DNA from: Fibrobacter sp.
GTDB taxonomy: Bacteria > Fibrobacterota > Fibrobacteria > Fibrobacterales > Fibrobacteraceae
NCBI GenBank assembly: GCA_017503015.1
Contig: JAFVTX010000014.1
Location: 1 to 47,248 of the forward strand
Length of the DNA: 47,248 nt
Direction of reading: 5' to 3'
Both the position numbers and the translations under genes were made by a program. Below, in pieces: positions 1 through 47,248 of this stretch (the stretch's first letter is position 1; the number at the start of each line of letters is the position of its first letter). Under the pieces are notes generated by a model. It did no database searches and was not told the origin of the DNA. It saw only the letters and a program-made list of their open reading frames with translations.

Positions 1-1
1 G

Positions 2-931
2 ACCCTGCAGTCCGACATCTACAGCATGGGCATCATTTTGTTTGAAATGACCTGCGGACAACTCCCGTTCAACGGCAACAAGCCCATAGAAATTGCCATT
101 CAGCATGTGCAAAAACAACCGCCTGACCCGCGACAGTTCAGGCCGGACATGCCCAAGGGGCTTGCAGAGATGATTCTCAAATGCCTCAAGAAGAAGCTGA
201 ACGAGCGTTTCCACGACATGCAGGAGTTTTTGGATGCCTGCGATGCGGTTTTCCCGCAAAAAGATACCCGAAGCACAGGCAAAATTACAGGACGGAAAAC
301 TTCTTTGTTCAGTCATGGACGAGAATCCATTGCCGAAGTGGCCACCAAGATTCCTTCTAAGGCAAAAAAAATCCACCGCAAGCTGACAGCTCTTGCTCTT
401 TCCATATTCCCGCTGATTATCATCTTGATGGTGCTCCTGATGCTCACTCACAAACCCGAAAGCACCCTGCGGGATTTAGAGTGGGACGAAGCGGTAGGCA
501 ATTTTGAAACCAAGGCCCTGGAAAATGACGGCGGTGTGGACTATGGTCTAGACAACCTGGGCGACGGCGACCTGAAAACGGCATGGCTCAATAGCATGCC
601 CCTGAAGCCGCAGAATCCCGTTTTGAGCCTTTATTTCAAGAAAAACACCTTGGTCACCCACCTGGGAATAGCCATCGGATACCAAAAATCCGTTGACGAC
701 CTGTTTGGCGACCGGTTTCGTATTTTCAAGAAGCCGAAAACTCTTACGGTAGAAACCGCAGACGGATTCAAGCAAAAAATCAAGCTGGAAAATATCAAGG
801 GCATGCAGTACCCCACCATCCAGGCCATCGAGACCACAGAACTCAAGTTCTATCTGGAAGACATCTACGAAGGTGAAAACGAGGATTTCGCCATTTCGGA
901 AGTACGGCTCTTGGGGATGGAGGTTGATTAG
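2..931 (+). CDS. Ser/Thr protein kinase, 3' part (5' end outside window)
   Basis: The gene enters from the left edge in frame at base 2. The first visible residues, SDIYSMGIILFEM, are kinase subdomain IX, so the ATP-binding and catalytic loops lie outside the window. The C-lobe ends near residue 80 and is followed by a basic linker and one transmembrane segment (ALSIFPLIIILMVLLML, about residues 131-147 of the visible part). The last ~150 residues resemble the discoidin-like NADase-type glycan-binding domain often attached to bacterial kinases: a DGDLKTAW start, then FRIFKKPKTLTV, and FAISEVRLLG at the end. The protein probably phosphorylates Ser/Thr targets in the cytoplasm and senses something outside the membrane. 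The family call is firm; the sensor-domain call is by pattern only. Confidence 0.85.
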   Translation, partial: TLQSDIYSMGIILFEMTCGQLPFNGNKPIEIAIQHVQKQPPDPRQFRPDMPKGLAEMILKCLKKKLNERFHDMQEFLDACDAVFPQKDTRSTGKITGRKTSLFSHGRESIAEVATKIPSKAKKIHRKLTALALSIFPLIIILMVLLMLTHKPESTLRDLEWDEAVGNFETKALENDGGVDYGLDNLGDGDLKTAWLNSMPLKPQNPVLSLYFKKNTLVTHLGIAIGYQKSVDDLFGDRFRIFKKPKTLTVETADGFKQKIKLENIKGMQYPTIQAIETTELKFYLEDIYEGENEDFAISEVRLLGMEVD

Positions 932-943
932 GGGTTAGGTTCG

Positions 944-1014
944 AGGCACGAGGAATGTCATCCTCGCCCATTCGACAAGCTCAGGGCAGGCTCCGGCGAG
1001 GATCCGCTTGAGGA
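944..1014. repeat. GTCAT-type hairpin repeat between kinase and yraN
   Basis: ATCCTCGCC (960-968) pairs with GGCGAGGAT (995-1003) around a 26-nt loop containing TTCGACAAGCTCAGGGCAGG. The same arms recur at 1575-1594 and 17530-17549 with a 4-nt loop. The right flank ends in CGCTTGAGGAA, so the repeat itself supplies the GAGGA Shine-Dalgarno sequence (1010-1014), 7 nt before the next gene's ATG. Confidence 0.7.
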
Positions 1015-1021
1015 ATTAAGA

Positions 1022-1450
1022 ATGAAAAGTGAAAGTGTGAAGAGCAATTCGGTGAAGTCCGTCAATCGCAAGAAGGGTAACGCTATCGAGACGGAGGCTT
1101 CGGCCTACCTGATGCGGAACGGTTATGAAATTCTGGACAGAAACTACGCCTACCGCGGAGGCGAGCTGGACATTGTGGCCCGAGACGGACAGACTGTTGT
1201 TTTCGTAGAGGTCAAGTCCGTGTGGACCGCTGGACAAGGAAACCCCGCAGCCCGCGTAAATGCCCTCAAGCAGCGTAAAATCTGGAACACTGCCTGCCAT
1301 TACCTCTACACTCAAAAAGAAAAGGCCCCAAAAGGCTTTGACACTCCCTGCCGTTTCGACGTCCTTTCTATTCGCGCTTACCAGAAGCCCATGCAGTTTG
1401 AACACTACAAGAACGCCTTCGAAGGGTCGCAGGTGATTCCACAGTGTTAG
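1022..1450 (+). CDS. YraN/UPF0102 family endonuclease-like protein
   Basis: The 142-residue protein has the UPF0102 (YraN) signature of a small restriction-endonuclease-like fold. G-E-L-D-I-V-A-R-D at about residues 47-55, followed by V-F-V-E-V-K at 60-65, gives the E/D...ExK layout of the PD-(D/E)XK nuclease superfamily. The cellular role of YraN proteins is poorly defined. The length is slightly above the usual ~120 because of a basic N-terminal extension. The start is supported by a GAGGA sequence 7 nt upstream, which belongs to the preceding repeat. The gene lies downstream of the kinase but is separated from it by that repeat, so co-transcription is uncertain. Confidence 0.85.
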   Translation: MKSESVKSNSVKSVNRKKGNAIETEASAYLMRNGYEILDRNYAYRGGELDIVARDGQTVVFVEVKSVWTAGQGNPAARVNALKQRKIWNTACHYLYTQKEKAPKGFDTPCRFDVLSIRAYQKPMQFEHYKNAFEGSQVIPQC

Positions 1451-1662
1451 GGGTTAGGGGGATGGGATCTAGGGGTTAGGATCTAGGGAAATGTGGAGTG
1501 TGAAATGTGAGGTTTGAGGTTTGAGGTTTAAGGTTCGAGGCTCGAGGTTCGGGGTTCGAAGCGCGGGAGATGTCATCCTCGCGCAGGCGAGGATCCGCTT
1601 AAGGAATCAAAGGTTAGAAGGTCAGAATTTAAGGAAAAGATGGAATAAAAGGTATTTGGTCT
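1451..1662. repeat. intergenic degenerate short repeats plus hairpin
   Basis: From 1451 to 1490 runs a degenerate GGGTTAG/GATCTAGG series, and from 1491 to 1560 a GAGGTTT/GAGGTTC heptamer series. A hairpin follows: ATCCTCGC (1575-1582), loop GCAG, GCGAGGAT (1587-1594). Equivalent short repeats recur at 931-945, 4339-4368 and 17471-17510. I see no gene here. Confidence 0.7.
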
Positions 1663-2256
1663 ATGCGTTTTGAAGTTCATCCAGCCAATCCACAGGCAAG
1701 AATCGTTAAACTTGCGGCTGCCGCCTTGGAAGACGACGGTCTGGTTCTCTACCCCACCGAATCCGGTTATGCTATCGGTTGTAACGCGGAATCTCCGAAG
1801 GCAATCCACAAGCTCTACGCCCTGAAAAAACCTATGAAGAAATTCTTCATGGCCCTGATCGTGCCAAACATCAAGGCGGCTACGGACTATGCCCGCGTAG
1901 ATAACTTTGCCTTCAACATCATGAAGCCGAGAGTCCCTGGGCCCTACACCTTTGTTTTGCCTGCGGACCCGCACATCGCCCGGCGGCTAGACGTAAAACG
2001 TCCAGAAATCGGCATCCGTATGCCGACACACCCCTTCTTCACGGAACTGTTCCAGCATTTTGACAAGCCTATCCTGAGTACGGCGGCAAAGCTCAGCGAA
2101 GAAGACCTTTACGACCCCGACGAAATCTGGAAGACCTTCGAACACTCCGTAGAGATGATGGTGGACTGCGGGCCTATCGAAATCAACCCCACGAACATCA
2201 TTAGCCTGGTGGGAGACCAGGTGGAAGTGATTCGTGGGGAATTGCTGGACCCCTAA
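1663..2256 (+). CDS. Sua5/YciO/YrdC/TsaC family protein
   Basis: The 197-residue protein belongs to the YrdC-fold family. TsaC/Sua5 members make L-threonylcarbamoyladenylate from Thr, bicarbonate and ATP for the t6A37 modification of ANN-decoding tRNAs; YciO is a paralogue whose role is less clear. Visible motifs are the strand-loop VLYPTESGYAIGC (about residues 28-40), the KK-P lysines of LKKPMKKFFMALI (52-64) and the later LSTAAKLS and TNIISLVGDQVEVIRGE segments. The length and the KKPMKKFF form look more YciO-like than E. coli TsaC-like. No strong Shine-Dalgarno precedes the ATG; a TATTTGG sequence lies just upstream. Confidence 0.85.
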   Translation: MRFEVHPANPQARIVKLAAAALEDDGLVLYPTESGYAIGCNAESPKAIHKLYALKKPMKKFFMALIVPNIKAATDYARVDNFAFNIMKPRVPGPYTFVLPADPHIARRLDVKRPEIGIRMPTHPFFTELFQHFDKPILSTAAKLSEEDLYDPDEIWKTFEHSVEMMVDCGPIEINPTNIISLVGDQVEVIRGELLDP

Positions 2257-2268
2257 TTTTTCGATTGT

Positions 2269-3366
2269 TTAGTTTCCGTTGATGCAGCGGACAGAGTAGG
2301 CGTTGCCCTTGTTGTTCACAAGCTGTCGGACCATCTGGTCTGACATGCGGCCCATGGCCCAAAGCCAAATGGTTTCGTTCCTGCCGTTCTGGGACGACCA
2401 GAAACCAGCATACTCGCCCATATCTTCGTAACGCACCGTCTTGGAACCGATCATCTTGCGGTAGCCCGAAGAGAAAACCGTAAAGCCATATTCGTCTGTG
2501 CCGCCACCACCGTGCCAGCCCGTAGTGGCCTTCAGTTTGCTTGCAAATGCACCGCATTTATCCACACCATCGTAGCACTGGGTAAGGCCCGTCAGCATGT
2601 CCTGCCATTCCCTGTCGCGGGGCAGATGCCAACCTTCGGGGCAAGCCTTGCGGGCTCCTTCTAAATCGTAAAGACGGCCACTACGGACACAGTAGTTGTC
2701 CTTGTCCTCATAGCACCAGGAATGCCCGGGCACATCGTAATTTACGTTCTGGGCGAACCATTCACGGCCCTCAATCTTGATGGTTCTGTAAACCTGACCG
2801 TCGCGGGGGTCCTTGAACTGGCTGGAATTGTCGCGGATGGTGGCTCGGTGTTCCTGCTCTTCGCGCCTGAAATTCACCAGCAGTTCACGTTTGTACTTTT
2901 CGCCCTTTTCGTATTTCTTGTTCCATTCGTCCTGGGCTTTCTTGTTGAAGAACTTGATTTTCAGGTCTCCAACAGCATAGAGTATATCTCCACAGGCCAA
3001 ATCCACGCCAGCCACATGCACGACTAGGTCTTCTTTGCCGTATGTTTCGGGGTCACCAAAGTAAGAAATCCAGGCTTCCTTGGTGGTGTTACATACGGAG
3101 AAAAAGTCCCCTTTTTCGATTACTTCGGCAGGAACGGTCATGTTTCCGGAGACCGCAAAAGAGAATACTTCGCTATCCACCTTGAAAGATACCGGTTGCA
3201 CGTTCTTGTAGTGGGTGTATTTGCCTAGACGGACATTGCCGCTAATCTTTGCAGAAGCGTAATTAGCCTCCTCGTTGGTCTTGAAAATAGATTCCCACGA
3301 CTTGGGCAGGGCAAAGGCACAAATTGCAGATAGACAGACTAAAAAACAAATAGTTTTGCGAATCAC
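2269..3366 (-). CDS. secreted protein with C-terminal FISUMP domain
   Basis: The 365-residue protein begins at a GTG (3364-3366) with GAGGGG six nt upstream and a signal peptide (MIRKTICFLVCLSAICAFA). Residues 20-180 match nothing I recognise. The C-terminal ~185 residues form a FISUMP domain: YRTIKIEGREWFAQNVNY, SWCYEDKDNYC, GRLYDLEGARKACPEGWHLP, GTDEYGF, FWSSQNGR and YSVRCING, with the usual paired cysteines. This domain is expanded in Fibrobacter and is thought to act at the cell surface; its function is unknown. The gene converges on the TsaC/YciO gene with a 12-bp gap and no obvious terminator between them. Confidence 0.85.
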   Translation of the reverse strand: MIRKTICFLVCLSAICAFALPKSWESIFKTNEEANYASAKISGNVRLGKYTHYKNVQPVSFKVDSEVFSFAVSGNMTVPAEVIEKGDFFSVCNTTKEAWISYFGDPETYGKEDLVVHVAGVDLACGDILYAVGDLKIKFFNKKAQDEWNKKYEKGEKYKRELLVNFRREEQEHRATIRDNSSQFKDPRDGQVYRTIKIEGREWFAQNVNYDVPGHSWCYEDKDNYCVRSGRLYDLEGARKACPEGWHLPRDREWQDMLTGLTQCYDGVDKCGAFASKLKATTGWHGGGGTDEYGFTVFSSGYRKMIGSKTVRYEDMGEYAGFWSSQNGRNETIWLWAMGRMSDQMVRQLVNNKGNAYSVRCINGN

Positions 3367-3452
3367 AAAAACCCCTCGTTAAAAACAGGAACAATCATAG
3401 TTTTTTTTTAGACTTATGGCATCACCATTATGCAGAATCAAGCTAAAAAAGC

Positions 3453-3460
3453 TACATTGT
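3453..3460 (+). promoter_or_regulatory. TAnnTT-type promoter element close to purU start
   Basis: TACATTGT lies 5 nt before the purU ATG, and the short intervening AGGCC gives no properly spaced Shine-Dalgarno. This is a near match to the TAnnTTTG element seen at other genes here. A start site just downstream would give an essentially leaderless message. Confidence 0.35.
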
Positions 3461-3465
3461 AGGCC

Positions 3466-4311
3466 ATGGCAAAAAACAAGTACATTCTTCAGATTCATTG
3501 CCCTGACCAGACAGGACTTATTGCGGGTACTACCCAGGTCCTTGCAAAAGCGGGCGCTAATATTATTGATTTACAACAACATACGGCCAAGGACATCGAG
3601 ACCTTTTTCCTCAGGGCCGTTTTCGAGATGGAATCAGAGGACGTCCAGGAGATTTACAAGCATCTTGAAACCCTGGAAGGTCACCTAAAACTCAACTGGA
3701 AACTGTTTGACACCTCCAAAATTGAGCGCGTCGCCATTTTTGTGTCCAAAACAGACCACTGTCTCTACGATTTGCTTCTCAAACAACGTGACGGTGACCT
3801 GCCCTGCGAATTCAGCTGTATCGTCGGAAACCACCCCGATCTTGGACCCGTGGGCGGAACCTTTGGCGTGCCCTTCTACTACGTTCCCAGCAATCCGGAC
3901 AAGACCATTCCCGAAAACCGTTTCCGCGAAATCATCGCCGAGACCAGGACCGATACGGTGGTCCTCGCCCGCTACATGCAGATTTTGAGCGAAGCCTTTA
4001 CCGAAGAATTCAAGTACCGCATCATCAACATCCACCACGGGTTTCTGCCCGCCTTCAAGGGAGCTAAACCCTACCACCAGGCCTGGCACAAGGGTGTGAA
4101 GATTATCGGTGCTACCGCCCATTTTGCAACAGAAGACCTGGACCAGGGCCCCATCATCTGCCAGGATATCCAGCGGGTGCCCGAAACGGCCAGCATCGAC
4201 GAACTGGTGGAACTGGGCAAGGATATCGAAAAGCGGACCCTTTCTGCCGCCCTGAAACTCTGGCTGGAACACCGCGTGTTCGTCTATGCCGGAAGAACCT
4301 TTATTCTATAG
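3466..4311 (+). CDS. purU: formyltetrahydrofolate deformylase
   Basis: PurU hydrolyses 10-formyl-tetrahydrofolate to formate and tetrahydrofolate, balancing one-carbon pools and feeding formate to PurT-type purine synthesis. The 281 residues have the family's usual length and order. An N-terminal ACT domain (residues 5-80, starting ILQIHCPDQTGLIAG) is followed by a formyltransferase-fold catalytic domain. The catalytic triad is visible as N188 and H190 in INIHHGFLPAFKGAKPYHQA and D226 in ATEDLDQGPI. The gene appears monocistronic, with short degenerate repeats before the next gene. Confidence 0.95.
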   Translation: MAKNKYILQIHCPDQTGLIAGTTQVLAKAGANIIDLQQHTAKDIETFFLRAVFEMESEDVQEIYKHLETLEGHLKLNWKLFDTSKIERVAIFVSKTDHCLYDLLLKQRDGDLPCEFSCIVGNHPDLGPVGGTFGVPFYYVPSNPDKTIPENRFREIIAETRTDTVVLARYMQILSEAFTEEFKYRIINIHHGFLPAFKGAKPYHQAWHKGVKIIGATAHFATEDLDQGPIICQDIQRVPETASIDELVELGKDIEKRTLSAALKLWLEHRVFVYAGRTFIL

Positions 4312-4338
4312 GTTCAAGATTGTAAGTGTCTGAAGTAG

Positions 4339-4368
4339 CCTAACACCTACAACCTATAACCTAATACC
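4339..4368. repeat. degenerate CCTAACACCTACAACC short repeats
   Basis: Four imperfect copies of a CCTAWNA-like 7-8-mer follow purU. On the other strand they read TAGGT/TTAGG, like the series at 1451-1490 and 17471-17510. They end just before the ACGAGGAG Shine-Dalgarno of the next gene. Confidence 0.5.
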
Positions 4369-4384
4369 TTTACGAGGAGAAACA

Positions 4385-4882
4385 ATGTCCGAAGAAATCA
4401 AGAATGAAGAAGAGAAGGTTGTTGAAACGCCTGTCGAAACAACGCCAGCAACCGCTGTAGACACCCCGGCGGAAACTCCCGCTGAAGCACCTGCCGCCGA
4501 ACCGGCTCAGCCTGCCGTTTCCGAAACCCAGCCCCAGATTATCGTCCAGAAGGAACGGGGATTCTCACACTATGTGGGCTTCGCCCTGCTCTGCGTGCTG
4601 TGCATCGTATTCTATTTCATTCCGGGCATCGCCATCAGCTTTGCCATAAACCAGATTCCGGGAGTTGCTTTCGGGGCTGTTGCGGCATGGGCCTTGAGCA
4701 CTATATTCAGCGTCATTGCCTGGTTCATTTTCAAGTTGAAAATCAAAGGGTTCAAGAAATCATTCTACTTCTACATTGGACTGTGCATCGTGGTATTTGC
4801 CCTGCTTATAGCTATCGAAGTCCTTACCGAAAATTACAATGTCTTTTCCAGCATCTTTGGCATGCTGATGGGAGCGGAATAA
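4385..4882 (+). CDS. three-TM membrane protein with acidic Pro/Ala-rich N-terminus
   Basis: I do not recognise a family in this 165-residue protein. Residues 1-52 are acidic and rich in Glu, Pro, Ala and Thr, with ETPAE/EAPA-type repeats, so they are probably disordered. Three hydrophobic segments follow, at about 63-88, 93-117 and 126-147, separated by a short basic loop (KLKIKGFKK). A GAGGAG sequence seven nt upstream supports the start. pyrE starts four nt after its stop, so the two genes are probably co-transcribed, but the context gives no clear function. Confidence 0.75.
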   Translation: MSEEIKNEEEKVVETPVETTPATAVDTPAETPAEAPAAEPAQPAVSETQPQIIVQKERGFSHYVGFALLCVLCIVFYFIPGIAISFAINQIPGVAFGAVAAWALSTIFSVIAWFIFKLKIKGFKKSFYFYIGLCIVVFALLIAIEVLTENYNVFSSIFGMLMGAE

Positions 4883-4886
4883 TTTC

Positions 4887-5558
4887 ATGAACATCAAAGA
4901 TCAATTTGTCCATTTTCTTGTAGAATCCGGTGCTCTCAAGTTCGGTGACTTTATCACCAAGAGCGGTCGCGAGACCCCGTATTTCATCAACACCGGAGAA
5001 TTCCGCACGGGAGCAAGTCTTTCTAAGCTTGCCGAGTACTACGCCAGCACTTTCATGGTTCACTTTGACGGCAAGGCCCAGAACCTTTACGGCCCAGCCT
5101 ACAAGGGAATTCCCCTGTGCGCTGCTACAGCCATGAAGCTCTCCGACGTCTATGGTCAGAACCTCACCTTCACCTACAACCGCAAAGAAGTGAAGGACCA
5201 CGGCGAAGGCGGTTCTCTGGTGGGCTACAAGTACACCGAAAAGACCGACGTGGTCATCATCGAAGACGTGATTACCGCAGGCACCAGCGTGAACGAGACC
5301 ATGCAGGCCCTCTCCAAGATTGAAAACGCCAATGTGGTCGGCCTCTTGATTTCGGTAGACCGCAAGGAAAAACTGGAAAACGGCAAGTCCGCCCTCCAGA
5401 CCGTGCAAGACGAATACGGCATCGTTGCCCACTCCATCGTGAACATCAACGACATCATCGCGTTCCTCAAAAGCGAAGAGAACCGCAAGGCCATCAACGC
5501 CCCCGAAGGAATTCTCGACAAGGTTTACGCCTACCGCGAAAAGTGGGGCGCAAACTAA
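4887..5558 (+). CDS. pyrE: orotate phosphoribosyltransferase
   Basis: PyrE joins orotate to PRPP to make orotidine 5'-phosphate in de novo pyrimidine synthesis. The 223-residue protein shows the orotate-binding N-terminus (FGDFITKSGRETPYFINTG), the phosphoribosyl core (LYGPAYKGIPLCAA), the catalytic loop YNRKEVKDHGEGG (about 97-109) and the PRPP-binding motif DVVIIEDVITAGTS (121-134). It starts four nt after the preceding membrane-protein gene and ends four nt before the next lipoprotein gene, so it sits inside an operon. Confidence 0.95.
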   Translation: MNIKDQFVHFLVESGALKFGDFITKSGRETPYFINTGEFRTGASLSKLAEYYASTFMVHFDGKAQNLYGPAYKGIPLCAATAMKLSDVYGQNLTFTYNRKEVKDHGEGGSLVGYKYTEKTDVVIIEDVITAGTSVNETMQALSKIENANVVGLLISVDRKEKLENGKSALQTVQDEYGIVAHSIVNINDIIAFLKSEENRKAINAPEGILDKVYAYREKWGAN

Positions 5559-5562
5559 TTAG

Positions 5563-6267
5563 GTGAAAATGCTCAAGGGAGTCTGGACTTTTGGCCTCTG
5601 GTGTATAGTCGCTTGCATCCTTCTTGGTTGCGGCACGCACTACCAGTGGACTAAAAGCCACCCCGCCTACAGGATTCCGCCGCGGGACGACCTTGCGGTC
5701 GTCGGAACAGACAAGGCCTTTGTGCTAATCCGTTCTGCCTGGTTTGCCAAGAAGCTGAATATTTCCGCTGACAGCATCCAGACCAGCGTCACCACAGAAT
5801 GCGCAAAACTTCTGACAGATGAACTGAAAAAACGCTATAGCAGATTGAAGGTCGTGCCCTCAAACCAGCTAGCTGGCCTGCCCGAAGAGAGCCTAAAGCT
5901 CGATCAGCGGATTTTCATCAAGGGAAAATTCCCGGAGCAGGGTGTAATGGTGGCCGATTCCAGCGGAAACATTCCCAAGACCATCCTGATTGTCCACGAA
6001 GTCATTATAGGGACTGACCTGAGCAGGGAAAACTATTTCGATTACGCCCTTATCCACAACGAAGGTCCAGAAAAGAAGACTTCTAACAACCTGACAGCCA
6101 TCGCTTCCTATACCCTCTGGGATAACGAAAGGCAACGGGCCCTGTTCAGCGCTGTCGATCAGGTGGAGCGCCCCATCGTAAAAATTTCAATGGGCGACAT
6201 AGAAGAACTGGTTCGTGACATCGCCACCCAGATACAGCGTAACCTTGACGCAGGAGCGGGCCTATGA
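5563..6267 (+). CDS. lipoprotein of unknown function
   Basis: The 234-residue protein has a lipoprotein signal peptide ending in a lipobox (ILLGC; modified Cys at residue 23 from the GTG at 5563). An ATG at 5569 is an alternative start and the lipobox is unaffected. The mature part has mixed alpha/beta composition and mentions no family I can name. Its stop overlaps the next gene's start in an ATGA (6264-6267), so the two are translationally coupled and probably form an envelope pair with the outer-membrane candidate that follows. Confidence 0.75.
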   Translation: MKMLKGVWTFGLWCIVACILLGCGTHYQWTKSHPAYRIPPRDDLAVVGTDKAFVLIRSAWFAKKLNISADSIQTSVTTECAKLLTDELKKRYSRLKVVPSNQLAGLPEESLKLDQRIFIKGKFPEQGVMVADSSGNIPKTILIVHEVIIGTDLSRENYFDYALIHNEGPEKKTSNNLTAIASYTLWDNERQRALFSAVDQVERPIVKISMGDIEELVRDIATQIQRNLDAGAGL

Positions 6268-7526
6268 AAAAGCTCCTGTATGTTTTGCTGATAGGCCTAC
6301 TTGCGGTGATTTCCCACGCCAAGGACATCTATTTCGATTCCCATTACACCCTTTGGAAAGATGGCGATATCTTGATTTGGAATGTAGATAAGTCCATCAC
6401 CATCGACCCCAAGGAATTTTGTCTTTCGCTGAAACGGAACAACACCAGCATCGGTGACCCTAAGTGCCGCATTTTCGGTGAGTGGGAACGTGACTCCGTA
6501 GCACTTCGTTATGCAACTTGGCTCGGTTACAATCTGGAACCGGGCACCAAGGCGGAATACCTGAAGGCGAGACACCCCGCCATGATTGCGAAGATTCAAG
6601 CACTAGAAGACAAAATCGTGATGTACGTGTCTAAAGTCGAAGGTGTCGTAAGGATAGCTTTGTACGACGAAACAGCAGGTATGCCAAAAATGGCAGGCAC
6701 GGTGGCTTTTAACAGCGATCCTATCGCCTTGTACGACGACATGGCCAATTCTTTCTTTGATCGTCCTGCCAAGAGACGCCTAACGAAAAAAGAACGTGAA
6801 AAGATGGCCACGGAACCCGACGAATACTATCAGGAAACTCCCAATTTCAATGGTTGGATTGGCGTAGGCCTCGGCTATTCACAGGCAAAAATTCCGCTGA
6901 CCCCCGACAACTGGTACCGAAGCCATATCGACAGCAAGGTCCGCAAGTACCGCGTCACCAAAGATTCCACCAGTCTCTGGAACTTTATTGACGATTCAGA
7001 TCCGTTTTTAAGCCTTTACGCTGGCGGAACCTGGTACGGCTTTATCGGAGCCGAAATCATCTACCGCTTGGCCAAACATAATGTAAAAACCGACAGCAAG
7101 GACACCTCTTACGACGAGCTTGACTATTGGTATTTTTACCAGCACGAAATCGGGCTCAGCATACACCTTTCCAAGACATTCCCCATGAACAAGTGGTTGG
7201 ACATCACGCCTTTCGTGTTTCTCGGGTTCCAGTACAGTTTCTTTGTAGAAGAAATCGACGTGAAGGACGATGTGAAAAAGCCTTCTGCCGCCTACGAAAA
7301 GCGCGTGGAATTTGAGGAAGTCTACAAAGGGGCCCTGGTGGGAATCGGCAGTCAGTTCGTATTTGCCAAGCATTACGGCATAAGCCTGCGCACGGGAATC
7401 TCTAGCAGGGGGCGTGACACCTACTCCGACCCCTCCCCCGACGCCGCCGCCGAACCCACGACCATCGGAGGCTCTACCATCGACTGCTTTGTAAGCCTCG
7501 GGCTTGAGTACCACTGGGTCCTGTAG
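6264..7526 (+). CDS. probable outer-membrane beta-barrel protein
   Basis: This 420-residue exported protein has a signal peptide (MKKLLYVLLIGLLAVISHA). After residue ~190 it shows alternating aromatic and polar strands typical of a barrel: GWIGVGLGYSQ, FLSLYAGGTWYGFIGAEIIYRL, YFYQHEIGLSIHLSK, LDITPFVFLGFQYSFF, GALVGIGSQFVFAKHYGISLRTG, and the closing FVSLGLEYHWVL. The first ~190 residues are more globular. I cannot name the family. Its start overlaps the stop of the upstream lipoprotein gene, which suggests a joint role in the envelope. Confidence 0.7.
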   Translation: MKKLLYVLLIGLLAVISHAKDIYFDSHYTLWKDGDILIWNVDKSITIDPKEFCLSLKRNNTSIGDPKCRIFGEWERDSVALRYATWLGYNLEPGTKAEYLKARHPAMIAKIQALEDKIVMYVSKVEGVVRIALYDETAGMPKMAGTVAFNSDPIALYDDMANSFFDRPAKRRLTKKEREKMATEPDEYYQETPNFNGWIGVGLGYSQAKIPLTPDNWYRSHIDSKVRKYRVTKDSTSLWNFIDDSDPFLSLYAGGTWYGFIGAEIIYRLAKHNVKTDSKDTSYDELDYWYFYQHEIGLSIHLSKTFPMNKWLDITPFVFLGFQYSFFVEEIDVKDDVKKPSAAYEKRVEFEEVYKGALVGIGSQFVFAKHYGISLRTGISSRGRDTYSDPSPDAAAEPTTIGGSTIDCFVSLGLEYHWVL

Positions 7527-7577
7527 CGGCTAAAATTCTACATTTGCACTCTTTGAGTGCATTTAGCTCGGCTCGGT

Positions 7578-7607
7578 CATGTCAAAACAACAAGTTGTTT
7601 TGTCATG
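7578..7607. promoter_or_regulatory. perfect inverted repeat upstream of helicase gene
   Basis: CATG-T-CAAAACAAC (7578-7591) and GTTGTTTTG-T-CATG (7594-7607) are exact reverse complements apart from a T-T pair. The right arm overlaps the TTTTG (7598-7602), which lies 20 nt before the TAAATTTG element where a -33 box would be. It could be an operator for a dimeric regulator or a terminator for the upstream operon. A smaller hairpin (GCACTC-TTT-GAGTGC) lies about 40 nt further upstream. Confidence 0.5.
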
Positions 7608-7622
7608 ACTCTCGCCTTTTGC

Positions 7623-7630
7623 TAAATTTG
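7623..7630 (+). promoter_or_regulatory. TAnnTTTG promoter element, helicase gene
   Basis: TAAATTTG ends 8 nt before the ATG at 7639. No Shine-Dalgarno lies in the 8 nt between. Spacing and sequence match the element at 20777-20784. Confidence 0.45.
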
Positions 7631-7638
7631 TGCCCACT

Positions 7639-9030
7639 ATGAGCGAAGAAATTATCGAAGAGAAAAAAGAGGAAAAAATCAATCCTTTCTTGACGCCGGT
7701 CAAGATTATCGAACCGAAGAACAAGCTGCCCGACTACACTTTCGACCAGCTGCCCGACGAACAGAAGAACATCTTGAGAGAACACGGCTGGACGGAGTTG
7801 ATGCCCGTGCAGCGCAAGACCATCCCCTATATGCTGGCCGCCCGGGACATGCTGGTGCAGTCCAAGACCGGCTCGGGCAAGACCGGGGCCTACGTGCTGC
7901 CCCTTCTGCAGGTCATCGTGCGGGACCATCCGTATCCGCAGGCTTTGATTCTTGTGCCGACCCGCGAACTTTGCATCCAAGTGCAAGACGAAATCGAGAA
8001 GCTTTCCAAGGGCACGGGCATTAGGTCCGTGGCCATCTTTGGCGGCGTGGCCTACGAACCCCAGCTGAAGGCTCTCCGCGAAGGAGTGCACATCATCGTC
8101 GCGACCCCTGGCCGCCTGATGGACCATGTGCAGCGCGGCAACGTGGACTTCTTGGATATTCGCGACCTGGTGCTGGACGAAGCCGACGAAATGCTTTCCA
8201 TGGGATTCTACCCCGACATGCAGAAGATTCGCCGCTACCTGCCCAAGGCTATTTCCTGCACCATGTTCAGCGCCACCATCCCCCAGACGGTGAAGAGCCT
8301 CGCCCGGGAATTCCAGCGCCCCAGCGCCGAATTCCTTTCCCTCAGCTACGACAAGGTGATTGCCAACAACCTGGAGCACCGCTGGTATCCTTGCGACGTG
8401 ATGGAAAAGGATTCCATGACCATCAAGGTGCTGGAATACTACAATCCCGACAGCTGCATGATTTTCTGCAACAAGAAGAGCGACGTGAGCTATTTGGAGC
8501 AGGTGCTTTCGGGCTACGGCTTCCAGGTGGGTGCCTTGAGCGGCGACGTGGCACAGTCCATGCGAGAAAAGACCCTGAACGCCTTCCGCGACAAGAAAAT
8601 CAAGATTTTGATTTGTACCGACGTGGCCGCCCGCGGAATCGACGTGGACCACGTGACCCACGTGATTGTGTATGACCATCCCGCCGACCACGAAGTGTAT
8701 GTGCACCGTAGCGGCCGTACCGCCCGTGCGGGCAAGAGCGGACTCTGCATCTCCCTCATCACGCCTGTCGAAGAAATCGAAATCAAGCAGACCGCCGCCG
8801 ACTTCGGCATCAACTTCATCAAGATGGAAACACCCACCGACGAAGAGATTGCCAAGCGTGTCAGCGACCGCCTGCGTGTTCGCCTTGAGCAGGAACGGCA
8901 GCATTTCGGCGGGCAAAAGGCTACCGAACGCATCAGCAGGTTCTTGCCGCTGGTTCGTGAACTGGCAAGCATTCCCGAAGACCAGATGCTGCTGGCATTC
9001 TTGCTGGACAAGTACGCGTGGAGAAGGTAG
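7639..9030 (+). CDS. DEAD-box ATP-dependent RNA helicase
   Basis: The 463-residue protein unwinds or remodels RNA using ATP. It has the core motifs in order: Q-motif region (GWTELMPVQRKTIPYML), motif I SKTGSGKT, motif Ia PTRELC, TPGR, motif II DEAD in VLDEADEMLSMGF, motif III SAT in FSATIP, motif V TDVAARGID and motif VI HRSGRTARAG. There is a short acidic/lysine N-terminus and a ~90-residue C-terminal tail, but no DbpA-type RNA-recognition domain. I chose ATG 7639 over the in-frame GTG at 7630 because the GTG lies inside the TAAATTTG promoter-like element. map follows after nine nt. Confidence 0.93.
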   Translation: MSEEIIEEKKEEKINPFLTPVKIIEPKNKLPDYTFDQLPDEQKNILREHGWTELMPVQRKTIPYMLAARDMLVQSKTGSGKTGAYVLPLLQVIVRDHPYPQALILVPTRELCIQVQDEIEKLSKGTGIRSVAIFGGVAYEPQLKALREGVHIIVATPGRLMDHVQRGNVDFLDIRDLVLDEADEMLSMGFYPDMQKIRRYLPKAISCTMFSATIPQTVKSLAREFQRPSAEFLSLSYDKVIANNLEHRWYPCDVMEKDSMTIKVLEYYNPDSCMIFCNKKSDVSYLEQVLSGYGFQVGALSGDVAQSMREKTLNAFRDKKIKILICTDVAARGIDVDHVTHVIVYDHPADHEVYVHRSGRTARAGKSGLCISLITPVEEIEIKQTAADFGINFIKMETPTDEEIAKRVSDRLRVRLEQERQHFGGQKATERISRFLPLVRELASIPEDQMLLAFLLDKYAWRR

Positions 9031-9039
9031 GTTTGTGAA

Positions 9040-9801
9040 ATGGCTAAAATTAAAGTAAAATCTGCAAAAGAAATCGAGCTTATCCGCGATGCGGGAGCTC
9101 TTGCCGCCGAGACGCTGATTCTTGCCGGCGAAATGTGCAAGCCCGGCGTTTCCACCCTGGAAATCGACGAGTTCATCGGGGACTACACCAACAAGCACAA
9201 GGGCCGCTCCGCCTGCATGGGCTACCACGGCTACCCCCGCTACGCCTGCATCAGCATCAACGAAGTGGTATGCCATGGCATCCCCCGTGCCGATACCATT
9301 CTCAAGGACGGCGATATCGTGAACATCGACATCACCACCATCCTTTCGGGCTACCACGGCGATACCTCTGCCATGTTCTGCGTTGGTAAGGTCTCCAGCC
9401 TCGCCCAAGAGCTGGTGGACACCGCCAAGTTCTGCATGGAAGAAGGCATCCGCGCTGCCGGCGAACCCAGGGCCCGTTTCTGCGATATCGGCTGTGCCAT
9501 CCAGGACATCGCCGACGAACACGGTTTCAGCGTGGTAGAAGACTACTGCGGCCACGGCATCGGCCGGGGCTTCCACGAAGAACCTACGGTGCTCCATTTC
9601 CGCAACTCCGAGCGCACCCCCTTCATCGAGGTGGGCAACGTGTTCACGGTAGAACCCATGATCAACGTGGGCAAGCCCGGCACCAAGACCCTGAACGACG
9701 GCTGGACCGCCGTGACACGCGACGGTTCGCTTTCAGCCCAGTGGGAACACACCATCGTCCGTACCAAAGACGGGGTGGAAATTTTGACGCTGCCTCGCTA
9801 G
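9040..9801 (+). CDS. map: type I methionine aminopeptidase
   Basis: Map removes the initiator methionine from nascent proteins. The 253-residue type I enzyme keeps all five metal ligands: D97 (VNIDITT), D108 (YHGDTSAMF), H172 (GHGIGRGFHEEP), E205 (FTVEPMI) and E236 (AQWEHTIV), plus the substrate-facing H79 in VVCHGIP. It lies nine nt after the helicase gene and seven nt before the next small gene, so the three probably form one transcript. Confidence 0.95.
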   Translation: MAKIKVKSAKEIELIRDAGALAAETLILAGEMCKPGVSTLEIDEFIGDYTNKHKGRSACMGYHGYPRYACISINEVVCHGIPRADTILKDGDIVNIDITTILSGYHGDTSAMFCVGKVSSLAQELVDTAKFCMEEGIRAAGEPRARFCDIGCAIQDIADEHGFSVVEDYCGHGIGRGFHEEPTVLHFRNSERTPFIEVGNVFTVEPMINVGKPGTKTLNDGWTAVTRDGSLSAQWEHTIVRTKDGVEILTLPR

Positions 9802-9808
9802 GGGGAAC

Positions 9809-10144
9809 ATGTCCCTTCTCGGAAACATACGCGACAAGGCCGTCGAGAAATTCGTGCGTAACCACGAGATGGTGAAGCGTTTCGGTGACGTGCAGTCCAT
9901 TTCCATCGATTCGGACATGGGCACCGCCGACGTGGCCGTGCTCCTGCACGGAGAAGACAGGCCCATCAAGTTCCGCGGGTACTACTCCTTCGAAGACGGC
10001 GATACCGGCACCGACATCGTCATCCGGAAAATCACCTGCGAAAGGGAATGGATTGACACTGCCCTCTCTATGTGGGTAAACGTCAAGAACTACCGCTACA
10101 CCCTCCCCGGCCTGGCAGGTAGCATCGCAAAGATTGTGTTCTAG
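9809..10144 (+). CDS. small protein of unknown function downstream of map
   Basis: The 111-residue soluble protein has no signal peptide or membrane segment, and I do not recognise its family. Its sequence suggests a helix (residues 1-22) followed by beta strands (VQSISIDSDMGTADVAVLLHGE, IKFRGYYSFED, IVIRKITCEREWI) and a C-terminal amphipathic stretch. A GGGGGAACATG context gives a Shine-Dalgarno close to the start. It is the last gene of the helicase-map group, and its stop codon touches the left end of the structured element at 10144-10340. Confidence 0.7.
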   Translation: MSLLGNIRDKAVEKFVRNHEMVKRFGDVQSISIDSDMGTADVAVLLHGEDRPIKFRGYYSFEDGDTGTDIVIRKITCEREWIDTALSMWVNVKNYRYTLPGLAGSIAKIVF

Positions 10145-10340
10145 GGCGTTCCCCGCTGGCGCGGGTCGGGCTGTCGCGGTATCGCGAATCAAGTTCCCTG
10201 AGCCTGCCGATATACGATACTTGGCAACTTGTTGCCTTAGTAGAGTTGGGTTCGAAGGAACAGGATTGATTCGCGTCCGTTCAGCTTCGGCTCCTTACAG
10301 TCACCGAATCCGAACCCTTCGGGCTTCCATCCCTAACGCA
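10144..10340. repeat. structured ~200-bp intergenic element with GGCGTT...AACGC ends
   Basis: The element fills the gap between two convergent genes and is bounded by the inverted pair GCGTT (10146-10150) and AACGC (10335-10339). Inside are the hairpins CCCGC-TGGC-GCGGG, TCGCG-GTAT-CGCGA and GGCAAC-TT-GTTGCC, and a long arm with GGGTTCG pairing to CGAACCC and GATTCG to CGAATC. The GGGTCGGGCT and CATCCCTAACGC blocks remind me of repeats in other gut and rumen bacterial genomes, but I cannot verify this. Confidence 0.55.
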
Positions 10341-10344
10341 AATG

Positions 10345-11310
10345 CTACATTTTTGATCCTAAATTAATGGTTTCTATTAAGCTTGAAACAATACTTGTTG
10401 GAAACAAGCCATAGGCAACCAGAATGACCGCTGTTGAAACAATTAAGATGGTGGGAATAATTCCTAACCCAAGAAGTAAGAAAACGCACAAGCTCCACTT
10501 CTTTGAAAATTGCATTGGCTCTATTTTTCTCCGACTAACAGTCCCAAAAACTTCCGAAACCAATTGTGCGGCGGTGAATTTATTTCTGCCAAATATAAAT
10601 TTATTCTGAATAACAGCGAGAATCCGCATGATATACTTAATAATACAGACAATCGAAATAACAATGAGTGCAAAAAACGATATGGAATACAGCCATCCGC
10701 CAACCGATATTTCTTGGAAGCGCAATCCAAACAATTGCGTTGATGAAAAAAGGGTGGATGTTACAAGAAGAGCGACAAAGAAGATAAAGTACCGCATCAA
10801 ACCATCGGATTGAACTTCTGTTTTCGCTCGTTCCCAGTCATATTTTAGATTATGGGACATACCTTCTTCAAAGCATACAAGAAGTTCGTTTAAATTTTTT
10901 GTATCCGTTTCAAAGTCTACATCTTTGAAACAAGATTCTCTTTTATCCGCATTACAAGAGTCTTCTAAAGCGACTAGTTTATCCAAAATTTTCATCAAAA
11001 TACAGTCATTTTCGTCATTCAAATTTAATCGTATTTCAAAGAAAGTGACCGCTTCTGCTGCTGAATAAAAAACAATCCCGTTGGTTTCTTTGCTATTGAC
11101 ATCATTACCCTTGGACCAAAATCTTTTCTTGTTTTCAAAATATCGTCTCAAAGCCACCGTTGCACCACGTAAATCATCACGCCATTTCTTGCGTTCCTGG
11201 GTGATATTTTCGATGGCATTCTTTTTGTCAGCGGTAGACTTTGTGATAAACGCCGTTATTAAAGTAATTGCTGCTCCCGAAAACAACGCTAATATCGTTT
11301 GTTCATCCAT
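10345..11310 (-). CDS. AT-rich four-TM membrane protein, unknown
   Basis: The 321-residue protein has a TM segment at residues 5-24, a charged cytoplasmic-looking region (NITQERKKWRDDLRGA and onward, 30-170) and three more TM segments at about 173-194, 205-231 and 272-303. The N-terminal TM plus ITQERxKWR motif recurs in uncharacterised bacterial proteins, but I cannot assign a function. Base composition is clearly AT-richer than the flanking housekeeping genes, and codon choice differs (many AAA, ATT, TTT). It lies between a structured repeat element and a FISUMP gene, which suggests recent acquisition. It ends 12 nt before the FISUMP stop codon side and reads the same way, so transcription may continue from that gene. 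Confidence 0.75.
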   Translation of the reverse strand: MDEQTILALFSGAAITLITAFITKSTADKKNAIENITQERKKWRDDLRGATVALRRYFENKKRFWSKGNDVNSKETNGIVFYSAAEAVTFFEIRLNLNDENDCILMKILDKLVALEDSCNADKRESCFKDVDFETDTKNLNELLVCFEEGMSHNLKYDWERAKTEVQSDGLMRYFIFFVALLVTSTLFSSTQLFGLRFQEISVGGWLYSISFFALIVISIVCIIKYIMRILAVIQNKFIFGRNKFTAAQLVSEVFGTVSRRKIEPMQFSKKWSLCVFLLLGLGIIPTILIVSTAVILVAYGLFPTSIVSSLIETINLGSKM

Positions 11311-11322
11311 AAGATTCTTTCC

Positions 11323-14300
11323 TTACTCAGAATCCTTTACACAACGGACGGAGAATGCGAACCTCTTGATGTAGTCGTTCTGGCTCGCAAGGTCGTAATG
11401 GTCGCCCAGGAACACACCGTAGGCGTTGCTGCTATAGTATTCAGTAGCACTCCAGAAGTAGGCATTGGTGATTCCGCCGTCGAAGGAGCCCCCGTAGCGG
11501 CCAGCGGGCCGTGCGGAAAAGCCGTAATCGTCTGTTCCGTTGCCATTATGATACCAACCCGTCTTTGACTTGAGCATTTTTCCAGCCGTAGAATCTCCAC
11601 CCACCGCAGTAAAAAGCGATTCAAATTCATTTTTTGTTGGCAAATGCCAACCCTCGGGGCAAATTCCACGAACAGGATAAGTCGGTGAGCAAGTTTTTCC
11701 ATAACCGCAATTTTTTCCATTGGTGCTAAAAGTCCCTGCACTATCCATAGCGGCAGCCCATGTATAGAGTCTGCCATATTTTGTACAGCTATCCAAACGG
11801 TTTATGTAGCACCAGCTTCGTCCTTCCATACCGGGATAATTAATGGAATCCGCATAGTTAAGATTTTCAGCCATCCAGGTCTGAGAACCGATGATAACGG
11901 TTTTATAGGATTTCAAGTCTCTTTCATCAATCAACAAACTACCATACACAATATACATCTCAACAGAACCCGTCCACGCGCCGTTTTTGCAAGCATAAAC
12001 GGAATCACGTCCTTCGTATATTTGTTTTCTAATTACATCATTTTCTGTATAACTTACGCATCCCTTATTCAACGAAACTTCCATTTCATTAACCGTTCTA
12101 AACACACCAGTATCACACACATACTTATTTTCAGCAACAACTTCGCCACCTACAATAGAACCATCTTCATAGCAAGTTTTTCCGTATGTGTCATATTCCA
12201 GCACAGTAGCCGTCTCCCAACTCCCTGACTTACAGATATAAAACACATCGTTCAACTTTTCGACAACTCCGCTGTTTGAAGCGGTGCAATATCCAAGGCC
12301 ATATTCTTCAGCGGTTATCTGCTTCCAAGCCTTATTTTCGCAGATGTAATACTTACCACTCTGAATATGCTTTTCGTCACTTCTGCTAGCGACACAAGCA
12401 CCGAACTCATATTCCATATCATTTGCCGTAGCACGCCACGCCCCATCTGTATAGGTATAATGGTTTGACGAAATCACCGAACCAGGCTTCATTTCGCCCT
12501 CAGTCCCTGCGGTCCACTGATAAGTGTCATACTCTAGGGCCGTAGACAACACCCATCCACCTGATTTACAGGTGTAATATTTATTGCCAGACTTACCAAC
12601 TTCATTTAGTCGGCTGGTTACACACGCTCCGAGATTATTTTCTATCTCATTGGCACTTGCTCGCCATGCCCCATTCTCATAGACATAGAACTTGTCCTGG
12701 TTCACCTTGCCCACCCGAACTTCACCTTCTTCGCCAACACCAAATCCGTCGGTGTCATATTCCAGCACAGTTGCCTTGCGCCAGTTCTTGTTGTCACAGA
12801 TAAAATACGTAGTATCGATTTTACTAATCTCGCCATTACGGCTGACAGTACAAAGCCCTAAGGCAGTCTCATTCTTCGCAACCGTCCACTTGCCGTCTTC
12901 AAACACGTAATAGGCTTCGGTCACGTCACCCTTCTTGACTTCGCCCTCTTCGCCATCGGTCCACTCGTAGGTATCCTTCTCGAAATCGGTCGCCTTCTGC
13001 CAACTGGTCACCTTACAGATGTAGTGGACATTGTAGTTCTTGCTCTTTGAGTTCTTGTTTTGCGCAATTACGCCGGACCTTGTCGCAGAGCAGCCGCCCA
13101 GTTCGTAGGCATTGTTCCAGTAAATGGTCAGGTAGTTTTCGTAGTCGGGAATGTCCAGGATGTTCCAGCTCTTTACGTTCGCACGGACCGAACCGCCATC
13201 AAAACTTTCCGCCCAGTCCGCCATATCAGCCTTCATCTGCCCGTCGTCCCACTCTCCGTCTTCCGCCAGGTCGCTCTTGAAACTATTAATCGCATTTTGG
13301 ATTTCGGCTTCGCTCCTGTCGCCAATGAAAAGCAACGAAATCGCCATCAGGGTGGCATTATCCGCATAATTTTTGCTAGTCGAAGGCACGAACGTCTTCA
13401 GGTCTTCGGAATACTCCACCGAAGTGGCAAAACCGAACGCCGTCATAATTTCGTAATCCGCCTGTTTCTTGGCCGCATATACGCTGTAGCCCTTGTTCAC
13501 GAGTTTTACCGCACGGTCGTATTCTAGATGGGTAAGCAGGTTGATGTTCACTTCGGTGCGTTTGCTCAAGTCAGTCAACACGCGGAGCGTCATAGAATCC
13601 TTGGAATATTCGCCACTGACTTCGTTACGCCACAAGCCACGGACTTCAAGTACCGCGTAAGGATAAACAAGATTCACCTTCGGAATCACAAAGTCGCCCT
13701 TGTTGCTGGAAATCTCGTCGATGTATTCGCGGCCCGTGTAGGTCAGAGCGTCGTCGTGCAAAAGGACTTCGCGGAGCGTCAGGGGCGAATCGAACTTGAA
13801 AGGACCCTTCTGCGCCGCACCCAAAATGGACGCGTTCTTCACGATATAGCCGTCGGCGGTCTCGGGCATCCACTTTACGGAATCGCATTTGAAGAAGACG
13901 GAATCCTTCTTGACCAAAATGCGCTGCTTGGCGTTGCCTGCGTGGCATTGAGGCAAGTTTTCCTTGGCGGGAACGATGTCGTAACCCAGGTAGGTATCGT
14001 CCTTTGCCCAGCCATTTGCCTTGCAGGTATAATAGGTGGAATCCGCTAGTACCAAGGCACGTAGGCCGATGGCGCCGGAATCGCAGGTGGCAAGTTTGTC
14101 TTTTGACTGCACTTCGATGTAGGACTCGCGAACCGAAGAACTGGAGCCGTTGCCGCTTAACGGGTCGTCCACAGCGGAACTGCTAGATTCCGGGTCGTTG
14201 CCCGGAATGACGCTGGAGGAAGATTCGTCATTCTTGCGCCCCTCTTCGTCATTCTCGCGGATGCGAGAATCTGTGGAATCTATGTTAACCCACTTTCCAC

Positions 14301-14523
14301 TTAGGCAAACATAATCAGCTTTTTCATCTTTAACAAAGACGGTGTCGCCATCGAATTCACTGGTGCAGTCGCCCAGGCTGTAGATGGAGGAAACAACCTC
14401 TACCTTGTTGGGAGCGTCGGCATCGCTGCCGCTATCTCCGCAGGCGGCGAGAATTGCCATGGATCCTATCGCCACTACGTGGCTCCAGGATGACGTTAAA
14501 CGCGAGATAGTCCCTTTTTGCAT
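11323..14523 (-). CDS. large FISUMP lipoprotein with internal repeats
   Basis: This 1066-residue lipoprotein has a lipobox LAAC (Cys 28) and an AAGGAGG Shine-Dalgarno. A Ser-rich linker (about 100-135) leads to a region of unknown fold (about 235-480). Then follow about six to eight imperfect ~60-75-residue repeats with a Y-Y-x-C-x-x-x-x-W core, often followed by ATxLEYDT and then a G-x-C-x-x-S start. The C-terminal ~190 residues form a FISUMP domain (VIIGSQTWMAENLNYAD, RSWCYINRLDSC, GRLYTWAAAM, RGICPEGWHLPT, GTDDYGFSARPAG, FWSATEYYS, SVRCVKD). The 3' part of the gene (about 11323-12650) is visibly AT-richer than the 5' part. It is a likely surface protein; its ligand is unknown. Confidence 0.85.
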   Translation of the reverse strand: MQKGTISRLTSSWSHVVAIGSMAILAACGDSGSDADAPNKVEVVSSIYSLGDCTSEFDGDTVFVKDEKADYVCLSGKWVNIDSTDSRIRENDEEGRKNDESSSSVIPGNDPESSSSAVDDPLSGNGSSSSVRESYIEVQSKDKLATCDSGAIGLRALVLADSTYYTCKANGWAKDDTYLGYDIVPAKENLPQCHAGNAKQRILVKKDSVFFKCDSVKWMPETADGYIVKNASILGAAQKGPFKFDSPLTLREVLLHDDALTYTGREYIDEISSNKGDFVIPKVNLVYPYAVLEVRGLWRNEVSGEYSKDSMTLRVLTDLSKRTEVNINLLTHLEYDRAVKLVNKGYSVYAAKKQADYEIMTAFGFATSVEYSEDLKTFVPSTSKNYADNATLMAISLLFIGDRSEAEIQNAINSFKSDLAEDGEWDDGQMKADMADWAESFDGGSVRANVKSWNILDIPDYENYLTIYWNNAYELGGCSATRSGVIAQNKNSKSKNYNVHYICKVTSWQKATDFEKDTYEWTDGEEGEVKKGDVTEAYYVFEDGKWTVAKNETALGLCTVSRNGEISKIDTTYFICDNKNWRKATVLEYDTDGFGVGEEGEVRVGKVNQDKFYVYENGAWRASANEIENNLGACVTSRLNEVGKSGNKYYTCKSGGWVLSTALEYDTYQWTAGTEGEMKPGSVISSNHYTYTDGAWRATANDMEYEFGACVASRSDEKHIQSGKYYICENKAWKQITAEEYGLGYCTASNSGVVEKLNDVFYICKSGSWETATVLEYDTYGKTCYEDGSIVGGEVVAENKYVCDTGVFRTVNEMEVSLNKGCVSYTENDVIRKQIYEGRDSVYACKNGAWTGSVEMYIVYGSLLIDERDLKSYKTVIIGSQTWMAENLNYADSINYPGMEGRSWCYINRLDSCTKYGRLYTWAAAMDSAGTFSTNGKNCGYGKTCSPTYPVRGICPEGWHLPTKNEFESLFTAVGGDSTAGKMLKSKTGWYHNGNGTDDYGFSARPAGRYGGSFDGGITNAYFWSATEYYSSNAYGVFLGDHYDLASQNDYIKRFAFSVRCVKDSE

Positions 14524-14601
14524 AGAGCCTCCTTGGGCGACATGTTTTTGCCTGCCTTGGAATGCCCTGATTTCGGTTCAGCCTTTTTTTGAACTTTCCA
14601 C

Positions 14602-14766
14602 AAAAAAAGCGTGAGCCGTTGTCAGTGCAATCCTATCTGAGGCTCTGGAATGCCTATACCCGAAAAGCACAAACGACCCACGCCCACTGGGGCGTGAACA
14701 TTTGCCACTTAAACTCAGGTATTAGAAATTTTCCAGATTTCAGATAGAGTTCAAGAGCAACGCTCA
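14602..14766 (-). ncRNA. candidate rod-shaped small RNA (6S-like shape)
   Basis: Read on the minus strand, six helices stack into one rod: TGAGCGTTG (14766-14758) with CAACGGCTCA (14621-14612, one bulged G); CTATCTGA (14747-14740) with TCAGATAG (14640-14633); CTGGAA with TTCCAG; ATACCTG with CGGGTAT; CAAATG with CGTTTG; and CACGCCC-CAGT-GGGCGTG (14696-14679). Two helices contain G-U pairs that become C-A mismatches on the other strand, which points to minus-strand transcription. The closing stem is followed by CGC and seven U (14608-14602), as in an intrinsic terminator. A TAGTTTG sequence just upstream could be the promoter. It could be 6S RNA or an untranslated leader of the lipoprotein gene starting at 14523; no Rfam family is certain. 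Confidence 0.45.
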
Positions 14767-15024
14767 AACTATGTCAAACCAGTCTATAAACTTATAAGTC
14801 CCTCTCCAGAAATCAACGAACCGCCAGCCGCGCAAGTCCAGTCTGCACAACAAAACACATCGCCAAATTCCGCGACATTACATGAATAAATATATCATAA
14901 AAAAGGGCGAAAAGCACAAGAAAAAAGCTATTTCTCCCAAAAACAACCCTAGATTCTATCGGCCCCTTCGGGGCCTCCAGAATGACAGAAGGACAAGCGG
15001 GGCTTATGACCTTCCGAATAAAGC
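14767..15024. other. intergenic region; repeat hairpin near dgt 3' end
   Basis: No gene is visible here. ATTCT-ATC-GGCCCC-TTC-GGGGCC-TCC-AGAAT (14953-14982, followed by GAC) is a long hairpin of the GTCAT repeat family. It lies where a terminator for the leftward dgt transcript would be, though no strong U-run follows. The stretch 14767-14950 is AT-rich, with no other pattern I can name. Confidence 0.5.
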
Positions 15025-16332
15025 CTACAGTCCCGTTACCAGGCCACCGATTTGGCGGGCCAGGTAGGTGGCGTAGTTGTCGGTCATGCCGCTCACAAAG
15101 TCCAGCACCTGGTGGTAGGCCTCGGCGGTAGTGACGCTCTGGCCAATCTTGGCGTTGCCAATCAGCCGCACGATTCGGCTTGCCCGGTAGGAGCTCTTCA
15201 CGTTCACCCGGTAGTCATGAACACCGCTGATAAAGGCATCCAGCACGGTGCTCAGGGTGGTGTAGCTCCCCACTTCCAGTTCGGTCTTGCGGCGGTCGGG
15301 GTAAATGCGTTCACGGCCCAGGCGCTTGGCGATAAAGATTCCCCGCATGGCATCGGAACGGGACAGGTCTATCAGGTGCTTGTCCAGAGTGCCTTCCATA
15401 ATCTGCTCGTAATTATTGGCAAAGACCACCGCCACATCGTCGATGAGGTTCTGGATGGCCTTGCCGCGAACGCTGGAGAGGAAGTCCCTGAAGTTCTGGC
15501 CGTTCTCTTCGTATTCCTTGTCGATGTTGATGTCCGGACCGCAGAGGTAGCTGAACATGTCGCGGACATCGGCAAAGGTAAGGATGCCCAGCTCGATGGC
15601 GTCTTCTACGTCGAGAATGGAATAGCAGATGTCGTCGGCGGCTTCCATCAGGTAAACCAGGGGGTGCCTCACCCACTTCCCGTTCCCGATTTCGGGGAGC
15701 CCGAGAATTTCCGCTGTGGTCCTGTACAAATCCGCCTCGGTAGAGAACAAGCTGGTGGGGTGACCGTAGCAGGCCAGAGACGGGTACTTGATCATGGCCC
15801 CGATGGTGGCGTAGGTCAGCCGCATGCCGCCATCCAGAAAGTGGTATTCCAGCTTGGAGAGAATGCGGTGGCCCTGGGCGTTTCCGTCAAAGTTCTCGAA
15901 GTCCGCCAGTTCCTTGTCGGTCATGTCCTTCAGAGGGTCGGAATTGCGGTTCTTGCGGAACCATTCGCGAATGGCGGACTCCCCCGCGTGCCCAAAGGGC
16001 GGGTTTCCGATGTCGTGGGCCAGGCAAGCTGACTGGACGATAGTTCCAAAGTGGTACTCGTTGATGCTCTTGGGCAGGTACTTCTTGATCAGGTGATAAA
16101 CCGTCACCGCAAGGCTTCGGCCCACGCTGGCCACCTCGATACTGTGGGTCAGGCGGCTGTGCACGTGGTCGTTTACGGAGAAGGGATGGACCTGGGTCTT
16201 GCGGCCCAGCCTGCGGAACGCCGTCGAAAAAACGATGCGGTCAAAGTCCCTATGAAAGTCCGAACGGTTGGGGTCACGGTCTGCGGGGTGACCATAGCGG
16301 GTAGCCGAAAGAAGAGTTTCCCAGTTCAGCAT
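15025..16332 (-). CDS. dgt: dGTP triphosphohydrolase (HD superfamily)
   Basis: Dgt-family enzymes split dNTPs, classically dGTP, into the deoxynucleoside and triphosphate, limiting dNTP pools. The 435-residue protein carries the family start (DRDPNRSDFHRDFDRIVFSTAFRRL, about 18-42) and the HD metal site: H63 in RLTHSIEV, H106-D107 in CLAHDIGNPPFGHAGE, and a later D in MEAADDICYSILDVEDA. Its ATG overlaps the proB stop in an ATGA (16330-16334), so the two are translationally coupled. Confidence 0.92.
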   Translation of the reverse strand: MLNWETLLSATRYGHPADRDPNRSDFHRDFDRIVFSTAFRRLGRKTQVHPFSVNDHVHSRLTHSIEVASVGRSLAVTVYHLIKKYLPKSINEYHFGTIVQSACLAHDIGNPPFGHAGESAIREWFRKNRNSDPLKDMTDKELADFENFDGNAQGHRILSKLEYHFLDGGMRLTYATIGAMIKYPSLACYGHPTSLFSTEADLYRTTAEILGLPEIGNGKWVRHPLVYLMEAADDICYSILDVEDAIELGILTFADVRDMFSYLCGPDINIDKEYEENGQNFRDFLSSVRGKAIQNLIDDVAVVFANNYEQIMEGTLDKHLIDLSRSDAMRGIFIAKRLGRERIYPDRRKTELEVGSYTTLSTVLDAFISGVHDYRVNVKSSYRASRIVRLIGNAKIGQSVTTAEAYHQVLDFVSGMTDNYATYLARQIGGLVTGL

Positions 16333-17471
16333 CAGAATACCACCAGGTCGTTCTTGTGAATCAGTTCGTCGGGCACGGAACTGCCCAAAATCTCGTGGAC
16401 TTCCCGAGTCTTTTTGCGGAGCACCAACTTCAGCGTTTCGCTGTCAAAACCTGCCACGCCGCGGGCAATTACCGTTCCGGATTCGTCCAGAACTTCGATC
16501 AAGTCGCCCTTGTCAAAGTGCTTCTTGACCGCAAGCACACCTACAGGAAGCAGGCTGGAATGCTTTTCGCGCAGAGCCTTGGAGCCGCCCTCGTCCACCA
16601 CCACGCTTCCGCGGGGGGTGGTAATAAAGCGGAGCCAACGCTGGCGGCTGTTCAGCTTGTTCTTGGAACCGGCAAAGAACGTGCCCACCGCATTTTCAAG
16701 GACCACCTGATGGGGCAACACCTTCATGCCGTTGGCCAGAAACGCGTTCGCGCCGCTCCGGGTCACGTTACGGATAGAATCCAGCTTGCTACGCATGCCG
16801 CCGGTACTGACCGCAGAACCCGCCTCGCCGGGCTTGCCTGCCAGGGCGAGAATGGCCGGGGTAATTTCGGGAACAAAGCGCAACAGGCGGGCGTCGGGAT
16901 TCTTTTTCGGGTTGTCGTCGAAAAGTCCATCTTCGTCGGTGAATATCAGGAGCAAATCGGCATCCAAGAACAGGGCTACGTCGCTAGAAAGCTTGTCGTT
17001 GTCCCCCACCTTGATTTCGGCCACCGCCAGGGAGTCGTTCTCGTTGATGATGGGAACAATCTTGCGGGCAAGCATGGCCTTGATGGTGTTCTGCAAATTC
17101 TTATAGCGCGTGCGGTCCCGGAAGTCGTCTGCCGAAAGGAGAATCTGGCCCACGGAAAGATCCACCCAGCGGAACATCTCCCGGTAGGCATACATCAGGT
17201 CGATTTGCCCCACGGCGGCACAGGCCTGCTTCTCGGCCATGTTGGTGGGCTTTTCCTTGTAGCCCAGTTCCGCCATGCCCGTTCCCACGGCACCGCTGGT
17301 GACAATCACCACTTCCTTGCCCGCTTCTATCAGGCGGGAAACAGAATCGGCAAGCTTCTGGATGTAACGGCTGCGGACACCGCCCTTGGCGCTGTCCACC
17401 AGAATTCGGGAACCGATCTTTACAACAATGCGGCGGGATTCATTCAGGATGTTCTTACGAAGTTCACTCAT
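16332..17471 (-). CDS. proB: glutamate 5-kinase
   Basis: ProB phosphorylates glutamate as the first step of proline synthesis. The 379 residues contain an amino-acid-kinase domain (VVKIGSRILVD at 15-25, VTSGAVGTGMAELG, NENDSLAVAEIKVGDNDKLSS, LIFTDEDGLFDDNP, TGGMRSKLDS) and a C-terminal PUA domain (about 280-365, starting GSVVVDEGGSKAL), the standard two-domain form. No proA lies next to it. It overlaps dgt by four bases. Upstream are short TAGG repeats rather than an obvious promoter. Confidence 0.95.
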   Translation of the reverse strand: MSELRKNILNESRRIVVKIGSRILVDSAKGGVRSRYIQKLADSVSRLIEAGKEVVIVTSGAVGTGMAELGYKEKPTNMAEKQACAAVGQIDLMYAYREMFRWVDLSVGQILLSADDFRDRTRYKNLQNTIKAMLARKIVPIINENDSLAVAEIKVGDNDKLSSDVALFLDADLLLIFTDEDGLFDDNPKKNPDARLLRFVPEITPAILALAGKPGEAGSAVSTGGMRSKLDSIRNVTRSGANAFLANGMKVLPHQVVLENAVGTFFAGSKNKLNSRQRWLRFITTPRGSVVVDEGGSKALREKHSSLLPVGVLAVKKHFDKGDLIEVLDESGTVIARGVAGFDSETLKLVLRKKTREVHEILGSSVPDELIHKNDLVVF

Positions 17472-17692
17472 AGGATAGGGGCTAGGATTTAGGGGCTAGG
17501 AGTTAGGATAGTTGGACTCAAGAGGCGTCATCCTCGCGCAGGCGAGGATCCGCTTGATAACAGCAAGCAGATGTTCGCCTTCGCGAACATGACGAAGAAG
17601 AATTGCATACATGACGAAAATGCACCAGTTTTACATTACACATTTCACACTACACATTCCACACTAGTCATTACACATACTTCATAAATTTC
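17471..17692. repeat. intergenic block of short repeats and two perfect hairpins
   Basis: A GGGGCTAGGATTTA-type series occupies 17471-17510. ATCCTCGC-GCAG-GCGAGGAT lies at 17530-17549 and ATGTTCGC-CTTC-GCGAACAT at 17571-17590, each with 8-bp arms and a 4-nt loop. A CACATTnCACACT degenerate series follows at 17631-17681; its reverse complement resembles the GTGTGAAATGTG stretch at 1498-1509. There is no gene. Confidence 0.65.
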
Positions 17693-20683
17693 TTACCGGC
17701 AGACCAAAAGACGGATGGCGTCCAGGCGGAGTTGCGGGGTGGAAACAATCTTGCGGCGTTCCGTCACGTTCTTTTTCATCTGCTGCAAGGCCGTGAAGCT
17801 TCCGCCGTGGCCGCGCATCAGCATCAGGTGGTTCATGCGCTGGTATTCCTGCTCGGTGCGTTTTTCCACCAGGTCGGCGGCCTTTTCGGCATATTCCTTC
17901 GCCATGGCGTTGATGGACTGGCGGGCAAAGCCAAGACCTTCCTTGGCAAAGAACCTGAGGGTCGCATCGACGGCCTTGTTCCCGCGAGGCACAGCCACAT
18001 CCCTGAGGCTTGCCGTCTTCAGATTCTCGAGAACAGAAGACATGTCCTTGCCAGTAGGGTCAATCAAGGCAGATGCATAGCAGGGTCCAACGATATCGGA
18101 CATGCCCCACTCCTCGGGCACGGGCAGTTCCACTACAAAGTTGTACTGCATCATGAGCCCGCGCAGGCCGGAATCCTGCCAAATGGAGCAGGCCACCGTA
18201 CCGTGGTTCACGCCGGTCTCGTAGTCGATAACGCCCTGGGCCAACGGGTGTTCCAGGCTCACAAAATCCACCTCGTCGTGAATCATGGCCACCTTGCGGT
18301 CGAAGGTCACCGTAAGGGAGATGGCATCGGAACCCTGTTCCTCGTCTTCGCTCTGAGCGGCCATCATGGCGCGAGTGGGCATACCGGGAACCGTACCCGC
18401 TTCGATCTGGGGACCCATGGTAATCACGGAACAGCCGGCAATGGCGCTGGGTTCAATGTCCAGCCCACGAGCCTTCAGGGAATCCAGCAGCAAGTCCTTC
18501 ATCTCCGGCTCGGCGTCAATCTTCTCGATAGCGTCGGTAATCTCCTTCGCCTTTTCCGGGTTGCGGGAGTTGAACTCCAGCAGGCGGTCACGACCCTTCT
18601 CGATTTTCTTGCGCATCTGTTCGGAATCTTTCTGAACCGCGGGAATGACCTTGGCCATAAAGTTTTCCATGCTGTTCAGAGGATCCGCCAAGGCTTCAAT
18701 CAGGCTGTCCGTATATTTGAGGAATAGCTCGCCGCCGCCCATCAGGGGCGCGCCAAAGGCGTTCAGGCCTTCGTCGTACCAGCGGAACATCACCTCCTGG
18801 CCGGAGCCCTTCACGTAGGGCACATGCACGTAGATGTCCTTGGTCTGGCCGATACGGTCCAGACGGCCGATGCGCTGTTCTACCAGGGCCGCATCCAAAG
18901 GCAAGTCGAAAAGAATCAAATGATGGGAGAACTGGAAGTTGCGGCCTTCGGCTCCGATTTCAGAAGCGATAAGGATGTTCGCCCCGTTGGGCTTGCTAAA
19001 ATTCGCAGCCGCCTTGTCGCGAGCCAAAATGCTCATGCCTTCGCTAAACACGGCGAGTCCACCCTCGCCCAGGTATTCCGTAAGCACGGTCTTAAGGGCC
19101 ATCAAAACAGATTCGCTTTCGCAAATCAAGAGAATCTTGTCTTTCTGGTGCTTTTTCAGGAATCCCTTGAGCCAGACAATGCGTTCGTCCTTGTCCCAGG
19201 CGTCGGAATACTGGGTACAGAGAAGACCGTTCTCCTGAATGTCCGTGGTCAGGTCGTCACCAGTCGCCCCTTCTTCCATGTAGAGGTATTTCTGGGCGGC
19301 AATTTCCACCATGTCCCGGTATTCTGGATTGGGTTCCAGCGGAATGGCATCCAAGATGCGTTTCGGGAAACCGCCCACGCCCTTGCGGGTGTTTCTGAAC
19401 ACCACGGAACCTGTACCCATGGCATCTACAATCCGGCGAATCCACTCCCCTGCCGTCAAAAACTTGGAACTTTCCTGCTCCAGCCAGGGGCGAATCTTGG
19501 AATTCTTGGGAACGGCCTCGTAAAGGTCGTCCCAGCTCATCTGGTGGTTCGGGTCTGTGGGAATCTTCTTGAGGTCGTTTACCAGCTTGTTGTAGGCCTC
19601 TTGGTCGGCGATAAATTCCTTGTAGTCCGTGAATCGGGTAGGGTCCAACATCTTGAGACGGTTGAACTGGGACTCCGGATTGAGCTGCAGAGGCGTTCCC
19701 GTCAAAAGCAGCAGGCCCTTGGTCTTTTTGGAAATGGCGTTTACCAGCGTGTATTCTCGGCTGGTAAAGCCGTCTTCGCAGACCAGGTGGTGGGCCTCGT
19801 CTACGATGGTCATGTCCCAGTCAATCTTGAGCAGGTCTTCGATCAGAGCGACCTGCTTGATGAGAAGCTCCACAGAAACGATAAAGTTGTTGCCCCGCAT
19901 AAAGGGGTTGGGCTTAGCCTCGTCCTTTTCTACGTTCACGAAAATGCTCTGCATGTAACCGTCGTCCACCAGGGTGAACAGCTGGTTGAAGCGACGCTTC
20001 ATTTCTACCATCCACTGGTGTTTCAGGGTATCTGGAACGAGAATCAAGGTCTTTTCGATACGGCCACGGGCTTTGAGGGCATGCCAAATCATGCCCGCCT
20101 CGATGGTCTTGCCCAGGCCCACCTCGTCAGAAAGCATGAGCCTCGGGAGTGCCGTGCTGGAGCAGGCCCTATAGCACAGGTAATACTGGTGAGGAATCTT
20201 ATCGACACGGGGCCCAATCATGCCACGCACCGGAGAGGATTGCCACTTGCAGCTTAAAGCCAGGGCTCGGCTACGGCGGTCAAAAGCCTTGGAAGAAACG
20301 TCACCCTGGGAATTACCACCGTAGATACCGTCGGCCCCCACATTGGAAAGGGCCTTGAACAGGTCAACAACGCGGGCCCCCTGTTTTGCCACCAGGTCCG
20401 ATTCCTTGATTTCCTTGCCACCACGACCAACATAGACAACGACGCCCGCTGATTCCCGGAGGGATTCGATAACGAAGGACGCTCCCTTCTCGCTTTTGGC
20501 GGTCTCTCCCGGATTCAATACGAAACGCTCGACGGGAGCGCTATCCGTGCGGTAAATTCGAGTCTGGTTTAAAAGGGGAAAGCGGAAGACGACGTTGCGG
20601 CCCTGCAATTCCGAAACAATACCGAGACCCAAGTCCGGCTCCGATCGGCTCACATAACGCTGGCCAGGCACAAATATATTCAT
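17693..20683 (-). CDS. rapA: RapA-like SNF2-family ATPase
   Basis: RapA recycles stalled RNA polymerase using a SNF2 motor. The 996-residue form (E. coli RapA is 968) starts MNIFVPGQRYVSRSEPDLGLG, matching the RapA N-terminal Tudor-like start. Motor motifs follow: DEVGLGKTIEAGM (Walker A), VPDTLKHQWMVE, DEAHH (motif II), LLTGTPLQLNP, then IASEIGAEGRNFQF and QRIGRLDRIGQ of the second RecA lobe. I chose ATG 20683 over upstream in-frame ATGs because it aligns with the family start and lies 6 nt after a TAGATTTG element; the upstream ATG at 20716 has no ribosome-binding sequence. The gene is divergent from the GYF/RDD gene. Confidence 0.85.
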   Translation of the reverse strand: MNIFVPGQRYVSRSEPDLGLGIVSELQGRNVVFRFPLLNQTRIYRTDSAPVERFVLNPGETAKSEKGASFVIESLRESAGVVVYVGRGGKEIKESDLVAKQGARVVDLFKALSNVGADGIYGGNSQGDVSSKAFDRRSRALALSCKWQSSPVRGMIGPRVDKIPHQYYLCYRACSSTALPRLMLSDEVGLGKTIEAGMIWHALKARGRIEKTLILVPDTLKHQWMVEMKRRFNQLFTLVDDGYMQSIFVNVEKDEAKPNPFMRGNNFIVSVELLIKQVALIEDLLKIDWDMTIVDEAHHLVCEDGFTSREYTLVNAISKKTKGLLLLTGTPLQLNPESQFNRLKMLDPTRFTDYKEFIADQEAYNKLVNDLKKIPTDPNHQMSWDDLYEAVPKNSKIRPWLEQESSKFLTAGEWIRRIVDAMGTGSVVFRNTRKGVGGFPKRILDAIPLEPNPEYRDMVEIAAQKYLYMEEGATGDDLTTDIQENGLLCTQYSDAWDKDERIVWLKGFLKKHQKDKILLICESESVLMALKTVLTEYLGEGGLAVFSEGMSILARDKAAANFSKPNGANILIASEIGAEGRNFQFSHHLILFDLPLDAALVEQRIGRLDRIGQTKDIYVHVPYVKGSGQEVMFRWYDEGLNAFGAPLMGGGELFLKYTDSLIEALADPLNSMENFMAKVIPAVQKDSEQMRKKIEKGRDRLLEFNSRNPEKAKEITDAIEKIDAEPEMKDLLLDSLKARGLDIEPSAIAGCSVITMGPQIEAGTVPGMPTRAMMAAQSEDEEQGSDAISLTVTFDRKVAMIHDEVDFVSLEHPLAQGVIDYETGVNHGTVACSIWQDSGLRGLMMQYNFVVELPVPEEWGMSDIVGPCYASALIDPTGKDMSSVLENLKTASLRDVAVPRGNKAVDATLRFFAKEGLGFARQSINAMAKEYAEKAADLVEKRTEQEYQRMNHLMLMRGHGGSFTALQQMKKNVTERRKIVSTPQLRLDAIRLLVCR

Positions 20684-20689
20684 AGCACC

Positions 20690-20697
20690 CAAATCTA
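20690..20697 (-). promoter_or_regulatory. TAnnTTTG promoter element, rapA-like gene
   Basis: On the minus strand TAGATTTG ends 6 nt before the ATG at 20683. With the copy at 20777-20784 it forms a back-to-back inverted pair (AAATCTAGAA at 20691-20700, TTCTAGATTT at 20774-20783). Confidence 0.45.
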
Positions 20698-20776
20698 GAA
20701 TTTTTTTAGCGTTCATTGTTGTTGTTTTAGGTCGAAAAGAACAGAAATCGGCCCTAAATAACATCGATTTTTTTTC

Positions 20777-20784
20777 TAGATTTG
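20777..20784 (+). promoter_or_regulatory. TAnnTTTG promoter element, GYF/RDD gene
   Basis: TAGATTTG ends 8 nt before the ATG at 20793. The AAAGGA between them is only 2 nt from the ATG, too close to act as a normal Shine-Dalgarno. Confidence 0.45.
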
Positions 20785-20792
20785 TAAAGGAT

Positions 20793-21524
20793 ATGTCATG
20801 GTTTTTTATAGATGAATCCATCACCGAGGGTGAAAGGCGGCAGGGCCCCTATACCCTGGACGAGATTCTCGGTTTTGTAGAAGCAAAAAAGATTACGGAC
20901 GACACCCTGGTCTGGCATTCCGGCGAAGAAAGCTGGAAGCCCTGGAAGGACACCCTGGAGGCAAAAACACACGCCTCCAGAGAAGACGCCCTGCAAGACG
21001 CCATCGAACAGCTCTTGAAGCAGACCCAGACCGGAAAGCATTACGCCGGATTTTTCGTGCGGCTGGTAGCCTATATCATCGACAACTTTATCGTTGGGCT
21101 GTTCGGCGGAATCGTGCTGTTCATCATGAGCCGAACACATTCCATAGACCTGGACAAAATCCAGGGCCTTGCGGCAGCTTTCCTTGACGACCCCACCTCT
21201 GCAGAAGCCATGAATAACCTTTTCAATGCCCCCGGAATGTGGGAATTCATGCTGATTTGCTCTATCCTCCAGGCTATCTACTTTATCTTTTTTACCGGAA
21301 AATTTTCTGCCACGCCGGGCAAGATGCTCCTTAAAATCCGCATTGAATCGGCCCAAGGCGAAAAACTCAGCTGGGTGCTTTCTTGTGTGCGCTACATGGC
21401 GAGCATTTTTACACAGTTTACACTTACCTTGTACGGGCTCGGCTACCTGATCGTATGCATTGATCCCAAGCGCAGGGCGCTCCACGACTGGATTGCACGA
21501 ACCCGCGTTGTTTACAAGGACTAG
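20793..21524 (+). CDS. RDD-family membrane protein with N-terminal GYF-2 domain
   Basis: The 243-residue protein joins a GYF_2-like domain (WFFIDESITEGERRQGPYTLDEI... VWHSGEESWKPW, residues 3-56) to an RDD domain (about 77-240). RDD landmarks are GFFVRLVAYIIDNFIVG in TM1, ATPGKMLLKIRI before TM3, and the final DPKRRALHDWIARTRVVY. RDD proteins are membrane proteins of mostly unknown, possibly transport, function; GYF domains usually bind proline-rich peptides. murA begins nine nt downstream, so they probably share a transcript. Confidence 0.85.
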   Translation: MSWFFIDESITEGERRQGPYTLDEILGFVEAKKITDDTLVWHSGEESWKPWKDTLEAKTHASREDALQDAIEQLLKQTQTGKHYAGFFVRLVAYIIDNFIVGLFGGIVLFIMSRTHSIDLDKIQGLAAAFLDDPTSAEAMNNLFNAPGMWEFMLICSILQAIYFIFFTGKFSATPGKMLLKIRIESAQGEKLSWVLSCVRYMASIFTQFTLTLYGLGYLIVCIDPKRRALHDWIARTRVVYKD

Positions 21525-21533
21525 GAGATTTGT

Positions 21534-22811
21534 ATGTACCGTTTTGAAGTCCATCAAGTAAAGAAACCTCTGGAAGGCGAAGTAGAAATTTCTGGAGCGA
21601 AAAACGCCGTGCTGGCGGTGATGGCGGCAGCACTCCTCGCCGATGGCGTTTCCGAAATCACCAACGTCCCCCACCTGAAAGACATGAAGACCATGAGCGA
21701 TGTGCTCAGGGTCATCGGCTGCCATATAAGCGGTGAAGCCCATGTGTTAAAAATTGACACCCGCCAGGCAGACCACCTGGAAGCTCCCTACGAACTGGTA
21801 AAGACCATGCGCGCAAGCTTCTACGTGCTGGGGCCTCTGGTGGCCAGGTTTGGACGCTGCCGCGTGTCGCTGCCCGGAGGATGTGCCTGGGGGCCCCGTC
21901 CTGTGGACTTGCACCTGAAAGGCCTCGAGGCACTGGGCGCAAAGATTACCCTTACCCGCGGCTATGTGGAAGCCACCTGCGAAGGGCGGCTCCCCGGCGG
22001 AAACTTCAACTTCCCCATTTCCAGCGTTGGCGCCACGGTGAACGTGCTGATGGCCGCCACCCTCGCCAAGGGCACCAGCGTGCTCCAGAATGCGGCGCTG
22101 GAACCGGAGATTGACAACCTGGTGGATTTTCTGGTGTCTATGGGTGCAAAAATCCAGGGCCGCGGCACACGAACCCTCACCGTGCAGGGCGTAGAAAGCC
22201 TGCGCCCCGGCAAGTGCTTTACCATTCCCGACCGTATCGAGGCAGGCACGTTCCTGTGCGGAGCGGCCATCACCCGTGGCTGCGTCAAGGTGAACAAAAT
22301 TATTCCCGAACACATCGCCTCTACCCTGGACGTTTTCCGTGAAATGGGCTGCAAGGTGGATGTAGGACCCGACTGGGCCCAGGTAGATGCCCGTGGTATG
22401 GAGCTGAAGCCTATCAGCATATCGACGCTACCCTTCCCGGGATTCCCCACCGACATGCAGGCACCCCTCATGGCCACCCTGGTCTCCGTGCCCGGCAACA
22501 GCCTGATTCAGGACACCGTCTACAACGACAGATTCAAGCATGTGGCAGAACTGGAACGCCTGGGCGCAAATATCCAGATCAACGGGAACACCGCCACCAT
22601 CAAGGGCGGCACGCCTCTCGAAGGCACCGAAATCATGGGCTCTGACTTGCGGGCCACGGCGGCCCTAGTGCTTGCGGCCCTCATTGCCGATGGCGAAAGC
22701 ACAGTAAGCCGCGTGTACCATCTGGACCGCGGTTACGAAGATTTCGAAGCCAAGATGGCAAAGCTGGGCGCCACCGTTATCCGCCACAGCGACGACGAAG
22801 AAATGGAATAG
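21534..22811 (+). CDS. murA: UDP-N-acetylglucosamine 1-carboxyvinyltransferase
   Basis: MurA transfers enolpyruvate from PEP to UDP-GlcNAc, the first committed step of peptidoglycan synthesis. The 425-residue protein shows K22-N23 (SGAKNAVL) and the catalytic loop with C117 in PGGCAWGPRPVDLHLKGLEALGA, so fosfomycin sensitivity is expected. The loop has Trp where most MurA proteins have Ile (GGCAIG). Later landmarks are GATVNVLMAATLA, EAGTFLCGAAITRG, GFPTDMQAPLMA and DLRATAALVLAAL. An AGGAG-like sequence (CTAGGAG) precedes the ATG. Confidence 0.95.
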   Translation: MYRFEVHQVKKPLEGEVEISGAKNAVLAVMAAALLADGVSEITNVPHLKDMKTMSDVLRVIGCHISGEAHVLKIDTRQADHLEAPYELVKTMRASFYVLGPLVARFGRCRVSLPGGCAWGPRPVDLHLKGLEALGAKITLTRGYVEATCEGRLPGGNFNFPISSVGATVNVLMAATLAKGTSVLQNAALEPEIDNLVDFLVSMGAKIQGRGTRTLTVQGVESLRPGKCFTIPDRIEAGTFLCGAAITRGCVKVNKIIPEHIASTLDVFREMGCKVDVGPDWAQVDARGMELKPISISTLPFPGFPTDMQAPLMATLVSVPGNSLIQDTVYNDRFKHVAELERLGANIQINGNTATIKGGTPLEGTEIMGSDLRATAALVLAALIADGESTVSRVYHLDRGYEDFEAKMAKLGATVIRHSDDEEME

Positions 22812-22820
22812 ACTACAGGG

Positions 22821-23258
22821 CTATCTGCCCATTGGCTTTCCGCCCCTGGGAGGTGGATTCGGCCTGTCACCCATGGGTTCCCTGTCATTGAAATCAGGGC
22901 GACCGCTTCCACGATTGGGGTCAAACATCTCCCTTTCGCGGGGCTGGTTTTTCGGGAATTCCCCTTCGAAACGGGGCCTTTCGTCACGGTTTTTCAGTCC
23001 GTTTTGACGCATCTCGCTACGTTCGGACAGCGAGGATTCGCGAAGCTTGGAAAGAATCTGTTCCCTGGCCTGCTTGCGTTCTTCGCGCATGCGTTGCCAG
23101 TCTGCACGCTCCTGCTGGCTTAAACCCGGGGTTTCCTTGGAGAATTCCTGTTTTTCGGCAGGGGTCGGAACGTAAGATTCAGGTGCAGAGGATTCGCCGG
23201 CGGCAAAAGAGAATGCCGTCGCGAGAAGAATCGTAGATATGAATTTAGTCTTGTTCAT
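22821..23258 (-). CDS. small secreted Arg/Pro-rich protein behind a sigma-54 promoter
   Basis: I do not recognise the family. The 145-residue form starts MNKTKFISTILLATAFSFAAG, a clear signal peptide. The mature part is strongly charged: a helical stretch rich in Arg, Glu and Gln (QQERADWQRMREERKQAREQ, then LSKLRESSLSERSEMRQ) leads to a Pro/Arg/Gly-rich tail. The helical part is faintly like Spy/CpxP/ZraP periplasmic chaperones, but that is only a resemblance. I chose ATG 23258 because of the signal peptide and because the sigma-54 promoter predicts a start site at about 23259. An upstream ATG at 23294 (18 residues longer, with AGAGG before it) would instead suit transcription from the activator operon. 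Confidence 0.6.
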   Translation of the reverse strand: MNKTKFISTILLATAFSFAAGESSAPESYVPTPAEKQEFSKETPGLSQQERADWQRMREERKQAREQILSKLRESSLSERSEMRQNGLKNRDERPRFEGEFPKNQPREREMFDPNRGSGRPDFNDREPMGDRPNPPPRGGKPMGR

Positions 23259-23269
23259 ACCCATAGATT

Positions 23270-23285
23270 TGCAAATTCCGTGCCA
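23270..23285 (-). promoter_or_regulatory. consensus sigma-54 (-24/-12) promoter
   Basis: On the minus strand the sequence reads TGGCACG-GAAT-TTGCA, an exact match to the consensus TGGCACG-N4-TTGCA, with GG and GC separated by exactly 10 nt. It lies 24 nt past the stop of a sigma-54 activator gene and directly upstream of the small secreted protein. Counting 12 nt from the GC puts the start site at about 23259, next to ATG 23258. Confidence 0.7.
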
Positions 23286-23308
23286 AAGTTCCATATTGAC
23301 CTCTCGTC

Positions 23309-24763
23309 TCACTTAAAGTCTTCCTTTTTCATTCCCAGCCGTTCCATGATTTCTCGCAGGACCTTGCGGTCAATGCCGAGAATGGTAGCCGCCAAGGTCA
23401 AGTTCGCGTTGGAGTCCCGCAGGGCGTTACCGATGACTTCACGCTCAACGGCCTCTCGCGCCTCTTTCAGCGTCCTGGGCGATTCCTTCGCGTCTTTCTG
23501 GATAGTTTCAAGACCCAAGTCCGCCGGCTGTATCACACCGTGAACCGCCTGGACAAGCGCCTTCTGGATTTTATTTTCCAGTTCACGGACGTTTCCCGGC
23601 CAGTGGTAGCTGAGCAGGGCCTTTTCGGCATTGCGGCTGAGCTTGAACTTGCCTCGCCCATACTCCGCGCCGTAGCGTTTCAAGAATTCCTCGGCCAAGA
23701 GCACCACGTCTTGCCCCCGTTCACGGAGAGGCGGCACCTGGATTGGCATGACCTGAATGCGGAAATACAGATCTTCGCGGAACTTTTTCTCTTTAACGGC
23801 CTCTTCCAGGTCCACATGGGTGGCAGAAATCACCCGCACGTTCACGGGAATTTCCCGGTTGTCGCCTACGCGGGTAATGTGCTTTTCTTGCAGGGCCCGC
23901 AAAAGCTTCACCTGCATGTTCAGGGGCAGTTCTCCGATTTCATCCAGAAAGATGGTTCCACCGTCGGCTTCTTCGAAATACCCCTTCCGGTTATCGACGG
24001 CTCCCGTAAACGAACCCTTGGCATGCCCGAACAGCAGGGATTCTATCAAGTATTCCGGAATGGCTCCGCAATTCACCGCAATGAAAGGCTTGTCGCATCT
24101 GGGACTGTGGTTGTGCAGGTAGCGGGCAAAGACCTCTTTGCCCGTGCCCGTCTCCCCGCGGATAATGACCGGCAGGGGCAGGGGCGCCAAACGATCCGCC
24201 AGGGCTACAAGGTCTTCCATGACCTTCGACGAATAGACGATGCCGTCTTTGCGGACCACGTTCTTGAGCACGTCCAGAGATTCCTTGTCCCGCAGGCGGT
24301 CAAAGGCAGCAAAGGTAATCTTTTCGCAGACCGTAACAAAGGAATCGAACAGCTTGCTGTCGGCCTCCGTAAATGGTTCCGTACGTGCGGCCCGCTGCAA
24401 ATACAGGTACCCTGATTCGGAATCGGGAGTCCGGAAAGGCGAAACCATGATGCTTGTCAGCTGGTTCTGCACAATGGACTTGGAAAGGTCTGCCGAATCG
24501 TCGTCCAACTGGTTCCAGACGATGGCACGGTTCTCGCTCTTGGCGTGCCGAACCGCAGAAATAGAAATGGAGACCTTTTCCGGGTCCGAAAAATGGAGAG
24601 GGACTTCGCCGCCAATATCCAAGACGGCAGCGTCTGCATTCAGGACTTCGCGGGCAATATTCAGTATTTTCGGGAAAAGGGTATCCGGCTCCTGTTCGTC
24701 CAGGAGAATCTTGACCACGTCAAGCATTTTCTCTGTGGCCACAAGGGAATCCGGATTCATCAT
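23309..24763 (-). CDS. GAF-domain sigma-54-dependent transcriptional activator
   Basis: This is a bacterial enhancer-binding protein of 484 residues. Residues ~10-155 look like a GAF sensor domain. The AAA+ domain (~175-405) has Walker A GETGTGKE (203-210), the sigma-54 contact loop at 250-255, Walker B GGTIFLDEIGELP (268-280), and PVNVRVISATH and FREDLYFRI further on. A Fis-type helix-turn-helix closes the protein (NLTLAATILGIDRKVLREIM, about 452-471). The contact loop is GSFTGA rather than the usual GAFTGA. There is no phosphoacceptor receiver domain, so control may come through the GAF domain or the co-encoded kinase. Its ATG overlaps the kinase stop (24760-24763). Confidence 0.93.
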   Translation of the reverse strand: MMNPDSLVATEKMLDVVKILLDEQEPDTLFPKILNIAREVLNADAAVLDIGGEVPLHFSDPEKVSISISAVRHAKSENRAIVWNQLDDDSADLSKSIVQNQLTSIMVSPFRTPDSESGYLYLQRAARTEPFTEADSKLFDSFVTVCEKITFAAFDRLRDKESLDVLKNVVRKDGIVYSSKVMEDLVALADRLAPLPLPVIIRGETGTGKEVFARYLHNHSPRCDKPFIAVNCGAIPEYLIESLLFGHAKGSFTGAVDNRKGYFEEADGGTIFLDEIGELPLNMQVKLLRALQEKHITRVGDNREIPVNVRVISATHVDLEEAVKEKKFREDLYFRIQVMPIQVPPLRERGQDVVLLAEEFLKRYGAEYGRGKFKLSRNAEKALLSYHWPGNVRELENKIQKALVQAVHGVIQPADLGLETIQKDAKESPRTLKEAREAVEREVIGNALRDSNANLTLAATILGIDRKVLREIMERLGMKKEDFK

Positions 24764-25890
24764 TCACCTTCCTCGGGTTTCAATCGTTCCAGCACGCCTT
24801 CCAGGTTCGGCATTTCCACCGAATCGGGAGCGGCCTGCATCTGGCTATCCCTGGTCTTTTGCATCAGGAGCGCCCCTGTTTCATCTACAGAGGTTTCGCT
24901 CCTGCCAAAGAACGCAAGGGCGACCAGAGCCAACACAATCAAAATAAATAGACAAGCCCCAAAATAAAAGCCTTTTTTGCCCTTTTTCGGAGAAATTCCC
25001 GAATTCAAGAAGGGCAAATCCGCTTTTTCGAGAGTTTTTGTCTCGTTTTTTTGCAAAATCTCGGAAATTCTTTGGCCAAAATTTTCCAAGACGCGGGCCA
25101 GCTGAACCCCTACACCGCCATGCTTTTCTAGGGCGATTTCCAGCAGTTCGTCCAGCTCTTCCAGGTCTTCTAGGCGGGCATCTGGACTGGGCTGTAGAAG
25201 CCCTTTCCAGAGAGGTTCCAGCAGGGACAAGTCTTCGGGAGAAAGGCCGACTTTTTTCGCCTGGATTTTTTCCAGAAGGGAAAGCCCGATTTTTTCGGGA
25301 CCCAGGTTTTCCATAGCCCCGCGAATTTCTTCGAAGGTTTCGCCTTCAAGCAACGGTTCTCCTGCAACCCAGAAGTACAGCAACGCCCCAAGGCTGAACA
25401 GGTCCGACTTTTCGGAGGGGGCAGCTCCCGAAAACCGCTCAGGAGCAGAATAATGCAACGCACCCGGCCCGACGATTCCAAAGTCCATCAGTACAGGAGA
25501 CGCTGAACGGTCAAAGAAAACGTTGGAAGGATTGATGTCCCCGTGGGAAATCCCCGCCCCGCGCAAGGCCTGCAGGGCCGCCACAATTTTCCGTAAGGAA
25601 TGGAGGGCCACGCCAAGGGGCATAGGGGAAAGCTCTTTCGAGGAAACACCATCGACATAGTCATAGACGATGTAGGGCCTCCCCTCCACCGCTCCCGATT
25701 CCAGGATGCGGTAAACTCCAGGCACGTTCAGCTTCTGGAGTTTTTCGATAACCGAAGCGTCATAAGAAACGCCTGCATTGTACCATTTAAAGCTGTAGGT
25801 CCTGGAAGACTCTCCCTGGACCTTGTAAATGCAAGCCTCGCCGCCCTGGTGAATAAAGCTTGCCGATGTAAAGGAACGGACCAATTCCAT
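24760..25890 (-). CDS. Ser/Thr protein kinase, single TM
   Basis: The 376-residue protein has a kinase domain in its N-terminal half: VAIK-type Lys K35 (YSFKWYN), catalytic loop HGDINPSN with D118 and N123, DFG at 136-138, and an SDLFSLGALLYF subdomain IX. HGD replaces the commoner HRD, and the glycine loop is weak (HQGGEACIYKV). All three catalytic residues are present, so activity is plausible. A single TM segment (about 307-329) follows, with a short extracytoplasmic tail. The gene starts immediately after the TPR lipoprotein stop and overlaps the sigma-54 activator start. This strongly suggests that the kinase signals to the activator. Confidence 0.88.
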   Translation of the reverse strand: MELVRSFTSASFIHQGGEACIYKVQGESSRTYSFKWYNAGVSYDASVIEKLQKLNVPGVYRILESGAVEGRPYIVYDYVDGVSSKELSPMPLGVALHSLRKIVAALQALRGAGISHGDINPSNVFFDRSASPVLMDFGIVGPGALHYSAPERFSGAAPSEKSDLFSLGALLYFWVAGEPLLEGETFEEIRGAMENLGPEKIGLSLLEKIQAKKVGLSPEDLSLLEPLWKGLLQPSPDARLEDLEELDELLEIALEKHGGVGVQLARVLENFGQRISEILQKNETKTLEKADLPFLNSGISPKKGKKGFYFGACLFILIVLALVALAFFGRSETSVDETGALLMQKTRDSQMQAAPDSVEMPNLEGVLERLKPEEGE

Positions 25891-26589
25891 CTACAGCTTT
25901 CCCGATTCTATCATGGACTTGAGGGAATCTTCGGCGACGGCGGTCCAGTGCCTGAGCGCCCTGCTGGTCGAATCCCGCTGGAGGCCCATGGACCAGATGT
26001 CCCAGGCCGCCGGAACGTCTCCCTCGTTCCAGTACAGGTTCCCAAGGTTCACGTAGGCCGATACAAAGGTGGAATCCCTGGTGATGGTATAGATGTAAAT
26101 GTCCTTGGCTTCGTCCGTGCGGCCCAGGTTTTCAAAGATGAGGGCCTTCAGGTTGAAGCTGTAGAAATTGCTGGAGTCAAGCGCAATGGAGCGGTCCAGC
26201 AAAGGGAGCACGTTGGCCCTGGAATTTTCGGACAGCGTCGCCCGCGAAAGGTAGAACAGACTGTTGGAATAGGCCTCGCGAATCGAAGCCGTGCTATCGA
26301 CGTTCCAGAGAATCCGGAACTCGGCAACCGTGCGCTCCCAAAGCGGAAGCGTCTGTCCATCCAGTTTCTCTTTTTCTTCGGCGATGGCGTAATACGAAAG
26401 GGCCAGTCCGTAGCGGGCATCCCTGTCCAGGGGATTATCGTCTAGCGCTTTTGAAAAATTGACAACGGCACGGTCAAAGTCGCCTATTCGCAAGGCGTCG
26501 TTCCCGCGGGAAACGGTATCGCCCCTGCAGGCAAAAAGAAAAAACGCCGAAAAAAGGAGAACGGCTATTGCAAATGACCTACGAGCCAT
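25891..26589 (-). CDS. TPR-repeat lipoprotein
   Basis: The 232-residue protein starts MARRSFAIAVLLFSAFFLFAC, a lipoprotein signal with modified Cys at 21. The mature part is helical with tetratricopeptide-like units: GNDALRIGDFDRAVVNFSKAL, ARYGLALSYYAIAEE, FNLKALIFENLGRTDEAKDIY and AYVNLGNLYWNEGDVPAAWDI. It is probably a periplasmic or surface-attached scaffold. I chose ATG 26589 because it gives a proper signal peptide; the reading frame stays open another 39 codons upstream without one. The kinase gene follows with no gap, so this lipoprotein may be the sensing partner of the kinase. A TATATTGG sequence ends 4 nt before the ATG. Confidence 0.8.
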   Translation of the reverse strand: MARRSFAIAVLLFSAFFLFACRGDTVSRGNDALRIGDFDRAVVNFSKALDDNPLDRDARYGLALSYYAIAEEKEKLDGQTLPLWERTVAEFRILWNVDSTASIREAYSNSLFYLSRATLSENSRANVLPLLDRSIALDSSNFYSFNLKALIFENLGRTDEAKDIYIYTITRDSTFVSAYVNLGNLYWNEGDVPAAWDIWSMGLQRDSTSRALRHWTAVAEDSLKSMIESGKL

Positions 26590-26710
26590 GCTACCAATAT
26601 ATAAAAAATTCGTCGAAAAAGTCCTTGAGTACACGAAAAGTCCCGGAGGGGCAACCTCCAGGACTTCCGTGATGTCATTAGCTTGGGGATAGGGTTTGCT
26701 TTTCAAGACA

Positions 26711-28693
26711 TCACTTATAATAGTAGGTCATGCCGTTGGCCAGTTCCACCGTGCTCATGGAACTTACGTCTACAGAAGAAACGCTGGACCCTACGTCGTT
26801 GCTGAACACGATCATGCTGCCCGAGACGCTAGGCTTGAAGGCCGCCTTGTTCGAGCCGTAGGCCGTGCCCGCCGTGAAGGAGACGGAGTTGCAGTTCACC
26901 ATGCTTTCGGTCTGGCTCCCGAAACCGAGCAGGACACCGCCCGTCACAGAAATCCCGGAATCCGTATCGATAATGCCGCCGCTCCCGTTGGTGGAGCAGG
27001 AACCGCTTGTGCTGCCACCCTGGCTTCCGGGCCTGCTGCTCATGCCGCCACCCATTCCGCCGGAACCCAGTTCCAGAATCACTACGCCGCCGCTCATCTT
27101 GACAGAGCCGTTGGCGTCCAGCACGTCCACATCGCCACCGGCGGCATAGAGGTAATGGTATCCGCCGTAGATTTCGATATAGCCTACGGAGTTGGAGGCC
27201 GCTCCACCGCCACCGGGACCACCCCACTGGGAGCCGCTTGCGGTACTGCCATCTGCAGAACCACCGGCAGCGTTCCAACCGTCGTCACTTGTGGTTACGG
27301 CAGTTTTTCCGCCCTTGGCAATAATGTACCAGCCTTCAAAACCTTCTACCGCCTTGGTCACGTTCACAATTCCGTTGTTAATCATGAGGGTAGAGTCCGC
27401 ATGCACGCCGTCATCCCCGGCGGAAACGGTAGTTTCACCACCGTTGAAATACACGTTCATGTTGGAATGGATGCCGTCGTCACTTGCGGTAACGTTCACG
27501 ATACCCGCGTTGATGTATATCAAGTTGTCAGAAACAATTCCCTTGCCACTGGACTTGACCGTAATCTTAGGCGTAGAGACTGAATCGGCCAGAAGTAAGT
27601 AGTTGTAAGCCTGGATACCGTCGTCACCGGCAGTAATGTTGAACTCGCCACCTGTAATGACAATCTTTCCCTTGGTATTGTCGGTCACAGAGCCCTCATC
27701 CTCACCTTCGTCACTCTTGATCCCATCACCATTTGTAGCCTTGATGGTGTAGATACCGCCCTCGATATCCACGGAGCCCTTGCCCTTGATGGCGTTGTTC
27801 TTGGCCGTCACATTCATGGTGGGCACATCCTTGATGCGCAGGTCGTTGGTGGTATGGATGCCATTGTTGTAATTGCCGGTCACCGTCAGTTTTCCGTTAC
27901 CCTTGAAGGTGATGTCGTCCTTGGCATAGATGGTAGCCGAAGTGGTGTCTTCCTTGGCAGAACCGTTCTTGGTGTATTTCCAAATGGTGGTGCGGGTAGA
28001 AGCGTCGGCCAGCTTGTTTTCTGTGCCGTCCACCAGCATAAAGAACACCTTTTCGGCACTCTGCACATAGAAGGGGGCTTCGGAGGCACTTGTCAAATCC
28101 AGCCCGTTCAGGTAAAGGTAAACCAGGGCTTCTGTGCTGGCGGCCACCACCACCTGGAAATTACTGGACTTGCCGGAGAGGTAATAATTGCCGGCGCAGC
28201 TGATGGTCGCCATCTTCTTTTCGTTGTCCACGGTAACGCAGGAATTTCCGTCATTTTCAACAGAAAGGCCCGACTCGCTAAAGGTGAGTTTCAGATCGCC
28301 CTCGGCTTCCTGGTAGGTGACCGCCTCGGCCACCACCTGTTCGATAACTTCCTGGCTAGAAGTCGGATCGTAAACGTTGTCGTTCCCGGAAGTGGCGGAT
28401 TTGCCCGAAGTGCTGGATTTTCCGGCTACGGTGGCGGCACAATCGCTTGCATTTGCAGTCTGGGTGCCATCGCTGCAGACATAGACCGTCGTGGTCGTAG
28501 AATCGGAAACCCCGCTGGCACATTCGTCTGCGCTGTTGGCAACACTCCCGTCGTTGCAGGTATAGGTGGTCACCTCTTCAGTTGTGGCGATTCCGTCGTC
28601 TTCTGAGGCCGAAGTGGTGGTATTGTCGCTACAGGCCGCCATCAGGGCAACCGATACGACAGAAAGTGGATAAATGAGATTCTTGATACACAT
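26711..28693 (-). CDS. carbohydrate-binding lipoprotein, Cthe_2159-like
   Basis: The 660-residue lipoprotein (lipobox LMAAC, Cys 21) has a Thr/Ser-rich linker to about residue 115. A long right-handed beta-helix-like region follows, with repeats such as ITFKGNGKLTVTGNYNNGIHTTNDL, AIKGKGSVDIEGGIYTIKATNGDGIKSDEG and GIVNVTASDDGIHSNMNVYFNGG. This matches the Cthe_2159/DUF4353 family, whose founding member binds cellulose-like and pectin-like polysaccharides and calcium. A Gly/Ser-rich stretch lies near residues 490-570. It is a surface protein, fitting a plant-fibre degrader. A good AAGGAG Shine-Dalgarno precedes the ATG and lies in an 11-bp inverted repeat. Confidence 0.85.
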   Translation of the reverse strand: MCIKNLIYPLSVVSVALMAACSDNTTTSASEDDGIATTEEVTTYTCNDGSVANSADECASGVSDSTTTTVYVCSDGTQTANASDCAATVAGKSSTSGKSATSGNDNVYDPTSSQEVIEQVVAEAVTYQEAEGDLKLTFSESGLSVENDGNSCVTVDNEKKMATISCAGNYYLSGKSSNFQVVVAASTEALVYLYLNGLDLTSASEAPFYVQSAEKVFFMLVDGTENKLADASTRTTIWKYTKNGSAKEDTTSATIYAKDDITFKGNGKLTVTGNYNNGIHTTNDLRIKDVPTMNVTAKNNAIKGKGSVDIEGGIYTIKATNGDGIKSDEGEDEGSVTDNTKGKIVITGGEFNITAGDDGIQAYNYLLLADSVSTPKITVKSSGKGIVSDNLIYINAGIVNVTASDDGIHSNMNVYFNGGETTVSAGDDGVHADSTLMINNGIVNVTKAVEGFEGWYIIAKGGKTAVTTSDDGWNAAGGSADGSTASGSQWGGPGGGGAASNSVGYIEIYGGYHYLYAAGGDVDVLDANGSVKMSGGVVILELGSGGMGGGMSSRPGSQGGSTSGSCSTNGSGGIIDTDSGISVTGGVLLGFGSQTESMVNCNSVSFTAGTAYGSNKAAFKPSVSGSMIVFSNDVGSSVSSVDVSSMSTVELANGMTYYYK

Positions 28694-28699
28694 TTTAAA

Positions 28700-28731
28700 C
28701 TCCTTTTCTACAAAAATATCTAGAAAAGGAG
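28700..28731. promoter_or_regulatory. 11-bp inverted repeat spanning promoter and Shine-Dalgarno
   Basis: CTCCTTTTCTA (28700-28710) and TAGAAAAGGAG (28721-28731) are perfect reverse complements around a 10-nt centre. On the minus strand that centre contains TATTTTTG (28718-28711), a TAnnTTTG element, and the downstream arm holds the AAGGAG of the lipoprotein gene. If transcription starts just after the element, the far arm is not transcribed, which favours a DNA operator over an RNA hairpin. Confidence 0.5.
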
Positions 28732-28740
28732 CTTAATTGG

Positions 28741-28797
28741 GGCGTTTTTTCGCCTTTTTCAGAAAACTGAATTTTTTATTCGGAACTTTTTGTTCCG
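28741..28797. terminator. three consecutive hairpins, possible terminator region
   Basis: GGCG-TTTTTT-CGCC (28741-28754), TTCAG-AAAA-CTGAA followed by six T (28758-28777), and CGGAAC-TTTTT-GTTCCG (28781-28797) lie in a row between two leftward genes. The T-runs suit the plus strand best, though both genes read leftward, so direction is unclear. Confidence 0.4.
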
Positions 28798-28830
28798 TTC
28801 GCAACCAATGGTTCCAGAAAATGGACGAAT

Positions 28831-29277
28831 CTAGTCGTCCATTCCAACGAGCTGGAACTGTTCGTTGAATTTCAGTTCCAGGTCATTGGCAAGTTCCACG
28901 TCGTAACCGTACCGTTCCTTGTCCACCTTGATGACAGGAGTCGTGGCGTAGTTCGCCTTTACATAGTCGGCGATTCCCTTGGGAATAAAGCTTGCAGGCA
29001 CGCCCTTCTGCTTATTCTCCACCTTGTTCCAGGTGCCGTCCTTGAAGAGCTCAATCTTGGTGCCGTCATCCAGGCGGACTTCGTACTTGGTCTTTTCGAA
29101 GAATCCGGAATCCTTTTCGGCAAAGAGGATCTTCTGGGCGGGGAACTTTTGTGCCACGAAGGTCTTGACGGCAGCGGGCAGCTGATCTACGGCAATGGGA
29201 GTGTCGTCGGCGTAGGCGGCAACCGACAGGAACAGGGCACAAACAATAGCCATAACGAACTTGTTAGCGTACGACAT
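28831..29277 (-). CDS. secreted PepSY-like domain protein
   Basis: The 148-residue protein has a signal peptide (MSYANKFVMAIVCALFLSVAAYA). Two PepSY-like (PF11396-type) half units follow: LPAAVKTFVAQKFPAQKILFAEKD... YEVRLDDGTKIELFKDGTW, and IPKGIADYVKANYATTPVIKVDKE... YDVELANDLELKFNEQFQLVG. Such small periplasmic proteins are common in the Bacteroidetes-Fibrobacter group; some relatives resemble beta-lactamase inhibitor folds, but their role is unknown. The gene has its own strong promoter and an AAGGAG six nt before the ATG. Confidence 0.85.
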   Translation of the reverse strand: MSYANKFVMAIVCALFLSVAAYADDTPIAVDQLPAAVKTFVAQKFPAQKILFAEKDSGFFEKTKYEVRLDDGTKIELFKDGTWNKVENKQKGVPASFIPKGIADYVKANYATTPVIKVDKERYGYDVELANDLELKFNEQFQLVGMDD

Positions 29278-29516
29278 GATAAACTCCTTGGTTAAAGTGT
29301 TTTCTCGTTTACATCCATAATATACATCAAAAATTCAATAATGTCAAATATATAATTTTCATTATTTTAATCAAAAGTTTTTATCAATGATTAAAAAACG
29401 ATTATATACTACATCCATGAAAAAAAAATACAAATTTATCTATAACAAGGAAAGAAAAATGCCCCGTCAAGCGGGGCATAAAAGGATTTACTCCTACTTT
29501 TAGCAGATTCGGTCAA
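29278..29516. other. AT-rich intergenic region with one hairpin
   Basis: Apart from the promoter on the minus strand, the stretch is very AT-rich to about 29460. ATGCCCCG-TCAAG-CGGGGCAT (29459-29479) is an 8-bp hairpin. No gene is visible. Confidence 0.5.
29319..29347 (-). promoter_or_regulatory. sigma-70-type promoter of the PepSY-like gene
   Basis: On the minus strand TTGACA (29347-29342) and TATATT (29324-29319) are separated by exactly 17 nt. The start site should be near 29312, giving a leader of about 35 nt that contains AAGGAG. This is the clearest -35/-10 promoter in the window. Confidence 0.65.
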
Positions 29517-29776
29517 GCCGAGCAGCCGTTACCCGTGAGCCGTAGGCGACTCGTATTGACGAGTCGTCGAAGGCGAACTTTGGACACTTGCGCTTTAGCG
29601 CTTAGTGTACATGGCCACCTTTAGGTGGGCGCGAGGCGATTCCGGAGATTCAGCTACAAGAATGAGCCGAGCAGCCATTACCGTGAGCCGTAGGCGACTC
29701 GTATTGACGAGTCGTCGAAGGCGAGCGCGAGGCGATTCCGGAGATTCAGCTACAAGAATGAGCCGAGCAGCCGTTA
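29517..29776. repeat. direct repeats with CTCGTATTGACGAG hairpins at carboxylase 3' end
   Basis: Unit 1 (29517-29665, 149 bp) and unit 2 (29666-29761, 96 bp) start GCCGAGCAGCC and end TACAAGAATGA. Unit 1 carries about 53 extra bases holding GCGC-TTTA-GCGC and CCACC-TTTA-GGTGG hairpins. A third partial copy (29762-29776) runs into the carboxylase stop codon. Each full unit contains CGACTCGT-ATTG-ACGAGTCG (29547-29566, 29695-29714), related to the hairpin at 39589-39610. Confidence 0.8.
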
Positions 29777-31318
29777 CAGCGGTACGTTGCCGTGTTTCTT
29801 GCATTCCGTGGGAATGGGATTGTTGGCTTCGAGACTGTTGAAGGCCGCGATAATGCGGGCGCGGGTTTCCGTCGGGGACACCACCTCGTCGATAGAGCCC
29901 GTGCTTGCCGCAATATAGGGGTTCAGGTGCTCGTTTTCGTACTGGGCGATAAAGTCCGCACGGGCCTGCTTGGGGTCGGCGGCGGCGGCGATTTCCTTCT
30001 TGTGGATAATATCCACCGCACCTTCGGCACCCATCACCGCAATCTGGGCGATAGGCCAGGCCAGCACGTAGTCGGAGCCCAGATGCTTGGAGTCCATGGC
30101 GATGTAGGCGCCGCCGAAGGCCTTGCGCATAATAAGCGTAATCTTCGGGACGGTGGCTTCGGCATAGGCGTAGAGCAACTTGGCACCGTGACGGATGATG
30201 CCGTTGTATTCCTGCTTTTTGCCGGGCATGTACCCCGGGACGTCGGCCATGGTGAGGAGCGGAATGTTGAAGCAGTCACAGAAGCGGATAAAGCGGGCAG
30301 CCTTGTCGCTGGCGTCGATATCCAAGGTGCCTGCCAGGTACTGGGGCTGGCTGGCCACAACACCCACGGCCTTACCCTCGATGCGGGCAAAGCCTACCAC
30401 CACGTTCTTCGCGAAATCGGGCTGGACTTCGAAGAAACTGTCTTCGTCCACCAGGATAGAGATGGGCTGGCGCACGTCAAAGACACGCTTTGCATTTTCG
30501 GGAACCAGGTCCTGAATCTGGGAGGAACGGTCCTTGTAGTTGAACTTGGTGACCGGGCTACGCTCGAAAGCGCTCTGGGGCAAGTATCCCAGGAGCTTGC
30601 GGACTCCGTCCAGGCAGGACTTGTCGTCGCTATAGGCGAAATGCACCACGCCGGAGGTGGCCTTGTGGACCTGGGCACCGCCAAGGTCCATGGCGGAAAT
30701 CTGTTCGCCGGTAACGGCCTTTACCACGCCCGGGCCCGTGATGAACATCTGGGCGGTGTTTTCCACCATGAAGATGAAGTCGGTAATGGCCGGAGAATAG
30801 CAGGCACCGCCTGCGCAGGGGCCGAGCACCACGGAAATCTGGGGAATGAGGCCAGAGGCATGAGTGTTGCGCTTGAAAATTTCGGCATAGCCGTCGAGAG
30901 CGTGGACGCCTTCTTCGATACGGGCTCCACCGCCGTCATTGATGCAAATAAAAGGAGCGCGGGACTTGACCGCCAGATCCATGGCGTGGCAAATCTTCTG
31001 GGCATGAACGGCACCGAGGGTTCCGCCGTTCACGGTGAAATCCTGGGAACTGGCATAGACCAGACGGCCATTGATCTTGCCGTAGCCGGTCACCACGCCG
31101 TCTCCCGGAAGGCGTTTCTTTTCGGGCAGGTAGGCGGCTTCGGACTGCTGGAAAGCACCGATCTCTACGAAGGTGCCCTTGTCGAACAGGTATTCGACGC
31201 GCTCGCGGGCGGTCATCTTGCCCTGTTCGTGCTGACGGGCCACACGGGCTTCGCCGCCGGCAGCGTCGCGGACAGCGTTACGGTTTTCCAGTTCCTTGAT
31301 ATACTTTTGGTCCCACAT
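29774..31318 (-). CDS. acyl-CoA carboxylase carboxyltransferase (beta) subunit
   Basis: The 514-residue protein is a biotin-dependent carboxyltransferase of the PccB/MmdA family. It moves CO2 between carboxybiotin and an acyl-CoA such as propionyl-CoA/methylmalonyl-CoA. Landmarks are the start MWDQKYIKELENR, KMTARERVEYLFDKGTF, FICINDGGGARIEEGVHAL, the oxyanion-type GPCAGGACYSPA, and in the second half DVPGYMPGKKQEYNGIIRHGAKLLYAYAEATVPKITLIMRKAFGGAYIAM. It could be a propionyl-CoA carboxylase or a methylmalonyl-CoA decarboxylase alpha subunit; the sequence alone does not decide, and no biotin carrier gene is adjacent. In a succinate/propionate-type fermenter either is plausible. An AAGGAAG lies ten nt upstream. 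Confidence 0.9.
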   Translation of the reverse strand: MWDQKYIKELENRNAVRDAAGGEARVARQHEQGKMTARERVEYLFDKGTFVEIGAFQQSEAAYLPEKKRLPGDGVVTGYGKINGRLVYASSQDFTVNGGTLGAVHAQKICHAMDLAVKSRAPFICINDGGGARIEEGVHALDGYAEIFKRNTHASGLIPQISVVLGPCAGGACYSPAITDFIFMVENTAQMFITGPGVVKAVTGEQISAMDLGGAQVHKATSGVVHFAYSDDKSCLDGVRKLLGYLPQSAFERSPVTKFNYKDRSSQIQDLVPENAKRVFDVRQPISILVDEDSFFEVQPDFAKNVVVGFARIEGKAVGVVASQPQYLAGTLDIDASDKAARFIRFCDCFNIPLLTMADVPGYMPGKKQEYNGIIRHGAKLLYAYAEATVPKITLIMRKAFGGAYIAMDSKHLGSDYVLAWPIAQIAVMGAEGAVDIIHKKEIAAAADPKQARADFIAQYENEHLNPYIAASTGSIDEVVSPTETRARIIAAFNSLEANNPIPTECKKHGNVPL

Positions 31319-31529
31319 GTGTTACACTTCCTTATGCGGTTAAAAAATTTTAAATCCTATCGGACCTGGATCCTTCGCCCTTGCAGGGCTCAGGATGACG
31401 CAGGTTCCCGAGATTCGGGTTTTAGGGCAGAGCCCTAGGAGAGGGGGTAGCGGATGCGGCTAGGAGATCCCCGCCTTCGCGGGGATGACAAGTCGCAGGA
31501 GCGAGGGGGATTCCTCCCCCACCCTTGGA
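31319..31529. repeat. intergenic GTCAT-family hairpins
   Basis: ATCCT (31354-31358) pairs with AGGAT (31392-31396, followed by GAC) around an inner GCCC/GGGC. ATCCCCGC-CTTC-GCGGGGAT (31467-31486) is again followed by GAC. CCCGA-GAT-TCGGG followed by TTTT lies near 31408-31424. I see no gene in these ~210 bp. Confidence 0.65.
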
Positions 31530-32162
31530 TTACTTCTTCTTGGCCTTCTTCGCAGGGGCCTTCTTTGCGGAAGCCTTGCAGAACTTCACGTAGGCGGCGA
31601 GGGTGTCGCAGAACACTTCGTCGGGGGTGTTGTCGCCGTTAATGCGGCTGATGATGGACTTGCTGTACTTGCCCAGCACCTTGGCGGTGGATTCCTTGTA
31701 GACCTTGAGGCGGTTCTTGATGACGGCTTCGTCGGCGTCGTCCTTGCGGCCTTCGATTTTCGCGCGGTTCAGGAGGCGGGCCACGATGGTCTTTTCGTCC
31801 TTGATGTCCAGCACAAAGATGTGCTTCACGTCAACCACGGATTCGATGAGCTTGACCTGGGCGACAGTGCGGGGAATGCCGTCGAGGAGGAGGGTATCCT
31901 TGTCGGGGTTCACCTTGTTGGTGTTCACCAGGCCTTCGATGAAGCGGCCGAAGATTTCCACAGTAGCTTCGTCGGGAACCAAGAGGCCCTTGCTGGAGTA
32001 AGAAGCGAGAAGCTTGCCGGATTCGCTGGAAGGAGCGATGCCGCGGAAGATGTCGCCCGTGGAGATGTGCTTGAGGGCGGTGGTAGCAGCGAGCTTTGCG
32101 CCGACGGTGCCCTTGCCGGAACCCGGTGCGCCAAAGATGAGAACTGCAGGAATTTTAGCCAT
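31530..32162 (-). CDS. adk: adenylate kinase with short lid and lysine-rich tail
   Basis: Adk interconverts ATP, AMP and ADP. The 210-residue protein has the P-loop GAPGSGKG (11-18), the AMP-site ISTGDIFR, and LLLDGIPRTVAQVKLIE (usually GFPRT). The lid is the short form (NRAKIEGRKDDADEAVIKNRL), without the zinc-finger lid insertion. The C-terminus is unusual: SAKKAPAKKAKKK, a histone-H1-like basic tail not seen in standard Adk. I chose ATG 32162 because it places the P-loop normally and has AGAGG seven nt upstream. Confidence 0.9.
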   Translation of the reverse strand: MAKIPAVLIFGAPGSGKGTVGAKLAATTALKHISTGDIFRGIAPSSESGKLLASYSSKGLLVPDEATVEIFGRFIEGLVNTNKVNPDKDTLLLDGIPRTVAQVKLIESVVDVKHIFVLDIKDEKTIVARLLNRAKIEGRKDDADEAVIKNRLKVYKESTAKVLGKYSKSIISRINGDNTPDEVFCDTLAAYVKFCKASAKKAPAKKAKKK

Positions 32163-32326
32163 TGTTGAACCTCTTGGGTTGATTGTTAAATTTCGGCCCA
32201 AAAGATAGAAAATGGCAGTGCCTGCAAGATGTTGATTTTATTACTTTCCGCTTGCTAAAGGGCAAAAAAGAAAATTCCGTGGAAAGTCCACGGATTTTCT
32301 GTTAAATGCAAGACCCGTGCCAAATT

Positions 32327-34852
32327 CTAGCCGGAATTCGTGCCATCTTCGGGAATCTTTTCGCAGGCGAAGGAGAGCTTCCCGTCCTTGACACCGATGG
32401 TGATGGTGGAAAAGTCCGTCATGGTCTCGAGAAGGAGGCCTTCGGCGATTTCGTCTTCCACCAGGTTCTGGATGGTGCGGCGGATGGGGCGGGCCCCCAG
32501 GGCGGAATCGTAGTTGTGGTTCACGATGAATTCCTTGGCCTCCTGGGTCACCTCCAGCAAGATTCCCCTTTCGGAGAGGTTCTTCTGCAAGAAGGAAAGC
32601 TGGATATCCACCACGGACACCAGGTCTGCCTTGGACAGCGGTCGGAACACGATCTGCTCGTCGATACGGTTCAGGAACTCCGGCGAGAAGACGCGCTTTA
32701 CCTCTTCGCGGATGGCGGTTTCCATGCGCTCGTAGTCGTCGGTCTCCCCCATCTTGGTGAATCCCATGCCGGAGCTGTGCCGCACCTCGCGGGCGCCGGC
32801 GTTGCTGGTCATGATGATGATGGTGTTCTTGAAGTTGATCTTTCGGCCGTAGCTGTCGGTCAGAATACCATCGTCCAGAATCTGCAAAAGCAGGTTGTAG
32901 ATGTCGGAGTGGGCCTTCTCGATTTCGTCCAGAAGCACCACGCTGTAGGGGCGCTTGCGGACCTTTTCGCTGAGCTGGCCGCCGCTTTCCTCGAAGCCCA
33001 CGTATCCCGGAGGCGCTCCGATGAGGCGGCTAATACTGTGCTTTTCCATGTATTCGCTCATGTCGATACGGATCATGGAATCTTCACTACCGAAGAGGGA
33101 AAGGCTAAGCACCTTCGCAAGTTCCGTCTTGCCTACGCCGGTGGGACCCAGGAACAGGAAGCTCCCCATGGGGCGCTTGGTGTCGCGGATGCCTGCACGG
33201 GTGCGACGTATTGCCTTGACCACGGCGTCCACCGCCTGGTCCTGACCGATGACACGCTCCTTGATTTCGTCGCCCAGGTGCAAAAGTTTCTTGGCTTCTT
33301 CGCCGGCGAGGCGGCTTACGGGAATGCCCGTCATCTTGCTGATGCAGTCACGAATGGCGTTCTCGTCCACCACGGGAATGGCTTCGGATTCCTTGTCGGC
33401 AGACAGGGCGTCGCGACGTTCCATCACCTGCTTTTCCAGTTCTTCGGTCTTGTCCCTGAGGGAGGCGGCCGTCTCGAAATTCTGGTTGGCCACGGCGTCG
33501 TCCAGCTGCCGCTTGGTTTCTGCCAGTTCGTCTTCCAGGTCCTTCAGGTCCTGGGGGATGCAGATGGAATCGAGACGCACGCGAGCACCGGTTTCGTCCA
33601 GCACGTCGATGGCCTTGTCGGGCAAGAAACGTTCGCTGATGTAGCGTTCCGCCAACAGGACCGCCGCACGGACGGCGTCAGGTGTGTAACGGACCTTGTG
33701 GTGGGCTTCGTACTTGGCACGGAGCCCGTCCAGAATCAGAATAGAATCTTCGGCGTTGGGCGGGTTCACCACGATGGTCTGGAAACGGCGTTCCAGGGCC
33801 GCGTCCTTCTCGATATACTTGCGGTATTCGTCAATGGTGGTAGCACCGATGCACTGGAGCTCGCCTCGGGCCAGGGCCGGCTTGAAAATGTTGGAGGCGT
33901 CCAGGCTGCCTTCGGAGCCGCCCGCGCCTACGATGGTGTGAAGTTCGTCGATAAAGAGGATAACGGAACTGTCCACACGCTGGAGTTCCATGATAAGCCC
34001 CTTGACACGTTCCTCGAACTGGCCGCGGTACTTGGTACCCGCCACCATGGCGGCAACGTCCAAAGTCACCACCCGCTTGTTCATGAGGAGTTCGGGAATC
34101 TTCTTCTGCACAATCTTCTGGGCCAGGCCCTCCACAATGGCGGTCTTGCCTACGCCAGGCTCGCCGATAAGGGCGGGATTGTTCTTCTTGCGGCGGCAGA
34201 GGATCTGGATAAGCCGTTCGATTTCCTGCTCGCGGCCGATGATGGGGTCCAGCTTGCCTTGGCGGGCCAGGGCCGTCAGGTCACGGCCGAAATGGTCCAG
34301 GATTGGCGTCTTGGACTTGGAGCCGGGACGCCCCTGAGGGCCGCCCTGTCTCGGGCTAGAAATGGGTTCGTCGGGCTGGTCGTCGGCACTGCCCCGCTTG
34401 AGCTGGTCCAGGGCCTGCTGAAAGCTCTCAAAGGTCACGTTATAGGTGGAAAGGGTGGCCGCCGCCGGAGAATCGCTCTGCTGCAGGATAGCAAGCATCA
34501 AGTGTTCGGGACCGATATACTGGTCGCCTTCTTCTTTTGCAATCTTTGCGGCGTTGAACATGACCGCCTTGGTGCGGGCGGTAAAGGCCAAAAGGCCTCC
34601 GCGGTTATCGCCGCCGATGGTCATGAGGCCGCCATCGTTGGTGAGGGCCCGCTGGACAACCTCCCCCAGTTCCGCAAGGTTCACCTTCAGTGCCTTCAGG
34701 GTCTCGGAGGCATAGCCAGAATCTTCGCGGACAAGCCCCAAAAGAAGGTGTTCCACCGTAATGCTGTCGCTTCCCAGGTTACGGGCCGCCATACGGGCCG
34801 CCTGGAGGACCGCCTTTGCCTTTGCAGAAAAAATACCGTTATTCTCAGACAT
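32327..34852 (-). CDS. clpC: ATP-dependent Clp protease ATP-binding subunit ClpC
   Basis: ClpC unfolds proteins and feeds them to ClpP. The 841-residue protein has a double Clp N-domain (residues ~5-150), a first AAA+ module with Walker A GEPGVGKT (230-237), a UVR-type coiled motif ([20 protein letters not shown], about 443-462) in the middle region, and a second AAA+ module with GPTGVGKT (569-576). The UVR motif separates it from ClpA/ClpB. SGMGFTK in the second module carries the GF loop that docks to ClpP. AGGTGA lies before the ATG. No clpP or mcsAB genes are adjacent. Confidence 0.93.
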
Positions 34853-34924
34853 ATACTTTCACCTAATTCTCATTCTACAAGAAATTACTAAAAATAAGCC
34901 AGAACTGGCCAGGAAACTCTAATT

Positions 34925-35602
34925 TCAAGCGCCCTGAATAATGCCGCCGTGCATCACGACCCTGCGTTTGGCGAAACTCGCCAATTTTTCGTCGTGGGTC
35001 ACGATGAGGAAGGCCTGATTGAACTTTTCGTTCAGTTCGCCAATCAGCTCGTTGAGCATCTGGGAATTGGCCTCGTCCAGGTTGCCGCTGGGTTCGTCGG
35101 CCAGCACCAAATCCGGATGGTTCATGAGGGCACGGGCGATGGCCACCCGCTGGCGCTCGCCACCGCTCAATTCACGCGGCAGATGCTTGAGGCGGTCCTT
35201 GAGACCCACCGTCTCCAAAAGCATGGCGGCACGCTCCTTGCATTCCGCCTCGGAAGTTCCCAAGATGCGGCCCGGAACGCAGACGTTTTCGATGGCCGTA
35301 AATTCACTGAGCAGATGGTGGAACTGGAACACGAACCCTACCTGTACCCGGTGGTACATGTCCCGCTCCTGGCTGCTGAACTTGGAAAGGGGCTTGCCCT
35401 TGAAAAGGATTTCACCGGAAGTGGGCGTGTCCAGCATGCCCACCAGGTTCAGGAAGGTGGACTTGCCCGACCCCGAAGAACCGGTGAGAGCCACCAGCTC
35501 CCCCGCTTCCATGGAAAAGTTTACACCCTTGAGAATTTCGAGTTCTTCACCCGTCTCGGAGAACACCCGCCGGAGGTCGACTGTCTGTAACAAACTACTC
35601 AT
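34925..35602 (-). CDS. lolD: lipoprotein-releasing ABC transporter ATPase LolD
   Basis: The 225-residue ATPase has Walker A GSSGSGKS, the Q-loop FQFHHLLSEFTAIENV, the signature LSGGERQR, and Walker B LVLADEPSGNLD, in the order and length of LolD/MacB-type ATPases. With the adjacent LolC/E-type permease it should extract lipoproteins from the inner membrane for transfer to the outer membrane. I chose ATG 35602, which overlaps the permease stop by 8 bp (stop 35595-35597), implying translational coupling; the longer open frame upstream lies inside the permease gene. Confidence 0.9.
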   Translation of the reverse strand: MSSLLQTVDLRRVFSETGEELEILKGVNFSMEAGELVALTGSSGSGKSTFLNLVGMLDTPTSGEILFKGKPLSKFSSQERDMYHRVQVGFVFQFHHLLSEFTAIENVCVPGRILGTSEAECKERAAMLLETVGLKDRLKHLPRELSGGERQRVAIARALMNHPDLVLADEPSGNLDEANSQMLNELIGELNEKFNQAFLIVTHDEKLASFAKRRVVMHGGIIQGA

Positions 35603-36842
35603 GTCTAATCGCTCCCACGGGGTCAAGCCTGCTTGCCTTCCAGGCGGGCAAAATCGTCGCCAGAACGCAGAGGGCAATGCCTATTACAAAAATCAAGACC
35701 ACATCTATCAGGTGCACCGAAATCGGGAAGTAGGGAATTACGTAAACGTCGCCAGGGAGCTTGATAAAGTGGTAAGCCTCTTGCAGTTTGCAAAGCACAA
35801 TGCCGATGGTGCCGCCCACGATGGTGCCGCCCACGCCAATGAAACTGCCCATGAGCATGAACACCCGCATGATTCCAGCCTTGCTGAGGCCCATGCTGCG
35901 GAGGATACCGATTTCCTTGGTCTTGTCGATGACCACCATGATGAGGGAACTGATGATATTGAATGCCGCCACCAAGATAATGAGGCAAATCACCGCCGCC
36001 ACGATGAACTTTTCGTAGTTCATCCACTTGAGGAGGGTAATGTTCTTGGTTTTCCAGTCGATAACGTAGTAAGGGTATGTCAGCCACTCCGAAACCTTGT
36101 CGATGGCCTCCCCTGCCTTCCAGTGGTCCGTGATGCGGAACTGGATGCCCGTCACCGCATCTCCCATGGCGAGGAGTTTCTGGAGTTCGGGAATTCCCAC
36201 ATAGGCCAGGTTTCCGTCGTATTCGTAGGTGCCGGTCTCGAAAATGCCGCTGACCACGCACATCATCATCTTGGGGCCGCCGGCGGTCATCATCTCGTCC
36301 GGGCTCTGGAAAGTCTGGAGCACCAGCTTGTCGCCCACCACCACACGGAGGCGGTTGGCCAGACCCGACCCGAGAATCACTCCCGGACGGCGGGTACCGC
36401 CCATGTCTTCCAGGCTATCGACGGAGTAGGTTCCCCACTTGATGTACTTGTGGATGTCGGTGACATTCTTCGCCGTTTCCGGGTCGATACCGTAAATCAC
36501 GATACCGTCATTCACCTTCTTGGAGCTGATTCCCACCTTGTAGATGATAAAGGGAGAGGCGGCTACCACAGAAGAATCCCGAGTCTTGACTTCGTTGATA
36601 AGGCTATCGTAGGCGGTAACGGGCTCACCGTTGTAGGCCATCAGTTCAAAGTGGGCGTCCTTCCCGATCATCTGAGCTGTGACTTCTTCTTCGAAACCGT
36701 TCACCGCAGCGAGGGCCACCACCAGCGCAAACACGCCGATACTCACCCCCAGCATACTGAAAATGCCGATAAGCGATACAAACAGGCTCTTCCGTTGAGC
36801 CCCCAGGTAACGCCAGGCGATGAGCCATTCCAACTTATTCAT
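35595..36842 (-). CDS. LolC/LolE-family lipoprotein-releasing permease
   Basis: This 415-residue FtsX/MacB-fold permease starts WLIAWRYLGAQRKSLFVSLIGIFSMLGVSIGVFALVV, the classic LolC/E opening and first TM helix. A periplasmic domain follows (about 50-260), then three more TM segments (KFIVAAVICLIILVAAFNIIS, MLMGSFIGVGGTIVGGTIGIV, LIDVVLIFVIGIALCVLATIL), ending in PAWKASRLDPVGAIRHE. Only one such permease is present, so the transporter may be a homodimer, as in species with LolF. It lies three nt after lysS and overlaps lolD. Confidence 0.88.
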   Translation of the reverse strand: MNKLEWLIAWRYLGAQRKSLFVSLIGIFSMLGVSIGVFALVVALAAVNGFEEEVTAQMIGKDAHFELMAYNGEPVTAYDSLINEVKTRDSSVVAASPFIIYKVGISSKKVNDGIVIYGIDPETAKNVTDIHKYIKWGTYSVDSLEDMGGTRRPGVILGSGLANRLRVVVGDKLVLQTFQSPDEMMTAGGPKMMMCVVSGIFETGTYEYDGNLAYVGIPELQKLLAMGDAVTGIQFRITDHWKAGEAIDKVSEWLTYPYYVIDWKTKNITLLKWMNYEKFIVAAVICLIILVAAFNIISSLIMVVIDKTKEIGILRSMGLSKAGIMRVFMLMGSFIGVGGTIVGGTIGIVLCKLQEAYHFIKLPGDVYVIPYFPISVHLIDVVLIFVIGIALCVLATILPAWKASRLDPVGAIRHE

Positions 36843-36845
36843 GGA

Positions 36846-38354
36846 TTAGCAGGTTTCCGGTTTCATTAAGGGGAACAGCTGCACGTCGCGGATGGTCTGC
36901 TGGTTGGTGAGGAGCATGACCATGCGGTCGATGCCGAAGCCAACGCCGCCCGTAGGAGGCAGGCCAGATTCGATAGCGTGCATGAAGTTTTCATCCATCG
37001 GGTGCGTTTCACCTTCGCCACCGCGGCCGCGGCGCACCTGGTCTTCCAGGAGCTCACGCTGACGGATGGGGTCGTTCAGTTCGGTATAGGCGTTGCCCAG
37101 TTCCCATCCGTTAGCGTAGGGCTCGAACTGTTCGATAAGCCCTTCGATGGTGCGGTGCTTCTTGCAAAGCGGGGTGCTTTCGGTGGGCATGTCCTTGATG
37201 AAGGTCGGCTGAATGAGCTTGTCTTCCACGGTAAGCTCGAACAGTTCGAGGATTCCGCGGCCGCGGCTGAATTCGCCGTCCAGGTGGCCGCCCAGTTCTT
37301 CCATCTTGGCCTTGATTTCGTCGTCGCTCATGTCATTGACTTTGAGGCCGCCGAACTTTTCGATGGCTTCAATCATGCTGTAGCGGGGCCACGGGGCCTT
37401 AAAATCGATAACCTTCCCCTGGTAGTCAATCTTGGTGGTGCCGTTGGCCGCAATGCAGGCGCGTTCGTAGATGTTTTCGAAGTGGACCATCATGTCGTTG
37501 TAGTCGGCGTAGGCTTCGTAGAATTCGAGGCCGGTGAATTCCGGGCTGTGGGTACGGTCCATGCCTTCGTTGCGGAAGTTCTTGCTGAACTCGAACACCT
37601 TTTCCATACCGCCCACGATGCAGCGCTTCAGGTAAAGTTCCGGAGCCACCCGCAGGTAGAGCGTCATGTCGCAAGCGTTGTGGTGCGTGGTGAACGGACG
37701 GGCGTTTGCGCCGCCGTAAATCGGCTGGAGCGTCGGAGTTTCGACTTCAATGAATCCCTTTTCAATGAGGTATTCGCGGATAGCCTGCAGAATCTTGAAA
37801 CGCTTGATGAACACGTCCTTCACATCATCGTTCAGGGCCATGTCGATGTAACGCTGACGGTAGCGGGTATCCACGTCGGCAAACTCGTTGAACACCACCT
37901 TGTTGCCGTTCTCGTCCACCTTTTCCTTAGCCACCGGAAGCGGGCGCACAGCCTTACTGAGCATGGTCACCTTCTTCACGTGCACGGAGTATTCGCCCGT
38001 CTGGGTTTCGAACATGAAACCGTTTACGCCGATAAAGTCACCCAGGTCGGTCATCTTGACGATTTCGTAGTTCTCCTCGCCCACTTCGTCGCGGGCCACC
38101 ACCACCTGCAAGCGGCCATAGCGATCCTTCAGGTGCATAAAGCACATCTTTCCCTTACGGTTGAAGCGAACCACGCGGCCAGCAAAAGCAACTTCTTCAC
38201 CAGACGCCATCAGGGCAGCCTTGTTTTCTTTCAAAACCTTGGAATCGTGCGTACGGTTGAACTTGTGCGGATAAGCCTCCACACCCATTTCCTTGAACTT
38301 CGCAAGCTTCGCGAGGCGAGCCTGCACCTGGTCATTCATGTCTTGCATTGCCAT
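36846..38354 (-). CDS. lysS: lysyl-tRNA synthetase, class II
   Basis: LysRS charges tRNA-Lys. The 502-residue class II enzyme has an N-terminal OB-fold anticodon-binding domain (VAFAGRVVRFNRKGKMCFMHLKDRYGRLQVVV) and a catalytic domain. Motif 1 is near DVKDVFIKRFKILQAIREYLIEKGFIEVETP, motif 2 is FRNEGMDRTHSPEFTGLEFYEAY, and motif 3 is GFGIDRMVMLLTNQQTIRDVQLFP. I chose ATG 38354 because AAGGA lies seven nt upstream; the frame remains open to 38399. The lolC-type and lolD genes follow closely, forming one operon. Confidence 0.93.
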   Translation of the reverse strand: MAMQDMNDQVQARLAKLAKFKEMGVEAYPHKFNRTHDSKVLKENKAALMASGEEVAFAGRVVRFNRKGKMCFMHLKDRYGRLQVVVARDEVGEENYEIVKMTDLGDFIGVNGFMFETQTGEYSVHVKKVTMLSKAVRPLPVAKEKVDENGNKVVFNEFADVDTRYRQRYIDMALNDDVKDVFIKRFKILQAIREYLIEKGFIEVETPTLQPIYGGANARPFTTHHNACDMTLYLRVAPELYLKRCIVGGMEKVFEFSKNFRNEGMDRTHSPEFTGLEFYEAYADYNDMMVHFENIYERACIAANGTTKIDYQGKVIDFKAPWPRYSMIEAIEKFGGLKVNDMSDDEIKAKMEELGGHLDGEFSRGRGILELFELTVEDKLIQPTFIKDMPTESTPLCKKHRTIEGLIEQFEPYANGWELGNAYTELNDPIRQRELLEDQVRRGRGGEGETHPMDENFMHAIESGLPPTGGVGFGIDRMVMLLTNQQTIRDVQLFPLMKPETC

Positions 38355-38408
38355 AATAGGATCCTTTAAATTTTTACGGCGAAAATTTAGAAATTTCATC
38401 TCTACGTC

Positions 38409-38429
38409 ATGCCCGATTCAGTCGGGCAT
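38409..38429. repeat. GTCAT-family hairpin upstream of lysS
   Basis: ATGCCCGA-TTCAG-TCGGGCAT with GTC before the left arm (GTCAT at 38406-38410) is an 8-bp hairpin. A second, imperfect one (TCCCGCCTTCGCGGA) lies near 38470. They could end the oppD transcript. Confidence 0.6.
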
Positions 38430-38505
38430 CTCCCTTTTATTAGGGTATAAACCCTTCAAAAATAGAAGATTCCCGCCTTCGCGGAAACAACAGTTTAAGG
38501 GGAAA

Positions 38506-39501
38506 TTAAATCTTGAAACAGTAGGCTTCGTGGGTGCCGACCTTGACGCAAGGCGGGACTTCAGCCGTTAGGCAAGGCCTGTCACACAATTCACAGCGGT
38601 CCGCAAAGCGGCAGCCCTGTACAAAATCCCTGGCATGGGGCACTTGGCCCGGAATAGAGCGCAGGGTTCCAAGATCTTCGTGGCTCTCGGGAATGGCCGA
38701 GAGGAGCCCTCGGGTATAGGGGTGCATAGGCGAAGAGATAACCTCGTTAGTGGCCCCTATCTCAACAACACGGCCGGCATACATCACAGCCATTCGTTCT
38801 GCATACTGAGAAACAATTCCCATGTTGTGGGTAATCAGGAGCACTGCAGTCCCCGTAGTTTTGGCCAAGTCCTTCAGTACCGCAAGAACCTGTGCCTGGA
38901 CGGTCACATCCAGGGCCGTAGTAGGTTCGTCGGCGATAATCAGCTTGGGTTTCGGGAGTAGCGCCATCACAATGCAGATACGCTGGAGCATGCCGCCCGA
39001 AAGCTCGTGAGGGTATGAATCCAGCACGCGGTCAATGTCCTTGAAGCCCGCTAGAGTAAGCATGTCCCGGATTTCGGACATGGGATCGGTGCACTTCCTT
39101 TCGCAGAACTTGAACACTTCCAGGAGCTGTTTCTTGATAGTCAGTACCGGATTCAAGGCCTGCATGGGCTCCTGAAAAATACAGGATATTTCGGAACCGC
39201 GAACCCGCTGCATCTCCTTCAGGGAAATTTTAGTCAGGTCAACCGTTTCACCGCCATCACGACGCAACAGCACAGAACCTCCGACCACCTTCGCCGAAGG
39301 TGTGGGCAAGAGCCGCAAAATGGCCATGGCGGTAACACTCTTGCCGCAACCGGACTCCCCCACCAAAGCAAAAAATTCACCGTCGTCAATATAAAAGCTG
39401 ATCCGGTCTGTCACCTGGACGGGTTTTGCCGCCGGTTCACCATTCTTGTGATGGCCGAATGCGACGGATAAATCTTTTACTTCAAGCACCCGCTCATTCA
39501 T
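38506..39501 (-). CDS. oligopeptide/microcin-type ABC transporter ATPase (OppD family)
   Basis: The 331-residue ATPase has Walker A GESGCGKS, Q-loop CIFQEPMQALNPV, signature LSGGMLQR, Walker B KLIIADEPTTALD, and the OppD/DppD C-terminal extension with its cysteine-rich end (CRFADRCELCDRPC). Paired with the YejE-like permease it should power peptide import. I chose ATG 39501: the sequence VLEVKDLSVAFG follows directly, and it overlaps the duplicated end of the permease gene in TATGAATGAG. YejF proteins of enterobacteria are double ATPases; this one is single, so a second ATPase and the YejB-type permease must be elsewhere if needed. Confidence 0.9.
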   Translation of the reverse strand: MNERVLEVKDLSVAFGHHKNGEPAAKPVQVTDRISFYIDDGEFFALVGESGCGKSVTAMAILRLLPTPSAKVVGGSVLLRRDGGETVDLTKISLKEMQRVRGSEISCIFQEPMQALNPVLTIKKQLLEVFKFCERKCTDPMSEIRDMLTLAGFKDIDRVLDSYPHELSGGMLQRICIVMALLPKPKLIIADEPTTALDVTVQAQVLAVLKDLAKTTGTAVLLITHNMGIVSQYAERMAVMYAGRVVEIGATNEVISSPMHPYTRGLLSAIPESHEDLGTLRSIPGQVPHARDFVQGCRFADRCELCDRPCLTAEVPPCVKVGTHEAYCFKI

Positions 39502-39674
39502 ACCGGTCTCCTGATTTAGGATCTTTATGAGACTCCGCAATCGACTCAATGAAAAAAACACTCCTGTAGTCGATTGCTCCGCGCTTCCACGGCTCGTTAA
39601 TACGAGCCGTTTTCGCTTGGCATGGATCCTTCAGTCGATTCTCATTATTCATACCGGTCTCCCGACTTCGGATC
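39496..39674. repeat. duplicated permease-gene end flanking a ~123-bp hairpin-rich insert
   Basis: The 28-nt copies at 39496-39523 and 39647-39674 match at 25 positions. Both encode D-P-K-S-G-D-R-Y-E on the minus strand, and the three differences are synonymous third positions. The insert between them contains ACGGCTCGT-ATTA-ACGAGCCGT (39610-39589) and a GCAATCGACT/AGTCGATTGC inverted pair. Confidence 0.8.
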
Positions 39675-40724
39675 CATAGCATCCCGGACGCCCTCGCCAA
39701 CAAATGTGGTGAGCAACAGCGTAATGAAAAGTGCAGCGACGGTGCTTACAGATATCCACGGCGCATAAAGGTTGTTCAGCCCCTGGCTCATGAGTTCGCC
39801 CCAGCTGGGCGTAGGCGGTTGCAGCCCAAAGCCCAAAAAATCAAGGGATGTCAGGCTCCCGATACCGCCAATCAAGGTAAAGGGGAAAAGCGTCACCACA
39901 GGGGTCAATGCGTTTGGCAGAATTTCCTTGAAAAAGATATGCCTGTGCCCAAGGCCCAAGACCTTTGCCGACTGCACATAGGTCATATTGCGGAGCTTCA
40001 GAAATTCGCCGCGCATGTAATAGCTTAATGAAATCCAGTTGAAAGCCGCCATAATCACAATCAACAACCAGAAACTGCGGCCATAAATGCTCCCGATCAA
40101 AATCACAATGTAGAGCATGGGGAGCGACGACCAGATTTCGATTATGCGCTGCATTCCCGTATCCCAGAACTTGCCCAGATACCCCTGGATACCGCCGATG
40201 ACAATGCCGAGGAAAGTCCCAAGAATAGTGAGAAACAGACTGAACGAAATACAAATACGGAATCCGTGAATCAGGCGGGCAAGCACATCGCGACCGTTAC
40301 TGTCGGTACCAAGCCAATGGCGAGAACTGGGGGCAAATGGCGGAGCGCCTTCTTCAGTCAAGTCCGCCTTCAAAGGATCGTGGGCAATGGGCGGCATCAG
40401 GGCCCACATCTCGGGACAGCCACCAGCCTTTGTATAGCCTTCCGCCGATTCTTCTTCGCATTCACGAACGTCGGCAAAAAGCTTGCCGTAATCCGCTTCG
40501 GTCTGGTAGTCGCCGCCAAATTCCTGTTCGCTGTAACGCACAAAGGCCGGAAAATAGCTCTTGCCGTTATACTTCAGGTACAGCGGTTCGTCGTTTACCG
40601 TCCAGGGGCTTGTCAGCGAAAGAAGGTAGGCCACCACCAGCACCACCAGCGACACGAAGGCCCGCTTGTTCCTGTAAAAGCGGAGCAGGCGGTTCTTGGT
40701 CTCTGTGGTAATACGGATGTGCAT
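39645..40724 (-). CDS. YejE/OppC-like ABC transporter permease
   Basis: The 359-residue permease closely follows E. coli YejE in layout: a first TM (FVSLVVLVVAYLLSLTSPW), a long periplasmic loop with NDEPLYLKYNGKSYFPAFVRYSEQEFGGDYQTEADY, then HWLGTDSNGRDVLARLIHGFRI and five more TM segments, ending LTSLDFLGFGLQPPTPSWGELMSQGLNNLYAPWI and VGEGVRDAMDPKSGDRYE. YejABEF imports peptides such as microcin C; the substrate here is unknown. I chose ATG 40724, as residues before it do not fit the family. The stop is TAA within TATGAATAATGAG, next to the duplication. Confidence 0.88.
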   Translation of the reverse strand: MHIRITTETKNRLLRFYRNKRAFVSLVVLVVAYLLSLTSPWTVNDEPLYLKYNGKSYFPAFVRYSEQEFGGDYQTEADYGKLFADVRECEEESAEGYTKAGGCPEMWALMPPIAHDPLKADLTEEGAPPFAPSSRHWLGTDSNGRDVLARLIHGFRICISFSLFLTILGTFLGIVIGGIQGYLGKFWDTGMQRIIEIWSSLPMLYIVILIGSIYGRSFWLLIVIMAAFNWISLSYYMRGEFLKLRNMTYVQSAKVLGLGHRHIFFKEILPNALTPVVTLFPFTLIGGIGSLTSLDFLGFGLQPPTPSWGELMSQGLNNLYAPWISVSTVAALFITLLLTTFVGEGVRDAMDPKSGDRYE

Positions 40725-40767
40725 GACAAGGGATAATATAATTTTTATTGCAGGAAGAAAAGGAGAA

Positions 40768-40789
40768 GCCCGCACAAGGCGGGCATGAC
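40768..40789. repeat. GCCCGC/GCGGGC hairpin between permease and efflux operon
   Basis: GCCCGC (40768-40773)-ACAAG-GCGGGC (40779-40784) is followed by ATGAC, the GTCAT-family end. It may terminate the leftward efflux operon. Confidence 0.55.
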
Positions 40790-40829
40790 AATCGGGGGTT
40801 GGCAGTCAAGACGGTTTAAGACTGGCTGC

Positions 40830-42269
40830 TCAAACTCGGCCGCCGAATTCGAATCCGGCGTCTTCGATAGCCTTTTTCAGGGCAGACTCGTCCACATCGT
40901 GCTCGTCGTGCCATTCCACACGGAGTTCCTTGCGGGCCACGTCGGCGACAGCGGATTCCACACCGTCTAATAGCCGGGCTGCCTTCTCCACACAGGCCTT
41001 GCAGTGGCTACAACTCATGCCCAAAACCCGATAAACGCACTCGACGGGTTCCTCGTGTTCATCACCATCGCAATGACCGCATCCGCAATCGCAGTGGTCG
41101 TGCTCATCGCAACCGCACTCATGCTCGTGCCCGCATTCGCAACAACCGCCATGGCAACCACACCCCTTGTGGGCAAACTTCGCATAAATCATGAGCGCCG
41201 CCAAAAGCATCGCGCAGGCGTAATCGAATACGCCCAGGGCCCCATGCCCGTGGCATTCCGCGGAGCCATGGGGCAACATGGAAGCCAGGAACGTATCCAT
41301 AAAGAACGTATCTACGATAACCCCAAAGAACAGCGCTCCAAACGCGATGGAGGCCAGGTATGCAAAAAGGGTACGCCTGCCGAAGGCCTTTCCCACCACC
41401 AGCATACTGGCTATACTTGTGGCAGGCCCCGCCATCAACAGCACCAGGGCAGCCCCCGGGGTAATGCCTTTAGCCACTAGCGCCAAGGCCAGCGGAATGG
41501 AACCCGTGGCACAGGTGTACATGGGCATGGCAAGCACCAACACCACCAGCATGCAAAGCAGCGGGTATTCGTGCAAGAACAAGAAAAAGTCGTCGGGCAC
41601 AAAGGCCGCAATCAACGCCCCCAGCAACAGGCCAATAACCAGCCACTTGCTCACGTCCCCAATCATGTTCACAAAGCCGTATTCAAAAGTCCCTTTGACC
41701 TTTTGCGCAAAAGGCGCCTTTTCATGATGGTCAGGAGCTTCGTGCCCGCAAGAGCAACGGCCCTCTTCACAGTCGCAATGCCCATGACCGTGGTGTTCAT
41801 GCTCAAGAGATTCTCCGACGACCGCAACACCTGTTTCCGGCTCATTTTTGGTCACCAAATTCGTGAACACACCGCCAAGCATAGCCGTCACAAAGGCTGC
41901 TATGGGGCGTAGCACCGCAAAAGGCCCGCCTAAAAGCGAATAGGTCGCCAAAATGGAATCCACGCCCGTAGCCGGAGTCGAAATCAAGAAACTAACGCTA
42001 GCCCCCTTGCTGGCCCCTTCCCGCCGAAGTGCGATAGAAGTCGGGATAACGCCGCAACTGCATATAGGAAGCGGCACACCGAACAGGGCCGACCAAAGCA
42101 CCGACTTGAAATTCGGCTTGGAAATTTTCGGCACGTACAGGTGGTTCGGCACCCACACATGGAGGATTCCCGCCAGCAGAAAGCCCAGCAGTAAAAACGG
42201 AGCCATCTCTGAAAAAAGCGTTACAAATTGCCAAAAGAACCTCTCGACTATTTCGACAAAGTCAGGCAT
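40830..42269 (-). CDS. SO_0444-family heavy-metal efflux permease with C-terminal HMA domain
   Basis: The 479-residue membrane protein belongs to the DUF318/SO_0444 (Cu/Zn efflux) permease family. It has about eight to ten TM segments and the family motif PICSCGVIP in the first half, with the second-half equivalent near MYTCATGSIPLALA. Two Cys/His clusters lie in loops: HEHHGHGHCDCEEGRCSCGHE near residue 170, and GCGCHGGCCECGHEHECGCD near 365. The end is an HMA metal-binding domain with M-S-C-S-H-C-K-A-C (about residues 410-418), extended by an extra CxxC. I chose ATG 42269, which has GGAG six nt upstream. The ArsR regulator ends one base before it, so they form an operon. Confidence 0.88.
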   Translation of the reverse strand: MPDFVEIVERFFWQFVTLFSEMAPFLLLGFLLAGILHVWVPNHLYVPKISKPNFKSVLWSALFGVPLPICSCGVIPTSIALRREGASKGASVSFLISTPATGVDSILATYSLLGGPFAVLRPIAAFVTAMLGGVFTNLVTKNEPETGVAVVGESLEHEHHGHGHCDCEEGRCSCGHEAPDHHEKAPFAQKVKGTFEYGFVNMIGDVSKWLVIGLLLGALIAAFVPDDFFLFLHEYPLLCMLVVLVLAMPMYTCATGSIPLALALVAKGITPGAALVLLMAGPATSIASMLVVGKAFGRRTLFAYLASIAFGALFFGVIVDTFFMDTFLASMLPHGSAECHGHGALGVFDYACAMLLAALMIYAKFAHKGCGCHGGCCECGHEHECGCDEHDHCDCGCGHCDGDEHEEPVECVYRVLGMSCSHCKACVEKAARLLDGVESAVADVARKELRVEWHDEHDVDESALKKAIEDAGFEFGGRV

Positions 42270-42270
42270 T

Positions 42271-42693
42271 TTACACTCCCTTCTTGTGCATAATGTGTGC
42301 AAGGCCCGTATTGAAAATCAGGCCGATATGTTCGTCATCCAGGGCGTAGAAAACGGTGCGCCCTACCCTACGGGGTTTCACAAGACCTGCCGTTCTCAGG
42401 ATCCGGAGCTGATGGCTTACCGCCGACTGCCCCAGTTGCAGTTTTTCCGCTATCTCGTTTACCGAAATCTCCCCCGAAAGGAGAATCTCGATAATGCGGA
42501 TACGGGTGGTATCCCCAAAAAACTTGAAGAATTCGGACAGCTCAAAAAGGGTATCCAATGAAAGCGGTTTGTCATTATATGAACAATCATTCATATTTTC
42601 ATATATAGAAACATTCATCTGTTTTGGCAAGGTACCCACCCGCTTTGTGATTTCCATCACGTTCTCAACAGCCTTTATGGACAATTTATCCAT
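42271..42693 (-). CDS. ArsR/SmtB-family metal sensor, CzrA-like
   Basis: The 140-residue winged-helix repressor has the DNA-reading helix EIAEKLQLGQSAVSHQLRILR and wing GLVKPRRVGRTVFYALDD. The last helix carries D-x-H-(10)-H-x-x-H in DDEHIGLIFNTGLAHIMH, the alpha5 ligand set known from zinc/cobalt sensor CzrA (Asp, His, His, His), one residue different from SmtB (Asp, His, His, Glu). The ELCVC-type alpha3 thiol site is absent (EISVNEI). It is therefore expected to release DNA on binding zinc or cobalt and derepress the downstream efflux gene. A Cys at NMNDCSYND is unexplained. Confidence 0.88.
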   Translation of the reverse strand: MDKLSIKAVENVMEITKRVGTLPKQMNVSIYENMNDCSYNDKPLSLDTLFELSEFFKFFGDTTRIRIIEILLSGEISVNEIAEKLQLGQSAVSHQLRILRTAGLVKPRRVGRTVFYALDDEHIGLIFNTGLAHIMHKKGV

Positions 42694-42735
42694 GCAAATT
42701 GGCGTTTTTTTTCATTTTAGGGCAATTTATAAAGG

Positions 42736-42743
42736 TATTTTTG
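42736..42743 (+). promoter_or_regulatory. TAnnTTTG promoter element, TIGR02147 gene
   Basis: TATTTTTG ends 6 nt before the ATG at 42750, and the intervening GATAAA is no Shine-Dalgarno. The 56-bp divergent gap also holds the arsR promoter. Confidence 0.4.
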
Positions 42744-42749
42744 GATAAA

Positions 42750-43568
42750 ATGATTGAGTTTTCTGACACACAGGACTACCGCGACTTCCTGAAGGAGTAT
42801 TACGACCGCAGGAAGGCGGAGATGCCTTTGTATAGTTACCGCATGATGGGCGACAAGCTGGGACTAGATTCCAGCTACCTTTATCGCGTGCTCCAGAAAA
42901 AACAGCACCTCCCCGCCCATGCCCTCCCCGCCGCCAAGGACATTCTCGCCCTTTCTGGCAGGCAGGCGGAGTATTTTGAGTTACTTTATTCTGCAGCCGT
43001 CACCAAAGACAAGAACAAACGGGAAGAGCTGATGGCCAAGGCCCTCTCCCTCCGTGACGTACACCTCCATAGCCTGCAACAGGCCGAATTGAAACTTTTG
43101 GAAAACTGGTGGATTCCTGCCGTGCGCGCCTACCTGGAACTGAACGGCGGTACGGTAAACCTGAAGCAAATCGCCAAGGACATTTGCCCGCCTATTACCG
43201 AAGAACAGGCCAAAGAGGCCATCGACACCCTGCTAGAAGTTGGGCTTGTCAAGAAAATGGCCTCCGGTAAACTGGCCCTGACCGACGCCCACCTGACCGT
43301 CGGCGGCCCAGAAAAGAAAATCGCCGTCCGCAAGTTCCAGCGTCAGATTCTAGGACTTGCTGCAGATTCTCTGGAAAACACCCCCGTCGAAGAACGGAAT
43401 ATTTCCACCTTGACCCTTTCCGTAGATCAGGCCTGCTTCGACGACTTGGGGGACATGCTCAAGGAATTCCGCCGTCTTGTTCAAAAAAGGGTGGATGGAG
43501 CCAAAAATCCCGACAGGGTAATGCAACTTTCTATGGCATTTTTCCCTGTAGCCCACAAAAACAAATAA
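42750..43568 (+). CDS. TIGR02147 (Fsuc_second) family regulator-like protein
   Basis: The 272-residue protein matches the TIGR02147 paralogous family of Fibrobacter: F-S-D-T-Q-D-Y-R-D-F-L near the start, an N-terminal helix-turn-helix-like stretch (YRMMGDKLGLDSSYLYRVLQKKQHLP), ILALSGRQAEYFELLYSAAVTKD, and a DUF4423-like C-terminal part (ISTLTLSVDQACFDDLGDMLKEFRRLVQK). It is probably a DNA-binding regulator, though the family is uncharacterised. I chose ATG 42750 because the family starts there; the open frame extends 17 codons upstream across the promoter-like region. The lipoprotein gene follows after 31 nt and may be its target. Confidence 0.85.
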   Translation: MIEFSDTQDYRDFLKEYYDRRKAEMPLYSYRMMGDKLGLDSSYLYRVLQKKQHLPAHALPAAKDILALSGRQAEYFELLYSAAVTKDKNKREELMAKALSLRDVHLHSLQQAELKLLENWWIPAVRAYLELNGGTVNLKQIAKDICPPITEEQAKEAIDTLLEVGLVKKMASGKLALTDAHLTVGGPEKKIAVRKFQRQILGLAADSLENTPVEERNISTLTLSVDQACFDDLGDMLKEFRRLVQKRVDGAKNPDRVMQLSMAFFPVAHKNK

Positions 43569-43599
43569 AATAAAGTATATTAAGGGTTACAGGACGAAG

Positions 43600-44877
43600 A
43601 TGATTTGGGTAAAATACATAGGATTTTCTGCACTGGCAATGCTAGTCGCTTGTTCCAACAATAACGACGTTGCTGGCTCTTCTCTTGAGACTGAAAACTC
43701 CATAGCCTTCCATGTAAAATTGGCCAATGGGGAGAACGCCTCCAAGGCGTACGTCATCATCCATGATTCAAAGTACTTCGCAGACGATGCTGATCTGAAT
43801 TCTACCCAGCATCCTCAGACCGGCGAAAACGGAATTTTGGAATTGGATTCCCTGCCCAGAGGCAATTACATCGTAGAAGTTCGCGGTCTCCAAGATGAGC
43901 AGGAACAAAAGGGAGCTACCACTTTCGAAATCACTCAAGTCGATAATGACTCCGGCAAGGTAGTGACTGTACAAACAGACATTCCCGCATCTTTTGAAGG
44001 CAAGGCCTACACGGACAAATACCCCGCCTGGGTCATGATTCGCGGTCTGGAATACAAGGTTCCCGTAGACTCCCAGGGCAATTTTTCCTTCGAGTCACTC
44101 CCCGAAGGCTTGTTCGAATTCGTGCTAGTCCACTCGCAAACCAATAGCTCGGGGGCCACCGTTTCCCAGATTCTTACAGAGGAAGAATTTTGCGTAGGCT
44201 GCGGTGGTTCTGGATCTGTAGCCTTGGTCGACAAAACGGCTCCCCCAAAAGATACCGTTTCTAAAGACACCGTAGCCGCGGATACCGCCGACACGGACAC
44301 AATTCCTACGGACACGCTTATACACTTTATGTTCGATGATTTTGAAAACGCCCTTGAGAATGGAGAAATCAAGGATTGGTACACCGCTTTCTCAAAATAC
44401 GCTAGCGGAAGCCTCGAAATCACCGACACCTTAAGCGACCGCAAAGGCCATGTGGCCCATTTCATGTGTCAAAACGACTCCCTATACAACTGGACCCTGA
44501 TGGGACGTTACTTGGGTGGTGCCGTCGACATGAGTGAGCTAGACTCCATTGTTTTCTGGGCAAAGGGAACTGTCGAGAACTACGTTTCCTTCTCCTTCGA
44601 CATTATTGAATCCGACACCACCGCCGATATCCAGAGTGGTAAATCCTGGATGCATATCCCCCTTACCGAGGAATGGACCCGTTACACGGTAACCCCGTCG
44701 AACCTTCTTTCCGTAGACAGCAACAATACCGGCGGAAATATCGGCTGGGATGCTGTCAAGGACAAGGTTACCAACCTCTCTATCTTTGGCGGAAAAGGCG
44801 GAGAATTCTGGATTGACGACATCGAAGTTTTCGGTCTAGAAAGCTTCACGCCGAAGACTTCGTCCGTTAAAAATTAG
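43600..44877 (+). CDS. lipoprotein with C-terminal carbohydrate-binding-like domain
   Basis: The 425-residue lipoprotein has the lipobox MLVAC (Cys 18). An N-terminal part (about 30-205) has two beta-rich units with linking loops (FHVKLANGENASKAYVIIHD..., FEGKAYTDKYPAWVMIRGLEYKVPVDSQGNF) that look like carboxypeptidase-regulatory/TonB-plug-like folds. A Thr/Asp-rich linker (PKDTVSKDTVAADTADTDT, ~220-240) follows. Then comes a ~170-residue jelly-roll domain (MFDDFENALENGEIKDWYTAF... GKSWMHIPLTEEWTRYTVT... GGEFWIDDIEVFG) like CBM11/CBM30-type modules. It is probably surface-anchored and sugar-binding. AGGA precedes the ATG by five nt. Confidence 0.8.
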   Translation: MIWVKYIGFSALAMLVACSNNNDVAGSSLETENSIAFHVKLANGENASKAYVIIHDSKYFADDADLNSTQHPQTGENGILELDSLPRGNYIVEVRGLQDEQEQKGATTFEITQVDNDSGKVVTVQTDIPASFEGKAYTDKYPAWVMIRGLEYKVPVDSQGNFSFESLPEGLFEFVLVHSQTNSSGATVSQILTEEEFCVGCGGSGSVALVDKTAPPKDTVSKDTVAADTADTDTIPTDTLIHFMFDDFENALENGEIKDWYTAFSKYASGSLEITDTLSDRKGHVAHFMCQNDSLYNWTLMGRYLGGAVDMSELDSIVFWAKGTVENYVSFSFDIIESDTTADIQSGKSWMHIPLTEEWTRYTVTPSNLLSVDSNNTGGNIGWDAVKDKVTNLSIFGGKGGEFWIDDIEVFGLESFTPKTSSVKN

Positions 44878-44908
44878 ATACACTAATATTGATAATTTGT
44901 CCACGGGA

Positions 44909-44933
44909 AATGTCGCTTCTGGCGGCATTTTTT
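44909..44933 (+). terminator. intrinsic terminator after the CBM-like lipoprotein
   Basis: AATGTCGC (44909-44916) pairs with GCGGCATT (44922-44929) with one G-U, loop TTCTG, followed by a T-run. Confidence 0.75.
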
Positions 44934-44946
44934 GCTTTTAAGAGCC

Positions 44947-44981
44947 TAGATTTAGTGTTGGGAAAAAAGATTTTCAAGGAG
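44947..44981 (+). promoter_or_regulatory. promoter-like element and Shine-Dalgarno of GH43 gene
   Basis: TAGATTTA (44947-44954) resembles the TAnnTTTG element but lies 32 nt before the ATG. AAGGAG (44976-44981) is a good Shine-Dalgarno, 5 nt before ATG 44987. Unlike the genes with a close element, this one has a normal leader. Confidence 0.45.
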
Positions 44982-44986
44982 ACACC

Positions 44987-47248
44987 ATGGGTGTAAAAAA
45001 TCTCGCCAACACATCGATTTCTACGCTGTTCACTATCGCCGGGCTAACTTCATTTGCCTTGGCGGACAACCCCATTTCCAGTTACCATTACCTGGCAGAC
45101 CCAGCCGCTACTGCCGACGATGAATATTTCTATATCATCACCGATTCCGACGACCCAGCTCCATATAACGCAACAGGCTACTCCATTAAAGCTCTCTACG
45201 CCTTTCGCAGTAAAGATATGAAGAATTGGACCGACTTCGGCATTATTTATGATGCCAGGGAAGTCGAAGGAATCGGAGATATCTGGGCGTCGGGAATTGC
45301 GGTAGATAATAAAGGTAAATTCCACATTGTATTTCCTGATGGAGGCGGGTCAGGTATCGGACTTATTGAATCTGATCATATCGAAGGACCATATAAGAAT
45401 CCTGTTGCAGGAGGAAAAAAACTCATCAACAACTGGGGCGGTGGCATAGCCGATTGCGATGGACTAGACTGGTGCTTTGACCCTGCGATTTTTATCGATG
45501 ACGATGGAACGGCTTACTTTACCGTTGGTGGCGGAGGAGTTCCAAACGACAAGAATCCAAATCCAAAACGTCCAGCAATAGATAACGGTAGCGACAACTT
45601 TAACATCTACAAGTTCAACTCCGAAATCAACAGTTTCGATGTAAGTACAAAAACCCATCTGCCAATTGGTGGGCCTGCCACTATGGAGGCGTCGTATATC
45701 CATAAATACAAGGGCAATTACTACCTCTCTTATAGTACGCGGGATTTGCGCATTGCCTATGGCATGTCCAGTAGTCCTATGGGTCCATACACCTATAAAG
45801 GAATATTTATGGGCAACCCAAGTATTAACGGGCAAAACATCAATTCATACAATAACAACCATCACGGTATTGCAGAATTCAAAGGCCATTGGTATGTTGT
45901 TTATCATGACCGTCGCATCGCAAATGGATACGACGGACTTGAAAAAATTCCGGCCGAAGACGGCAAAGCAAATCCAGACCCCGCTTACCACCGTAGTGTG
46001 AGTGTAGATGAATTCTTCTATAACGGTGACGGAACAATGAAAGAATTGACTTTTACCAAGGAAGGTCCAAAACAACTTGAAAATTTTGACCCCTACGATT
46101 GGTATCCGGCTCTCACCAGTTCCAAGCAGAAAGGAATTCGCAGCCGTTCCAACTTCGTTCTAGGCAAGGCCGCCGAGACATTCCTGCTTCCGCTTTCTAC
46201 CAAGGAATCCTGGATTCGTGTTTCTGGCGTTGACTTCGGAACTGCCGCGACGGGATTCACGGTAGAGGCGGCAAGCATTGCCGATGGCAACAAGATTGAA
46301 ATCCGTACAGGTTCTGCTACAGGAACCCTGGCTGGCACCTGCACGCTCCAGAAAACCGCAAACAAGCATACATTTGTTGAAAATTCTTGCGAAGTATCTG
46401 GGCTTAAAGGCATCGTAGAACAACTCTTCTTGGTGTTCAAGGGCAATCAGGATTCTACCATGGCCATCAAGGCCTGGGGCTTTGAAGGTAGCGGCACCAC
46501 ACCGCCCGAACCACAAAAACCATTCAAGGGAACGGCCATAGAGATTCCCGGAAAAATCGAGATGGAAGATTTCGACATTCCTGGAACGGGACGTGGCGCT
46601 GGGCTGGATTCATACTCAGACAACGATTCCGAAGATCATGGAGCCGAAAGCAACGATGGCGTAAGTTACCGCGAAGGTACCGGCGTAGATATCTACAAAA
46701 AAGCAACCGGATACATTGTCGGTTACAACCAAGCCGGAGAATGGCTGGAATATACCGTAAACATTAAAGAGGCTGGTGATTACACCATGTTTGCCGCAGT
46801 GGCATCGGCCAACAACACATCCAGTTTCAAATTATCCATCGACGGCAACGACATTACCGAAGAAATTGCAGTTCCGCAAGCAACTTCCGGAGAAGAAAAC
46901 TACGACGATTACAATAAGGTTTCCACAAACGTGACACTTCCGGCGGGCGAACACATCCTTCGCTTTACCGTGACCGGAGACTGGATGGACATTGACTACA
47001 TCAATTTCGAGGCCGGCAAGGACGCCGAAGATTCAAAGCCTATCGGCTATGTTGACGCCTTGCACAGCACTGGAAAAATAAACTATTCGCAGGCAACCCA
47101 TTTCGATGTATTCAGCATAAACGGTAAGAAAGTTGCGTCATTTACAGCCCACAGTTTTGCGGAAGCAACAAAACTTTGGCAAGACGGTCTTGTAAAGGGT
47201 TCCGAAAACAGTATCGGCATTTGCCTCATCCGTAACCGTAGTAACGGC
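44987..47248 (+). CDS. secreted GH43 glycoside hydrolase with CBM6 (3' end outside window)
   Basis: The frame is open from ATG 44987 to the window edge, 754 codons, with no stop. A signal peptide (residues 1-26) leads to a GH43 five-blade propeller (~30-350). The base is Asp38 (YLADPAA), the pKa modulator Asp165 (WCFDPAIFIDDDG), the acid Glu234 (MEASYIHKYKG), and NHHGIAEF carries the conserved His. A degenerate beta-sandwich (~385-500) follows, then a CBM6 (~518-677: IEMEDFD, NQAGEWLEYTVNI, DWMDIDYINFE). From ~690 begins a Lys-containing C-terminal region like the basic terminal domain of Fibrobacter secreted xylanases. GH43 enzymes remove arabinose or xylose from xylan; the exact specificity is not decided by sequence. 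Confidence 0.9.
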   Translation, partial: MGVKNLANTSISTLFTIAGLTSFALADNPISSYHYLADPAATADDEYFYIITDSDDPAPYNATGYSIKALYAFRSKDMKNWTDFGIIYDAREVEGIGDIWASGIAVDNKGKFHIVFPDGGGSGIGLIESDHIEGPYKNPVAGGKKLINNWGGGIADCDGLDWCFDPAIFIDDDGTAYFTVGGGGVPNDKNPNPKRPAIDNGSDNFNIYKFNSEINSFDVSTKTHLPIGGPATMEASYIHKYKGNYYLSYSTRDLRIAYGMSSSPMGPYTYKGIFMGNPSINGQNINSYNNNHHGIAEFKGHWYVVYHDRRIANGYDGLEKIPAEDGKANPDPAYHRSVSVDEFFYNGDGTMKELTFTKEGPKQLENFDPYDWYPALTSSKQKGIRSRSNFVLGKAAETFLLPLSTKESWIRVSGVDFGTAATGFTVEAASIADGNKIEIRTGSATGTLAGTCTLQKTANKHTFVENSCEVSGLKGIVEQLFLVFKGNQDSTMAIKAWGFEGSGTTPPEPQKPFKGTAIEIPGKIEMEDFDIPGTGRGAGLDSYSDNDSEDHGAESNDGVSYREGTGVDIYKKATGYIVGYNQAGEWLEYTVNIKEAGDYTMFAAVASANNTSSFKLSIDGNDITEEIAVPQATSGEENYDDYNKVSTNVTLPAGEHILRFTVTGDWMDIDYINFEAGKDAEDSKPIGYVDALHSTGKINYSQATHFDVFSINGKKVASFTAHSFAEATKLWQDGLVKGSENSIGICLIRNRSNG

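Follow-up and report, generated by a model that had tools for sequence, protein, structure and literature searches.

What kind of RNA is encoded on the minus strand around positions 14602–14766 of this Fibrobacter contig, and does it act alone or on the genes beside it? An earlier note, made from the letters of the window (the whole 47,248-nt stretch of DNA analyzed here), had proposed a rod-shaped RNA of about 165 nt that ends like an intrinsic terminator. The minimum free energy fold of the minus strand over 14602–14766 is indeed the proposed six-helix rod with a CAGT tetraloop (−67.3 kcal/mol, z −5.98), and none of 200 dinucleotide shuffles was equally stable. The preference for the minus strand is upheld as well, because the plus strand of the same region folds less well (z −4.99). 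Rfam gave zero family matches for the whole window at gathering thresholds, no match in the rod region at E ≤ 1 with chance matches alone at E ≤ 10, and none in eight further loci of the family described below. From comparison with other copies, we consider the feature quite probably to be one copy of a multi-copy, cis-acting leader RNA that would have its own promoter and work as a bistable transcription attenuator. The parts that make up the rod are listed here.

14602–14775, minus strand: entire leader RNA, predicted start GACATAG through U run (fold z −5.98 and covariance-model match)
14755–14765, minus strand: H0, local hairpin GAGC-GTT-GCTC (direct reading)
14741–14746, minus strand: v1, 5′ arm of rod helix 1, pairs with v4 at 14634–14639 (cognate-specific, covarying)
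14731–14736, minus strand: L1, loop of hairpin hp1, CUGGAA, pairs with L2 at 14645–14650
14718–14722, minus strand: v2, 5′ arm of rod helix 3, pairs with v3 near 14656–14660 (0 of 20,000 permutations)
14671–14703, minus strand: H3, apical rod helix (14690–14703 with 14671–14685) around the CAGT tetraloop

The element is widespread. A DNA search with the 211-bp region matched 77 of 80 Fibrobacter genomes, often at several places, and a covariance model trained on 32 copies found 79 of the 80, with 1 to 30 matches each. The window copy, which is part of the model seed, matched this model (R1) at 14601–14768 with 114.7 bits (E 5.8e-23). The source genome has 17 model matches corresponding to about 12 copies, since a copy whose apical loop is expanded gives two matches. 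Across the phylum Fibrobacterota, 95 of 168 genomes carried matches, other genera and families included, as did 14 of 148 Bacteroidota genomes, down to E 4.5e-12; among ten genomes from other groups the best E-value was 0.011, and the best two, which show the same architecture, are Bacteroidota (all of these E-values are rough). A restriction to Fibrobacter, suggested by a pattern scan, was therefore rejected on the phylum-wide and Bacteroidota matches. A phage or plasmid origin was also rejected: no similar DNA was matched in phage or plasmid records, and core-motif matches in viral sequences (IMG/VR) lacked the architecture and are due to chance. No description of this leader RNA in Fibrobacter was found in the literature searched, and the RNA switch family apparently has no name so far.

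Each copy has the same order of segments, the 5′ half running v1, hp1 loop L1, v2 and the 3′ half v3, hp2 loop L2, v4. Over 58 distinct copies, v1:v4, L1:L2 and v2:v3 paired far better within their own copy than between copies (0 of 20,000 permutations each), and the wrong-arm controls v1:v3 and v2:v4 were null in the same permutation test. The cognate test gave 0 of 10,000 when repeated on the copies from other Fibrobacterota, and again 0 of 10,000 on those from Bacteroidota. On the alignment, 90.3% of rod cells were paired; cells changed on both sides numbered 182, vs. 69.5 ± 6 under shuffling and never more than 62 under sliding, and the covariation score was 0.453 vs. 0.171. L1:L2 was paired in 97.6% of cells, with changes on both sides at all six pairs. 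H3 was paired in 98.6% of cells, a conservation that, like that of the terminator stem T below, is partly biased because the copy set was gathered partly via a core sequence pattern, a choice that leaves the variable arms unaffected. The note had proposed relatives and covariation as a check, and three successive rod helices covary in this family, which occurs in 79 of the 80 Fibrobacter genomes. Together, fold, family, covariation and cognate tests strongly support a minus-strand RNA that is structured, conserved and covarying and that carries a terminator.

The architecture varies among copies. In type B copies (L024, L026, L044, L097, L106, L273, and others) the apical loop of H3 is about 100 nt longer and holds extra hairpins, and some of these inserts resemble dispersed palindromic repeats (CATTGCGAG...GAAGCAATCTC) present also in intergenic DNA of the same genomes. 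Type A/C copies (L013, L063, L124, L223, and others) have an extra variable hairpin right after GACATAG, 5′ of the rod (e.g., GCCCCGTACCGAATGGTTCGGAGC); this hairpin seems to covary and is absent from the window copy. Two degenerate copies, L275 (G144) and L123, kept the terminator, and their 5′ domain has diverged or is partly lost.

Is the rod the only fold? As a sole fold it was rejected, as three further stems covary as local stems in the same RNA.

14708–14755, minus strand: P_a, local 5′ hairpin domain (14747–14755 with 14708–14716), encloses hp1 (14725–14741)
14625–14671, minus strand: P_b, local 3′ hairpin domain (14662–14671 with 14625–14633), encloses hp2 (14640–14655)
14609–14683, minus strand: T, terminator stem, 14672–14683 (GCGUGGGUCGUU) with 14609–14620 (AACGGCUCACGC)
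14602–14608, minus strand: U7 tract of the intrinsic terminator (direct reading)

The arms of P_a, P_b, and T each fit their own partner better than the partners from other copies (0 of 10,000 permutations each), and when the P arms were crossed between domains, as the rod needs, pairing was weak or null. T was paired in 97.5% of cells over 32 copies and the local fold as a whole in 91.5% of alignment cells. The cognate test was weak for the hp1 stem (127 of 10,000) and without significance for the hp2 stem (1602 of 10,000), because both stems vary little. In the window copy the 5′ half reaches z −3.3 and the 3′ half −33.2 kcal/mol (z −4.25). Against dinucleotide shuffles, mean z-scores for rod and two-hairpin state were −7.3 and −6.2 in Fibrobacter, −8.1 and −5.6 in other Fibrobacterota, and −6.9 and −4.9 in Bacteroidota.

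T abuts U7 in the window copy, and a U-rich tract directly follows T in the aligned copies. The seven U and the terminator of the earlier reading are thus in place; the stem that runs into them is the alternative T, not the closing stem of the rod. The hairpin GAGC-GTT-GCTC (H0), which the note had entered as a caveat, is likewise present and is better seen as a conserved part of the switch: its sequence doubles as part of the rod closing helix (with 14610–14619) and as the outer segment of the local 5′ domain, and H0 competes with the closing helix. GAG-N-CTC is kept in nearly all Fibrobacter copies, and some copies from other Fibrobacterota have GCGTTAACGC.

H3 and T have 14672–14683 in common. 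Because they use one strand, terminator and rod are mutually exclusive, and because the 3′ arm of H3 is the 5′ arm of T, H3 would take the part of an antiterminator. The computed rod is the lower-energy state in most copies, by a mean of 5.6 kcal/mol in Fibrobacter and by 12 kcal/mol in the window copy. Termination would therefore have to be under kinetic control or be brought about by induction, and what stops transcription is probably the order of folding or a bound factor. A compact pseudoknot may also combine P_a and P_b with the cross-pairs.

The surroundings of the element bear on whether it acts alone.

14783–14788, minus strand: predicted −10 box TATAGA, the element's own promoter (aligned with other copies)
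11323–14523, minus strand: FISUMP-domain lipoprotein gene, 1066 aa, downstream of the window copy (open reading frame; PF09603, E 1.3e-31)
15025–16332, minus strand: HD-domain (dGTPase-like) gene, upstream neighbor outside the element (PF01966, E 2.1e-06)

Among 71 copies, a TATATT-like box lies at a fixed distance upstream of GACAT, with T at −8 in 80% and at −7 in 86%; GACAT would mark the transcript start or its immediate vicinity, placing the start of the window copy at about 14775, some 250 nt after the stop of the HD-domain gene. The TAGTTTG that the note had taken for a promoter motif does occur (14765–14771), and its place as promoter element goes to the position-locked −10 box, which is conserved between copies. 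The FISUMP gene starts 78 nt after the U run, preceded by a ribosome-binding-like AAGGAGG (14528–14534); in Fibrobacter copies, the gap to the same-strand open reading frame that follows has a median of 63 nt and falls within 20–150 nt in 93 of 117 cases. A locked −10 box with a close same-strand reading frame argues for a promoter followed by a leader rather than for a small RNA at a distance from genes, and the downstream gene would depend on read-through from the leader promoter.

The note had compared the shape with 6S RNA, and one rival reading is an independent small RNA acting in trans (6S-like or of another kind) that happens to lie beside genes and ends in an ordinary terminator. The rod shape, the promoter box and the terminator all suit such an RNA, and a terminated RNA of about 170 nt would be stable; it is harder to reconcile with copies that directly precede a same-strand gene at the spacing just given, with up to 30 matches per genome, with a locus lacking a 6S match, and with two conserved, incompatible folds that would be superfluous in a plain small RNA, and we regard it as improbable. 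The likeness to 6S RNA (RF00013; 6S-Flavo, RF01685) holds for length and for the long rod-like shape. It ends there: 6S RNA is usually present in one or few copies and transcribed alone, whereas the leader is multi-copy, fixed directly before same-strand genes, and unmatched at the locus by a 6S covariance model, on which grounds 6S identity was rejected. RF00013 had no match in the window (its best score in the genome, on a different contig, was 18.2 bits against a cutoff of 46.4), and RF01685 had no match, its positive control also being without one. The note had further held that transcription as part of a leader would speak against a discrete small RNA. The leader part applies; since the leader has its own promoter and a conditional terminator, a discrete RNA of about 170 nt is still expected as the prematurely terminated product.

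We therefore return to the attenuator as the preferred reading. As in an attenuator, an intrinsic terminator lies between promoter and start codon, and the alternative helix that excludes it is conserved by covariation. In the proposed read-through state, the 5′ and 3′ halves would pair lengthwise (v1:v4, L1:L2, v2:v3, and H3) into the rod, in which H3 would sequester the 5′ terminator strand. In the stop state, each half would fold locally, giving P_a/hp1 on the 5′ side and P_b/hp2 atop T on the 3′ side, and T running into U7 would release an RNA of about 170 nt. Conversion of the hairpins into the rod would begin at their complementary loops, L1 and L2. Comparison of sequences between copies shows the family, both folds, the strand common to them, the promoter box and the downstream gene; from these we infer that the rod corresponds to read-through, that a signal (protein, ligand, or the speed of folding or transcription) would set the balance of the two states, and that the switch would regulate the downstream gene.

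Known attenuators (trp leader, ANTAR/EutV targets, T-box, many riboswitches) likewise sit just downstream of a promoter and have one strand (here 14671–14685) common to an antiterminator and an intrinsic terminator abutting a U run; unlike in them, the antiterminated state here is a full-length rod formed from paired halves, whose arms are hypervariable but covarying. Inspection of the window copy by eye revealed no leader peptide, and the leader RNA gave no ANTAR dual hexaloop or T-box match. Among described RNAs, the one lead from Rfam is Pedo-repair (RF01715), typed there as cis-regulatory and listed for Pedobacter only (Weinberg et al., 2010; PMC2864571). The Chitinophaga copy L286, and only this copy, aligns with it end to end, including the conserved GGAAA/UUUCC loop pairing and the flanking long-range helices, at 27.4 bits against a gathering score of 150 (E 0.013 in 19 kb, 1.6e-4 when that region alone is scanned). 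RF01715 had no match to the Fibrobacter copies, nor any in 148 Bacteroidota and 395 class-level genomes, a search in which the control likewise had no match. Pedo-repair may be a distant relative, a single-genus member of a larger leader family.

The rod arms change fast. Between the window locus and its relative L005 the flanks are 99% and 94% identical, yet the arms differ with complementarity kept: v1/v4 goes from TATCT/AGATA to CACTT/AAGTG, and v2/v3 has changed too. Over 34 non-identical orthologue-like pairs, which are not independent, mean identity was 0.67–0.69 for v1, v2, and v4 and 0.77 for v3; in the same non-independent pairs it was 0.88–0.93 for L1, L2, H3, and T. Compensated, independent replacement of v1/v4 or v2/v3 between near-identical flanks was seen in L002/L003 vs. 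L004/L005, L013/L203, L022/L136, and L144/L282. Such quick compensated replacement suggests one of two causes: copies are selected to stay insulated from one another, or mutation or conversion proceeds in an unusual way. Diversifying selection has a simple alternative in conversion from paralogous copies.

This turnover, together with the multi-copy, quasi-palindromic character of the element and its frequent position near horizontally acquired genes, could also be expected of a dispersed DNA-level quasi-palindrome, either REP/MITE-like or a recombination site of the attC kind, in which template-switch repair or a cruciform function would maintain arm complementarity. Such an element would leave the locked −10 box, the constant orientation and spacing to the downstream start and the U run after the terminator stem without a role; selection on local stems is superfluous for a palindrome, and the G-U pairs are those of the minus strand, though the strand asymmetry of the fold is modest. 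We consider this explanation most improbable.

In plasmid copy-control antisense pairs (RNAI/RNAII, CopA/CopT), complementary hairpin loops initiate pairing that spreads into an extended duplex, and the recognition segments are variable. The leader likewise has two hairpins with complementary loops and variable recognition segments, but here both hairpins lie in one transcript, in cis, and the terminator is built into the second. Antisense control in trans would have the variable arms of the terminated RNA pair with nascent RNA of their own locus as feedback, the fast arms insulating loci as do the copy-control loops. The copy-specific arms that change rapidly between orthologues, and the complementarity of the hp1 and hp2 loops as in kissing systems, are compatible with this; the same pairs can, however, be satisfied in cis by the released RNA, and arm replacement is also explicable by gene conversion between paralogues, so that we think it very unlikely.

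Under the preferred attenuator reading, the genes that follow the leader indicate what it might control. Among 77 non-redundant first downstream proteins, Pfam assigned FISUMP to 12, N6_Mtase to 9, Eco57I to 4, and C5-methylase, N6_N4_Mtase, MethyltransfD12, MmeI and HsdM_N to 3 each (categories overlap). PADLOC and NCBIfam identified type I, II, IIG, and III methyltransferases among the first downstream proteins, with eight MAD2-like and two DISARM DrmD proteins. In the matched control of 64 upstream neighbors of leader copies, FISUMP occurred in two, and no DNA methyltransferase was among the best 25 families listed. First downstream genes in Fibrobacter are thus enriched in DNA methyltransferase/restriction and FISUMP genes relative to upstream neighbors, and the regulon therefore looks like defence and surface functions. 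The downstream genes have no metabolite in common, and no small ligand, as a riboswitch would bind, is suggested by them. Abortive-infection and toxin genes among the upstream neighbors place many of the loci in defence islands. DUF4417 proteins lie directly downstream of the leader in 4 of the 77 cases (L050, L065, L072, L082), a recurrence that suggests a defence role for DUF4417. Sampled neighbors in Bacteroidota include TonB-dependent receptor plug proteins 226–272 nt downstream, ECF-type sigma factors and a response regulator; L288, L290, L303, L304, and L306 lie 200–270 nt before TonB-dependent receptor (plug domain) genes, and L296 and L300 upstream of ECF-type sigma factors.

A broader reading, which we regard as unlikely, is a cross-phylum class of switches in which complementary loops convert two hairpins into a rod and so cancel a terminator. 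It would serve as a shared control module for surface proteins and for horizontally acquired operons of restriction-modification and defence, and its arms would be under diversifying selection that insulates the loci, which may even be controlled in trans by their own terminated RNA. Cross-copy covariation for both competing folds is rarely available for a switch. Because acquired restriction-modification and defence genes carry the same leader, the family offers a handle on how such genes are restrained.
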